A DNA stretch of 64,000 nt from Vitis vinifera (taxonomy: Eukaryota; Streptophyta; Magnoliopsida; Vitales; Vitaceae): the NCBI RefSeq assembly GCF_030704535.1, contig NC_081812.1, forward strand, positions 21,365,501 to 21,429,500. Reading direction: 5' to 3'. The position numbers and the translations under genes are program-made. Of the stretch, positions 1 to 64,000 are shown piece by piece; position 1 is the stretch's first letter, and the number at the start of each line of letters is the position of its first letter. The notes under the pieces were generated by a model. It was not told the DNA's origin. It did no database searches and saw only the letters and a list, made by a program, of their open reading frames with translations.

Positions 1-92
1 CCCTTTTGCTAAAATTCCCTTATATAGGGCTGAAATGCATTTTAGTCTTTTAGTTATTTGCCATCACATTTAAAGCTCAATATTTTGATAAG

Positions 93-150
93 AATGGTAT
101 TTTGTCCCTCAAGCATGTTTAAATGGTATTTTGTCCCTCGAGCATGTTTA
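93..150. repeat. 29-bp tandem pair
   Basis: Two adjacent 29-bp copies (93-121 and 122-150) differ at one base (CTCAAGC versus CTCGAGC). No function is apparent. Confidence 0.9.
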
Positions 151-1924
151 AAAGTCAATGGACAACATATTATGTTTTTTTAAAAAAAGGCTAAAATATA
201 AAAAAGAAAACATTTTTCATCAAAGTTCAGAGTTATCCGCACTTTGTAACTATATGCAAAAATCATAAATAGACATATAAATATCTTTATAAAATTTAAA
301 ATCAAAATTGGTAGTTGAAATCTTTTAAAGTCATTTGAAATTTTATATTTTAAGGTTACCAACTTAAAATTGATTTTACTTTATGCTTAAACTAATGTTG
401 GAATCAAAGTTTTTTTTTTTTTTAAAAAAAAAAACATTTCCTTTTATAGTTTTGTCATTTATAAAGGTTTTATAATTAATGGTCAAATGTTACCCTTTAA
501 CAAAATTATGGGACAGAATATTGAATTTTGAATGTAAGGAGGCAAAGAATAAAACACGGAAATATGCTTCTAAATTTATATGCGTAATTAAAATGATAAT
601 TAAAAAAATATGAGACACAAAACACCTCAAACCTATTCCAAAGTACAACTTATTTTCAAAACGATTTTTATTTTTATTTTTTTCTAAATAAAGTCTAATC
701 GTTCATGTTATATGGGTATAATTTTTTTTCTTGGTAACATGCTTCTAATTGAGTTGACCGAAGACCGACTTCTTAGATTCTATCAACAATCGTAACGCCC
801 ATATGTCATCATATATTTGTGTCCTTCTATGTATATTTTATATCTTTTTTATACCACTTTAGGAAGCTTATACATAGGTTAATTCTGCTGCATAATCATA
901 ATTTTATTATTGCAATGATGAAAAACAACACTATAATATTTTTTGGTTTACCTTCTTAAAGTTGACTATTCTGTGAACTTTGACTTACGATATATCCACT
1001 TTTGTTCTTACAATTGTAAAGCATTCATCATATTGTTTTCTTTGTTTGAGGTGCTAAAATATGGAAGGGGTTGGAGGGAAGGGAGGTCATCTGAACACTC
1101 GATATGCACCATGTCACAAGTATGATATCAAATGTCACTTTAGTAAAATAATATTAGGCTCGGATTTATTTTTTGAGATATGAAATCATGGAAAATGCGT
1201 CAAAAATATACATTGACGCAAGTTAAACAAAATCATAGTTTTTACTATAACAAATGATAATTAATCTTACTCTCTAAATATTTAAAATAATTTTCATCAT
1301 TATATGCCTTCGCGATATATTGCTTTACAAGTTTTATGAACAATTTATTGATAAATTATTTATTTTATTATTATTGTTATTGTAAGTATAGAATAGTAAA
1401 ATAAATTTTGGGTTAAAATAACATGTTTGGCACAATAAAAAAATAAAAAAAATGTGTTAGACCCTTTTTAAAACTTATATTCAATGTGGTATCTTTCTCA
1501 TCACGTGAATATTACACCATCCTCTCATAAAGATAAAACATCGATTAACAATTAAAATTTTGATTCAAAAATAAAGTCGCAATTGTCCATCGAGTTTTTA
1601 GTTCAAATATGAAGTATTAATTGACAATCGATGCTTCAATTTTATTTTTTATTTCTAAATAATGTTATGCTTCTTATGTGACGATAAAAATACCATTTTG
1701 AATATAAGTTTTGAGAAAATGGTTAAATTTATTTATTTTTCCCATAAAATAGCCATTTTGGTAACACATGTACCATGCCATAATAATGACATGAAGCACT
1801 AATTTAGTAAAATTACATTAAGTTAATGTTTATTTGATTCGACAATATTTCAATAAATACATGTGGGATCACACATCAACATACCACTGTTTTTTTTTTT
1901 TTTTGCTACTCTCACTTTTTTATT

Positions 1925-2477
1925 TTATTTTTTATCAATTGCTAAACAAAACCATGTTAAAGAACGACTAGTTTCAATCCATAGATATATAAAACGGTTC
2001 ATTGTGTGCATATGTAGAATCTCATCGCACATATTTCATTCATCAAAATCTTTAATCTTATTTTGATTTTTTTAAATCATTTATGTCATTTTTATAGGCT
2101 TTTAATATATCCACTCGATGTTCTATTTCATTTAATGGTCATAAAATATAAAGTAATATCATAAATTACTATATCTTTTTAATTATATTTGTTTCTTTAA
2201 ATCGACAAAGCTCCACCTCTATCTAAACAACAAACAATGAAAAAAAGCAAGTTTTTTTAGTTGATTTGAATGTATAGTTGATAAATTCATTATATTATAT
2301 ATGCTTTTATAATTCAAGAGTTCTAAAAAATATATAGCTTAAAATGGTCTAAAAAACCACAATCGAAAAATGATACATACTTCAAAACCCTATATGTTTT
2401 TTTTTTAATAACAGATAAAATTAATATTTTTCTTTATATTTGGGTGTGAAGTGCTAGTCAATTAGTTACATTTTATG

Positions 2478-2557
<80 letters not shown>

Positions 2558-3211
2558 ATGAGTTGCTAAATAAAACTAACAAAACCATGCTAAACAATGA
2601 CTAGTTTCAATCCATAGTATAAAGACGGTTCATCGCGTGCATCTATAGAATCTCATCATACATAGTTTCATTAATCAAAATCTCTAATCTTATTTTGATT
2701 TTTTTAGAGTATGTTGATCATAAAAAACGTTTATAGTATTTCTTACGCTTGAATGATCAAATTTTTAAAGTGTTAACAATATTATAAACGCTTAAAAAAA
2801 TAATTGTCAAGCGACCTCCTAATCATTTATGTCATTTTTATAGGCTTTTAGAATCTCAACTCAACATTTTAATTGTCATAAAGTATAAAACAATATCATA
2901 AATTACTATATCTTTTTAATTATGTTTGTTTCTTTAAATCGACAAAGCTCTACTTCTATTTAAACAACAAATAGTAAAAAAAAAAACAAGCTTCTTTAGT
3001 TGATTTGAATGTAAAATTGATAAATTAATCATATTATAATTCAAAAGTTCTAAAAAATATATAGCTTAAAATGACGTAAAAAAGCACAATCGAAAAATGC
3101 TACATACTTCAAAACCATATATATATATTTTTTAATAACAAACAAAATTAATATTTTTCTTTATATTTGGGTGTGAAGTGCTAGTCAATTAATTACATTT
3201 TATGATTTTAA
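1925..3211. repeat. Diverged tandem duplication of about 0.6 kb
   Basis: Copy 1 (about 1925-2480) and copy 2 (about 2553-3211) align along their length. Shared blocks include GACTAGTTTCAATCCATAG, AATCGACAAAGCTC and GGGTGTGAAGTGCTAGTCAA. Copy 2 has an extra segment of about 114 bp (2707-2820) missing from copy 1. The copies are separated by the AT microsatellite. No coding potential is seen. Confidence 0.85.
2482..2555. repeat. (AT)n microsatellite
   Basis: About 36 uninterrupted AT units lie between the two copies of the 0.6 kb duplication. Slippage there may have helped create or keep the duplication (inference). Confidence 0.97.
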
Positions 3212-3549
3212 TTATTTTTTTAACAGTACAAATTGACAACCAACAAAAGAAAAATGTTAGGCATACATGAAATCTAATTTTTGGGACGAAGAAAAAATTT
3301 AAATATTTAATTGCGAAATTTTCCTAGTGTTGACTTGTTGTGAGCTACTGGTCTTCACATTTTATACAAATAAATTAAATAATTTAAGTGTTTATATATT
3401 TTATCTTTAAAATAAGATATTTTTTATTAATCAAAATTTTAATCAATTAGAAAAAATCCTAACCGTAGGACCACCTGTCTCGAATTATGAGCCGTCAGAT
3501 CAATATTTATTAAAAAAAACAAAAAGGGACCAACCAGTAAAAACAGAGT

Positions 3550-3957
3550 CTTTGTGGGAGGCAAAGATCAAAACAGAGAGGGTTTTTATTTTTTTTCCTC
3601 TGCGCTTTACTCATTTTATCGGGCACTTTCTTTCCCGGATCTGGGTTCTAAAACCCGAAGGAAAACCCTAGAAAGCGAGGGAAAAAGTTATCGGCGTGGG
3701 AAAACAGTGGTTTCGTCCCTCCGTCGACTCCCTCTCTGTGGACTTTCATGTCCTTATATTGACCATTTTTCCAAATTTACCCCTCACTTTCTGGTTGTTT
3801 CCATAATTTTCTCGCTCATTTTTCTCAAAGCGAGATTTAGATTACATCGAGACCGTTCTTGCCCGAGAATTCGTATAGTTCATGCATTTGATTCTTGCGC
3901 GCAGGATCGGGGAGAGCTCGGTGTAGTAGAGAGTAGTAGTGACTCAGATGCTGTGAG
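3550..3957 (+). other. PIE1: Probable 5' UTR exon of PIE1
   Basis: GC content rises sharply here compared with the flanks. The stretch contains a telo-box-like AAAACCCTAG at about 3663, common in plant 5' leaders, and ends in a good donor (GAG|GTGCGT) after 3957. The first coding exon far downstream begins with untranslated sequence after an acceptor at 7407 (TACACAG). A leader intron of about 3.45 kb is therefore inferred. The transcription start is not determined. The open frame at 3554-4048 has no recognisable protein and is taken as leader. Confidence 0.55.
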
Positions 3958-5039
3958 GTGCGTTTTTCTGATTGTTTGTTCCGTTTGGTTTCTGAGAAAA
4001 CGCGGGAGAAGGAATAAAAGAGTTAGATTTTCAATATCTAACAATTAACTGACTTCGGTTAGGTGTTTTTCTTTTTTCTTTTTTTTTTCTTTCTTTTTTT
4101 TTTTTGTTCTTACTTCGTTTGGTTGATAAAAAACTCGGGGGAAAAAAATAATGGGTCGAAGATTTTTCATTATTTAATAATCGGAAAAAAAAAACATTTG
4201 ATAGTTAATGTTAATGCGGCTATTTGGCTTTGGGTCGTTGAGTTTAATTTACGGTCTGTTTGTTTGTCAAGAGAAAAGTAGAAACTAAAATTCTGAATGC
4301 GAGGTTTTTAAAAATCCTTACTTGGACGAGCTTAATGCAAATTTTTTTTTTACTAGGATAGGTGAATTTTGCCTTTTCTCTTTTCTCTCTGTTGGCTTCA
4401 TTCAGTCTCGGAGACTAACATTGTTGTTATTGTTTAGCTGTAGTAATGTCAGTGGCAATATACAGACTTGTTCCTTCTGGAATTCATCTACCCTGTAGTG
4501 GAGATTCATTGACACTGGTTTGGCTTCCTAAATGCATGCTTGTACTATTGGAATTGGCACTTCAAGACAATTTAAGATGTGGCCAATAGAACCAAATCTT
4601 AGCATAAATTTGTGAATTTTTCCTATATCTATTTATAGTTGTAGTTACTAATTAGTTTTGATAGAAAACTAAGAATTTATTGGAAGCAAAATTTCCCCCT
4701 AAAATACAATTTATGAGGGTAGAAAGGCCCCCTGAAGTCCTCATGCATAATGTCTTTTAGTTTTTCTATACATCCCACTTTGCATAAACCTCATAGGTTA
4801 TGTGAAGGTGTCTTACATTGTGAGCTAGTGAGCTCAATCTCACTCATGGTGTGGATAACCCTTCTGGAGTCCACCATATTGTTCCCAATGCATTAATGCC
4901 CCAACCATGTGCTTCCTTGAGACTTTCCTGAGCTGAAACCCCCCTTTTCTCTTCGTGAGGCATTGGTTGGGGTATCGATAATATGGGACTCTATTATTTT
5001 TAGATGCTCAGGATTGGTAATAGGATCATTTTCAGTTTC

Positions 5040-6870
5040 AATCAAGCCCATTGTAGATGGAGAAGGGACCTTTTAGCTTATCTCAGTGTATGGTCTTAAT
5101 GATATCACACTTAGAAAGGATTTTGGGTGGAGCCATTGAATATTTTTGGATTAACCTCTTCGAAATGGTGGGTGGATTTAATGCCATTATGATAATTTTT
5201 ATGAAGATGACATAATGATTTCATTAAGAGAATGCAAATTAGTCAATCTGCCTCTTAGCAATGTCTTATGCACTTGGTTCAATATGCAAGATGGAGAAGG
5301 GGCCTTTTAGCTTATCTCAGTATATGATCCTAACAATATGACACTTAGAAAGGATTTTTGGGTGGAGATATTTGATATTTTTGGATTAACCTTTCCTAAA
5401 TGGTGTGATGGGGGGATTTTAATGCCATTTTGAGAATTTTTAAGATAGGACGATGATTTCCTTAAGAGAATGTGAATTAGTCAATTCCCCTCGTAGCAAT
5501 GCTGTATGTACTTGGTCTAGTTTGCAAGAATCTCACGTATGCATTTGGATAGATTTTTTACTTTCATATGAGTGGGAGCACAACTCTCCCCGTAGACTTT
5601 AAAAATCCTTACCTAGTTAGCCTTGGATGATTGGCCAATTGTCTTAAATATCAATCCTCTCAAGTGGGATCTAACTCCATTTAGATTTAAAAACATGCGG
5701 TTGCTTCATTCATTTAGATTTCAAGGAATATTTTAAATTGTGATGGAGAGATTTTCAAATGGAAGGGTGGGAGAAGGTTATAGATTCATGAAAATGTTAC
5801 AATATGTCAAATTGAAATCGAGGATATGGAATAATGTCTCTTTTGGGAATTTAAAGGAGAGGAAAACAAGTATCCTCAAAGACATAGTTATCATGGATTC
5901 TTGTGAACAAGGAGGGATTTATTTATTTATTTATTTATTTGATGAGAAACAACAATGTTATAAATTATGTTTGGAATCAAAAGGTTTGTCTATGATTGAC
6001 TTTACAGAATGGCTATATGTCTAGCTAGGGGAAAAGTTTTTTGTCTTCTTCGCCTAGTTTTTTTGGCGTTCTAATTGTATACTTCGTGTGTATTGTTTTC
6101 GCCATTTCTAGGTGCTTCTAATACAAGCTCTACTTACCTATCAAAAAAAATGTTTGGAATCAAAAGGTACGCAAGGAGGGAATTTGTCTCTTGAGCTGTT
6201 AACTTTGAGGGCCTTCAGGAAATGGGAGCTAGCGGAACTCTTGTTAAGGGAAGAGTGCATTGGAGGTGAAAACTAGGGTTAGATGGGTGAAGGAAGGAGA
6301 TTGTAACTCAAAAACACTTCCATCGAGTGGCTAATATTTGAAGAAATTAAGTTTATCAAGTTCTTAGTGATTGAAGAAGGGGCGACTTTAGGTAACCCAG
6401 AAAACATCTTTGAGGAGATTGCGATTTTTTTTGGAAAGTTATATAATAGGCCCCTAGAAGATTCTTGGAGGTTAGAAGGTTGGGTTGGGCTCCCATTTTG
6501 GCAAAGAGTTCTAATTGGTTGGATGTCTCTTCATGGAAAGGGAAGGCTGTAAAGTTGTCTTTTTATTAGACAAGGAATTAGACAAGGAAAAGGCACAGTG
6601 GCATGATGGTTTTGCTGTGGTCGTGTATTAGGATTGTTAGGATGTGGTAAAAGAGTCTTGTTTAGATGGAGGACCCCGTTCTTTAATTAAGTTTGTTGAT
6701 TGGTTGGGTTCTAGTTGAGGCTGGTGAGTGTTTGCCTTTTTATTTTTTGTCTTTTGGTTTCTCCTGTATACTCTCTGTATGCTTCGTGTTGCCTTTTAAA
6801 CTCCCATTTTCTAATAAAGCTTCTGTGGGTTTATCTATAAAAAAAAAAGGATGCGGTAAAGGAGGATCTT
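5040..6870 (+). mobile_element. Decayed L1-type LINE fragment(s) in PIE1 leader intron
   Basis: Broken frames on the + strand give L1 ORF2 signatures. Two copies of an endonuclease segment contain a G-G-F/D-F-N-A-I-like motif (about 5058-5289 and 5290-5530). Next come the endonuclease-RT linker (5740-5917, with F-R-F-M-K and S-F-G-N-L-K-E-R-K) and E-G-D-C-N-S-K (about 6294). RT-proximal matter follows (about 6367-6640, with D-G-F near 6608), then a 3' end and A-run near 6840-6848. Many stops and frameshifts show it is dead. A younger insertion interrupts it at 5918-6171. Confidence 0.75.
5986..6149 (+). mobile_element. Short 5'-truncated LINE tail nested in the older LINE
   Basis: The segment ends in TACCTATC followed by an A-run and is bounded by a 19-bp direct repeat, ATGTTTGGAATCAAAAGGT (5967-5985 and 6150-6168). 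That is the target-site duplication expected for L1-type retrotransposition. Only the 3' terminal portion (about 164 bp) was inserted. A larger unit (5918-6171) is flanked by CAAGGAGGGA (5908-5917 and 6172-6181), which suggests an earlier insertion around it. Confidence 0.8.
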
Positions 6871-7450
6871 ATGAAGGGTATTTTCAAAGTTTCCCAATAA
6901 GCTATGTATACAATTTGTGTTTGGTCTTATATCTTTTTGTTCCCGTGTTTCTTCTTTTGGTTGGACGTTCTAGTTACTTGAGTTAATTTACTTAAATAGA
7001 TAGTTGGTGTTGCATTGGGAATTGCATTTAATGTGCTTCCAATTATCATCAAAGTATACTTCAAGTTTATCTTTATTTTTTTTTACTTTTCTCCTGAGTT
7101 GCTTATATCTATGGTTGAAACTTATAATTCGTTGTTGAATTATTGTGATGCATTAGTATGGTCCCATGGATGGGTGATATTGCACCGTTTAGAATTGCAC
7201 TCGACAATGCTTCAAATTATTATCAAAATGTGATTCAAGTTTATCTTGAATTTTTATGACTATTAAAAAAAAAAGGTTTATCTTGAATTTTTGCTCTCTC
7301 TTTTGTTGCCTCTCCTTTGTTGAAACCTGTAATTCATCTTGATAATTTTGATGTTTGCTTGAATTAAAATATATGTAATTTTTTTTTTGGTTTTGTGTTG
7401 TACACAGATCTTCTATAGTTCCATTATGATAAAGGTGTTACAATAAAATC

Positions 7451-10400
7451 ATGGCTTCCAAAGGACCAAGGTCTAAGCTTGATCATGAGACAAGAGCTAG
7501 GCGCCAAAAGGTAAGTTTGTGAAATTTTGGTGGTTTGCAATCTTATTTGCTTATACCTGTTCTTTTTAAGTTCTAAGTTTGTATCCTTTTGGACATCTCT
7601 ATTTTATGCAGTATGGTTGTAAGTTATGGATATGTGAATACAAAGATTCATGTCATGGGAAGGGGAGCCACAATCTTGATTTATTTATTTTTGTTTCTGG
7701 TGGCAAAACTATATGAAACACATGGATTCAGATCTTTGGGCCTCAGTGGCATGAAGTCTTATGTTTTACAATTTTGATTTGTAGATTGGATTCTCTTATG
7801 CTATATCTTTGTTTGCTTCTGATGTCTACCTTGTGTATACATGTCCTGGGGGCTTGGCTGAAGGTTTCAAATGGGTTTGGGGGAGGTTTCAGGTTCACCT
7901 ATCAAAAGCCCAAGTAAATCAAGACCTTTATTAAAAAGTAATTAATTAGAAAAATAACTTGTACAGTAGTACATGCAGTCAAAAAAGAAAAAAAAGCTGT
8001 AAAAAAACTATTATAAATGATGAGCAATGGCCCTCAGATGCTTATGGCTTGCACATGGTAAGCAATTCCCATGAAGATTTCAGATATAAGCATTTATAAA
8101 AGAATGAAGCAAGAACTATTTAAACATCACCGTGTAAACAATTCCATCAGGCAGTCCCTCAACAACCTTCCTTAATTCATTTGACATTTCCTACTGAATT
8201 TCTGTCTACTGAAGAATCTGTCACAAATATACGAAGAAAAAGAGCAATAACTAGGCAAATGGGTTGACAGTTGACTTGAAGTAACATTGGGCTATTGTTT
8301 GTTAGGTTAGTAGTGCATGTTCAACTTGAATGTGTGTCTATGAAAAGAGTAATAATGTGAATAAACGAAAACCTACATTTAGGTTTTTAGTCCTTTGAGT
8401 GGTTGATGCACCTTCTATTTCAATCACTTAAACAATAATAAACTTCTAGGTGAATATGCAAATTTTTATTTATCTATGAAGAAACAAAGAGACAAACCTA
8501 TAGGCAATCAGAACACTGATGCCATGATCCTCTGAGGTGTGCTTTAAGTTTTCTGTTTTGATTTCTTTGTCAATTGTTGACTCTTGAACTTGGCTGTTGT
8601 AGGCACTTGAGGCTCCTAGGGAGCCCCGTCGTCCTAAAACACACTGGGATCATGTTTTAGATGAGATGGTTTGGCTCTCAAAGGTAATTGACTAGTTTAT
8701 GCTATGAAGATGATTCTTTCTTTCTTTCAATTTTGTCCTCCTTTGTGTTGATCATGTTGAATGAATGATATTATGAGGTAAATTGAGATATATGTTTGGT
8801 ACTCTTCATTGCTCATTAACAAGTTGTAACAGGACTTTGAGTCGGAGAGGAAATGGAAATTGGCTCAGGCAAAGAAGGTCGCTTTAAGAGCTAGCAAGGG
8901 CATGTTGGATCAAGCCACAAGGGGAGAAAAGAGAGTTAAGGTTTGGCATTTCCCTTCCTAAAGCTGAATTTCTAATGTATCCACGAATGGAAATTCTTCG
9001 CATTACGCAGACCATGGTTATACTTGTAGGCACTTCGTTTATCTTTCTCTTTCTGACATTGTTAATGTCACTGTTTCAATTGCTATCAGGAAGAAGAACA
9101 ACGTTTGCGAAAGGTTGCACTTACCATTTCAAAGGATGTAAAGAAGTTCTGGATCAAAATAGAGAAGCTGGCAAGTTCATCTACAATAATTTGAATTCCT
9201 CTTCAAGTACAAGTTTTGACTTTAATTTCTGTGCTTCTGAAATCACAATTCTTGTACACAAAATTGTAATCCAGGTGCTTTACAAACATCAAATGGAGCT
9301 CGATGAGAAAAAGAAAAAGGCACTTGATAAACAGCTTGAGTTCCTTTTGGGGCAAACTGAGAGGTAGAATTCTGTCTTGTATGAATTTGATTCTAAGTTA
9401 ATGCAATGCACAGAAACAATATTCAAGTTTATCAACCTTTCTGAACTCTTTTTGGCTATCCATGTTTGGGGAAAGTTAATAATATTTTAATGCTGAATTA
9501 GGTACTCAACAATGTTGGCAGAGAACCTTGCGGATACATACCAACCAACCCAACAGTATTTACCCAAGGAACGATGTAGTATTCAATATAAAGAAGTGGA
9601 CGACCCTGGATTTAAAGAAGGTATACAACATTATATTGGGAAACACAAATTTGTACTTCTTTCAGTTTTATCTGATGAATCTAGTTATCCTTAAAGTTGA
9701 CGTGTTCTCTTAATAAGAAAACTGACATGTTTTGTGCAGTACCTCAGTCAGGTATTGCTGATGTTGATGAAGATTATGATATGCAGTCTGAAGAGGAATT
9801 GGTGAGCCTTTCTTTTTGTTGTCTCTTCTGTATATCTTTTTTTTTGATGGGTAAATGAGCCAATATATTAAAAAATGCTAGCAAAATGGTGCAATAAATT
9901 AAACATGAAGTATACAAAAAAGGCTAGCAAGAGAGAAAAGGGAAGAGCAAATACTAACCACCCTAACAACAACCAAACAACACCACCCCTAGAAAACTGG
10001 ACTGTCCTTGATGGGAAAGACCAGAAAACAACCAATACCAACACCAAAAGAAACACCTAAAGCCTAAAAAGACCTAGGAAGGGAAAAAAAAAACCCGTTC
10101 TAAAGCCCTTCTGCAACCAAAAATCCTCAACCAATTTGGGAGCAAATTAAGCAACCTCATATTGATAGAGCTGAAACCCCATTGCTCTCCCCCTTTCCCC
10201 TAATTGAGTGAAGAGAGCAATTGTAATTAACTTTTTTTTTTGATAGGTAAAATCAGAAGAAAATATATAAATGTAGAAAAAGGAAGCCTAGTGGACAACC
10301 CAAGACATACAAGAAGTATATGGTAGGCGCCATAAAGCAAAGAAGAAGAAAAAAGAGGGGATACCAAAAACCTCACCCGCTTTCACCTAAAACCCAACCA

Positions 10401-13400
10401 ATAAAAAAAGTTGATTAAAGGTAAAGGTCTAACATCTATATACAACTTTGTCTAGGGTCAAAAACTACACACAAAAGAATTCTTCAACCTATGAATTGAA
10501 AACTTTTCATTGTCAAACGCTATCTTGTTTCTTTCCTTCCATATTGCCCAAAAAAAGCATAAAGGAGCCAACTTCCATGCTTTTTTGCACTTCTTGCTAA
10601 CAAAGGATCCATACCAACCAAGGAGAGTCTCCCTTACTGAGCAAGGGAGAACCTAAGTCACACCAAAAAGGGCAAGTAATAACTCCCACGAAACCTTAGT
10701 CTTCATGCAGTGGATTAAGATGAGAATGATTTCCCTCTCCAAACGAGTAGACGAGAACGATTTCCTATTTCCCCCCGAGACCTTAACCCCACTTTTTTTT
10801 TCTTAACTCCATCTTCCTCAAAAGGGAACTAATTTTCTTTTTAGAACCCACCACAGACAACCCCAAAAAGCTGCTGAAATTGGCAAACTCATTGGGAAGA
10901 CTAACAAATCCAAGCTCCTCTCCCTTTGAAATGCACTAGGCCTCTAAAGCTTTGTTAGCTTTCAGCTCCTTAGCCTTAACCACCAACTCCTTACTTGAAG
11001 GACCCTTCGTTGCACTTCCCATAAGATCCAACGTCCTTCCATCTTGTAGCATCATTCTTAGCGGCCGACAACCATAATCCAAAGTCCCCAAAGGAGGCCT
11101 CGCCCCTCCTTGACACGCCAACCTGATGTCGCAAATGGGAGACCCAATCGAAGAAGGAGGAGAAGGTGGGGACGAAAACCTACCTTCAAAATTTGTTGCT
11201 TCTACCACAAGGGCTTCATTGACTTTCAAAACCCATTTCACTGGACCTTGAACTATCACCTTTAGAAGGGGATTGGCAAAGTACTCTTAAGGAAATGTCT
11301 AAAACACCATTGATAGGAAGTCTGAGAAGCCATTGGGATTTCTTAACCAAGGTCCCAAAACCAATGGGTCAACTCTCTGAAGGACTTAAGAGACACAACT
11401 TAGACTTGGAAAGGCCACCTTGGCCCTGTTCAGATGAACTTGAGGTGGAAGCTATGGGTTGGACAAAGAAGAAGCTTGGGGTCCTTTCACCTACAACCTT
11501 GTCTTTTAAAGACCTAAGGCCTAACATCTCCCAAGGGGGCCGAAGAAACTCATTGTCTAAGCTATTGACCTTATTTGAAAATGCTTTCTCCGACATTGCT
11601 TGTGCTACGAGACAAGGCTTAGGACGCAAAACCTGCAATAGTTCAACATGTCTCTCTCGTTCCCCTCCACTCTCCTTGCTGCGTGTGAACCTCTCTCCCT
11701 TTCATCCCTGACTTTTGTGCTTTTGTATCTCTCCTTAAAGACCAACCTCAACAACCATGGCGAAACTTCCCACCACAATTGGACAATAGAGGCATCTTCT
11801 TTTGTCCATGACAATCAATTTGATCAGTGCCTTTCTCCCACTAGATTTAATGAGTAGTCTTAGCCTATTTCAGGTCATGCTTCTCCTTGGTCTCCAGATC
11901 CACCATCACAAAGCCTCCAAAGGCATTGCCTAACCTCTTAAAGAAATCTTTTCCCCGCAAATGCGTCAGTAGACCCAACACTCTCACCCACACTTCATCG
12001 ACGCAAGCATTTTCTCTAAAGCAACCAACATTTGACCCCAACTAGTCCAACTGTATCTCAAACAAACTAGGTCCCAAATGCACAACTCTTTTGGCCTTAG
12101 AAACATCTTCAAACTCAAATAAATAGAGAGTGGCTCCCAACAAAAGCTGATGCAAATCCCCTTTCGAACCTTAAGATTGTTGAGCCCATGATTTCAACAA
12201 GTCTAAGATTGGTGAATAGTTTGCAAAACTATACCATCTCCTCACCAGACACTTTTTGAGAGACACTAAGTTGCTTAAAACCTCCTCAGTCTCCTCTCAA
12301 CCACACTATTTCACCCAAATCCCTCTTGCCTTTGTTCATCACCTCTACATAGGGATGACAACTTCACGGGTTTTTCGGGTTACTTACCTTGCCCCTATTA
12401 GAACGGGTATGAGAGTATACTAATTGGGGAATGGACGGGTTTGAGTTTATTTTTTATTCGGGTTTGGGCTGAGGTTGGGTTTTGTAATAACACGCCCCAC
12501 CCGACTTACAATATACCAATAATACCCCCTATAAATATTTCTCTTCATTTTCAGGGTTTTCTCCTCTTATCAAATGTAGAGACATTTTTATCTGTTTCTC
12601 TTTCTCACTTTGGGCCTTTGTGGAGTTGATTTTTCACACAAAGGCATAGCTCAGCCAAAATCACACCCACTGCAATGGCTCTCAAGCTCCTCACTGTTTT
12701 CATCTCCCCATTCCACAACCCTTCTCCTCAATCTCGTTGTGCCAAATCTCATAGAGTTTTCATGGCCTCCACTCTTCACTCCACCTCTATGTGAGTTTTT
12801 TCCCCAATCGTTTCTCATTGATTTGGAATCTTGTGATACCCATTATTATAATTCCAAATGTGTTTTTCTTGTTGGTTTTATTTCTTTTATGGGTTTTATG
12901 GGTTTTTTTCTCGACTGTCAAATGAATCATTATATGATTTGTAATTTGAGCTTTTTCTGTAGAGATGTTTACAGGTGTCATAAAAAATTGGTTTTTGGTG
13001 TTTGTATTAATGTGGGTTGTTACTATTTGATCTAAATGTTTCGGATATTGAGTTGAATATTGTGGGTTCATTGTGATAAAAAAAAGATTTTTTTTTTCCT
13101 TCAAATTGATTGCAATTTGTTGCATCTTAGGTGATAATTTCTCTTTGGGAACTAGATTTCATTATGGATTTGAGATTTGCATTTGCCAAACGGGGAAGGA
13201 CAAGGATGGGGACGGGATTATAGTTTTGGTTTGAAAACAGGAATGGGAACGCTTACCCTGCCCCGACTCGGGTTTGGGACGGGGATGGAAAGTAGTTTTA
13301 TATTTTGGGACGGGAATGGGATAGGGGTGCCCCGTCCCAAACCTGCCCCCGTTGCCATTCCTACCTCTACAAAGGAAGCATGTTTCAACAAAATGCCACC

Positions 13401-16400
13401 TCCCTTTTCATCTCGACACCTAACCTGCTCCTTAGACTCCTCCAAAGGCCTAGACTTAGGGACAACCTTGATGTTCCTAAGACTAGTGGCAAGGGCCTTC
13501 CAATTCCCTCTGGGAAAATTAAAGAGAACCTTTTTCCCTCTACGCACATAACTGAACACACCAAAGGCCTTCCAGCTTTGTTGCTGTGCACTTCAGCTTG
13601 TAGCCCCTTCCACCTTCATTCCACACCCTTCTGAAAGGCTCCCTAAACTTCCCTTCAAAGCAGTCTTCCACCACCTCAAGGAGCCAAGCAATACCCCTCT
13701 CACCAAATTTGATCCAAGAGGGAAACCCTCAACCCCTCTCTATAATTCTCCCAACCACCTTACCATATACTAACTCCATTAAAGGATTTCGATTCCTCTT
13801 CAAAACAACATTTTCCCCCAAGAGAGAAGTTCTTCAAACTTGCTTCTTCGATCAGACTCCTCTAATGAGTTTAGAGTTCCAACAAACTTCTTCTCTCAAT
13901 TCTAGTTAGTGGGATCCTGTTTGATTTTTTTAGAGCTCCAAACGGTTGAGGCAAGGAGACCCCTTGTTTTAGAATTGTGGAGATTTTGGTATTCAAAGAT
14001 GCTCCACATTGTCTCTTCAGTATGCTTGACACATTGCCTTTTTATTTTCTACTATTTGTGCTATGCTCCATTAGAATATTTACTAACATCCTAGGAACCA
14101 AATATACAAATCAGTGTGGGGAAAGGTCTGCTTGTTGCTTTCTGAAACCAATGTAATGGTTGACCTGAGTTATACAACATGTAATGTGGTTATCAGTGCT
14201 GAGGATGTGGAGTTCTGAGTGCTGTTAGGCAGCAAACTCAATCAGCATATGCAGAAGTACCGTCTTATGCATTTATTACTTGTTTATTTTCTGAGGAAAG
14301 AAAGCCTATCAAAAAAAAAAAAAAAAAAATTTCTGTGGGAACAAAGGTTGTTCTTGTAAATAAACTTAATGTAAAGTTAGAAAAGAAACTCAAAGCAAGG
14401 AGGGCAGGAACTGAGATTCAACCTTCTCCATGTTTTATGTGAGGGGCCTTGCTGGAGATTGGTGATCCCCTTTTCCGATAGTCAAAAGGTTTACTAAAAG
14501 ACACCTAGAAAAAAGAGGGCACAACCCAAACACACATGATGTATACAAAGCAAGTTGAAGGATAAAATGGGATAAAGCAGAGTAAGGGGATTTTGTTTGT
14601 TTTGTTTGCTTGTTTGTTTTTTCTTTTTGTTTCTGTTTTGTGAGGCTGTTAGGCCATTTGTTTATCATCTTTCAGTCCCTTTCCTTCTTTCTGTTGTGAG
14701 ATATTTATAATTATGCTCAAGTACCTTGTTCTGTATGAAGTATATTTTGATTGGCAATAGCTCAAGTACCGTGTTATATATATGTAAAATATATATTTTG
14801 ATAGGCAATTGGTCAAGTACCTTGTTGTATGCAAATATGCTCTGTTAGCTACTTAAATAATTTGGTCCAACTATGTGGTTTTGCTTGTGCTACATGGATT
14901 CCTTCTAGGGAACTGTAATGTGGAATTCCTATGTATTTCTTGCTTCTCTGACTAATGTACACCTAAATATTCCTTTGTGCTGTGATACTGTTTTAGGAAG
15001 ATGATGAGCATACCATCGAGGAAGATGAGGCCCTCATTACTGAAGAGGAAAGGCAAGAAGAATTGGAAGCACTGCACAATGAGATAGATCTACCGCTTGA
15101 GGAGCTGCTCAAACGTTATGCAATGAAGAAAGGTGAATCATAACAATGTCTAATAATTGTTTCTGAAATTGCTATTTCCACTAAAACATGCTTTATCTAC
15201 AAAAAATATCAGTTTCATGTGATGAAAATAACATCGAAAAATGTGATAAATTAGTGGATGCAGCAAAATTATGTTGAAATACTCTTCCTCCCTCCCTCCC
15301 ACTATCTCTCATTTGGGGTATAACTGCCCACCGTCTTTTTTGCACCTTATATTTTGTCATTAATTTTGACCAATATGAGTGTTATCAGTTAGCAGTGGTA
15401 GTAGTCAAGACAAGGATGAAGAGGAAGCAGAACCAACTTCAGTGGGGGATGATCATTTTGGGGGTAAGAAGACATCACTGAACCTTCTTGTTTTATGAAT
15501 TATGCGACTGACTGTGATGATGGGGTAAATATTTTGCAGGTGAAGGACAGGATCTGTCTGATACTTGTAAGATTGATAAAAACAGCTCACTCACAGTCAT
15601 CGGTCGTCGTTGTGTAAGTTGTATGTGTTTTATGGTTGCTGTTGTTGAATTACAGACCAAGTTCAGGGCTCAACATAATGTTTATTTTCTAATTACAGGG
15701 TGAAAGTAATGGTAGCTTATCCATTTCAGAGCACCATTTGTTAGAAGTTGATACATGTCAAGCCAAGAATGTGTCAGAAATTTCTAGGGAGTCAGATGAA
15801 GAAAGTAAAGTATATGATTTTAATGATGAACAGGTTGGAAATTATTCCTTCTATTTCACCTTTTTTATAGACTTTAATTTTGTTTTTGATTCTGATGAAT
15901 AAATCTGCATTAAAGGGGTTTTATGGGAATTTTCTGGTTGGACATTGATGTAATATATATTTGTACATTAAGAATAAATGCATTAGTAAAGAGTTGAGGA
16001 GTTAAGTGTAGCATTAATTGAGAACTAGATTAGGACTAGAGTCAATTAGATGGTAGAGGTATGCGCAAAAATGACTGGAGACTGGACCTGCAAGGGAGGA
16101 TAGTTTGGGTTGAAGGCAACAAAAAGGCCAGGGATTGGAGAAAAATGTGGATCAGGTAGAGAGGCTCACATTTTCTATCAGTAGGGACTTAAGGGATGCA
16201 TAAATATAATGTTCACAAAGGATTGTCCGTCAGGGTGCCCAGTTGGTTAGGGTGAATGCCAGGATGTGTTGTAGCATCGCACGGTGGGTTCAATTCCTCC
16301 TACTGGTTCAATGCCTTGGATTACCTTCTACTGGATGTGGCAGGTGTGATTGACACCCTGAAGTTTGGGTCCTCATGAGTCTGAAGGGTTTGGCCATGGA

Positions 16401-19400
16401 AAGTTCCTCGGTTGTTAAAAAAATAAAAATAAAAGAAATGCAAAGAATTCATTTTAATGATTCCAAGCTGTTGGAAAAGGTATTGCTGAAGAAATTTCAT
16501 AAAGTTATAGCTGGCTTCTTAGCAGCTTTATTTTTCATTTTGCTACTCTCCTGTATGCTTCTATCCAATGTGATTTTCTCAATTGAGATTGCAATATCAT
16601 CAATAAATGTTCAACAACTAATAAATCTGTGCTCTGCTTCTGCCATTATCAAAAAATAGTCTTAAGAATAATTTAACAAAATTGTGCCATATGCTGTCAT
16701 AAAAAAGGTCTCTGATAAAAAAAAGAGGCATATGGCCCTCTGTCTTTTTTATTATATCTATTAGATCTAGCTAATAAGAAAGCAAATCATATTGGATTTA
16801 CATGAGGCTTCTCTGCAGTTAGTACCTATTCATTGTGGCTTAATATCCAATAACATTTTGCCATTCATAACACAAAAACAGGTGAGGCAACTGACAGATT
16901 TGCTCAATCTCAAAAGCATTCAAATGGTTAAGTGGTGACTGATAAAGTTACACCATGTTAGCACAAAAAATTTGGGAATCCATCATTGATGAGGCTTACT
17001 TAATACCATACCTATTTTACATAAAAAGGAATTCCAACTGTTGGCGCCAGTTCAAATTATCCCAAGCCAGTATAAAATATGATTGGGATGCATCCCCTGG
17101 ATTTTGTTTGTGGATTTTTTATTTAAATATTTGTTTGATTGTGAGTTTTGAATCACTAAATTTGTGCTTCCCCCATTTTCTTTTTATTTAATCAATTCCA
17201 TGTTGCACATAGGTTAATATAGGGTCATTTGATTGTATTGCTGAGTTCATGACTCAAAAGTTTTATGCCATGCGAAATTTGTCACTATATGCCCTTCTGT
17301 CTTAGTAGCGCAACATATTTTCTCAATGATGATAAAATAGCTTTTCTTTGGGGTGTCTGATTTGATGATACATGCCTATCTTAAACTATACATGGGTAGT
17401 TTTAGCAATGTGACATGTGAACTCAATTATTGGATTTTTTTGTCCTTACATATATGGGTTGTTTACTGAATTTATTAATTTGTAGACTATGATTGTTCTT
17501 TCACTTTGTCAAATTTTCCCCTTTTTGATACCAGTTCTTGGTGGAGTTTTTTTGCCCTTCTTCTCCTCTGAATCAGTAGTGATTCCTTTGCTATTTGCTC
17601 ATATATGCTGACTTTCTTTGCAATTATGTAGGAGGATGGTGACTTTGTTCTTGCAACTGGAGAGGAAAAGGTTTGTAATATGGAAACATGGTTCTTCATC
17701 AATTGATTCATTTTTATTTCATTCTTATCATCCTATCTTACTGGGAAGGCATCTCTTTTAGGCTACTAAAGTACATGGCAATGGCTGTTTTCTTCCCTCT
17801 GAGAACTGCAATTCTGTTCCCATAAGAAATACAAATTTATTGTTTAAAATAATTTTATTTCATTACTTTGTTTGGGAGTAGTGTTATTAAGAATCCTCAG
17901 TGGTTACTTAATATTGCTGTTCCTAGTCAATAACTGAATATCCTGCTTGTCTCACTATTAATAAGGTCTTGTTGGGTGCTCAAATTGAGGAAAAAGAAAT
18001 GAAAATGGTTGCTAATGCTTCTATCATTGAGCAATTCACATTCATTATGTCTTTTTCCAAGAAACAAGCAGAGTATAGGTTTTCTGTTTGTTATAGTGAG
18101 GTCAAAACCATCCAATTATGATGTCAGTTCAGCACATCGAATGGTTAAATAATACTTCCATACTCAAATTTCTGTATAACTATAACTCAGTGGATTTCCT
18201 TATTGGTAGTACAATACGATTATATTAATTCTAGTTGTGTATGGGGGTGTCATGTGTCACAGCTATGACTTGTCTTACCTGGAACCAGTTGCTAGATTTT
18301 GGTCTTGATATCTATGATATTTAGTAGGTACTTTTAACATCAAAATTTGGGTGCCAGTTGGAATTTTGTCATTTAAATGGCTATTTCATAGATTAGGTTT
18401 TTATCTGATGATGACTGGGACTTCCAGTCTGAACACATCTATGAGTCTCATATTGCTTCAGGGGATATGAGGATTGCAGCACCTGATAGCTGAACCTGTG
18501 AGGTTGATGAATTTGTTGAAGGTAGAGTCTAGTCTTACCATGAGAAATGGTTCTTTATGGTCAAAATCTTGTGCAAGAGGTTATCTCAGTGAATATGAAT
18601 GGATCATTCTCAAATCCTGAAAATCCCATTTAGGATCATGGTCTATTGCTAAATCAAATCCCTGAGAGCATCTTTCTAGACTAAGGTGGCATTTGTATTT
18701 TTATCTAAAATGTGAATAGAGCTGAATGTGCAAGTCTGAATAATATGTGTGTTTTTATTGAAGTCTGAATGTGTTAAGTCTTTATTTTTATATGTTAAAA
18801 CATTTGAAAATTAGTAATTACATGTGTTTGTGCTTACAAAAAATTATATTATATTCTTATTAATTTGACATATTTTCAAAGAGATTAAAATATTAAAATT
18901 TATTACAATAGTAAAAAAAATGTAAAAATTAGTAATTTAATATACATATATATATATATATATATATATTAATAATTAATTTATAAAAATAAATTTTCTT
19001 GTCTATTATAACCAATAATTAGTTTAAATATATTATTTTATATAATAGTTATTATAATAATAAAAATTTTGAAAATTATTTTATAAAAAAAAATCTCTCC
19101 CGGTGGTGCATGGCAGCATACTGCTCCCAGTCGATGAGAGTGGTGGTAATGAAGTGAAGGCTATCAATAGTAGAGTAGTGGGGCTGGTGGATGTCAATGA
19201 GTGGTGGCAGAAGCTGGGAGAATGTTGGTTCTGCAATTGGATGTTTTAGAAGCTTAAGTTGAGAAGAGAAAAGTGAAAAGCAGTTGACTTTTTTAATGCA
19301 GACAAATAAACCTCACTCTTTTCATTTTCACAAAGTTGTCTTACAAAAGCGATAAATTAAGATTTAGGGATAGATATTACCTCCTTTTTCCCCCTCCTAA

Positions 19401-22400
19401 ACAAATTAAAATGGAATGCCTCGAGCATTTCTAGTTGGAGTCTTGTCAGGTCTAATTAGTATTAATTTGGCCGGATTGTTCTAACTGCATATTTGGAATA
19501 TGGATGTGATGATCAGTATTTATGTTGATGGGGGACCAAAAGGAGGTCTAAGAATGTAATCACTGTTATGCACCAAAAGTTGTGAAGTAATTGTATTTGA
19601 CATGGGTGCTTTTCACCTTTTAGAACAATCAAACATGCAACAACTTATCATTTATCTATGACATTGTTTTTCCAAATTTAGCAGACATAGTTATCTTTTG
19701 AGTTCTGTTAAAGTTGAGTCAATATGATCTGATGTTTTGCTTACATTGATGAGAGATAATTTCCATAGTGGGTGATTAATTGGGTCTGACATTTAAATAT
19801 TGCTGTGATATTTTATGGTCATATCTGATCTTGCTTCAATTCTAACGTCCAGGATGATGAGACAACCTTGCTGGAGGAGGAGGAACTTGCAAAAGAAGAA
19901 TCAAATGATCCCATAGATGAGGTAAAGGGCTGATCAAACATGCCTTGTAGTTCTGCACCATCTCCTTGCATATTGGTTGTTTTTTCTCCCACTGGATTTT
20001 TGGAACCTGTAAATTTTTGTCTCACTGGTCTGGTTTTGCTTTAAGTTAGTTCTATAAATATAGCTGCCTATTTTGCAGATCGCTTTACTGCAGAAGGAGA
20101 GCGAAATTCCTCTAGAAGAACTGCTGGCAAGGTATAAAAAGGTAGGTTGAAGGAGTGGTTCCACCTTGTTTTTGGGATGGCGTGCATCATATTTTTAATT
20201 TTCTTGTTTTGTTATTTATATTATCAGGACGCTGATGAAGATGTAGAGGATGATTCTGATTATGCCTCTGCGTCAGAGGACTTCTTGGATTCTCCAGCAC
20301 ATCAGGACACTGAATTGAACCAGCAGCCTGGTTGTGTGGATGATGATGATGACGAACCTGGGGGAAGACAGCCATTTGTGCAGTCTGTGACAGAAGAACA
20401 TGCAGAAGGTTCTGAAAAACAATCTGATGAAGCAAGGGAGAGTGAGAATCGAATTGCTGATGCAGCTGCTGCCGCAAGATCAGCACAACCCACTGGAAAT
20501 ACCTTCTCAACAACCAAAGTCCGTACAAAGTTCCCATTTCTTCTCAAGCACTCTCTTCGTGAGTATCAACATATTGGCTTGGATTGGCTTGTTACAATGT
20601 ATGAGAAGAGACTTAATGGGATACTGGCTGATGAAATGGGGCTTGGGAAGACAATTATGACAATTGCTTTGCTTGCACACCTAGCATGTGAAAAGGGAAT
20701 ATGGGGGCCTCATCTCATTGTGGTGCCGACTAGTGTCATGCTGAACTGGGAAACTGAGTTTCTTAAGTGGTGTCCTGCTTTTAAAATTCTTACTTACTTT
20801 GGAAGTGCCAAAGAGCGGAAATTTAAGAGACAAGGTTGGTTAAAACCAAACTCTTTCCATGTCTGCATAACCACTTACAGACTTGTTATACAAGATTCAA
20901 AAGTTTTCAAGCGGAAGAAGTGGAAATATTTGATTCTGGATGAAGCCCATCTGATTAAAAATTGGAAGTCCCAAAGATGGCAAACTCTTTTAAACTTCAA
21001 TTCAAAACGGCGCATCTTATTGACTGGTACACCACTGCAGAATGATCTCATGGAACTCTGGTCTCTAATGCATTTCTTGATGCCCCACATCTTTCAATCT
21101 CATCAAGAATTCAAAGATTGGTTCTGTAATCCAATATCTGGAATGGTAGAGGGGCAAGAAAAAGTAAACAAAGAAGTCATTGACCGTCTCCATAATGTCC
21201 TTCGTCCTTTCCTACTCCGTCGATTGAAAAGGGATGTGGAGAAGCAGCTCCCCATGAAATTTGAACATGTCATATACTGTAGGCTCTCTAAGAGGCAGCG
21301 TAACTTGTATGAAGACTTCATTGCCAGTTCAGAGACACAAGCTACTCTAGCCAGTGCCAACTTCTTTGGGATGATTAGTGTCATAATGCAACTGCGCAAA
21401 GTTTGCAATCATCCTGATTTATTTGAGGGCCGTCCAATTGTAAGTTCTTTTGATATGGGCGGTATTGACATCCAATTGAGTTCTTCTGTTTGTTCAATGC
21501 TTTCACCTGGCCCATTTTCTACTGTAGACCTTAGGGATTTGGGGTTCTTATTTACTCATCTCGATTTCAGCATGGCTTCTTGGGAGAGCGATGAAGTTCA
21601 GGCTATTGCTACACCAACGAGCTTAATCAAGGGGCGTGCTGACCCTGATAATCTTGCAGAGATTGGTTTTGGATTCAAACATCAGAGAAAATCCCAGGGA
21701 ACAAATATTTTTGAAGAGATCAGAAAGGCAATTTTGGAGGTGAGACTGACAGAAGCAAAGGAACGGGCAGCATCTATTGCATGGTGGAATTCCTTGAGGT
21801 GTCGTAAGAAACCCATGTACTCAACAACCCTACGGGATCTTGTCACAGTAAAGCATCCTGTTCATGATATCCATCGTCAAAAGAGTGACCGTTTATCATA
21901 CATGTACTCCTCTAAGCTTGCTGACATTGTCCTGTCCCCTGTTGAACTCTTCAAGAGAATGATTGGTCAGGTTGAATGCTTCATGTTTGCAATCCCTGCA
22001 GCACGGGCACCAACACCTGTTTGTTGGTGCAGTAAAACCAATCATTCTGTGTTTCTCCAGCCAACATATAAGGAAAAATGCACTGAAACTTTGTCACCCC
22101 TTCTATCGCCTATTAGACCTGCAATTGTCCGCAGGCAAGTGTATTTCCCTGACAGGCGACTCATACAATTTGACTGTGGAAAGCTGCAAGAGCTTGCGGT
22201 TTTGCTAAGGAAACTGAAATCAGAAGGCCACCGAGCATTAATATTTACTCAAATGACAAAGATGCTTGATGTCTTGGAGGCTTTTATTAATTTGTATGGC
22301 TACACTTACATGCGGTTGGATGGATCTACTCAGCCAGAGGAGAGGCAAACACTAATGCAGAGGTTTAATACCAATCCTAAAATTTTTATTTTTATCTTGT

Positions 22401-25400
22401 CCACCCGTAGTGGTGGTGTTGGTATTAATCTGGTGGGGGCAGATACAGTTATCTTCTATGATAGTGACTGGAATCCAGCTATGGATCAACAAGCTCAAGA
22501 TCGATGCCATCGAATAGGACAGACACGTGAAGTGCATATATATCGGTTAATTAGTGAGAGCACCATTGAAGAGAACATCTTAAAGAAAGCGAATCAAAAG
22601 CGTGCTCTTGATGATCTAGTCATACAGAGTGGAGGATACAACACTGAATTTTTCAAGAAATTAGATCCTATGGAACTGTTCTCAGGTCACAGGGCACTTC
22701 CAAATAAGAATATGCAGAAGGAGAAAAATCATAACATTGGAATTGAGGGTTCTGTATCTGTTGCAGATGTAGAGGCTGCTTTGAAGTATGCAGAAGATGA
22801 AGCGGATTATATGGCATTGAAGAAAGTTGAACAGGAAGAGGCTGTGGAAAACCAGGAATTCACGGAAGATGCCATTGGGAGAGTAGAAGATGATGAGTTA
22901 GTGAATGAGGATGATATGAAGCCTGATGAGGCTGTGGAGCAGGTTGGCTGTACTACTTCAAGTAAAGACAGTGGATTGATGTTAATTGGGAGTGATCCAA
23001 ATGAAGAGAGAGCTCTCACTTTTGCTGGTAAAGAAGATGATGTTGATATGCTGGCTGATGTCAAACAGATGGCTGCAGCAGCAGCCGCTGCTGGACAAGC
23101 AATCTCATCATTTGAGAGTCAACTTCGTCCAATTGATCGATATGCGATACGTTTCCTGGAGTTATGGGACCCAATCATAGACAAGGCAGCAATGGAATCT
23201 CAAGCTACATTTGAGGAGGCAGAATGGGAACTAGATCGGATTGAAAAGTTTAAGGAGGACATGGAAGCTGAAATTGACAATGATGAGGAGCCTTTTGTAT
23301 ATGAAAGTAAGTACTTAAAGTATTATATAACATTAAATGTATTGTATTTAATGAGGTAGATGTATTAATTACCCATGGAAGTCAGTTCACCTATAGTTCC
23401 AGTTGGTCTTATCTCAGAAAATGATGAAATGGGATAGAAATTTTGCTGTTTTTTATTTTTTATTTTTTTTATGTCTTCCATAAATTGTTTTTCTACTGGG
23501 TATGCTATATGAAAACTTCTATTAAATATTTTTATATTATTTGTATGCTTTTAATGCTAAAAAGAAAAGGCAAGTATTGCATAAATACATTTTATTTTAG
23601 TCTGACCTATTTCCTTACGGGCAAACAAAATCCAAATGTGGTTCAATATGTTGTCATGGGGAAAATTGGAATTTCTGAAAAATAAGCAATGATATGATTT
23701 GGATACACCTAGTACGTACCGCAAGACTAAACTTATGAGCTGTCTGTTAATATCAGGATGGGATTCTGATTTTGCAACTGAGGCATACCGACAGCAAGTT
23801 GAGGCCTTGGCTCAACACCAGGTTAGTGACTTTGGCAATAATATTGCATATGCACTTGGGGTTCAATTCAACTGATTGATTGATTGACTATTATTATTAT
23901 TATTATTATTATTTTATCTTTTGTAGTTGATGGAAGAACTGGAATGTGAAGCTAAAGAAAAGGATGATGCAGATGACGAAAATAATGGTTCTACGAGGTA
24001 AAACTTTCTGTCACTCTCAAGAAGTTTTCAGCTGGCATATTTGGGGCTCATTTGGGTTCATGTTTTAGAACATGTTCTCTGTTTTTTAAGACAAAAGGAA
24101 AAATGAAACCTTAGAGAACAGGAGTTTGGTTCATTTGAACTCTAATAAAACAAATTAAAAAAGAGTGATTTGAAAACACTGATAATTACAAACAAAAAGA
24201 AGATTACAATGAATAACCATCACCTCCTTAATGCACAACCTTCACCACCACACTGCAACCAGTGATGACCTCTGCTCTCATCTCTAACCCCACAATTGAA
24301 CCATAACCAGTATAAGCTTTATATCAACCTTTTGTGGTTAGCTTGTCAACTCTACAAAAACATGATTATTTTTCCTATTTAACATATCTCAAAACAGCTT
24401 TGAGAAATAACCAGGACACCTTTGTTCATGGAACACAACCCTTTCTTTAGGCTTTCTAATAACTAATGATTCTTAAAAAAAAAAAATCTTCATTAAAAAG
24501 CAGGAAACAGGATTCCCAAAACAAGAGAATCTTAAACTCATCTAAACAATCGCATGTCTTTGGTCTTTTGTTTTATTTGTTTTTTTTTTTTCCTCTTAAT
24601 TCAAGGACAATGTTCAGGAGATTTAATTGAAGAATATAGAAACTTCTCTACCAATAGGTAATGCTGGGGTTTTAAGCACTGAAATCTCTGCAGGAAACTA
24701 GTATTCAAGATGGATCCAAAACTTAGTAAATCGTTGTTGTGCACTGGGTTTACTTAATGTTCCATTTAGCTGGTATGCTATGTTGAATAAAATGTCAAAT
24801 GCTGACTTTATAAGTTGAGGTCATATGAATAGTTCAGTTTCATAATTAAGGGTACATTTAAAGAAGTTAAGAGTTTGGAACCAGCAAACTGATAATGTTG
24901 TTGGTGCCTGGTAATTATGAGACACATGCATGGTGATTTAAATAACTTGAATTTCTACGTGAGTTTTGAGCCAGAATGGTCTGGATGTAGCAAAAATGCT
25001 GAAATTGGAGTTCCTTGTTGCCTGGATTATCATAATCCAGTTGTGGAGTATAAGTTAAACTCTTTCTATCTGCCTATGTGATTCTGACATGGCAATCTCC
25101 AAAACATCATTGATGGCATGCAAAGCTTTGTATCTGACACCCCAAAATACTACACATGGAGTCTTCTTGATATGTAACTATATCCAAATATATACTTTTT
25201 TATAAATCCCTGGATGGCATTATTCTTATTTTTTTATCAAAATATATTCAATTGATCTGTTTCTGTGTGCAGGAATGATATGGCAAGTGATCCTAAACCC
25301 AAGTCAAAGAAGAAACCAAAGAAAGCCAAGTTCAAATCTCTGAAGAAAGGATCTTTAGCTTCTGATTCTAAAGCTGTGAAAGAAGAGCCATTGATGGAAC

Positions 25401-28297
25401 CTATGTCCATAGATGATGAAGATATTTTCCACGGGATGGTCACATTTTCAGACATGATGTCATCACATTCAAGTATGCAGAAAAAGCGTAAAAAGGCTGA
25501 AGCAACGGCAGATGGTGAAGAAGATAGGATCATGAAGAAGAGGTCTAAGAAGTTCAAGAAGGCTCCTGAAATAGGTCCTTTAAGTTTTGAAACCAACTTG
25601 TCAAATAAGCAGCATGATGAATCTAAAGAATCAAACCCATGTGAGAGTGCTGTTGTTGATCTTGAGCTTAAGTCAGCAAGCAGGGGTAAGATGGGAGGAA
25701 AAATCTCCATAACTGTCATGCCAGTGAAGCGGATTCTAATGATCAAACCAGAGAAGTTAAAGAAGGGAAACATTTGGTCAAGAGACTGTGTTCCATCTCC
25801 TGATTTTTGGTTTCCGCAAGAGGATGCAGTATTATGTGCTGTTGTACATGAATATGGCCCACATTGGAGCTTGGTGAGTGAAACACTGTATGGGATGACT
25901 GCTGGTGGGTTTTACAGGGGGAGATATCGCCATCCTGTCCATTGCTGTGAGAGATTTCGAGAACTCGTCCAAAGATATGTTTTATCTGCACCTGAAAATC
26001 CCAATAATGAGAAGGTCAGCAATACTGGCTCTGGAAAGGCTCTTCTCAAAGTAACAGAGGTATGCCAGATCCTTCTATCAACTCTTTTTATATATTCAAA
26101 CTAAAAAAAAAAGAGGACAGCTAATGACACATGGAATACGTAGGATAAAAACAGTGATTGAATTGTAAGACATGGGCAGCTTATTATTTGGTGCATTTTG
26201 AGAATATGTTCTCATGAATGCCCCCTGGAGATTGCCTAAACATTTCCTGATCAATGATTCTCACTATTGATTTTGAGCTTTTCTGGCGGGTGCATGGACT
26301 TAGTCTCATTACAGCTCTGACAAGGAAAAGGATTAGTTCCTGATGTATAAAATTTGCTTGGATGCAATTAAAAATCTCTCATGGATGAGTTTCAAGGATA
26401 TAACTGTTGTTTTTTTTTTTCCTGCTTTTGATCTTAAGTTGTTATTCCCAAGGTGCTTCATGGGAATTTCCTGCTTTGCATATTTGCAAATGTCAAAGTG
26501 TGGTCTTGACCTCCCAAGCCTTTTCAAAAAATCTGGGCCTATACTAATGCCAATGTATAATCAATAGTTACAAAATCAAGTCAATTAGATTCTGTGGTTC
26601 TACTAATGAATTTATTGGGTCCTTCAGCAATAACCTTCAATTTTATTTCATAAAAATGAGCTGCTTATCAACCCTTCTCTTATGGTGCAGGATAACATTC
26701 GAATGTTACTAGATGTTGCTATTGACCTGCCAGATAGTGAGTTACTTCTTCAGAAACACTTCACTGCCCTGCTTACTTCTGTCTGGAGGATGACATCCCG
26801 TGTTCATCACCGTCAAAACCACCTACCTTATCGAAATGGGCAGTATTCTACTGGAAGGTTTTTCAGTTCTACTGTCAACCAAATTTCTTGGAATTCCGTC
26901 AGGGAACCAACAGAAAGGACGAACTGGAATAATTTTGGTTACAGTAGCAGCAGGTTAGTAGCAGCTGCTCTCCATGATGCAAACAATAAACAACATGATG
27001 ACTCAGCCTTCCTATCTAACCGAAGGGAGGAAGTCTCAACTGTTCCAGAGCAGCTGGAAATAAGGCTGGAAATTGAGAGAGATTTCTGTGATTCCATGAT
27101 TCCCTTGCCATCTGTCATAAATTTATCAATATTGGGCTCAGAGCCACCATCAGCTGTCAACAACCCTATAGAAGAAAGTCAGATTCTCAAGTCTTCACAG
27201 GATATGGCTGAGAACCGTTTCAGGTATGGCTTCATGTGGGCATTAAGTACTTGCTTCTGGAGCTCTCATCTAACTAGAGTAGTTAGTAACCAGTTCAAGG
27301 CATCCCCTCTGTTTTTTGACATGGTGCAAAATTTTTAACCCCCTTTTTAATGGAATGTGGGGACCCTCTCTCCTTCCTTCTTTTTCTTATTATTATTATT
27401 TAAAAAAAAAAAAAAAAAAACCCTTTTTAATGGTTTCCCCAGGGGGGTGGGGGTTTGGCTTGGGTTTGGAAAAGGCACATTGGTCACCAGTGAGGAACAA
27501 ATTTGCAAATGCAACAATAGAAGGACAATGTGCATTTCATGCCTCAATTCTCAATAGGATGGTGACCTAGGTTAGGTAAAAATTCTGCTTGTCTACACAT
27601 GTAAACAATGTAGTGTATCTGACAGGTTCTTAAGCATCCAAACAGTTCACATCAAACTCAAAATTCTACTTGGTGTTTTGGAATGCCTGTTAAGCACATC
27701 TGTTACCATTTTGTAATGACCTTGTAACTCCAAATTGCAAATACATTTCATAAGAGTCATTTGTGTAGAATGTAGTTCAGTCAACTACCACAACAGAACT
27801 CATTTTAACTGCCATGTGAATGCCTTGGGGAAAAATATTGAAATTGCTGACAATACTATCTCTTTTTCTTCAGGGCCGCATCAAGAGCTTGTTTTGATGG
27901 TACTCTGGATTGGGCTTCATCAGCCTTCCCAACAAGTGATATTAAGCCGAGATCTGCAATAAAATCACATTCCTTGGGAAAGCACAAAATCTGTACCTCT
28001 GACTCTATCAGGCCTTCTAAATCAAAGTTCAAAAAGGTTGCAGTTGAGCCTAGTGAGATGCACCACCTTATTTTGTCACCACTACCGAAGCCAACAGTTG
28101 CATTCAATGATTCCAATCCAAGGTTTGATCTGGGATCACCCGTGAGTTTGGACGCTGGTATCTCCACTCCTTCCTTCAATGAGGAGCTTTGTTGGGAACC
28201 TGAGAGTTTGGAGCTGTTCTCGCATCACTATTCTCCTAACCTCATCTCGGACCTTGATGATTTTTCATTGTTGCCAGAATATATCGACATTGGGTAG
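7451..28297 (+). CDS. PIE1: PIE1, Swi2/Snf2 ATPase of the SWR1 chromatin-remodelling complex
   Basis: Nuclear ATPase expected to exchange H2A for H2A.Z in nucleosomes; in Arabidopsis it controls FLC and flowering time (family knowledge). Exons: 7451-7510, 8603-8683, 8833-8940, 9090-9170, 9275-9363, 9502-9620, 9740-9801, 14997-15132, 15389-15463, 15540-15613, 15699-15833, 17632-17670, 19853-19921, 20079-20141, 20228-23306, 23757-23821, 23927-23997, 25273-26059, 26691-27223, 27874-28297. Phases agree throughout and give 2049 codons plus stop, close to the roughly 2050 residues of Arabidopsis PIE1. Domains: HSA from about residue 20 (actin/Arp binding), then acidic stretches. The ATPase N-lobe has the Walker A DEMGLGKT at about 531 and DEAH at about 635. 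A long insert follows, then a C-lobe at about 1040-1170 with TRSGGVGINL and DRCHRIGQ. A SANT/Myb-like segment starts at about 1645 (WFPQEDAVLCAVVHEYGPHW). Exon 4 ends at a GC donor. Exon 15 carries the whole motor. Confidence 0.95.
7900..8190 (-). pseudogene. Possible antisense last-exon fragment of an unknown gene
   Basis: In PIE1 intron 1 (7511-8602) the minus strand has a splice-acceptor-like AG near 8190 and then a 24-codon frame that ends at 8116. Its end reads EGLPDGIVYTVMFK, which looks protein-like. Downstream is AT-rich sequence holding AATAAA at about 7930. The arrangement resembles a terminal exon plus 3' UTR copied from elsewhere, but the parent gene is not recognised. Chance is a fair alternative. 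Confidence 0.25.
9838..10220 (-). mobile_element. LINE 3' end in PIE1 intron 7
   Basis: On the minus strand the segment ends in TTTACCCATC followed by an A-run (a T-run at 9838-9846 on +). This matches the tails of the other L1-like copies in the window. The rest is broken sequence, and no 5' limit or clear target duplication could be fixed. Confidence 0.6.
12350..13363. mobile_element. Non-autonomous hAT-type DNA transposon carrying a host gene fragment
   Basis: Terminal inverted repeats are TAGGGATGACAAC at 12350-12362 and GTTGCCATTCCTA at 13351-13363 (11 of 13 match). An 8-bp direct repeat, CCTCTACA, flanks them at 12342-12349 and 13364-13371, the hallmark target-site size of hAT elements. 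GC-rich subterminal zones have repeated GGGACGGG-type motifs. There is no transposase, so it needed a helper. It sits inside the LINE of PIE1 intron 7 and is therefore younger than that LINE. The middle is a gene fragment, listed separately. Confidence 0.85.
12530..13180 (+). pseudogene. Captured promoter-proximal piece of a stearoyl-ACP desaturase gene
   Basis: Inside the hAT element there is a TATAAATA box at 12530-12537, then leader-like pyrimidine-rich sequence. An ATG at 12675 opens a 38-codon exon that ends at a perfect donor (TAT|GTGAGT, after 12790). The peptide starts MALKLLTVF and contains RVFMASTLHSTSM. Plastid stearoyl-ACP 9-desaturases begin MALKL and have MASTL just before the first intron, so this looks like the transit-peptide exon of such a gene. 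About 390 bp of intron-like sequence follow, but no second exon. The identification rests on remembered family N-termini, so it is probable rather than certain. Whether it is transcribed is unknown. Confidence 0.6.
14305..14840 (+). repeat. A-run and imperfect triplicated segment in PIE1 intron 7
   Basis: CCTATC plus an A-run of about 20 (14306-14330) looks like another short LINE tail on the + strand. At 14713-14840 a unit of about 45-50 bp beginning CTCAAGTACC is repeated two and a half times with substitutions. No gene is seen between 14100 and 14996. Confidence 0.6.
15834..17631 (+). other. PIE1 intron 11
   Basis: Non-coding, AT-rich, 1.8 kb. It contains the SINE-like element at 16229-16440. 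The remainder shows no recognisable gene or repeat. Confidence 0.7.
16229..16440 (+). mobile_element. tRNA-derived SINE-like element
   Basis: The 5' part resembles a degenerate tRNA with an A-box-like segment (GCCCAGTTGGTTAGGGTG, about 16238-16255) and a B-box-like GGTTCAATTCC (about 16288). A non-tRNA body follows, with an A-rich tail near 16416-16440. The spacing suits an RNA polymerase III internal promoter. No clear target-site duplication was identified. Confidence 0.55.
17671..19852 (+). other. PIE1 intron 12
   Basis: Non-coding, 2.2 kb. It includes the AT-rich non-autonomous element at about 18690-19315 and a short (TA)n at about 18950-18970. No gene is seen. Confidence 0.7.
18690..19315. 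mobile_element. Probable MITE-like non-autonomous element
   Basis: The left end (GGTGGCATTTGTATTTTT) and right end (AATGCAGACAAATAAACC) are loosely inverted. The body repeats the word AAGTCTGAAT, and the centre is a (TA)n-rich core. The pattern is like common plant MITEs. Exact ends and target duplication are not resolved. Confidence 0.4.
23998..25272 (+). other. PIE1 intron 17
   Basis: Non-coding, 1.3 kb, phase 2. The stretch around 24045-24545 begins and ends with fuzzy inverted similarity and may be an old MITE, but I could not define its ends. The rest is featureless. Confidence 0.6.
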
Positions 28298-28716
28298 GAC
28301 TAATCCAGAGATTTAAACCCAGTTGATGGTTTGGGTTGAAACTACCATGATTTTTGGAGGCCAAGTATGGTTCCAGAAGATGTCCCATTTGGTGAATCAC
28401 CCATTTCTCCAGACTGGGGCATTATTAACGTGCTCTCGGGGCACATGATTGATCCAACAATCTGTTGTTTTGATGGCAATCTGGAGGAACATGCAGGGAG
28501 ATATTATGATTCCTCAAGGAGGCCCCGGGTGGCCTTCCAGGAGGATCCCAGATAGGGAGGGAATACAGAATGTAACATAAAAGGGCTTTGTAATTTAATT
28601 GCTCACTGGGGAATCTGTGCTAATTTTTTGGGGCTTCATTTCAAATGTTCATGTAGATACATTGCTCTCTCAGAAGGAAGTAGAAGTAGAAGAAGAGTAT
28701 ACCCATTCAATGAATG

Positions 28717-28719
<3 letters not shown>

Positions 28720-28778
<59 letters not shown>
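28720..28778. repeat. Compound (CT)n(CA)n microsatellite
   Basis: About 15 CT units run straight into about 14 CA units, probably within or just after the PIE1 3' UTR. Likely polymorphic. Confidence 0.95.
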
Positions 28779-28783
<5 letters not shown>

Positions 28784-29667
28784 GTACAACAGACACCTGG
28801 ACTTTGATCTAATTGAGTGCAATTAAGCAGAATCGATTAGTAACTCTTATTCAAATGAGGGTTTCTTTGTGTAACTATGGGCTATACACTCTTTTGGTTT
28901 TGCTGCTCTGATATAAGGTAATGAATGTGTCACCCATGATATTTTGTTTGAAAGACTTTCCCCCCATCATATCATCTGGGACGCTGAGCTCCTCACACAG
29001 TGAATCCTCATGCCTCTTACCCACTTGTTACCTCAAGTCTGTCTTAGTATGACTTTAAAGTTAACATCCTCTTAGCGTGCAGTCCTTTTCTTAACTACGC
29101 TTACATTAGAAGCGCCTTAAATAAAGTGCTTATTAAAAATGTTTAAAATCGTAATCATTTCTAAATGGATTGTCAACTGATTCTTAATAGAAGTTCAAGG
29201 GTTAAAAGTGCTTTATCTTATAATATTTGGTAACTTTTTGCTTATAATATACATTAAAGCACCTGATTTTGTGTTTGATAGGAAAATGGTAGCGCTTTTA
29301 CGGTGCTTTTCCAATAATCACATTCAAACAAACCCTGAATTCTATTAGATGATGATGGAATTTACTGGAGGATGAACATACCAATCAGGGATACTGGCAC
29401 CTCGTGCTGAAAAGTAGAGGCAGGGTTAAATAGAATAATGGAGATTTTAAATGTTTTGAGTGGATTTAAGAAAAACAAACATCTTCATTTGGTGGGTAGA
29501 TCATAGATGCCAATCAATTTTCAGCTGCATGCAGAGGAAAAGGCAACGATTGATAAGCATTTACTTGGAGGGTCCTCCGAAATCATTTTCTGCAAGGGAA
29601 GATAAATAAAATAAATAAATTTAAATTTAAATTTAACGACTCTTTATCATACCCTTTTAGTGTTACA

Positions 29668-29671
<4 letters not shown>

Positions 29672-29714
<43 letters not shown>
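29672..29714. repeat. (TA)n microsatellite
   Basis: About 21 TA units in the spacer. Confidence 0.95.
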
Positions 29715-29718
<4 letters not shown>

Positions 29719-29869
29719 CAATTTTTTAGGTGTAAATTTTTTTCAAACTTTCTTTATATTTCTTCACCATAAATCAAATAAGATATTTGATTGCCTAGTG
29801 CTATAAACAAAAATGACAATTGTACAACAAATTTTTTTTTTCTTATAATAAAATAAAATACTTGGACCT

Positions 29870-30150
29870 GTTTAGGAACTATGTGAAGAGTTTCCTAGGA
29901 ACTATTTTCTGTTTTTCAAAAAACTATTCTCTTTTCTGATTTCTAAATAGAAAATTAGGTGTTTTCAAAGAACATTTATTAGTTATTTTCTTTTGCTTTC
30001 ATATAACATTAGAAATAAAAATTATTTTTAAAATATTAAAAATATGTTAAAAACATTTAAGTTTCCAAACAAACTTTTTTTTTATAAAAATCAAAAATCA
30101 ATTTTTAAAAACGATTCTAAAAAATTATTTCTTAAAACCAAACATGCCCT
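29870..30150. mobile_element. MITE-like AT-rich element
   Basis: It begins near ACCTGTTTAGGAACTATG and ends near AAACCAAACATGCCC. The interior consists of alternating TTTTCAAAAA and TTTTTAAAAA blocks able to fold back. This is typical of abundant plant MITEs. The ends are approximate and no clear target duplication was seen. Confidence 0.4.
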
Positions 30151-30433
30151 TGATTTCCTCTACTTAAAAAATAAAATGATAGTTGTATATTAATTTATGT
30201 GTAATAAATAAATAAACAAAAACACACTAAGAAGACATGTTTGAACGTTGTAATGAAGGAAAATAATAGAAAATTTATAAAATTTATATTAATTATTACA
30301 TTTGGATTATTTATTAATAGGATCTCATTAAACCCAAACTATTTTGGTTCATATATTTTAATTCATCTCTATTCTTATTTCTATTGGAATTTCTATTTTA
30401 GCATTCCAAAGCACGGCTGTGATATTTACTCTC

Positions 30434-30446
30434 TATATATATAAAG
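30434..30446 (+). promoter_or_regulatory. Candidate TATA box for NSE4
   Basis: TATATATATAAAG lies about 550 bp upstream of the NSE4 ATG. Telo-box-like TAGGGTTT motifs follow in the leader at about 30643, 30858 and 30897. The long distance to the ATG leaves room for a long leader, or for a different start site. Confidence 0.4.
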
Positions 30447-30986
30447 CTCACCTTAAAAAATATATATATTTGAAACCATTAATATTCTGAGGATGTAGTG
30501 CGTGAGTTTGAAAATTTAAATTTTTCTGAGCAGGCAAACGGATCCTTAACCTCCAGCGGAATAGTCTATCTATAGGACTCAGAGGAGGGACTAGGGAGGG
30601 GAACCGATAACTTTTTATTCAAAATCTCATCTTGTAATCTAGGGTTTTGAATTTTGGGCCTCTTAGTTATTAGTCATTCCTCTAGGTGTCTACAACCTAT
30701 TTTCCCAGAGTTTTCCCGACGAAGTGCGAGAAAATTCAAAACACTGTGGTGGGATTTGTCTAACGCGAACCATTTAGTTGTATGTGCGCAAATATTCAGT
30801 TTTCTTGGAATTGTTTGTTCTAGGATTCTGCATTTTTTTCTTTTTGTCTTTTAAAGTTTAGGGTTTGCGGGTTTGTTTTCTCCCACGGCATCAATCTAGG
30901 GTTTTGTAATTCATTGATAGGGAAGCAAATTTTTAGATTTTTTCTTTTTTTTCCACCCAAAAAAGTTCAAGGAGGTCCAAAACGCC

Positions 30987-33483
30987 ATGGTCAGGGCTGT
31001 CAAACGTGAAGTGGGTAGTAGTAGCAGAGCGAATGCAAACGAAGCCGGAGCGGATAATTCAGGTCACCAAGGTGTGACTGAACGTAGAGTCCTGCGCTCA
31101 CGGTACCTCGCCGTGAAGAATCAAATTTGCGGTAATTCAATTGCTTGGTTTTTTTTTTTTTTGCTTTCTGTTGGGTTAGGTCTTTAGCTTTGGATGGCTA
31201 ATAAAGATTCTGATGTGTGCGCAGATGGGAGAGAGGACATTACCAAAGTTGATTCTGATAAGTTTAAGTCGATCATCAATGAGGTTGAAAGCTTGCATCA
31301 GCAAGGTATTCATTCAAACTAATTAGATTTTTCCCCCTTAAATTTTATTTTTTTGGTCTTTCTGCTACCCACTGTTTGGTTACCTGGAAAACGGTTAAGG
31401 AAAAGGAAACTAATATTTTGATTCTTTTTTTTTTCCCTTTCCCTTTTTTCAATTTTATTTTCAGTACAGAAGCCAAGAGAACAGGTTGCAGATGCAGAGG
31501 CTCTTTTGGACATCACAAACACCTTAGTAACCTCTGTGAAGGCTCATGGCAATGAAGGAATTACCCCTTCGGATTTTGTATCCTGTCTTCTTCAGGAGTT
31601 TGGGCAAAATCCCGGAGTAAGCACTAGTGCTGAGGATGCTGGGAACTCGATTGTTTGGAAGGACATAGGCCTTGTAGTCTCACATATTTTCAAAAGGGCT
31701 TCTGGATGTTGCACTATGTAATAAAGATTTTTCTTTGTTATTGTCGTCTGTTGGTTTTTAATAGTTTTAGATTTAAATTTTGAAGTTTCTCATCCGGTTC
31801 TGATATGCTTTGTCTCCAGGCTTGGACCTATGAATACTGAAATGAAGCAACGAAAGCCTGTTGTTCATAATAAGCGTGTGAGACCAACCGAAAGTGCTCG
31901 GCCTGAAGAGGTAAGAATGATTCTCCTAAATTGCAGTTTTTGATTTATCAGAAGGATTACTGATATAATAATTTTTCTAATCTAAGAACTGAAAATGACT
32001 TGTTATGCACATTGCAAAGCAGGGTTTCTATTATGGTGACCCACCACCATTAGTTGGCATGGAACCAATGTGATATTGGTTCGTGTTAAGATGGAAAAGC
32101 ATGGTCAGCTGAAGCTTTGAACCCACCTTTGAAAATTACTTGTCATGCAAAATAGGGTTTCTGTTACCCTGACTTGGGATAAAACCAATGTGATGTTGCT
32201 CCTGTTAAATATGAGAATTGAAAAACATGGTGACTAAATCTTCTGTCTTGTTTATTCTATTTTTTTGTTAACCACCAGGAACTGAGACCACTTTCTGGCT
32301 TACTTTGTTACACACATTAGAACAATGGAAATTGTGCATCTCCTTAGGTCAGAGCAGCATTTTCATGTCAAGTATTAGCTAAAATTCTGTATCTAGTAGA
32401 AGAGAAGTTTAACATTTCAACTGTGAGGCTACTGATTTGTAAATTCATACACAATGGTGACTTCTTATTTTCTACCTTGTTGTTTAGGCAATTCTGTGAT
32501 TGACATATATTTTGTTGTGACATTGTGCAGCTTGATGATACTGTCGTGGAAGAGAAATCTGATACTGATAAGAATATGTCAATTATGTTTGATATCTTGA
32601 GGAAGAATAGAAGGGTCAGGCTCGAAAATCTCATTTTGAATAGAAACTCCTTTGCCCAGACAGTGGAAAATTTATTTGCTCTGTCATTTCTTGTAAAAGA
32701 TGGGCGGGCGGAAATAACTGTGGATGGGAGAGGCTGCCATCTAGTTTGTAAGATCCTTCACCAAAAAATTTATATTTTAGGTTCATTATGTTTCCCTCGC
32801 CTTCTGCATGTGCTTGTATGTGTGTATGTGTGCGTTTTTCTTTCCTCATTGTTGTTATTGTGTTTGCATTTCAGCACCAAGGAATGCTCCTGCTGCCAAT
32901 GCCGTTGTCTCAGGGGAGGTCTGTTACAACCACTTTGTCTTCAGATTTGACTTTAAGGATTGGAAGGTACTTCAACAAGATTTTGGATGATTAAAGTTCT
33001 TACATCTTACTAATGATTTTTATATTTTGTGTTTGGTGATGCTTTACCAATGATGTTAACTATCATATGATCATTTTACTCTAAAGTTTTAGGCCTAACA
33101 TGATTCTGGGTTGCTTTCTCTCTTTAATCTAAACTCATTTTCTCTCTGCTTTTTTCACTTGTCTTCACATAAAATAGTTTTAGAAAATTCATTGATTTTC
33201 AGTTGATATTGATTTACAGTTGATGGCAACTTCTGTTGGAGCTGGAGAGGAGCTGATGCCGCAAAGGAATTCGGTAAACCTACCTAACAACTCTCAAACA
33301 GACTCAGTAGCTGAAGAATGTGAAGCAGCAGCAGCACCTACAACGCCAATTAGGAAGTTGTCTAGGAATCGTGGTCTGGTTTTACAGGAGCAGGCTGTGG
33401 TGGAAGACTCACCAGAAAGTGATGATGCAGGAACAAGAGCTGCTGTCATCCGAAAGGGAAAGGGAAAGCGGAAGCTGAGGTGA
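30987..33483 (+). CDS. NSE4: NSE4, kleisin subunit of the SMC5/6 complex
   Basis: Expected to bridge the SMC5 and SMC6 heads and bind NSE1/NSE3, acting in nuclear DNA repair and chromosome stability (family knowledge). Exons: 30987-31131, 31225-31305, 31465-31717, 31820-31910, 32531-32747, 32875-32966, 33220-33483. All junctions keep frame and give 380 residues, in the usual range for plant NSE4A/B. The N-terminal part ([15 protein letters not shown], then the [20 protein letters not shown] region) is the SMC-binding side. The conserved C-terminal winged-helix side includes [20 protein letters not shown] and [13 protein letters not shown]. The tail is acidic and then basic, ending KGKGKRKLR. 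The ATG at 30987 sits in an AACGCC-ATG-G context. One gene copy is seen here. Confidence 0.93.
31992..32240 (+). repeat. Imperfect direct duplication in NSE4 intron 4
   Basis: Two copies of roughly 120 bp (about 31992-32115 and 32136-32240) share GACTTGTTATGCA/TACTTGTCATGCA, AGGGTTTCT, AACCAATGTGAT and AAAACATGGTGAC-like words. They are non-coding. Confidence 0.65.
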
Positions 33484-34414
33484 GATGCAAGAGTTTTCCC
33501 CTTATGTCTATGACTTGCAGACAACGTAGGATATGTTTTTAGTTTTCCCCAAATTCAATTCTTCCTTTGGATGTTTTATACAGTTATACGTATATGTAAC
33601 TTTGTAGCTTCAAGTGGTGTGTGGAATTGAGCCACAAGTTTTTTATTTCTTTGATTTCTTGTATATGCCCTCGGATTTGTTTCACTCTATGATCCTCTTC
33701 CTTTCCATAACTTTCCTTCGGTTTTTCCTTTATTTGTTACACACATGGCCCCATAAAGAAATTGAGAAGTTTGAATTTTGTTAGAGAGCATTTCACATTC
33801 TGACATTTATAACCCCTTTGTGATTAAAGAATATCATATAGTATATTTCATATATTGTTTATGAAAATAGTTTTCTTCATCTAATAAAAAGTTTTGACAA
33901 AAATTATCTTTATAAATATTTCAAATTATAAGGAGAAAAAATCACAACGTGGAGGTGGCCACGAAAATTCATACAAATTTTAGTGAATTCAAATTAGCTA
34001 TGGTCGTGTGAATTGCAATCTCGATGAAATTTGGAGATAAATCAAAGCTTTTTTTTTTTATATAACCATGGATGTCCGGATCAGATTACGCGCACCTCAA
34101 CTAATCCCATGGGGCCTTGAAGTTAACAACCGGGTAAACCTCTGATGGCCCTAAGGGGACTCAAACATAAATCAAAGCTCAGGGACAGTAACCTCGCCTC
34201 TAACATCGCACAACAGCTATTACAAACAACATGAGGTGAAGTATTTTGCAGATAGAGCATCATATGATAGCAAAGGATAAATTTCCCATCAGATATCCTC
34301 ATATTATAATGGATACGCCAACTGATCTATTCTCACAAAATACATAACAAAGATTATTTTTGCAGAATCAAAATTTTGAATATGGTTCACTTAGCACACT
34401 TGTTACCGCTACCT
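33484..34414. other. Convergent spacer between NSE4 and ENR
   Basis: It contains both 3' UTRs and a SINE-like insertion (34051-34215). No gene is seen. Confidence 0.65.
34051..34215 (-). mobile_element. tRNA-derived SINE, minus strand
   Basis: Read on the minus strand, a B-box-like GTTTGAGTCCCC (near 34160) is followed by a conserved body with GATTAGTTGAGGTGCGCG and GGACATCC. It ends in an A-run (T-run 34051-34059 on +). This body is familiar from SINEs that are common in dicot genomes. It lies in the 3' flank of both convergent genes and could affect their 3' ends. Confidence 0.6.
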
Positions 34415-37400
34415 CTAGTGATCTTTTGGAATGTCAAGGTTTTCAAATATTGGGCTGTCGACTCCCACCCCCATTGCATTCAGACCATTGTCCACATACA
34501 CAACAGCACCAGTGATAGCAGAAGCCAATGGTGACACCAAAAAAGCAGCAGCATTCCCCACCTCCTCTGTTCCATTTATTATCAGCCTTAGTATCCAGAA
34601 TTATCAAAAATGAATGTTGCATTTGGTGCTGCTTTTCTCAAGCATATGTTTGAAATAACTTTTAATGAAACCCAACCAAATGCCAGAAAGTAGAGGAAAA
34701 TAACTTGCCTGCATGTAGTTCTTTCTGTAAGGGCGCATTGGCCAAAGAGTAGTTGATCATCATGTCAATAAATCCAATTGCTTTTGCAGCACGACTTCCT
34801 AATGGACCTGGTTTTTTATAAGCAGAAAGTGTCAGAGAAGTGTTTTTCGGCACTCAACATGTCCACACAGGAAACAACTCAAAATTTTTTCCATTTTGCT
34901 TCACAGATCCTAGCCATCTTTCACAGCTACTGGCTACACCATACCAGTGAACCTTAATTTGGCAATTGATTTTATAGTTTGAATATAGGATAACATCAGT
35001 TATACTAGGAGCACATGCTCCAGACCACCCAGTACCAGGTCACAACCATGAAACCATGATATTGGGAGAGTACCTGCAGATATGGTATTGACTCTGATTT
35101 TGTGTTTTCTCCCAGCTTCAAAAGCCAGTACCTGTACCGGGCACAATTTACATTCAATTACGAGCATTAGAAGAAATTAAATGGATATGGCCAACAAAAA
35201 GGGACTAAAAAAATACAAAAAAAAAAAAAAAAAAAAAACTCACCCGTGTATCACTCTCCAGAGAAGCCTTTGCTGAACTCATGCCCCCACCATATCTGCA
35301 TGTGAAATTCAAAAGTTAAGATTCCCCTAAAATAGTTTGTTGCAAGAATCATAAGCCAGTTGAGCAAATCAGGAAAGCAGAGGTATACCCAGGAATGATC
35401 CGTTCTGAGGCAATGTATGTTAGAGAAATTGAAGCACCCCCTGTAAAATCAAGACCGAAGCTTAAATTCTGCCAATAACATTGATTCATGGCACATTGTG
35501 AAGATTTGAGGGGAAAAACAAAAGAGGAAGAATAAAGATAAATTGAAAGCAAGAAAAACTTGAAAAGACAAAACAAAAAGGGAATAGGAAATATACCTGG
35601 ATTCATTATTGGGAGGAAATGCTTGAGCAAAGAAACAAAGGAATAACTTGATGCAGAAATAGCTGCAAGATATCCCTTTCTTGATGTCTCCAGGAGTGGT
35701 TTGGTGACCTGTGTATGGAATTTTTGTTGGCTAAATACGGAGACCAGGGTGAAAGAAAAACATAAACCAAAAACATAAGAATGTCAAATTGGAAAAGACC
35801 TCTGGTCCATTGGCGAGTGAGTGCACAAGGATGTCGATGCTTCCAAAATCCTGTTTAACAGATTCAGCAACTTCCTGCAAGGCATTATAAGCATAATGAC
35901 TTTGATACAAAACAAAACATAATTTGTTTTCACTATTTTTGCCTGAATACCTGTTATGAGTTCAGAAAGGGCTGAGCCATATGATAGTAACTTTTTTCAT
36001 ATTTTTGTATGCAACACATCTAGTAATCTATGCAGTTCTAAGTGCACAACAGATCTCAAATATCCTATACAGGCACAGAAATTCATGAATCAACAAATGT
36101 ACCAAAGCATAATCACATCTCATATCCAAGATAACTGAGAGTTCAATATTCTCTCTCTCTTTTTAAATTTCACAACTCATCATACTTGGATTGAACAATC
36201 AGTTTTATTCAGCAAAGAGAGAATGATACCTGAACAGTCCAATTTGAGGACCCTGCATAGCGTTTGTTTGTTTTTACCTGCACCAGATGGTTCAGAACAA
36301 CATATAACAATTTCACTGGGATATAATATGATTAAAATGTTTATTCAAAAGACTATATGAGGAGCTATTCCAATACATCTTCAGGGACATCATCAAGACT
36401 GTCAAAAACTGCATCCAAGGGATAAACTTTGGTGATCTCCATTAAAGAACCATCTGGCAACCTGAAAGTATCAAATTCCATTTAGCAAAAACAGTTCGAT
36501 GAACATAAAAGTTTCAGTACAACCAGAAAATGCTAATCTGTTCTTACTTGCGTGATTCGTCAAATTTCCCACGACGTAGACTGCTTTCAAAAATGTTGAG
36601 GGCCTATGAAAATAAAAAATTATTATTATCATTAAAAAATAAAATATTTTACAAGGAACAAAACATTGTTGCCAGAACTCATGAATCAGTCTATCCACAA
36701 GTCAATTAAAGAAGTTAGAATAATTTACATACAGGCACCCATGTGCCAATAAGAATTTCAGCTCCTGCAGCAGCAAGCGATTTTGCTATTGCCCAACCAT
36801 ATCCATTATCATCAGCTACACCCGCAATAAATGCCCTCTTACCTGCCAGTATTACTCACTATGTTAGTTTAGTCAAAATAGATGGGTTCATATTGTGTGA
36901 CCAAGTATCAAACAAGTGGTAGAAGCAATTAATTTGGTTCTTTTTCCAACTTTTGCTCTTGTGACCTAGTTTAATCTTCATGGGTAAATGTGGTTCAGTT
37001 CTAATTCGCTTGAACAGTGGCTTTAGAGACTGGTCTCACATTTTAGTTCCATTTCAAATTTTAAGGCTTCTAGAACATTTATATGGTTCAGTCCTAATTT
37101 GCTTGAACAGTGGCTCTAGAGACTGGTCTCACAGTTGAGTTCCATTTCATATTTTAAGGCTTCTAGAACATTTATATGGTTCGGTTCTAATTCACTTGAA
37201 CAGTGGCTCAAGAAGCATGCAAAACCCAAAAAATAATAAAAAAATACCAACAATATTTATAATGCAAGCAGCAAATATCATAGTTATGGAAGTTTCAAAA
37301 TTAAAACCTAACAAATAGGAAAACACCTTGTTACAACAATAGTAACAAATAGAAAATCAAGAAGATGTACAACCTCTCAAATCAACTGGCAATCCCGGCA

Positions 37401-37650
37401 GAGGCTTGTTCTCACTTGCATCAGCCATTGCCTTTGTAACAACCTTTTCAAATCTTGCAGGAGTTGAAGTGGAGTTCTGAAAGAACAGCCGTGCGGATGA
37501 CAAGTGCGAAGAGCTTGTAAGCCTGGACCAAGCTGCCCTTTTAACCTTGGTCACAAAAGATGCTGTGCTTGGCTTGATAATTTTGCGAGAAGAAGAAATG
37601 CATGGATTGGCAGTTGCCATGTGCATGCTGGGATTTGCAGTTGCCGCCAT
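34415..37650 (-). CDS. MOD1: Plastid enoyl-[acyl-carrier-protein] reductase (NADH)
   Basis: Catalyses the last reduction of each fatty acid synthase II cycle in plastids (family knowledge). Minus-strand exons in order: 37650-37374, 36842-36733, 36603-36548, 36461-36377, 36277-36230, 35874-35800, 35708-35597, 35440-35389, 35295-35244, 35131-35074, 34807-34709, 34566-34415. The joined frame has 391 residues, near the 390 of Arabidopsis MOD1. A Ser/Thr/Lys-rich transit peptide covers about the first 75 residues. The NAD site is [14 protein letters not shown] (100-113). The active site lies in LTYIASE and YGGGMSSAK (Tyr273, Lys281). The C-terminus is LGSRAAKAI, then [15 protein letters not shown]. 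Intron 11 uses a GC donor (GCAG|GCAAGT). A leader intron separates the ATG exon from an upstream 5' UTR exon. Confidence 0.96.
36991..37215 (-). repeat. 93-bp tandem repeat in ENR intron 1
   Basis: Units start at 36991, 37084 and 37177 (the third is partial, about 39 bp). They share TGGTTC, CTTGAACAGTGGCT and AGACTGGTCTCACA. Divergence between units is low, so the expansion is fairly recent. Confidence 0.9.
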
Positions 37651-38665
37651 TTTCAGTAGCCTAATCACGAAACAAGAATAAATATACCTGCAAAAGAAAC
37701 CATGACAAAACAAATTTAAATGGGAAGAATGAAAGGAAAATGCCTAAGAAAGGAAGCCATTTTGAAGCATTTTTCCTTTCCACGCACAGGTTCATTCAAA
37801 TAACAAAAACTGGATCTTATAAGTTTTATAAACGAATAGATAAATAAACAAGATTAAGAAGGTCACAAGATAATCAATAAACAACAAATAAATATAATCA
37901 ACACATAGACCCAGTAACAGTATGTGGAGGTGTTATGCAACCTCGCCAAAAAATAATCTAACAAAGATAAGCCAAAACACTAAAAGATGCACTAAAGTCA
38001 TTTTACCCTCTATAGAATCTTCCATGGAGATGAATCTAAAGGTTAAATACAACAAATAGTTTTTAAACTTATACAGAAAACCCCAAAACTGCTGTCAAAT
38101 TACCCCTAAATCCAAATAATCAAACAAACAACACTAATTCAACTCGGAAATAATATCCTAAATCTAAAGATAGCTGATCTTTAATAGAAAATAAATTTTC
38201 TACGAAAAAAAAGAAGAAGAAAAAAAGACTTTCTGTCGGAAATGATATAGGAGATATGGACACTGTAAATACCAAAGAAATTATACCTTTTAAAAAAAAC
38301 AATATAAGAAATCAAGATCACCATCACAAACAGCAAGTCTGGTTCCAAAGGAAATGTGGAAAATACAAAGAAATTAAAAGTATGCGTCATGGGACTCTCA
38401 CGACTTGGCTTAGCTGGTGCGCCATAGATCAACTGAATCACCGGATTCAAAATTTTACCCCCTTTTCCCGAGCATTTTTCTGGGAAACCAAACAGAGAAT
38501 AAATCTGGAAATAACAAGTCCAGAACTCCAAAAACAATCCCATTTCTCTAAGCACAATGAATGCGCCCACTTTAAACCATATTCAGAACACGATCACAAT
38601 AGAAATGGAGCTTGACAGCCCAACTTTTTTTTGAGAAACATGAAGCGAAATATAAGGGAACCCAC

Positions 38666-38845
38666 CTCTCTTCGGCGCTAAAGCTTGGGATACAGAGAAA
38701 GATTGTGAAACGGGAAAATGGGGTTTTATATGAATCAGAAAAATAGAAGGGTTTCGATGAGATCGAGGGTGCCTTTGATGAGCTCGTAACTGCTTCAGCT
38801 TTGGAATTTCCGCAGTTAGGAGAACAGGTAGTGAGCTGTTTGGTT
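38666..38845 (-). other. MOD1: Probable 5' UTR exon of ENR
   Basis: On the minus strand a GC-richer stretch ends at a good donor (GAGAG|GTGGGT, low end 38666). The matching acceptor is TTTTGCAG near 37690, just upstream of the ATG exon. The transcription start is not determined. This leads to a leader intron of about 1 kb. Confidence 0.5.
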
Positions 38846-38849
38846 TTGG

Positions 38850-40012
38850 CGCCCACTCGAAAGGACGATCATGCCCCTGCTCATGGTGGCAACCCTAGTA
38901 GAGCCCGTTTGGGAGCCTCGAAAACGTGGGGAAATTTTGAAATTTAGGGTTAGGGGAAAAATGTGTTTGGCTATAGCTCAAATTTTAAAATTTTAAAAAG
39001 TATTTTTTAAGGATATAGAGTAATTATATACCTTTTGTATAAGAGTATTTATTTTTATACAAAAATTTATATTTATATTTTTTTTAAATAAAATAGAAGG
39101 CAACGTTATCAAAATATCCTTAGCAAAAAATTGTATTATTTTGCAACATTTAAAAATCCGTTTTAAAAATAATTCTTAAGCTAGTTTTAAAAAATAAATT
39201 TTATTTAAAATTTTAAATAAAAAAATTATTGATCTATCATTCATAGAGATATAGTGGGTTTATGCATGATCCATAATTTTTTTACTTATTTTTTATATAT
39301 TTAATTATTTTTCAAATTTTTTGAATAAAAATAGATTATATCCAAAATTTAAAAATTGATCTTGTGCATACTTCCACAACAATAACATAATTTGGTTTAG
39401 GCATCTGCTCATAGAATCTCATTAAAAAAAAATCATTTTTATTTGTTATTGTATCAATTGTTAAAATTAAATTGCTTATTTAGGATTCAATCGCAATACT
39501 AGATCAAAGTCAAATCACGATCTTATTAACGAAGCAAATTTAATGGAACAATAATTAGTACCATAAGGAAATGGTAAAGAGTTGGAGAGTTTTGACCAAA
39601 TTTAAACAACGTTTCATATAATATTCGATCATTATAAAAAATTATTTATAAGTATTAAACGACATTTTTAACTCTATTAAAATCACTTCGAATTCTAAAA
39701 TTTATTCCAATCATTTTATTTTCGGAATGAATTTTCACAAAAAAAATTTACTAAAATATTTTTAAAGTTTCAAAACGCAACATATAAGAAAGTTTTATAA
39801 AAGAGTCTTTCCGTTTTATTTTTTTCAAAAAATATACATAACAAGTGACTAAAATGATAGACCATGAACGGAATGTCCTACACGCCCATAGGTATTCACT
39901 ATAATTACAAAAATACCCAGGAAATTCACACATAAATAGATCTCGCTTTACATCACATATGACAACCCAGAAAGCACGTGACACCTTTTTTTTTTTTTCC
40001 TTTTTTTTTTCT
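38850..40012. other. Shared upstream region of ENR and the CCCH-KH gene
   Basis: A divergent spacer of about 1.2 kb, AT-rich, with no gene. It should hold both promoters. Confidence 0.6.
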
Positions 40013-40020
40013 TATATAAA
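40013..40020 (+). promoter_or_regulatory. TATA box of the CCCH-KH gene
   Basis: TATATAAA is followed, after about 45 bp, by a CT-rich tract (40060-40080) and a telo-box AAAACCCT typical of plant leaders. It sits about 160 bp upstream of the ATG. Confidence 0.65.
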
Positions 40021-40181
40021 TCTCTCCACCACGTATATATTCGTTATTTATTAATATCACCTCTCTCTCTCTCCCTCCCAAAACCCTCGACTAGAGGTAG
40101 GGTTTGCGAGTTTTGCCCCTTCTAGAACTTCTGTGGTGATTCTGCTTTGTTTTGGATTTGGATCTGTCGACTTATTCTTCA

Positions 40182-43100
40182 ATGGATACTCGTAAGCGAG
40201 GCAGGCCTGGAGGTGCGCTCAACGCTAACGGTGGATTCAAGAAATCCAAGCAAGGTTTGTCCATTTCTCACCTTCAATACTCTTTTATAATGGCTAGGGT
40301 TTTGATTTGGATTTTGATTTTGATTTTATAAAAGGAATCGCTCATAGATATATGTATATGTACGGTATTATGTACATATATTGCTTTGTTTGTACCGGTT
40401 TGATATGCTGCTGGCCGAGATTGTGCTTGTTTTAGGGTAGGGTTTATTTTTTCAAGAATCAATGCTCATGCTATTTTGTTTGGATTCGGTTCATTTATTG
40501 GTAACGAGATTTGTGTGTATTTTAAGGTTGAGCTTAGGGTTTTGGTTTTCTAAAAGGCGCTTCTTTATACACACTGCCTTCTTCGGAGTAGGTTCATTTG
40601 TTGGTGACACGAATTTTTCATGTTCCAGGGTTGTCACTCTTTTCAAAAAATTCTTGTACATTGTATACTGCTTTGTTTGGACTCGGTTATTTTGTTGGTG
40701 ACAAGAATTGTGTATGTTTTTAGGGATAGGGTTTTGAATTTTTTTGAAGACAATATGTGTGTCCTTATGTATGTTGTATGATCTGGGCACTTCCCCTCTG
40801 TTAAGGCCATTGGAAGGCTAGGAGCTATATTTTGCACTGTGAACAAAACAATTTCAAATGGGAGGAAAAAAAAAACAGTCTTTGCACTGCCTTCCTTGTT
40901 TGTCAGAAATAGTTGGTACCCATATCAGTGGATGGTACAGAGAGGGGAAGTAGTTAAGAAATATTTATATAAATTATATTCTTGTTATATGGTTTTAAGC
41001 TATGCTATTACATAAAAGCGTATATTCATTTTTGAATACTGATATTAAGTAATTCTAGTGACTGTTGAGTTTTTGAGGATTTAATTTAAGATTTCACAGA
41101 AATTTTAGCTGAGAAAAAGTAATTAATGTTTTGCAACAGAAGTGGAGTCCTTATCAACTGGTATAGGAAGCAAATCGAAGCCATGCACCAAGTTTTTCAG
41201 GTTCAGATCTTCACCGATCTAACATAAATATTTTGAAATGCATCTATTTTTTGCTAATATGTATAACTTATAATAAGAATTTATTTTATAATTAAAGGCT
41301 GTGTAATGAACTTGTCATTCATAGTTGTTATACAGGTTCATACTCCCTTTGGCTCTAATGAAGATAACAACCGCTGTTGAACAGAATAGTGCTATTTATT
41401 TACAAAAATACAGAAAGATAACCTTTTCCAGGCTATAATTGGTGCAATGGAGCATTTTGGCACTGACAATTTCTTCTTTTAACTGTTCTATGCTCCTCCT
41501 TCTTATGATTCAAATAAGCGTCTTCATTTTCTTCCCACTAATTCACTACCTAAGATAAAATCTAATGATAATTTTTTTTCCCTTCTAGTAGATTGATGCA
41601 GGTATTAGACTTGTCCTTATATTGTTAAGCTAAAATATAGGTAACTACCTAATAACATATCTCCATCTACGAGGTAAAACTTTTGTAGAATTGCATTTTA
41701 ATGAATTTTGTTACTTCAATAAGTTGGATCATTGTCTCGCTCTAATGACAGAGGATGTTAGATTCAAAGTGGTAAGGATAAAAGCTAGCATAGGTATGTT
41801 TGTTACTTTGGTCAGCACAGCAATAGTCTTTTTCCTTCCTACTTTCACAAAGGCATCTTTGACAATTTTCTTAGTTTGGAATTGGAATGTGAGTCTGTAT
41901 GTGCATATTGTTTAGTTCCTATTTTTGGGGTTGGGATTTGTTGGGGTTTCCCTGTCATGCTTGGCACTTGGCATGCGTTGTGCACCGATATTTTTTTTAC
42001 TTTTTTCCTTTCAGTAGCAAGCGAGAGTAAAACAGAGTATATGGAAGCTGCATAAGGTTGATTATCAAACATAAATGGTGGATTGAATATGAGATTGCAT
42101 AGAAATCGGAGCAGGATTGTCAAATTGGAGAAATATTTCAAGAATGTTTGCGGTTATTGAACATGCATCAAGTTAAAGGGTAAATTTGAAACAAAAAGTT
42201 GACTGTTATGTGAAGGCTAAGAACATGTCAATAAAATGAGTTGAGCCAAAACAAGGATGCCACAATAGATTAGTGACAAAACATAGAATAAGAAATAAAT
42301 GCATGCAATACCATTTGCATGCAAGATTAGGGAGCATTGGTTAGATTTGAACTTCTGCAATGGATGCCTACAAATAATGAGTCGGAAGGAGCTCATTCAA
42401 GATGAGGTGCATAGACTTTGAAAGCAAGACCAACAGATAAAAGATATGACAGTTCTGAGCTTCAGAGGACATGACTTAAATGAGCTGAACAATGGATGGT
42501 GATTCTTCTAGCCAAATCTAAATAATTAGATTTAAGGCTTTTGAACCTGAATGGAAAATAACCCTCCTAAACCACTTAGCTTTGGTGCCTCTGAAACTAG
42601 TAAAATTTGGTTTATAAGAATAGAAGTCAGCAGCCTTGTCCCTCTTTGCCAGACACTTTTAATTAATATATAAATTGTAATTTTTATTAAAAAAAAAAAA
42701 AAGAAGGAAAAGGCACTGGCTGTCAGTCTAATTCCCACTTGCATGAAGAATTATCAATTAGTTACAGGTGGTGGGAAATGGAGAAATACATCCTTCACAT
42801 ATTTGCTTCTAGTTTGCATACAATGTGAATGGCATGAGTAGGGGTCTTCTTTTTTGGATTCAACAAGTATTAACCATTTTAAGAACCATGCTATGTTAGT
42901 GCTTTAGAAACTAGATTAAAATTTTTCAAGGAAAATTTTTGATGTATTAATATTAAATCTTTTTCCAAGAAGGGCTTGAAGGATCCATTTTTCCAAAGAT
43001 TAAATGAGCATCTATTGGTGCCATTAACATGATTGTCACCATGTGTTATCCCACTAATGACCATTGCTACCATTGCCATTGTTAGCGTTGCCATTTCCTT

Positions 43101-46100
43101 TTATTAGGTAAATAAGCAAATATATTAAAAGCGGAAGGAAAAGGTGCACCAGGTATACATGGAGTATACAAGGAGTGTCAAAATGCAGGAGAAAGGAAAA
43201 AAACAAACAAACAAACAAACAATGCACAATCCAAAACAAAGACAACCCTATGGATCATAGAAATAGAGAGGGCTCCCAAACGACTTAACCCAGTCCACAT
43301 TTTGCTATCTGATGAGGGCCAACAAACCACCTAGAAAAAGAGCAACAACAACCTGTTTCACCAAAATCTCACTCCCCCAAGCCACTACCTGACACACTTA
43401 TCAGTGGTCAGGACACTCAGAAACCAGATCCCACCTGCACTTCCTGCTCCTCTCATTTTCACTTGAATGATTGTAGTTAATGAAGCATTCCAACTTTCAA
43501 AGCTCTCTTTCAAAGCAAGAAGCAGAGGAAGGCCTCCTCTGAATACTCGAGCCTACCACTCTATGACACCCTTTATGACTTCCAGCTTTCTCAAAGCCTT
43601 CCATTGGCAAACCCAGGCACTCACTAAAGGAGACAACATCTCAGGGAAGTCCAAAACCAAACCTCCATTGGAAAATAGACGCAAAAGCCCACAACCATTG
43701 CCCCTACTTTTTATTGAAACCCCTCATTTTGCTCCCTCAATGGAGCAACGCGATTAGCCATCGCCAACAATGCAACCCATCTTTGAACATAGAAGAAGAA
43801 GAACAAGGCGAAGGGGAAGTTCTACCCCCCAACATGAAAGCAGAAGAAAAATCCTTACCCTTAAAACCATCTGCTGGGCATCTGCAGATGGCGATCTTAC
43901 CTCAAGGCTTTATGCTATTGTTAAGATGTAAGGATCTGGGAGAAGCTTTTGGATGACCTTACCTTCAAAAACCATCTGCTTCAAACAAAAGGGCGTCTGC
44001 AGATGGTGATCTTACCTCAAGGCTTTGTGCTATTGTTAAGATGCAAGGATCTGGGAGAAGCTTCTGGATGACCTTATTACCTTCACTAGCAAGAAGCATG
44101 GCTTCTTAAGTACACTTTTGGGTCCACTAGCACACGGGTCCTCAACAAGAAAACCATAGCCCAAGTCTAGGAGGGTAACCCTCGGATCAAAGATGACCGG
44201 CCCAAAGAACAACCCCCCAACAAGGGAGGTTGGGCCATAGCAACAGAAGAAAGGCAAGGCCTAAGAAACTTAGGGCCCCCCACTTCCCACCTCCCGACCC
44301 CATCACCACCACAAATGTCACCATCTTCTCCATGGAATCTTCAAATAAATGGGTTTCTATCATTTTGTTTGATACATATACAGATTCTTTGTTTCAAAAT
44401 CTTCTAAGCAATTTCAAATACTTTATCTACGATAATCTAAGTTAAATTTGGTTTGAGATTGAGTAGGTACTTGCTATGTGATGCTTACTGGAGTTCTTAA
44501 TGTGATTTTTGTTCTAGCATTAGTGTAATTCTTGAAGGAAAAAAATAGATGTACTATTTACAGTTTTTTCAAATACCGTATCTACGGTAATCTAAGTTAA
44601 TTTTGGTTTGAGATTGAGTAGGTACTTGCTATGTAATGCTTACTGGAGTTCTTGTATTAGTGTAATTCTTGAGGGAAAAAAAAAAATAGATGTACTATTT
44701 ACAGTTTTTTCTCAAGTAATAAAATGAAGAATTTTGTTAGGAGAAATGGAGAAAACAAGGTTGAACAGTGTGTCCTTTTCAAAGCATTACACAACCAAAG
44801 ATACAAGGTCAAACCTCCTGGCCAATTGTTGGACAGTGGTTTAAACTTCCATCAGAAATGCCTTTTTGTTCTTCAAATATAATTGCTCCTTGTTTGCAAG
44901 GAAGTGAGCATCAATATTGGTGGACCTCTACCTACCTATTTTCAATTTGTGATGTATTGAGAAATGCATAACTTCCCTAATATGGTGGATGATCCACCAT
45001 GGCCCTGAATTATTAGAAGTACCCATCTTATAATGGAGGAAGGACCCTCCTGACCATCAGTCTATCCTAACCAATTCATGTAGTAGCTTCCTTATTGTAA
45101 TAATTATTCTTCAGAAGAGAAGTTCTGCGGATAATTTGATTTTCACTCTCTTTGAATCTTATTTTATCATACACAAAAATCAAATTAAAATGCTGATAAG
45201 ACATAATTTACTTTGTGTTCCTGTTTGCCACATTTCATTTACGTTAACAAGCATTAAGTATAAGGCATCCTTGCATTTTTCTTAAAGTCTTGAAAGAGGT
45301 CCTAGAGTTTATGCTGAGTTCCTTTTTCTTTTCATTTATTTTTTGACTGAATGAAATGAAATGGAGCTAAGTTAAACTCCATGACAGGATGTTCCTGCTC
45401 ACTCGCACCATGAAATTGAGACAGTTGATTTACTACTTTGTAATTTGATGAATGAAAGTTATCAAAATATGATTGATGAATGAAAGTTAACCAGAGAAGG
45501 ATGAGAAATCCATCAAAACGTGTTGACATTGCTATCTTAATCCTTTTGATGTACATATTACAATCCAATAAAGTTGAATAATGTTGAGAGGAAATGCCCT
45601 TGAAAACAATAGTAGTAGAGGCCTAAAAAGATGAATAGAAATAGACTAGGAGGGGGTGTTTGTTTTTTTGGCTTTTTGCTAAAAGCAATTTGTTTTCAAA
45701 ATTTAGATTGTTTGTTTTTCTACTTTGTCATGACTTGTTATAAACTTTTTGCTGAATAGAAAAAGCCAAAATATTTGGTTTTTTCTAAATAGAAATAATA
45801 AGATATTGGTTTTTCTTTATTTTTTATTACTTAATAGAAATAAAATACTACAAAAACAAACAACCTAATACTTAACACTATTAAGCATTAAAGTTCTATT
45901 TAGAATTAAGTAAAAAAACAAACACCATCTAGGTCTATATCATTTTTTTTTAACAATCCTTTATTCTTTCTGATGATGATGCTGTAAGATCTATTTTTGT
46001 TTCTTTTGGTTGAGTTGTTAACTGGGGTATTGGTATCTCTTGGTGCATGGGATTGCCACATTTGGTCTTAGTCTGATTGGGTGCATTATTTTTTGTAATG

Positions 46101-46863
46101 CAGCACCTCTGGCTGTCCTTTTGGGGAGAGCTGCCACTTCCTCCACTATGTCCCTGGTGGCTACAATGCCGTGGCTCAGATGACCAATCAGGCACCGATT
46201 CTTCCTCCAGCCTCGAGAAACATGGCAGGGCCACCACCTCCTGTTCCAAACGGCTCCTCCATGCCTGCTGTTAAGAGTAAAATGTGCAACAAATTCAACA
46301 CTGCAGAAGGCTGCAAATTTGGTGACAAATGTCATTTTGCCCATGGTGAATGGGAGCTTGGCAAGCCACTTGCTCCATATCATGATGATCCTCGAGCCAT
46401 GGGATCCATCCCAGGCCGCTTAGCTGGTCGAATTGAACCGTCACCAACAGGCCCTGCTGCTAGCTTTGGTGCCTCAGCCACTGCCAAAATTAGCGTAGAT
46501 GCATCGTTGGCTGGAGCCATCATTGGGAAGGGCGGTGTGAACTCGAAGCAGATATGTCGCCAAACAGGGGCCAAACTTTCCATACGGGAGCATGATTCAG
46601 ATCCAAATCTGAGGAATATTGAACTGGAGGGGACTTTTGAACAGATAAAAGAAGCGAGTGCAATGGTAAGAGAACTAATTGTGAACATCAGTGCAATGCC
46701 AGGGCATGCAAGAACAACTGCAATGCCAGGTGGTGGCCAAGCCCCTCCGGCCAGCAACTACAAGACTAAGTTGTGCGACAATTTTACAAAAGGGTCATGC
46801 ACCTTTGGAGAAAGGTGTCACTTTGCTCATGGGGCTGGTGAGTTGCGCAAATCTGCAATATAA
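40182..46863 (+). CDS. CCCH zinc-finger and KH-domain RNA-binding protein
   Basis: Likely binds RNA; the exact targets are unknown. Exons: 40182-40254, 41140-41200 and 46104-46863, giving 297 residues. Order: CCCH finger 1 (residues 40-59, C-x8-C-x5-C-x3-H), finger 2 (106-125), a KH domain (about 172-238, with the GxxG loop in IIGKGG), and finger 3 (269-287). This finger-finger-KH-finger layout is that of plant proteins named zinc finger CCCH domain-containing protein 14/36/52. The N-terminus is basic (RKRGRPGG), possibly a nuclear signal. Finger 1 is divided between exons 2 and 3 by a 4.9 kb intron. The stop TAA follows KSAI at once. Confidence 0.92.
43095..44300 (-). mobile_element. L1-type LINE fragment with ORF1 remnants
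   Basis: On the minus strand the 3' end reads toward ATATTTGCTTATTTACC, with GTATACTCCATGTATACC upstream, as in the other LINE tails. The interior (43500-44260) resembles the ORF1 of the PIE1-intron LINE, with many stops. ORF2 endonuclease and RT are not visible. Confidence 0.55.
43855..44075. repeat. Tandem duplication of about 110 bp
   Basis: Copies at about 43855-43961 and 43962-44075 share CTGCAGATGG, GATCTTACCTCAAGGCTTT and AAGGATCTGGGAGAAGCTT with few changes. They lie in the LINE fragment. Confidence 0.85.
44413..44714. repeat. Tandem duplication of about 150 bp
   Basis: Copy 1 is 44413-44568 and copy 2 is 44569-44714. Copy 2 lacks about 20 bp present in copy 1 (around 44500). Sequence identity is high (for example TTGAGTAGGTACTTGCTATG in both). 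Confidence 0.9.
45655..45926. mobile_element. MITE with terminal inverted repeats
   Basis: The left end GGTGTTTGTTTTTTT and right end AAAAAAACAAACACC are perfect inverted repeats of 15 bp. The interior is AT-rich and non-coding. The flanks ACTAGGAG and ATCTAGGT are only loosely alike, so a hAT-style 8-bp target duplication is possible but not shown. Confidence 0.75.
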
Positions 46864-48547
46864 ATGGCGCACTGCTGTACCATAGTAGTAGTGGGGTGGG
46901 GAGGGGACATGAGTGGGAAATCAGTTCGCCTTTTTTCTTTTTTTATCATTATGGCAGCTGGAATTTAACTTTGTTGAAGTAGCAATTATCATATCATAGA
47001 GCTCTGGGCTTCTAATTTTGCTTTACGAACAACTACATTAGCTTTAGTAGCCTTGGGCTTTGTCTTAAGAGTGGCGGTAGATGCTATTAATTATTCCTCC
47101 TGTTGTGTGTGTGTGTATTTGCTTTCAATGTATGGTGATGTTGAGAAACTATTTGCCCTAAAAGACTAGATAGGAATTTGAGCATTTATTTTTGAGGCTT
47201 ATATGCATTTAGTATTAACTATTAAGCAACCAACCAAGATGTTCTTGCTCTGGGTTAGCTCTTTTAAGATGCTTTTTGCAAGCCAGCTGTGGGTTACTAT
47301 GATCCAGCACTAATGTCACTTTGGGGCCCGTAACTCGTTTAGAGATGAAATGAGCAACTGGCCCAGAAAACATGGTAGTATCCAAATATGGGAAACTGTG
47401 GTAAATCCAGCTTGTCAGATACGGTAAAAACCGATAAAAAAAAAAGGGTATAGAAAGGCAACAAGAGGAATCAACATCAATAATTATAACTACAGCAAGA
47501 AACATTGTGATTTCTAGCTTGGTAACCAGCTTTTGGTTGGAGCGTACTTCAAGTCCTCAACATCTCAGAATATTACGTAGGGGGCCAAGGAATTTCTGCA
47601 AATGTGCCAGTAAGTAGTTTAACCGATGGTGGTCGGTATGTGCAATTTACTATTATAATATTACTACTATTTGATAATTTACACTTCTAATTCCTAAGCT
47701 GCTTCCTACTTCCTAGTCCCATACTTTTTTCTTTTTGTTTTTTTTTTTCCCTTTTCTTTTTCCTCGTAAATGAATAGACTCGTGGGAAGGCAGCAGAAAG
47801 GGACAGATGAAATGCCGACAAGAAGTTTCAAAGCTGTGCAGACAAAGCTCAAGACATGAAAGAGAAAACAAACTTGGAGTTCTCTGCATGTTACTCACGA
47901 TTATGGATGCTTGCTCTTATCTCATAACACTTTCTAGGACCCTAGCTTCCTGCATTTCACACATTCCCCGGTTGCACGTATCACAGAATCATCAGTCACA
48001 ACCCTTCCCCCTTCCCTGCAGAAATTAGTATTTATATCGAATGAAAGCCAACCAATCAGTTCATTGTCTTTCAAATACAGTCAAAAACCAATATGAAGGA
48101 AATGCTCTGGTTATTAGATCGGAAAAATACCTGTGATAAAATGTTTGGGTCTTGCTACCCACACTGGTTCCCTGGGGAAAAGAAAATTTTATTTTGGTGA
48201 TCTGCTGAGCATTGGGTCCCCTAACACGCAAAACTAACTAGAGGAAAAGAAATGCCATCAAAAACCGCTGGCATCAAACTTGTAACATAAGCCTCCAAGG
48301 AAGAGGGAATAAATTAAAAGGAAAATAGCATCCAAACAATGAAAAGAGCAGCCAAAAGATTTTTCATAAAAACAACTTTGAAGTGATTTGACAAGGGTCG
48401 CTGAAAGAGAGAGTTTCCTATGTGTGATCTCATGGACTAACAATAAATATCAGACTTTTTATCGAAGTCATCATGTATGATGTAAATAGTAATAGAAGGG
48501 ATAAGCAGAGACACAAAAAGATGAAGCAACCGATATCCAGACACAAC
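46864..48547. other. 3' UTR of the CCCH-KH gene and convergent spacer
   Basis: It contains the CCCH-KH 3' UTR and possibly untranslated or coding 3' exons of the minus-strand FRS transcript. An exon-like block on the minus strand (48171-48131) has CCCCAG and CAG|GTATTT borders. Another acceptor, CTGCAG, precedes 48015. Neither could be tied to a known protein. Confidence 0.45.
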
Positions 48548-48676
48548 TTAGAACTCATTTGTTGTGGAGGATTTTCTTCTCTTTGTTGAACCCTTGGGGT
48601 TTGAACAATGGATAGGAGTTTCCCATAGCTTTATGTGTTCCTTCTTATACCGAAGCCCACAAGCATTGCAGAGGGT
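48548..48676 (-). pseudogene. Orphan exon with the second half of a GATA zinc finger
   Basis: After a good acceptor (GATTTTCAG) the minus strand reads TLCNACGLRYKKEHIKLW, then a basic tail (KGSTKRRKSS) and a stop: 42 residues. L-C-N-A-C-G-L-R-Y-K-K is the C-terminal half of a plant GATA finger. The first half (C-x2-C ... T-P-x-W-R) was not found in the upstream 500 bp, nor recognised further up. The frame (phase 0) does not fit the end of the FRS exon at 49173 (phase 2). It may be the last exon of a gene model I have not completed, or a captured or leftover fragment. Confidence 0.5.
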
Positions 48677-49168
48677 CTGAAAATCAAGCAAAAATAAGTA
48701 ATGTCATGAGAAACCAAGTAGGAAGCTACTAAAAGAACAATTGGGATTTAGGATAAACATAAAGTTGAGTTCACTTAAAATAAGGCTTGGTGGGACTGAA
48801 TTTAGAAGATTTTGCTGGGGACTGTGCCGCCGCTGCTTCATGTGTTTCTCTTCTCATTTCTTGTTAGTAGTTGTTGACTGGTTTAAATTTGTGCTAGGAT
48901 TTTAGGGTTCTTTGGAGGAAATCTCCTTGTTTCTTCACTATTTTCTCTCCTTCCTTTCAGGAAGTTCCCCCCCTCCTTTTTTGTATCTTGGCTATAAAAA
49001 CATATATGTGTTTGAAATTGTTCAGCCAATGAGAAGAAAGAAGCTATGATTTCAACTTTCCTATTCCCCTTGTTGCTCATCACAAGTTGGTATTGGTCTC
49101 TTGGATAAGAATGGTCACTATATTTTTGTGCTCAATTCTAAAAATTGTTTAGGGAAAAGCTGAGTGAT

Positions 49169-51465
49169 TTACCCTTGGGCCCTTGGGGCCATAGCGCCAT
49201 GTTGAAGCATCAAGTAATCTGGGGAAGTTGTGAAGCCAGTGGATATAAAATCACTTGTACTCATCGAAGAACCTCCAGGGAAAGCAGGTTCATCTCTAAA
49301 ATACACATCTCCATCTCCATCAAATCGACCAGAGTTCTCTGCTACCTGTTTAAGTTACCCAATTTGAGTATGAAAATTTATATGACTAAATAAAATACAA
49401 TTTCAAAATATATGCCAAATAAAATCCAGTTTCAGAGACATTTTGAGGTGATGTATTGTTTTTGGTGGGTATACTTCAGTCTAATGCATTAGAAAATATA
49501 AGGGGGATGAAGATGTTGAATGAGTGCCTGTGGCCCAGTATTATAACATGCCTCTGGTTCTTGCCTCTAAGTGCAAGGTTCAGGCCATTTTAACTGAGTT
49601 TCATGTTGGTACAAAAAAATAAACTGAGATAAAAAAAGAATTAGGAAGTTTTGCAGCAAAAAGAAAGCCTTCGATAAATGTTCAAGTTTCACACCCAATC
49701 CTTTGGATAACATGTAGCAGAAATATGAGTACCTTTGCCTACCCTACTAGGGGGTAGAGCCAGCAGAAGTCCTCCACAACCCACCAAGCCCCTTGGTCCA
49801 TATGACATATCATTTCTCCACTATTTCAATTAATAGTCAATCATACAAAAATCAATCAGTTGATTTTCTTACTGTATCAATATAATCTTAAAGGTTTCTG
49901 AATTATTAATATACAAAAGCAAAATTGCACAGCTAAAATTATTAAATCCAGATGAGTTTTAGAATAATTGTTCTTCTTCAAGCAATGGGCCCTGACTCCT
50001 AATCGGTGCTCATATGGTGAGATTAGAGTGCTACACTTCACATACAAGAAATGTAGTGTTAACACATAAGTTGCCAAAATGAATGTGAAAGCAATGGTAA
50101 TCTAATCACAAGAATTAATTTTGTCAAATTTTAAAATATACTATCTTGTAAATATCTAAAAATAAAATGAAATCTCATACTAATTGTTTACAAGATATTT
50201 GATTTGAATTATGCAATATTAGAATTTCAGTTTACTAGATTATCACATAAACCATGCCAGGAAATATTTCTCAGCTCCCATCCTCATCCTTATGTTAACA
50301 TATACAACATATCCAACTGCGATAACAAGCAAACCAACCCAGAAAGGTGAAGGGGATGTTGCAAGTTGATTCATTAAAAGAAGAATACACATGAAGAGGG
50401 GAATTAAAATGTTGCAGTCTTCTTGTTGTGGAAAGGCTGGAAGCACCGATTACGTGCAGAAAACAAGAGGTGATATTTTCTATATGCTGCACTACTTTGC
50501 CTTTAGAGGCTTTATTTCGTATACTGCTGCATTAATTGTTAGCCACATTAATATTTTCTCCTGTTGAAGTTCAGAAAGTGGATTTTTCTGCAAGAAGTCA
50601 TAATAATGACCACTAAAGCCTGAAAAGCTTATTGACATCTAAAAAGATTGTGTAGTTACTTTAACATGGAAAATCACATATGGTTCCTATACAGCAAACT
50701 TTACATTTGGTCATTTATTCTTTTTGCTATAAATCATTGGATTTAGATTTTCTCTCTCTTTTGAAGGTGAAAATCTTAACATTGAGAGACTGAAGAGTTT
50801 CAAGTTCAGAGGGTAAAGCCTACAAGGATAAATGTCTATGGCCCTATCATGCTATGCATGTTGGACCTAGATCTAGTAATTTAATATCAAGAATGGCATT
50901 GGTTTATGTTTCACTCGTGGATCATCTTTTGATAAATCAAATTTTTTATCTCCATTCTCCAGTATAGAAAAAAAAAATTCCAATGGACAATAATAATCAA
51001 CCCATATGCAATCTAAATTCATGAAGGTGACTGTTAAGGCACTTCAAAGGAAACCAATGGCATCATGGAGAACAGTCACTTCAAAGCAAAGCAATCACAT
51101 CAAGGACCAAGTTGAGGTTTGGGTGGGATCTCAAATAGTTGTAAGGTTGGAAACAATTGGAGCAGCAAAAAATGGCACTTTTTCCTTTATAGAAGTTGTT
51201 ACCCTTAATTTTCACTAATGAAATTGAGGATAAAAAGAGCAGCATATTTGCTAAAGTTTATATTTATCAATATTAGGTGTGGAAAAAGAATAGTGGACCC
51301 AAATGTGGCTATTGGTGAACATGACGAGTTGTACTTTCAGGCCACTTGTTGATGCAACTGCTGATTTGCATGTTGTAAGCATTTTGTTTTCTAGAACACG
51401 TAGCTTTTCAATTGCAAGGCATGAAACATCCTGCAATGGTAAAATATGCTCTCATATTTACCTAT

Positions 51466-51505
<40 letters not shown>

Positions 51506-54217
51506 AATAATAATAGGCAAATAAAATCCGATTGAAGGCGCCAAGCAAAAAAGGGGGTGCACCCTATGTATAGAGGGGTATACAATAGGCACCAAAAAAC
51601 AAGAGAACCAAACTTCTCACTAAAACAACACAACTCAACCAATCTATCCAGAGTTTAGACTATAAATGAATTTCATCAATGTACAATTTTCCACATTAAA
51701 AGGAACTATAGACCATTCACATATAAATTTAATTAAAATCTCCTTTAGTCTTTTATTTGAAAAATTATATAAACAAACGTAAATAAATTTTATATATATA
51801 GACACACACATACATATGTACATACATGCATTTGTGGAAAAAGTACCTATCATATTTAATATTTCTAGAAATTGGGGGTTTATACTAACTTCACTTTCAT
51901 TTTATCCAATACATGAATAAAAAATAAAGTTAAGAAAGTGAAATATGCAATGGAAAAGAGATCAACTTTTCTACCAAGTATATTGACATCTATTGTTTCT
52001 GTTATATATACTGGAAACTACTAGCATTTCAAATAGCAAGACGATGAAAATCCTACAAACAGAAGCAATTTGGACCAGAAATTAACACCAAATGAGTATG
52101 AAATCATAATAGATAATCATTGGTCAATCATCTCAAATTCTATAGATTGCCAACATGAAAAACTTTTTTTTTTTTTTTTTTTTTGATTGGATCAACATGA
52201 GAAACTATCTCAATACCTGAATATCCATAAGGGCCTTTATCTTTGAAATCTTCTCCAAGCCTTGCATTATCTCATCGAATCTTATGTTAACATGTTGATA
52301 TGCTTCTCCAGATTCAGCAGCCACAGCTGCCATTTTAACTGCCTTATGGCACAAGATTTTAAAATTGTCTGCTGCAGCCAACATAGGGTCTTCTTCTATG
52401 ATAGACCCATGACCATCTCTTACACTTCCAACCCTTGCATCTTTTGTCCACCTATTTAACATGTATTGTGTTGGAACTACCTTAATGTTCCTTTGGTCAA
52501 GCACTTTTAAAGCATGGCTGCACAAAACTCCATCAAATTCAAACTTCATACAACTGCAGACTACTGTATCATTTGATGGATTAAATGTAACTTTATGCTC
52601 TCGAGAATGTTCATATATGTTTACCTTGTACTCAAATAAAGATCCACTTGAACCACACTCATTAACAACCAGATTCAGACACTTCTCATATTCTCGTTGA
52701 AACACTTCAAAGACTTCTGGTGTATAAACATCCCTCGCATGCTTTAACAATATCACATTCCCCAACAATGATGGCAACTGTTCAAATATGTCATAACTAG
52801 CTTCTAATTCTTTGCAACGTAGATCAGACACCATCCTTTCGAAATGCTCAAAAGTTTGCAATATATCTAGGTCAGGGTTTAAGTGATCCATCAAGTTTCT
52901 ATTAAAACTGTTAATTAACTCTGAGTTTTTTAGATCTGCGTAAAAAGTATGCCTTCCATAGGCAATAGCCCATTTCTCTCTTTCATCAAATATCCCCTTC
53001 AACCACTTATTTTTCCGAAGATTGTGTGTATCCAACATTACCTTCCACGCCTGAATGAAGTCCTCTTTATCTTCATGATCATAAATGCAGCTGCTAAAAT
53101 CTCTGGAAAAAGAGCCTGGGCCATCAAACGCATGGCTTAGATGTAAAAGAGCATTGTGGTATATATTCCAGATACATATACGATGATTTGTTTCTGGCAT
53201 CACCAAATTGATCGCTTCACTAATTGCTGCATGTTGATCTGTGAGAATTGTCTTTGGCTTCTGTCCAGACATTGCTGTCATAAATGTTTGAAATAGTACC
53301 TCAAAAGATCCAATAGTATCATCATATAAAAGTGCAGCACCAAATATAACTACTTGCTTGTGATGATTCACACCAACAAATGGCACTAATGGTTGGCAAT
53401 CTTTGTTAGTTCTGAAAGTTGTATCGAAGCAAACCACATCACCAAACTGGCCATAGTCCACAATCATCTGTTTATCAGCCCAAAATATGTTGGTTATATA
53501 ATCATCAATATCATGTTGCACTTCATAAAAGAATGACGGATCTTCCAATTGCCGCTTCTGTAGACAATCCAACAAAATTATTTCCTCTCCTTCCTTCATT
53601 TCTCTTCTCCTCCTAGAATGCAAATGGTTGTTATAGTCAAAGGCTGATTCTGAGTGTCTCCTAAAACTATCCTCTGAGTCAACACCAGCAGCTTGAGCAT
53701 CAGTTAATCTCCCTTCTGGTGGTACACTGCAGGCTTCATCTGGGGCCCTAACTTCATGATTGTGTTTAGCTTCAAAATGGATGACAGCATATTTACCATT
53801 GGATTGGCGAGAAACGACCATTTGTGCCAAGCAACCGGTTTTCCTTTCCTTCCTACGTTTCCTCGCATTAGCACCATATTTGTCATTCTGTACAAAACTT
53901 TCTTTAGAGCAAGGAAACCTTCTTGCTAGCACTTCACCATTCATCTCACTCTTGTCTAAATGATTATTCCTAACAGTAAACCCTGTCAATCTAGCATAAT
54001 TACTGTAAAATTCATATGCTTGATCATCAGATTCAAACTCCATTCCAATTTTTGGTACCATATCCATGCCAGCTTCTTCTTCTAAAGAAATATTAGGTTG
54101 TGCATTATCAACAGAGGGAATTACTATGTCAAATTCCAAGACTTGTGAACTAAGAGGTTTTACCTCCATATCATCTTCAGCCAGAGTACTGCTTGTTCCA
54201 ATATCAGTTCCATCCAT
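49169..54217 (-). CDS. FAR1/FHY3-related (FRS) transcription factor
   Basis: Domesticated MULE transposase family; members are nuclear transcription factors in light and stress signalling (family knowledge). The main exon is 54217-52217 (667 codons), ending at a donor (CAG|GTATTG). A second exon, 49345-49173, fits in phase (VAENSGRFDGDGDVYFR...). It can either stop at TAA 49171-49169 or splice on at GG|GTAAAT. Order of domains: FAR1 DNA-binding domain (about 62-155, with conserved Cys/His near the end), MULE transposase domain (about 250-355, with VCFDTTF and ILTDQHAAI), and SWIM zinc finger (about 575-605, C-x-C ... C-S-H). The start was chosen because ATG-GAT-GG follows the leader directly and an acidic N-terminus follows. 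The 3' end is uncertain. FRS5-like is the closest guess. Confidence 0.85.
49346..52216 (-). other. Long intron of the FRS gene
   Basis: 2.87 kb, AT-rich. It includes a (GA)n run at 51474-51500, a LINE-like 3' end (51500-51660) and a T-run at 52163-52183. A hydrophobic 67-codon frame at 50446-50243 (minus) has no upstream support. No other gene is seen. Confidence 0.5.
51474..51660 (-). mobile_element. (GA)n tract and LINE 3' end
   Basis: A GA dinucleotide run (51474-51500) adjoins sequence that on the minus strand has GGTGCCTATTGTATACCC and GCTTGGCGCCTTC. These resemble the terminal part of the LINE at 10229, which also has GGCGCC and GTAT motifs. Confidence 0.45.
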
Positions 54218-54765
54218 CCACCTTCAGCAAAGAGTCAAAAAAAAAAAAAAACAGCATTTAGGAAAAAGCAGCATTGATGTCTAGCACAAAATCTTAGGCA
54301 GGTGCATATTAGAAAAAAAATCAAAATGAATAAAAATTCTTATAACAGTGGTAGTTCTTTAAAACATGCAATCTGTTGCTGCTCCTATAATTGATTAATT
54401 CCCTACACTTACCCTCTGTTTGGTCGGTTGATGTGAAAATGAACGAGAAAAAGGAGGATCTCACAACAAAATCATTAGAGCTCTTGTGATTTCTGACATT
54501 CCTTTTTCAAGAAAAAGACATGTCTTTTTTTTTATTTATTAAAATCTTAACATTTATACCACACTGCATTTTTATCATCTTATGAAATAACCAGAAAATC
54601 ACCATAGAAAAAGACATGAAAGCTACGGCTCTAATAAGCAATTGCCATAGCTTGTATGATTTTGAATTTTCTTTCATCACAACCAAACAGAACGGAGAAT
54701 TTTGAATGCTGTTTCACAAAAAGCATCAACAAAAGGAAGAAAATAATCTTCATTCAACTAAGCCA

Positions 54766-55205
54766 AAATGATATCACTGTTTCCAACATTTTCTCAGCAA
54801 CCAAAGACACAGAAGAAAACACAAATTCCAGGGAGAACCCTAATTGTCCAATTGATTTCAAGAGGGGGGGGGGAGGGGAAGTAGGAGCGCTTCGACTCCT
54901 AAAAGCGAGCTATTGCTATAAAATTGGCTGTAAGCTAGGATTTCTAGTTTTCTTCCAGTTTCAGCTCAACCAGAAGTAACCGATAATTTTCATCTCTATC
55001 ACATAATACATCAATAAAATAAACAACTACCTGTAAGCAATGGAAAAATGCAATCACAGTTTCCAATATTTTCTCGGCAACCAAGCGCAACCACATAACA
55101 AACCACAAATCCCTCGGAGAACCCTAGCGGTCCTCGGGATTCCATAGGACAAGACAGGAGAGCTTCGTCTCCGACAAGCGATTGCCATAAAATTGGCAGT
55201 GTGAT
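54766..55205 (-). repeat. Diverged duplication in the FRS leader region
   Basis: The segments at about 54766-54945 and 55044-55205 share CACTGTTTCCAACATTTTCT/CACAGTTTCCAATATTTTCT, GAGAACCCTA, AGCGCTTCG/AGAGCTTCG, and CCATAAAATTGGC/CTATAAAATTGGC words. A second pair of shared words, ACCAAACAGAACGGAGAA and ACCAAACAGAACAGAGAA, lies nearby (about 54680 and 55262). The region is 5' of the FRS ATG, probably intron or leader. Confidence 0.7.
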
Positions 55206-55371
55206 GCACCATTTCAAGTTTTCTCTCATTTTCCTTTTCTTTTCTTTCACTTTTTCCGCAACCAAACAGAACAGAGAAATTCGACTGGCGTTTCAGAAAA
55301 TCTATCAAGAAATGATTGGAAAAAGAACAAAGCAAGTAAAATAAAAAAGGAAAATATTAGAGGGGGAATAC

Positions 55372-55600
55372 CCTGAAAGCGTGGGTGTGCCGTGCGCTCC
55401 CGCTTGAAATTAAAGTGTTTTTTGGGAGGCAAAGGATCTTCTCCGCTGCAAATCCCACGAGTTCATCCGGTAACCTAAGGCTGGGGATTCTGTATGAAGC
55501 AGGGGTGACACTGTCATTTCGTTCACAATATGAAGCTTTCTTAAATTACAAAATTGCCCATCCTCTTATACCTTCTCGACGGAAATATCCCTTGCTTATG
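55372..55600 (-). other. Probable 5' UTR exon of the FRS gene
   Basis: A GC-richer stretch on the minus strand ends in a donor (CTTTCAGG|GTATTC, low end 55372). An acceptor just upstream of the FRS ATG at 54217 would complete a leader intron. The start site is unknown. Confidence 0.4.
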
Positions 55601-56710
55601 TAAATCATCCTCTACTTTTTACACATCTTTGCTTTAAACTTCATTTTGCAACCAATCTCCTCTTAAATTATAACTAGATGTGAAATAGACTTGAGAGGAT
55701 TCCGCGAGCCAATTTTGATAATTATTTCTAATGTTGGAGTTAGATTTGGATTAATTTAATATTTTTATAATATTTGTAATTTATATTATCTAATATAATA
55801 ATTTTACTTTTAAAAAAAATAAAAAATATCATATTATAATTATATGGCATACTTTTAAAAAATATATTTTTATTTATTATTATTATTTTATAATTTGATA
55901 TCATTTATTATTAAATTTGGATATAAATGTATTATTATAATTGGATTTTCAATGTACCAACCTGAATTTAATTTTTGATGATTTATTTTGGATTAATTTT
56001 TATTTAAAATTAATTTTACTCGCATCCCTCAATAACGTACAAACCTTCTTATCTTTACGCTCTGATTTTAAAAGGCTCAAATTAATTGACGAAATGAATC
56101 GCAAAAAAATTAATAAAAGTTTTAGACCAAAAAATAGAATATGTGAAAAAATACAGAAGTTTCGAAACAAGGTAGAATAGAATGTTAATATGGATGAATA
56201 AAATAAAATTTATATAATATAAATTTTATGACAATATTAAGAAGAAAGTGAAAACTAAAATGCTAATTTCAAATATATAGTCCTAGTCGGCTTGGCCATG
56301 CTCTTAGTGGGCCGATGCACTTGAACCACCGGGCCCAATTTATTCATCCCTGTTGGGCTTCGTGCCCAACACCAATGTATAACGACCCAATCGTCCTTAC
56401 GTATACACAGTTATAGTCATACATCGCTCTTTCCCTTCTTTTCCTTGGGTGTTCACCAAATTTAACAGAATCGCTTCTGATAAGGTATGTGATAAAATAA
56501 TCCCAATTAAATACGGATTATTCGAAATAAATTTTGGTGTGGATGCCATACACCATTATTTATTTATTTATTTTTAATCATGGATACACCCACATAATAT
56601 GTTATGATATGTCCCTCATCATTTAAAATAATTTAGATTTAATTGACAAAATAAAAACAATATTTTTATTCGCCCAAAAAACTACATACACCGAACAGAA
56701 AAGCATTTTT
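55601..56710. other. AT-rich spacer
   Basis: No gene is seen. Mostly A/T-rich sequence, with a GC-richer patch at about 56280-56400. Confidence 0.6.
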
Positions 56711-57195
56711 TCAAGTGTAGTTGCCTCCGGTGCCATACCCAGTCTTGGCTCCCCCACCTTCGACGCGAGGATTCTGAGCCAACGCTCCCCCAGTCCCCGG
56801 ATTTATCCCAATTGGCCTGCCTGGGACCCCGGTCGCGGCAGAGTAGGTGGTGCCGGCAGGAACTGCTGCTTGGCCTGGCCCAGCCGTGTAGTGGGCCTCA
56901 CCGCCCACCGCTGCGGCCTGCCTCCCGGCGGCGTTGTTCTCGTAGGCCTCCTGCTTCTTGATCTCCGCGTCCGCTTTCTTCTCCTCTTTTTTCTGGGTCG
57001 CAATTTGCTTCTCCATCTCACCATGAGCCGTCAACTTCTCTACCTGAACAGAGACATTAACAAATAAACCAATAATATTAATGACTAATTAGGAATGAAG
57101 AGAAGAACCTTTTCTTGGACAGTGGCTTTGGTTTTCTCCATTCCAGCCTTGGCTGAAGCCGCGACGTTAGCGGCTTTCTCCTTCACGGACTCCAT
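56711..57195 (-). CDS. LEA_1 (group 4) protein, first of three tandem copies
   Basis: Small hydrophilic desiccation protectant of the LEA_1 family (Arabidopsis LEA6/18/46 type), thought to be disordered in water and to protect enzymes and membranes during drying (family knowledge). Exons 57195-57109 and 57043-56711 (intron 65 bp) give 139 residues. The family N-terminus is plain: ESVKEKAANVAASAKAGMEK, KTKATVQEK, then LTAHGEMEKQIATQKK and an Ala/Lys/Glu-rich helix. The C-terminal half is Gly/Pro/Ala-rich and ends GYGTGGNYT. It lacks the short MQxGK leader of the other two copies. The G-box/ABRE upstream implies ABA or drought control. Confidence 0.92.
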
Positions 57196-57276
57196 TTCCT
57201 TTCTCTCTTTTCCTTCACTTCAACCGCTCAGAAACCGAATCTACGACAAAGAAAGTGGAGTTTCAACAGTTCCGTT

Positions 57277-57372
57277 CATATAGAAGTGGAAGGTGATCGA
57301 GGTGACGACACGTCTCGTAAGAAAATGTTACGTGGAGGTAGTCAAAGGTATTATTCATCCTCCGGACACGTG
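57277..57372 (-). promoter_or_regulatory. TATA box and ABRE/G-box of the first LEA gene
   Basis: On the minus strand CTATATGA lies at 57284-57277, about 80 bp upstream of the ATG. Upstream are ACGT-core motifs: ACACGTC (about 57309), TACGTGG (about 57330) and a full CACGTG at 57367-57372 within GGCACGTGTCC, which matches the ABA-response element. Confidence 0.7.
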
Positions 57373-57399
57373 CCCGACAGTTGTCAACTTGGCCGTTTA

Positions 57400-59098
57400 A
57401 TTTGGGCTATATGTTCTCAAATTTGTGGATATAATTTTAAATAGACAAAAAAAAAACCCTCATGCATTTCCTTTCTTTTTAAAAAATTATTTTAACATTA
57501 CATGAGAATAAAAATATTTAGGTGATGTTTAGGAATGTTTTTTATTTTTATTTAAAAAATTAGAAAGTCATATAGGAATTCTTAGAAATAAAATAGATAC
57601 ATTAAAATTTTAAAATTATAAAAATTTCATCTATAGTCAACAACCAATATTTTCGTAACGGATCCATGAATCAAGAAAATTACCAAATCAGGATCTAATA
57701 TCATGATCCAAAAAGTAACATCATAAATATATAATTTATTTTTTATTAAAATTAACAATAATTTAAAAAAATTATAAATATAAATAAAATTAAAAATCAA
57801 TAATATTTATTTTTTTCATCTTTTATATAAATATATTAATATTTTAAAATTTATTAAATAAAATATATATAATATTACACACTAAAAAATATTAAATATT
57901 TGAAATGATTTTTATAACTCTTGGCACAAACCCATGAGTAGCAGGTTGGTGCAACCATGCTTACCTTGAACCTTTGGTCCAAGGTTTTGGGCAGAAAATT
58001 ATGCATATTTAAATATCGATATGAGCTGTGTGCATCACAACTGGCTGTTGGGCCATGGAGGATTGGGCCGTTAAAGTTACGTGGCCCATAGGTACTGAAT
58101 CACAAGGAATATTGACTTAAACATGCATAGTTACATTGCCCAAATGTTTAAAACATTGTTAAGAACACACGATAATTTTTTATTATTTTTTCATTTGTGA
58201 ATCCCATGCAAAAAAGTCATAATAATAGATTTTGGACTTCACGAGTTGTATTAACTATTAACAACCTGTATTGTACTATTTAAGGGGGTATTCATAAGAG
58301 GAAAACAAGTCGAAGCCTATAAGTTTAGACTTTCACTTTAAACTCATTATGACACAATCATACATTGAGTGCGTTAGTGATTCATTGACAATTAGCCAAC
58401 TTACGCAGTGTCGACTAGGAAGATGCTTGGACCTGATCTTGTGATTTTGATATTTTTACAATTTTTTATTGAATATTTAGAAAATGTGATTTTTAAAATA
58501 AGTCGTACGACTTTAGAGATGAGTTTAATATTATTATATAAAATTTGAATAATATTTTCAATCACTTCTTTAATAGCGTGAATATTGGAAAGAAACCTAA
58601 TATCATTCGTTGGATGTTTAAAGCTCTTTGATCAACTTTGGTCACGTTATTTGGAAGTCAATGATTGGATTTTGATATAAATTAAATACAAATTTTCTTG
58701 GTGTTTCAGATAAAATTTAATATTTATTATTTAATTATTATTTTAAATATTAAAATTATTTAATAAAAATATACACTTAAAAATAAATTAATTTTTTTAT
58801 TTATTAACTAAAATTATTTTTTGCTTTCACATGTTTTATCAAATATGTTTAATTTATTTAATAGCTTAATGAAATATATTAACTCATTTTAAATTATTAA
58901 ATTAATTTAAAGAGACACATTCATATTAAATATTTTTTAATTAAGTCTAAAAACAGATGGAAGTGGAAAATTCAATATAGAAACTGATGGTAGTGGATAA
59001 GTACTTAGTGTTTTTATTCAATTCAAAAGCGAAAGCATTACACCGAGACACTTCACACAACTAAAATTAAAACCACCAAACACGCAAATTAAGCAACT
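57400..59098. other. Spacer between LEA genes 1 and 2
   Basis: AT-rich, with no gene seen. A small GC-richer patch lies at about 57950-58110. Confidence 0.6.
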
Positions 59099-59625
59099 CT
59101 AGATCCCACTTCCATTGGTGGTTCCGCCATAGTTCATGTCCCTGGTGGCGGCGCCACCGGTGGCGTCGGTGCCACCTGTCCCATAGCCTGGGTGGTGAAT
59201 GCCAGTTGCCCCCCCAGTGGTGTGCAACGGCACTCTGCCTTGGCCACCAGTGGCTGCGGCTTCCCTTGCAGCTGCATTGTGTTCCTGAGCCATCTGCTTG
59301 TCCATCTCCGCCTGTGTCTTCAGCACGTCCTTCTTCTCGGTTGCTATTTCCTTCTCCATCGGATCATGCGCCGTCATCCTCTCCTTCTACACAAAAGTAC
59401 GCAGCAAGGACAGAGAACGAATCAAATATTACAAATGAATGGGAAAATTAAAGAATGAACAGATAATTACGTATAAACGCATGTGCTCGAGACTCTGAAA
59501 ATATTATGAAAGAGTACCTTTTCTTGAGCAGTGGCCTTGGTTTTCTCCATGCCAGCTCTGGCAGAGGCCGCAACATTGCTGGCTTTCTCCTTCATGGCCT
59601 CCGCTGCACCCTTCCCTGCCTGCAT
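59099..59625 (-). CDS. LEA_1 (group 4) protein, second tandem copy
   Basis: Same family and two-exon structure as its neighbours. Exons 59625-59518 (36 codons) and 59386-59099 give 131 residues; the intron is 131 bp and begins and ends canonically (AAG|GTACTC, TGTGTAG|AAG). It begins MQAGKGAAEAMKEKASNIAA and has KTKATAQEK at the exon end. ERMTAHDPMEKEIATEKK, the family's second block, follows. The tail is Gly/Thr-rich (HHPGYGTGG, NYGGTTNGSGI). It is the most compact of the three and has no repeat expansion. Confidence 0.92.
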
Positions 59626-59759
59626 CTTTGCGCCTTTTCTCTTCTTCTCCTTTCTTCTTCACTTCACACAGTACAGATTAATAGACGAATGAACATAGGA
59701 TGAGAAAAATCCCCGCTGGAACTGGGTTTAAATTGATGTAAAATGTAATATGTATAGGA

Positions 59760-59823
59760 CACGTGCAGAGCGAAGAAGCTACGTGGATGTCACACATCGC
59801 TTCTCGATCTGCTTTCGACACGT
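59760..59823 (-). promoter_or_regulatory. ABRE cluster of the second LEA gene
   Basis: A CACGTG at 59760-59765 (GCACGTGTCC on the minus strand), TACGTGG at about 59780, and GACACGT at about 59817. The last two, with the intervening TCTGCTTTC, are also found in the same order upstream of the third LEA gene (62361-62399). Confidence 0.65.
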
Positions 59824-59829
59824 TTCACC

Positions 59830-61296
59830 TCCACCGTCTTTGAGAGATATATACCATGAAAATGGTGAGTTACGATTAACGAAGCCTTAAAATAGAAAGC
59901 CAAGTGGCAGCATTCCTGAAGACGGGTGGCATATGTCGTTGTGTGTAGATATTGTATGTCACAGTGGTTTCTCCTATGCAATGCATCTAGGGAGAGACGT
60001 TCTCCACTTTTAGAACTAATTCCATACATTGCATTAAACAAGCTTAAAATAATAAAATAGAATATTTAAGCTCACATTCCGATACACTTTCTATTTTTAT
60101 TTTTAAAATAATTTTTTTACATAGAAAATAAAAAATAAAAATTTGTTTTATTTTTGTAAAAACATTTTTAATACTTTAAAATTTTAAGTCACTTCTTCAA
60201 ATATTTTTAAATACAATATCTACTCATATGAACTTATTTTTATATAAAAATTCCTATATTTTACTTATAAAACTAAAAAAAATAGAAAAATATATGTCTA
60301 AATATTGACCCAATTAAATTTCATATTCAATAAAAAAAAAACATTACATACAATAATTTTATTTTTTTTAAGTATAGAATCCCCGAACAATTAAACAATA
60401 CAATTCAAATAGTTGAAATGAAATTCAACTAACCATTCGACATAAAATGAATTTTTTCAAATGAGACCGAAACATGGTACTTTGATGATGCTTTCATCTA
60501 TTATGTTTTGATTTAAGGAATTCCTTTTCTATAATTCTAGGATTACGGCCGTATATATGTATATATATAGTTCAATAATTTGAAAGGAAGTAGATTAACT
60601 AACGATTGACACAATACAACCCAAAAATTAAGAGTCATACCAATAATATTTTGAAAATAATTTTAAAAATACATTTAACAAAAATTTATTCCAAGTTTTT
60701 CATTTAAAAAGATTTGAATATTTTTCAAACAAAATTCAAATATTTTTAAGTTACAAATAGACTTAAAAATTTTGAAAAATAGAAAAAAAATATTATAAAA
60801 AATAAAAATAAAATATAATTAAAATTAATAAAAAAGTTTATATATTTTTAAATTATTTGATATATATATATATATATATATATATAATGAATTTAAATCA
60901 CTATATACAATTAATTTATTACTTTTAAATTTATTTTTATTTTTCACAATTAAAGGGATACATATCATTTTCCATTATGGAACTTTCATAACATTAATTA
61001 TTCTACTTTTACATTCACATTTTTATGTTTTAATGTAGAAAATTCAAATAAGTACGCGACCATTCCACATTATACCACTGACATCTCTGTATTTACATTT
61101 TAAAAAAAAATCATTCTTTAAAATTCTTAGAAGTATCATTCGGGACATACCCCAAGTATTTCAACAGGGTATTTATAATGCATTCTAATTAATATTAAAA
61201 ACAGAGAAGGCCGTCAGCCCATTTGGCTCACTTTTCCTAAATTAGGAAACTAAAATTAACTGAATTATTGTTCTTGAAAATTGAAAATAAACTCTG
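59830..61296. other. Spacer between LEA genes 2 and 3
   Basis: Very AT-rich, with a (TA)n run at 60861-60886. No gene is seen. Confidence 0.65.
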
Positions 61297-61392
61297 TTGC
61301 TTGTCATATTGCTTACATACATAATAAGTTGCTTGTCATATTGCTTACATACATAATAAGTTGCTTGTCATATTGCTTACATACATAATAAG
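61297..61392. repeat. Three perfect 32-bp tandem units
   Basis: Units start at 61297, 61329 and 61361 and are nearly identical (TTGCTTGTCATATTGCTTAC...). They lie about 130 bp past the stop of LEA gene 3, so probably in its 3' UTR or just beyond. Confidence 0.95.
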
Positions 61393-61525
61393 CTGTTATC
61401 TTCATTGTCATTTATTCAAACGGTACACTGATACGCCAAATACTAAAACATCCCGTGTATACGCTCAAACCTACAGACACAAACAGTGTTACAGTGGCCT
61501 TAAACCCCATAGCCAACTCCCACCT

Positions 61526-62232
61526 CTAGGTGCCACCTGTCCCATGGCCAGGGTGGGTGCCGCGAGTGCGATACCCGGTAGTGGTGACTGTGTCGCCATA
61601 TCCAGCCTCACCTGTAGTCGTGCCACCCTTTCCATATTCAGTGTCCCCTGCAGCAGCGCCACCATAACCAGCCGCATCTGTGGTGGTCGCACCATACCCA
61701 GTTGTGCCACCGTAGCCAGTATCTCCTGTTGGGTGACTGGAATAGACGGTGGTGCCGCCGTAGCCAGTATCTCCTGTTGGGTGACTGGAATAGACGGTGG
61801 TGCCGCCGTAGCCAGTATCTCCTGCTGGGTGACTGGAATAGCCGGTAGTTCCGCCGTAGCCAGTATGCCCTGTTGGGTGACTACCGTGGATGCCGGTGGT
61901 GCCGGCTTGCCTCTGGGCGGTGTTGTACTCACGTGCCCGCTGCTTTTCAATCTCAGCCTCGGTTTTCCTCTCTTCTTTCCGTTCAGTTGCCAACTCCTTC
62001 TTCAATGGATCGCGCGTAGTCATCTTCTCCGCCTGTATATATACAACCAAACAAAATCACACCAACTTTCTCGTAGACTAAATTTTAAAATTTATTAACA
62101 AAAATGATATTGACGTTTACATACCTTTTCTTCCAAAGTGGCCTTGGTTTTCTCCAAGCCAGCCCTCGCAGAGGCCGTAACGTTGTTCACCTTCTCCTTC
62201 ACAGCCTCTCCTGCATTCTTCCCGGTCTGCAT
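61526..62232 (-). CDS. LEA_1 (group 4) protein with repeat-expanded tail, third tandem copy
   Basis: Exons 62232-62125 (36 codons) and 62032-61526 give 204 residues, longer than the 131 and 139 of its neighbours. The start MQTGKNAGEAVKEKVNNVTA and KTKATLEEK at the exon end match copy 2, followed by KMTTRDPLKKELATERKEER. The tail at about 88-146 is a 16-residue repeat (core HPTGDTGYGGTTVYSS) coded by a 48-bp minisatellite. More Gly/Tyr/Thr-rich sequence follows, ending HPGHGTGGT. The length difference is almost wholly in the tail. Nothing suggests that the gene is broken. Confidence 0.92.
61711..61902 (-). repeat. In-frame 48-bp minisatellite in LEA gene 3
   Basis: Unit starts are at 61711, 61759, 61807 and 61855, exactly 48 bp apart. 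The first two units are identical, the third has a few changes, and the fourth is partial and diverged. 48 bp equals 16 codons, so copy-number change keeps frame. Confidence 0.95.
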
Positions 62233-62309
62233 CTGTGCTCCCTCCTCTTATCGTATTCTTCTTCTTCTTCACTGCAAACACAAGGGACAATAGAACATAT
62301 AGAGTGGGT

Positions 62310-62450
62310 TAATATATTTGTAGAAAGTGACGTGGGTTTGGGAAAAGTGCAAGGAGAACGAGCTACGTGGACTTCTCAAGGACTCTGCTTTCGACACGTA
62401 TTGCCACCTGTCCCTATTAAAATGGTCAGAAATCTTGGAGTAACCACGTG
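62310..62450 (-). promoter_or_regulatory. TATA-like box and ABRE cluster of the third LEA gene
   Basis: AATATATT lies at about 62311 on either strand. Upstream are TACGTGG (about 62364), GACACGT (about 62393) and CACGTGG with a full CACGTG at 62445-62450. Confidence 0.6.
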
Positions 62451-62499
62451 GCATCCTTCTTATCGTCTACTAGGCGACTAGGCGATGGGGTGCCACGTT

Positions 62500-63884
62500 T
62501 TTTGTTTTGATCCTCGAATCTCACGAAATTTGAGGGGAAAAAATAAATAGAAAAAAAAAAGAGAGAGTATTTCGGCATTGTGTTTGATCCACTAATAATT
62601 TATAAACGTCGCTAGGGCCTACTTCGGCCTATGGGATAATAACCATTAACCACTAACTGAATCATTGAATATTTGTGTGGGGATTTAATGGGAGAGTCTT
62701 TTCAACTCAAAGGAACGCGTGAAGTGTGAACAAGGCCAGTGTGTAAAATGTGAAAAAGTCATGTAAGAATCGAACTGTTCTTTCTCGGCGCTTCCATTTT
62801 TATGCTTTTATGCAATGTTTGTGCGTGGAGGAATAAGAATCATCATATCATTCATTTTATTTTATTTTATCTATCCTCATATCTACATAAGCAATTAAAT
62901 TAAAAATGTGTTAATAAAAATAAAATCTCACCTAAGAGTCAGATATTAATAACTAATTTTATCATGAGACAACTCATGATATTTATATCGTTTCTGTATT
63001 TGACATTGGATAAACTTCATATAATAATCATCAAAACTCTATTGTATTTTTTGTTTTATTTCTTATTTTTATTAAAAAATTACTACCATAAATTCAATTC
63101 AATGCATGTGTATTTCTAAATAATTATATTTTTTAATTATTAAATCATTTCATTTTATCAAATTCGGTATTAGCCAAATTAGTAATTTTATTTTTCTTAA
63201 TCTTGTTATTTAATAAAAAGAATAAAAAAACATTATTTTAAAATATAAATAAAAAATATTTTAAAATACATTTATCTTTTTTTTTAATATTATTATCGTT
63301 TTTGTTCTTACAAAAATTGAAATAAATATTAATTCTAACCTTATAATGTTATATGCATCCAAATATAATAATTAAAATCATTAAATTTATCCATATTTAA
63401 TGAGAAATAATAATGAAAACAATCATTTCTATATACCAAACATGGTCTTAAGTTTAATGTAAATAATTTCATTCAAATGTCAATTTAAAATTTGGTTCTT
63501 GAATGCTTTAATTCTCTTTATTACACTAAACAACTTTGAACCAACAAAAAAAATCTTACAAGGTGATATTAAAAATATAAAAGAAAATTAAATATTGAAT
63601 TAACTATCTCCTTGCGTCTCTTTGTAAGATCAACCTCTACATAAAATGTTTCATGAAAATCAATCCCGGGTATTTTAGTATTAAATTACGATGGTCTAAA
63701 AAAAATGGATATATTGCAATTCACTATTTTTATAAACATAAAATATAAATTTTTAAAATTAATTCAGTATTATATTTTCTATAAATATTAAACACGTTGG
63801 ATGGTTTTAATTTTATTTTTTATTTTATAAAAACAATAATTTTATTTGCAATCGTATAGCAAGAACAAAGGAAAAACCGTTTTA

Positions 63885-63924
<40 letters not shown>

Positions 63925-64000
63925 TTGGCAATTTCTTATATCTTCATGTGAGATATTAGCATCATAGATTTTGTTTATTGGTGGTTCTAATTATAATTAC
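62500..64000. other. AT-rich spacer at the window end
   Basis: No gene is seen. A (TA)n run lies at about 63889-63920. Confidence 0.65.

Follow-up and report, generated by a model that had tools for sequence, protein, structure and literature searches.

A hAT element in a grapevine SNF2-family gene that very probably took up the 5' end of a stearoyl-ACP desaturase gene behind its own TATA-like arm

A hAT-type element of 1,014 bp, with exact coordinates 12350-13363, was found in the window (the whole 64,000-nucleotide stretch of Vitis vinifera DNA that was analysed). It is very probably a non-autonomous Pack-hAT that reflects one past event, in which a hAT copy without a transposase gene took in approximately 600 bp from the 5' end of a stearoyl-ACP desaturase gene; the piece begins about 88 nt before the ATG, spans exon 1 and extends into intron 1, and it lies in sense orientation behind the hAT's own TATA arm. 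The parent gene is present in the same genome, copies that keep the junctions have the same junctions, and several transpositions followed. The features on which this analysis is based are as follows:

9802..14996, plus strand, phase-0 host intron of an SNF2-family gene, with boundaries predicted from reading frames
11868..12041, minus strand, DUF4283 remnant of the older repeat hit by the hAT (E 4.3e-08)
12342..12349, no strand, left target-site duplication (TSD) CCTCTACA, from the sequence and paralogous empty sites
12350..12362, plus strand, left terminal inverted repeat (TIR) TAGGGATGACAAC, the common start among copies
12350..12556, plus strand, hAT left arm including the TATA block, common to relatives without the desaturase piece; end approximate
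12530..12540, plus strand, TATA-like box TATAAATATTT of the hAT arm, found in copies and in non-desaturase relatives
12557..12586, plus strand, junction zone of ambiguous origin (hAT arm or captured segment), 20.7-37.9% identity to the parent in seven insertions
12587..13188, plus strand, captured segment of a stearoyl-ACP desaturase gene (5'UTR, exon 1 and the start of intron 1), 74.7% identity over 652 columns
12587..12674, plus strand, captured 5'UTR; the score of the family consensus against the parent was not reached by any of 1000 shuffles (z 11.9)
12675..12790, plus strand, captured exon 1, transit-peptide region, 116 nt, with its ATG at 12675 and ending in phase 2
12791..13188, plus strand, start of captured intron 1, with GTGAGT at 12791, 76.6-80.2% identity to the parent in seven insertions
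13189..13363, plus strand, hAT right arm, with at least 40 genome matches scored among 338 first-look candidates
13351..13363, minus strand, right TIR GTTGCCATTCCTA
13364..13371, no strand, right TSD CCTCTACA

The short TIRs and 8-bp TSD are those of a hAT, and the letters of the TIRs are ones that we take to be hAT-like. A reading of this DNA from its sequence alone (the sequence-only reading) had described 13-bp inverted ends and an 8-bp duplication; the duplication is exact on both sides, but the ends are imperfect and pair at only 11 of 13 positions. When the flanks were joined with one TSD copy and searched against the plant's own genome (21 contigs, 495.6 Mb), 22 rows were obtained, two of which were the window's own halves. 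Nineteen of the remaining 20 extend 40 or more bases to each side of the junction, and the best of these empty sites (C4:15204456-15204868) matches positions 1-394 of the 400-base query at 81%. Because the joined flanks cross the junction elsewhere in the genome, the window element is a precise insertion into an older repeat, whose DUF4283 remnant lies in the left flank on the opposite strand. The proposal that an element occupies 12350-13363 is therefore borne out by its TIRs, its TSD and these paralogous empty sites.

To find a parent gene and further copies, as the sequence-only reading had recommended, the genome was searched with the interior of the element (12520-13180). This returned 21 rows, among them other element copies and a locus without hAT ends at C7:22081339-22081964(-), with 75% identity. 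A PF03405 profile search revealed strong desaturase exons downstream of this locus on the same strand, at C7:22078508-22078936 (E 6e-69) and C7:22077251-22077790 (E 5e-81), while the other 20 rows all fall outside PF03405 matches, so that this row alone lies at a desaturase locus. Exon 1 of the parent gene encodes MALKLNSAFICPYHNPRPQSRRPRSHRVFMASTLRPTS plus a split codon and ends at a GTGAGT donor, exon 2 continues with EVENLKKPF, and the exons are open. When joined, they match plant or chloroplast acyl-ACP desaturase chains in the PDB (best E 3e-225), which are presumably from castor. The interior of the element thus derives from a host gene elsewhere in the genome.

The parent reference was C7:22074000-22083900 in reverse complement; its positions 1937-2570 align with element positions 238-839 (12587-13188) at 74.7% identity over 652 columns (E 5e-126). 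In the window copy, the captured piece comprises about 88 nt of 5'UTR, the 116-nt exon 1 and about 400 nt of intron 1, and the presence of intron sequence inside the element indicates capture from DNA rather than from mRNA. The TATA at 12530, the ATG exon at 12675-12790 and the clean GTGAGT donor at 12791 were all present as previously described, the assignment of the exon to a plastid stearoyl-ACP desaturase is supported by the roughly 75% identity of 12587-13188 to the 5'UTR, exon 1 and intron 1 of the C7 gene, and the sequence after the exon that had been called intron-like aligns to parent intron 1. The exon encodes MALKLLTVFISPFHNPSPQSRCAKSHRVFMASTLHSTS plus a split codon; this 39-amino-acid peptide alone has no Pfam match and no PDB match. 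Two loci, L025 and L026, were considered as second parents and rejected, as they are decayed element copies with hAT arm sequence.

A search of the genome with the element DNA gave at least 51 match rows, with 40 of 360 candidates scored. Sixteen loci were compared, of which 14 are nearly complete, while C17a retains only the left half and C1b only the right part. The sequence TAGGGATG[AG]CAAC forms the start of 14 of the 16 copies, the exceptions being C14c, whose left end is decayed (TAGGGATGGTAG), and C1b. Nine copies, here called the TTTCC group, feature one common left flank (GAGGTTT[CT]CG[GA]A), with flanks that resemble one another for hundreds of bases and up to 4 kb. The seven members with a cleanly aligned right end have the TSD TTTCCGGA/TTTCCAGA or a close variant (5-7 of 8 positions alike). 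Since the left flank is common to all nine, these copies were not accepted as nine transpositions and represent one insertion multiplied inside a larger repeat. This carrier repeat, of up to 4 kb or more, was located at nine places on seven contigs (L002, L003, L004, L005, L007, L010, L017, L019 and L022), and a scan of two of its reading frames gave no Pfam match.

Six sites have distinct TSDs, namely the window, the TTTCC group, C7a, C5a, C18a and C14b. The two TSD copies agree at 8 of 8 positions for the window copy and C14b, and at best at 7 or 8 of 8 positions for the other four when offsets of 0-1 are allowed at each end; no TSD was recognisable at C14c, which is too decayed. Six distinct TSDs around copies that bear the desaturase segment show that the whole unit transposed after the capture. 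Among the copies listed, the right junction is common to those that retain it (C13b does not), and the left junctions agree as well. Given the same junctions across copies, one capture was counted, and the desaturase piece was probably taken up once and then spread.

The route to this arrangement can be outlined provisionally. A hAT copy without a transposase gene would have acquired the desaturase 5' piece, perhaps through copying errors in repair after excision, an idea that is mentioned in PMC3260210. Its product would then have moved to at least six sites, with transposase presumably supplied in trans by related elements with the same arms. Transcription, if it occurs, would begin in the hAT arm and give a short RNA whose captured exon could be spliced to any downstream acceptor, so that any transcribed copy would be a source of chimeric 5' ends.

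The gene around the window copy features SNF2 and Helicase_C domain matches, and we take it from its sequence to be PIE1. The element lies in its phase-0 intron (donor 9802, acceptor ending at 14996) in sense orientation, as had been read from the sequence. Joining the captured exon to the next host exon, at 14997, is out of frame and meets a stop 29 codons past the junction codon, which makes it unlikely that the host gene yields a fusion protein targeted to plastids. As the host's next acceptor would give a frameshift and an early stop, the window copy is most likely an intron fossil that would be removed by splicing along with the intron, rather than a working gene.

The fate of the exon was assessed in 15 rows aligned with the exon region, a set that leaves out the decayed L032 (C4) and L033 (C1). 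Ten of these keep an open frame as far as the donor, and eight of the ten represent the single TTTCC insertion. Counted by site, the frame is open at three of eight (the window, the TTTCC group and C18a) and broken or lost at five (C7a, C5a, C14b, C14c and C13b). Mean identity to the parent at codon positions 1, 2 and 3 is 84, 80 and 80%, respectively (six insertions); the third position is no freer than the others, so there is no sign of coding constraint on the captured exon. Identity among the insertions is slightly higher in the exon (88.2%) than in the intron (86.2%), which was not taken as selection. With the frame broken or lost at five of eight sites and third positions not freer, a coding function of the exon was rejected, and the copies appear to have kept none.

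The element could instead be a working promoter-exon cassette that starts transcripts in the host intron and so truncates or adds to the host mRNA. Its sense orientation and the retention of TATAAATATTT in 14 of the 15 copies and of GTGAGT in 13 would suit such a role, but the out-of-frame junction with the next host exon and the decay of the exon in other copies make it unlikely. It is also quite unlikely that small RNAs from the copies dampen the parent desaturase gene. The window copy has 24 21-mers in common with the parent, 15 of them within one exact run of 35 nt around the ATG, and C5a and C18a have 18 and 19, respectively; against this, the nine TTTCC-type copies have only 0-7, C14c has none, and overall identity to the parent is only about 75%. 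The 21-mers common to the window copy and the parent make a weak role as a small-RNA source possible.

The sequence-only reading had further proposed that the element captured the promoter of the desaturase gene together with exon 1 and therefore carries a ready-made plant promoter. This part of the proposal found no support. Detectable homology to the parent ends about 88 nt upstream of the ATG and does not run through the TATA box: in seven insertions, identity to the parent is 65-72% in the UTR, 20.7-37.9% at 12557-12586 and 42-47% in the TATA block, near the 35-40% of the unrelated hAT arms. Between -170 and -89, shuffling does as well as the true alignment of the family consensus to the parent in 176 of 1000 trials (886 of 1000 for copy C14c), and for the local alignment of the TATA block to the parent promoter it does so in 441 of 500. 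The distance from TATA to ATG is 145 nt in the element and about equal in the parent (TATAAG), which would fit a captured promoter but is read as coincidence. Promoter capture was rejected on the shuffle tests against the parent, and the occurrence of the same block in hAT relatives without desaturase sequence contributes to making this explanation very improbable.

These relatives point to a different origin for the TATA block. Shuffles performed as well as the alignment of the block in at most 1 of 500 cases for the desaturase-free relatives C19r, C10r, C5r, C16r, C2 and C6, and in 14 of 500 for C15r, which lacks TATAAATA. The alignments span the TATA itself in four of the seven relatives (C10r, C5r, C16r and C2), while C19r and C6 align immediately 3' of it and C15r immediately 5'; TATAAATA occurs nearby in C19r and is absent from the decayed C6 copy. 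In the C2 relative, both arms match those of the element (left E 5e-38, right E 1e-38), as does the TATA stretch (E 1e-6). The relative at C8:10905552 combines a TIR, the left arm and TATAAATATTT with a hAT dimerisation domain, interrupted by one stop, that lies about 4.1 kb further downstream and on the same strand; no right end was found in the 1.5 kb examined. Since the TATA block is found in desaturase-free hAT relatives and is unlike the parent promoter, it is best assigned to the hAT itself and not to the desaturase gene, and it is probably the promoter of the transposase gene. A promoter-plus-exon arrangement can thus arise when a first exon is captured behind a transposon arm that already has a TATA-like box and, as the promoter-like block here is the transposon's own, a TATA in front of a captured exon should be checked against transposon relatives before it is assigned to the parent promoter.

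Chance resemblance of MALKL/MASTL motifs in an ordinary hAT interior, for which only the lack of Pfam or PDB matches to the peptide alone could speak, was rejected by the 600-bp parent alignment through UTR, exon and intron (E 5e-126) and deserves practically no credence.

A possible source of transposase was sought by comparing 139 family rows (19 of 45, 40 of 43, 40 of 60 and 40 of 40 rows from four row sets), merged to 93 places, with 150 scored PF05699 matches (858 candidates). PF05699 was found within 7 kb at eight of the 93 places, in each case in the expected order and strand, compared with a chance expectation of 0.39 places in any order and strand. The C6 copy encodes pieces of PF14372 and PF05699 with stop codons between them; it has no left arm or TATA, and another 1 kb of sequence showed no right arm. 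A locus on C4 (25834208 to about 25844200, minus strand) has, judged by coordinates only, a 5' part, a transposase and a right arm in order over about 10 kb. Relatives with the same ends therefore encode hAT transposase, on evidence pieced together across several loci. The C2:19532240-19535380 locus, a candidate for the autonomous partner, turned out to be a relative that lacks the desaturase piece and contains a long nested insert, and none of the 150 scored PF05699 matches lies there. As a separate observation, 22 of 45 match rows for the interior of one desaturase-free relative fall within 1.4 Mb (C19:14188972-15572015), which suggests a local amplified array.

Other gene pieces occur in relatives that have this right arm. 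At L079 (C7:3611460-3612700), a hAT right arm lies beside a glutamate synthase-like exon (PF00310, E 1.9e-17; best E 1.3e-07 against PDB glutamate synthases), with a hAT transposase match 4.9 kb away on the same strand. Behind the left arm, L076 and L082 have an interior in common, 86.7% identical over 790 columns, that resembles exon and intron sequence by eye; reading frames of L081 and L076 gave no Pfam match below 0.2. It is conceivable, if doubtful, that capture behind the transposase promoter region is a recurrent habit of this hAT lineage: it would take up the starts of host genes (their 5'UTR, exon 1, donor and part of intron 1), and its non-autonomous members would be mobile promoter-plus-first-exon cassettes able to start and splice transcripts at any insertion site. 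Such pairing is seen most clearly in the desaturase family; further cases would be C15r and C2, in which an interior that appears exon/intron-like by eye lies behind the same left arm (without TATAAATA in C15r), and the glutamate synthase-like exons beside the right arm on C7.

Gene capture by hATs has already been published for grapevine and maize, and the desaturase element adds a further Pack-hAT. Hatvine-6 (hAT-6_VV), described in grapevine by Benjak et al. in 2008 (PMC2528002), is likewise a hAT with 13-bp TIRs, and its members agree in their ends and transposase but differ in a variable region, which frequently matches host-gene exons and introns. Its tabulated TSD is 9 bp, however, compared with 8 bp here, and identity of the two families, compared by table values and description, is only a lead; the words "desaturase" and "stearoyl" do not occur in the main text of that paper. 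The Pack-hATs of maize (PMC8903248) are also non-autonomous, with TIRs, 8-nt TSDs and captured coding DNA, and one of them gives a maize gene a new splice donor, but they belong to another plant and have other TIRs, and neither "vitis" nor "grape" occurs in the main text. Maize Ds2 and Ds-l4 comprise hAT ends around gene filler DNA that includes exons plus introns, in a report that calls gene capture in hATs rare (PMC3260210); they differ in their genes and ends, and the element described here features one capture followed by several transpositions. A soybean CACTA element with gene fragments (PMC1947982) is comparable in that transposon-borne fragments can be spliced into new exon combinations, but it belongs to a different superfamily, and its splicing has been reported. 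No paper describing this desaturase-carrying element was found among the open-access papers listed, which for PMC2528002 means its main text, and "hAT" does not occur in the main text of a 2026 review (PMC13317346). The element provides a clean case of hAT gene capture in which the parent, junctions, empty sites and later spread can all be followed in one genome.

Additional desaturase-like sequences were observed elsewhere in this genome. Pieces of the desaturase domain (profile positions ~170-228) occur at C1:15172134, C1:15424823, C10:19319783, C10:19306261 and C13:12157657, each approximately 106-202 kb from a TTTCC-type hAT copy. Three of these pieces (L061-L063) lie in a dispersed repeat that is 87-97% alike over 1.8-2.5 kb and matches parent exon 3 over 170 bp at 76-78%. 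The pattern suggests either that a desaturase piece was dispersed separately for a second time or that large duplicated blocks are shared. In addition, C12:17648155-17649063 and C12:17660374-17661237 cover most of the desaturase profile in one stretch, with five and four stops, respectively, a pattern as in retrocopies or intronless pseudogenes. Within the window itself, a 670-amino-acid open frame at 52205-54217 on the minus strand resembles, by eye, an FAR1/FRS-type (MULE-derived) protein.
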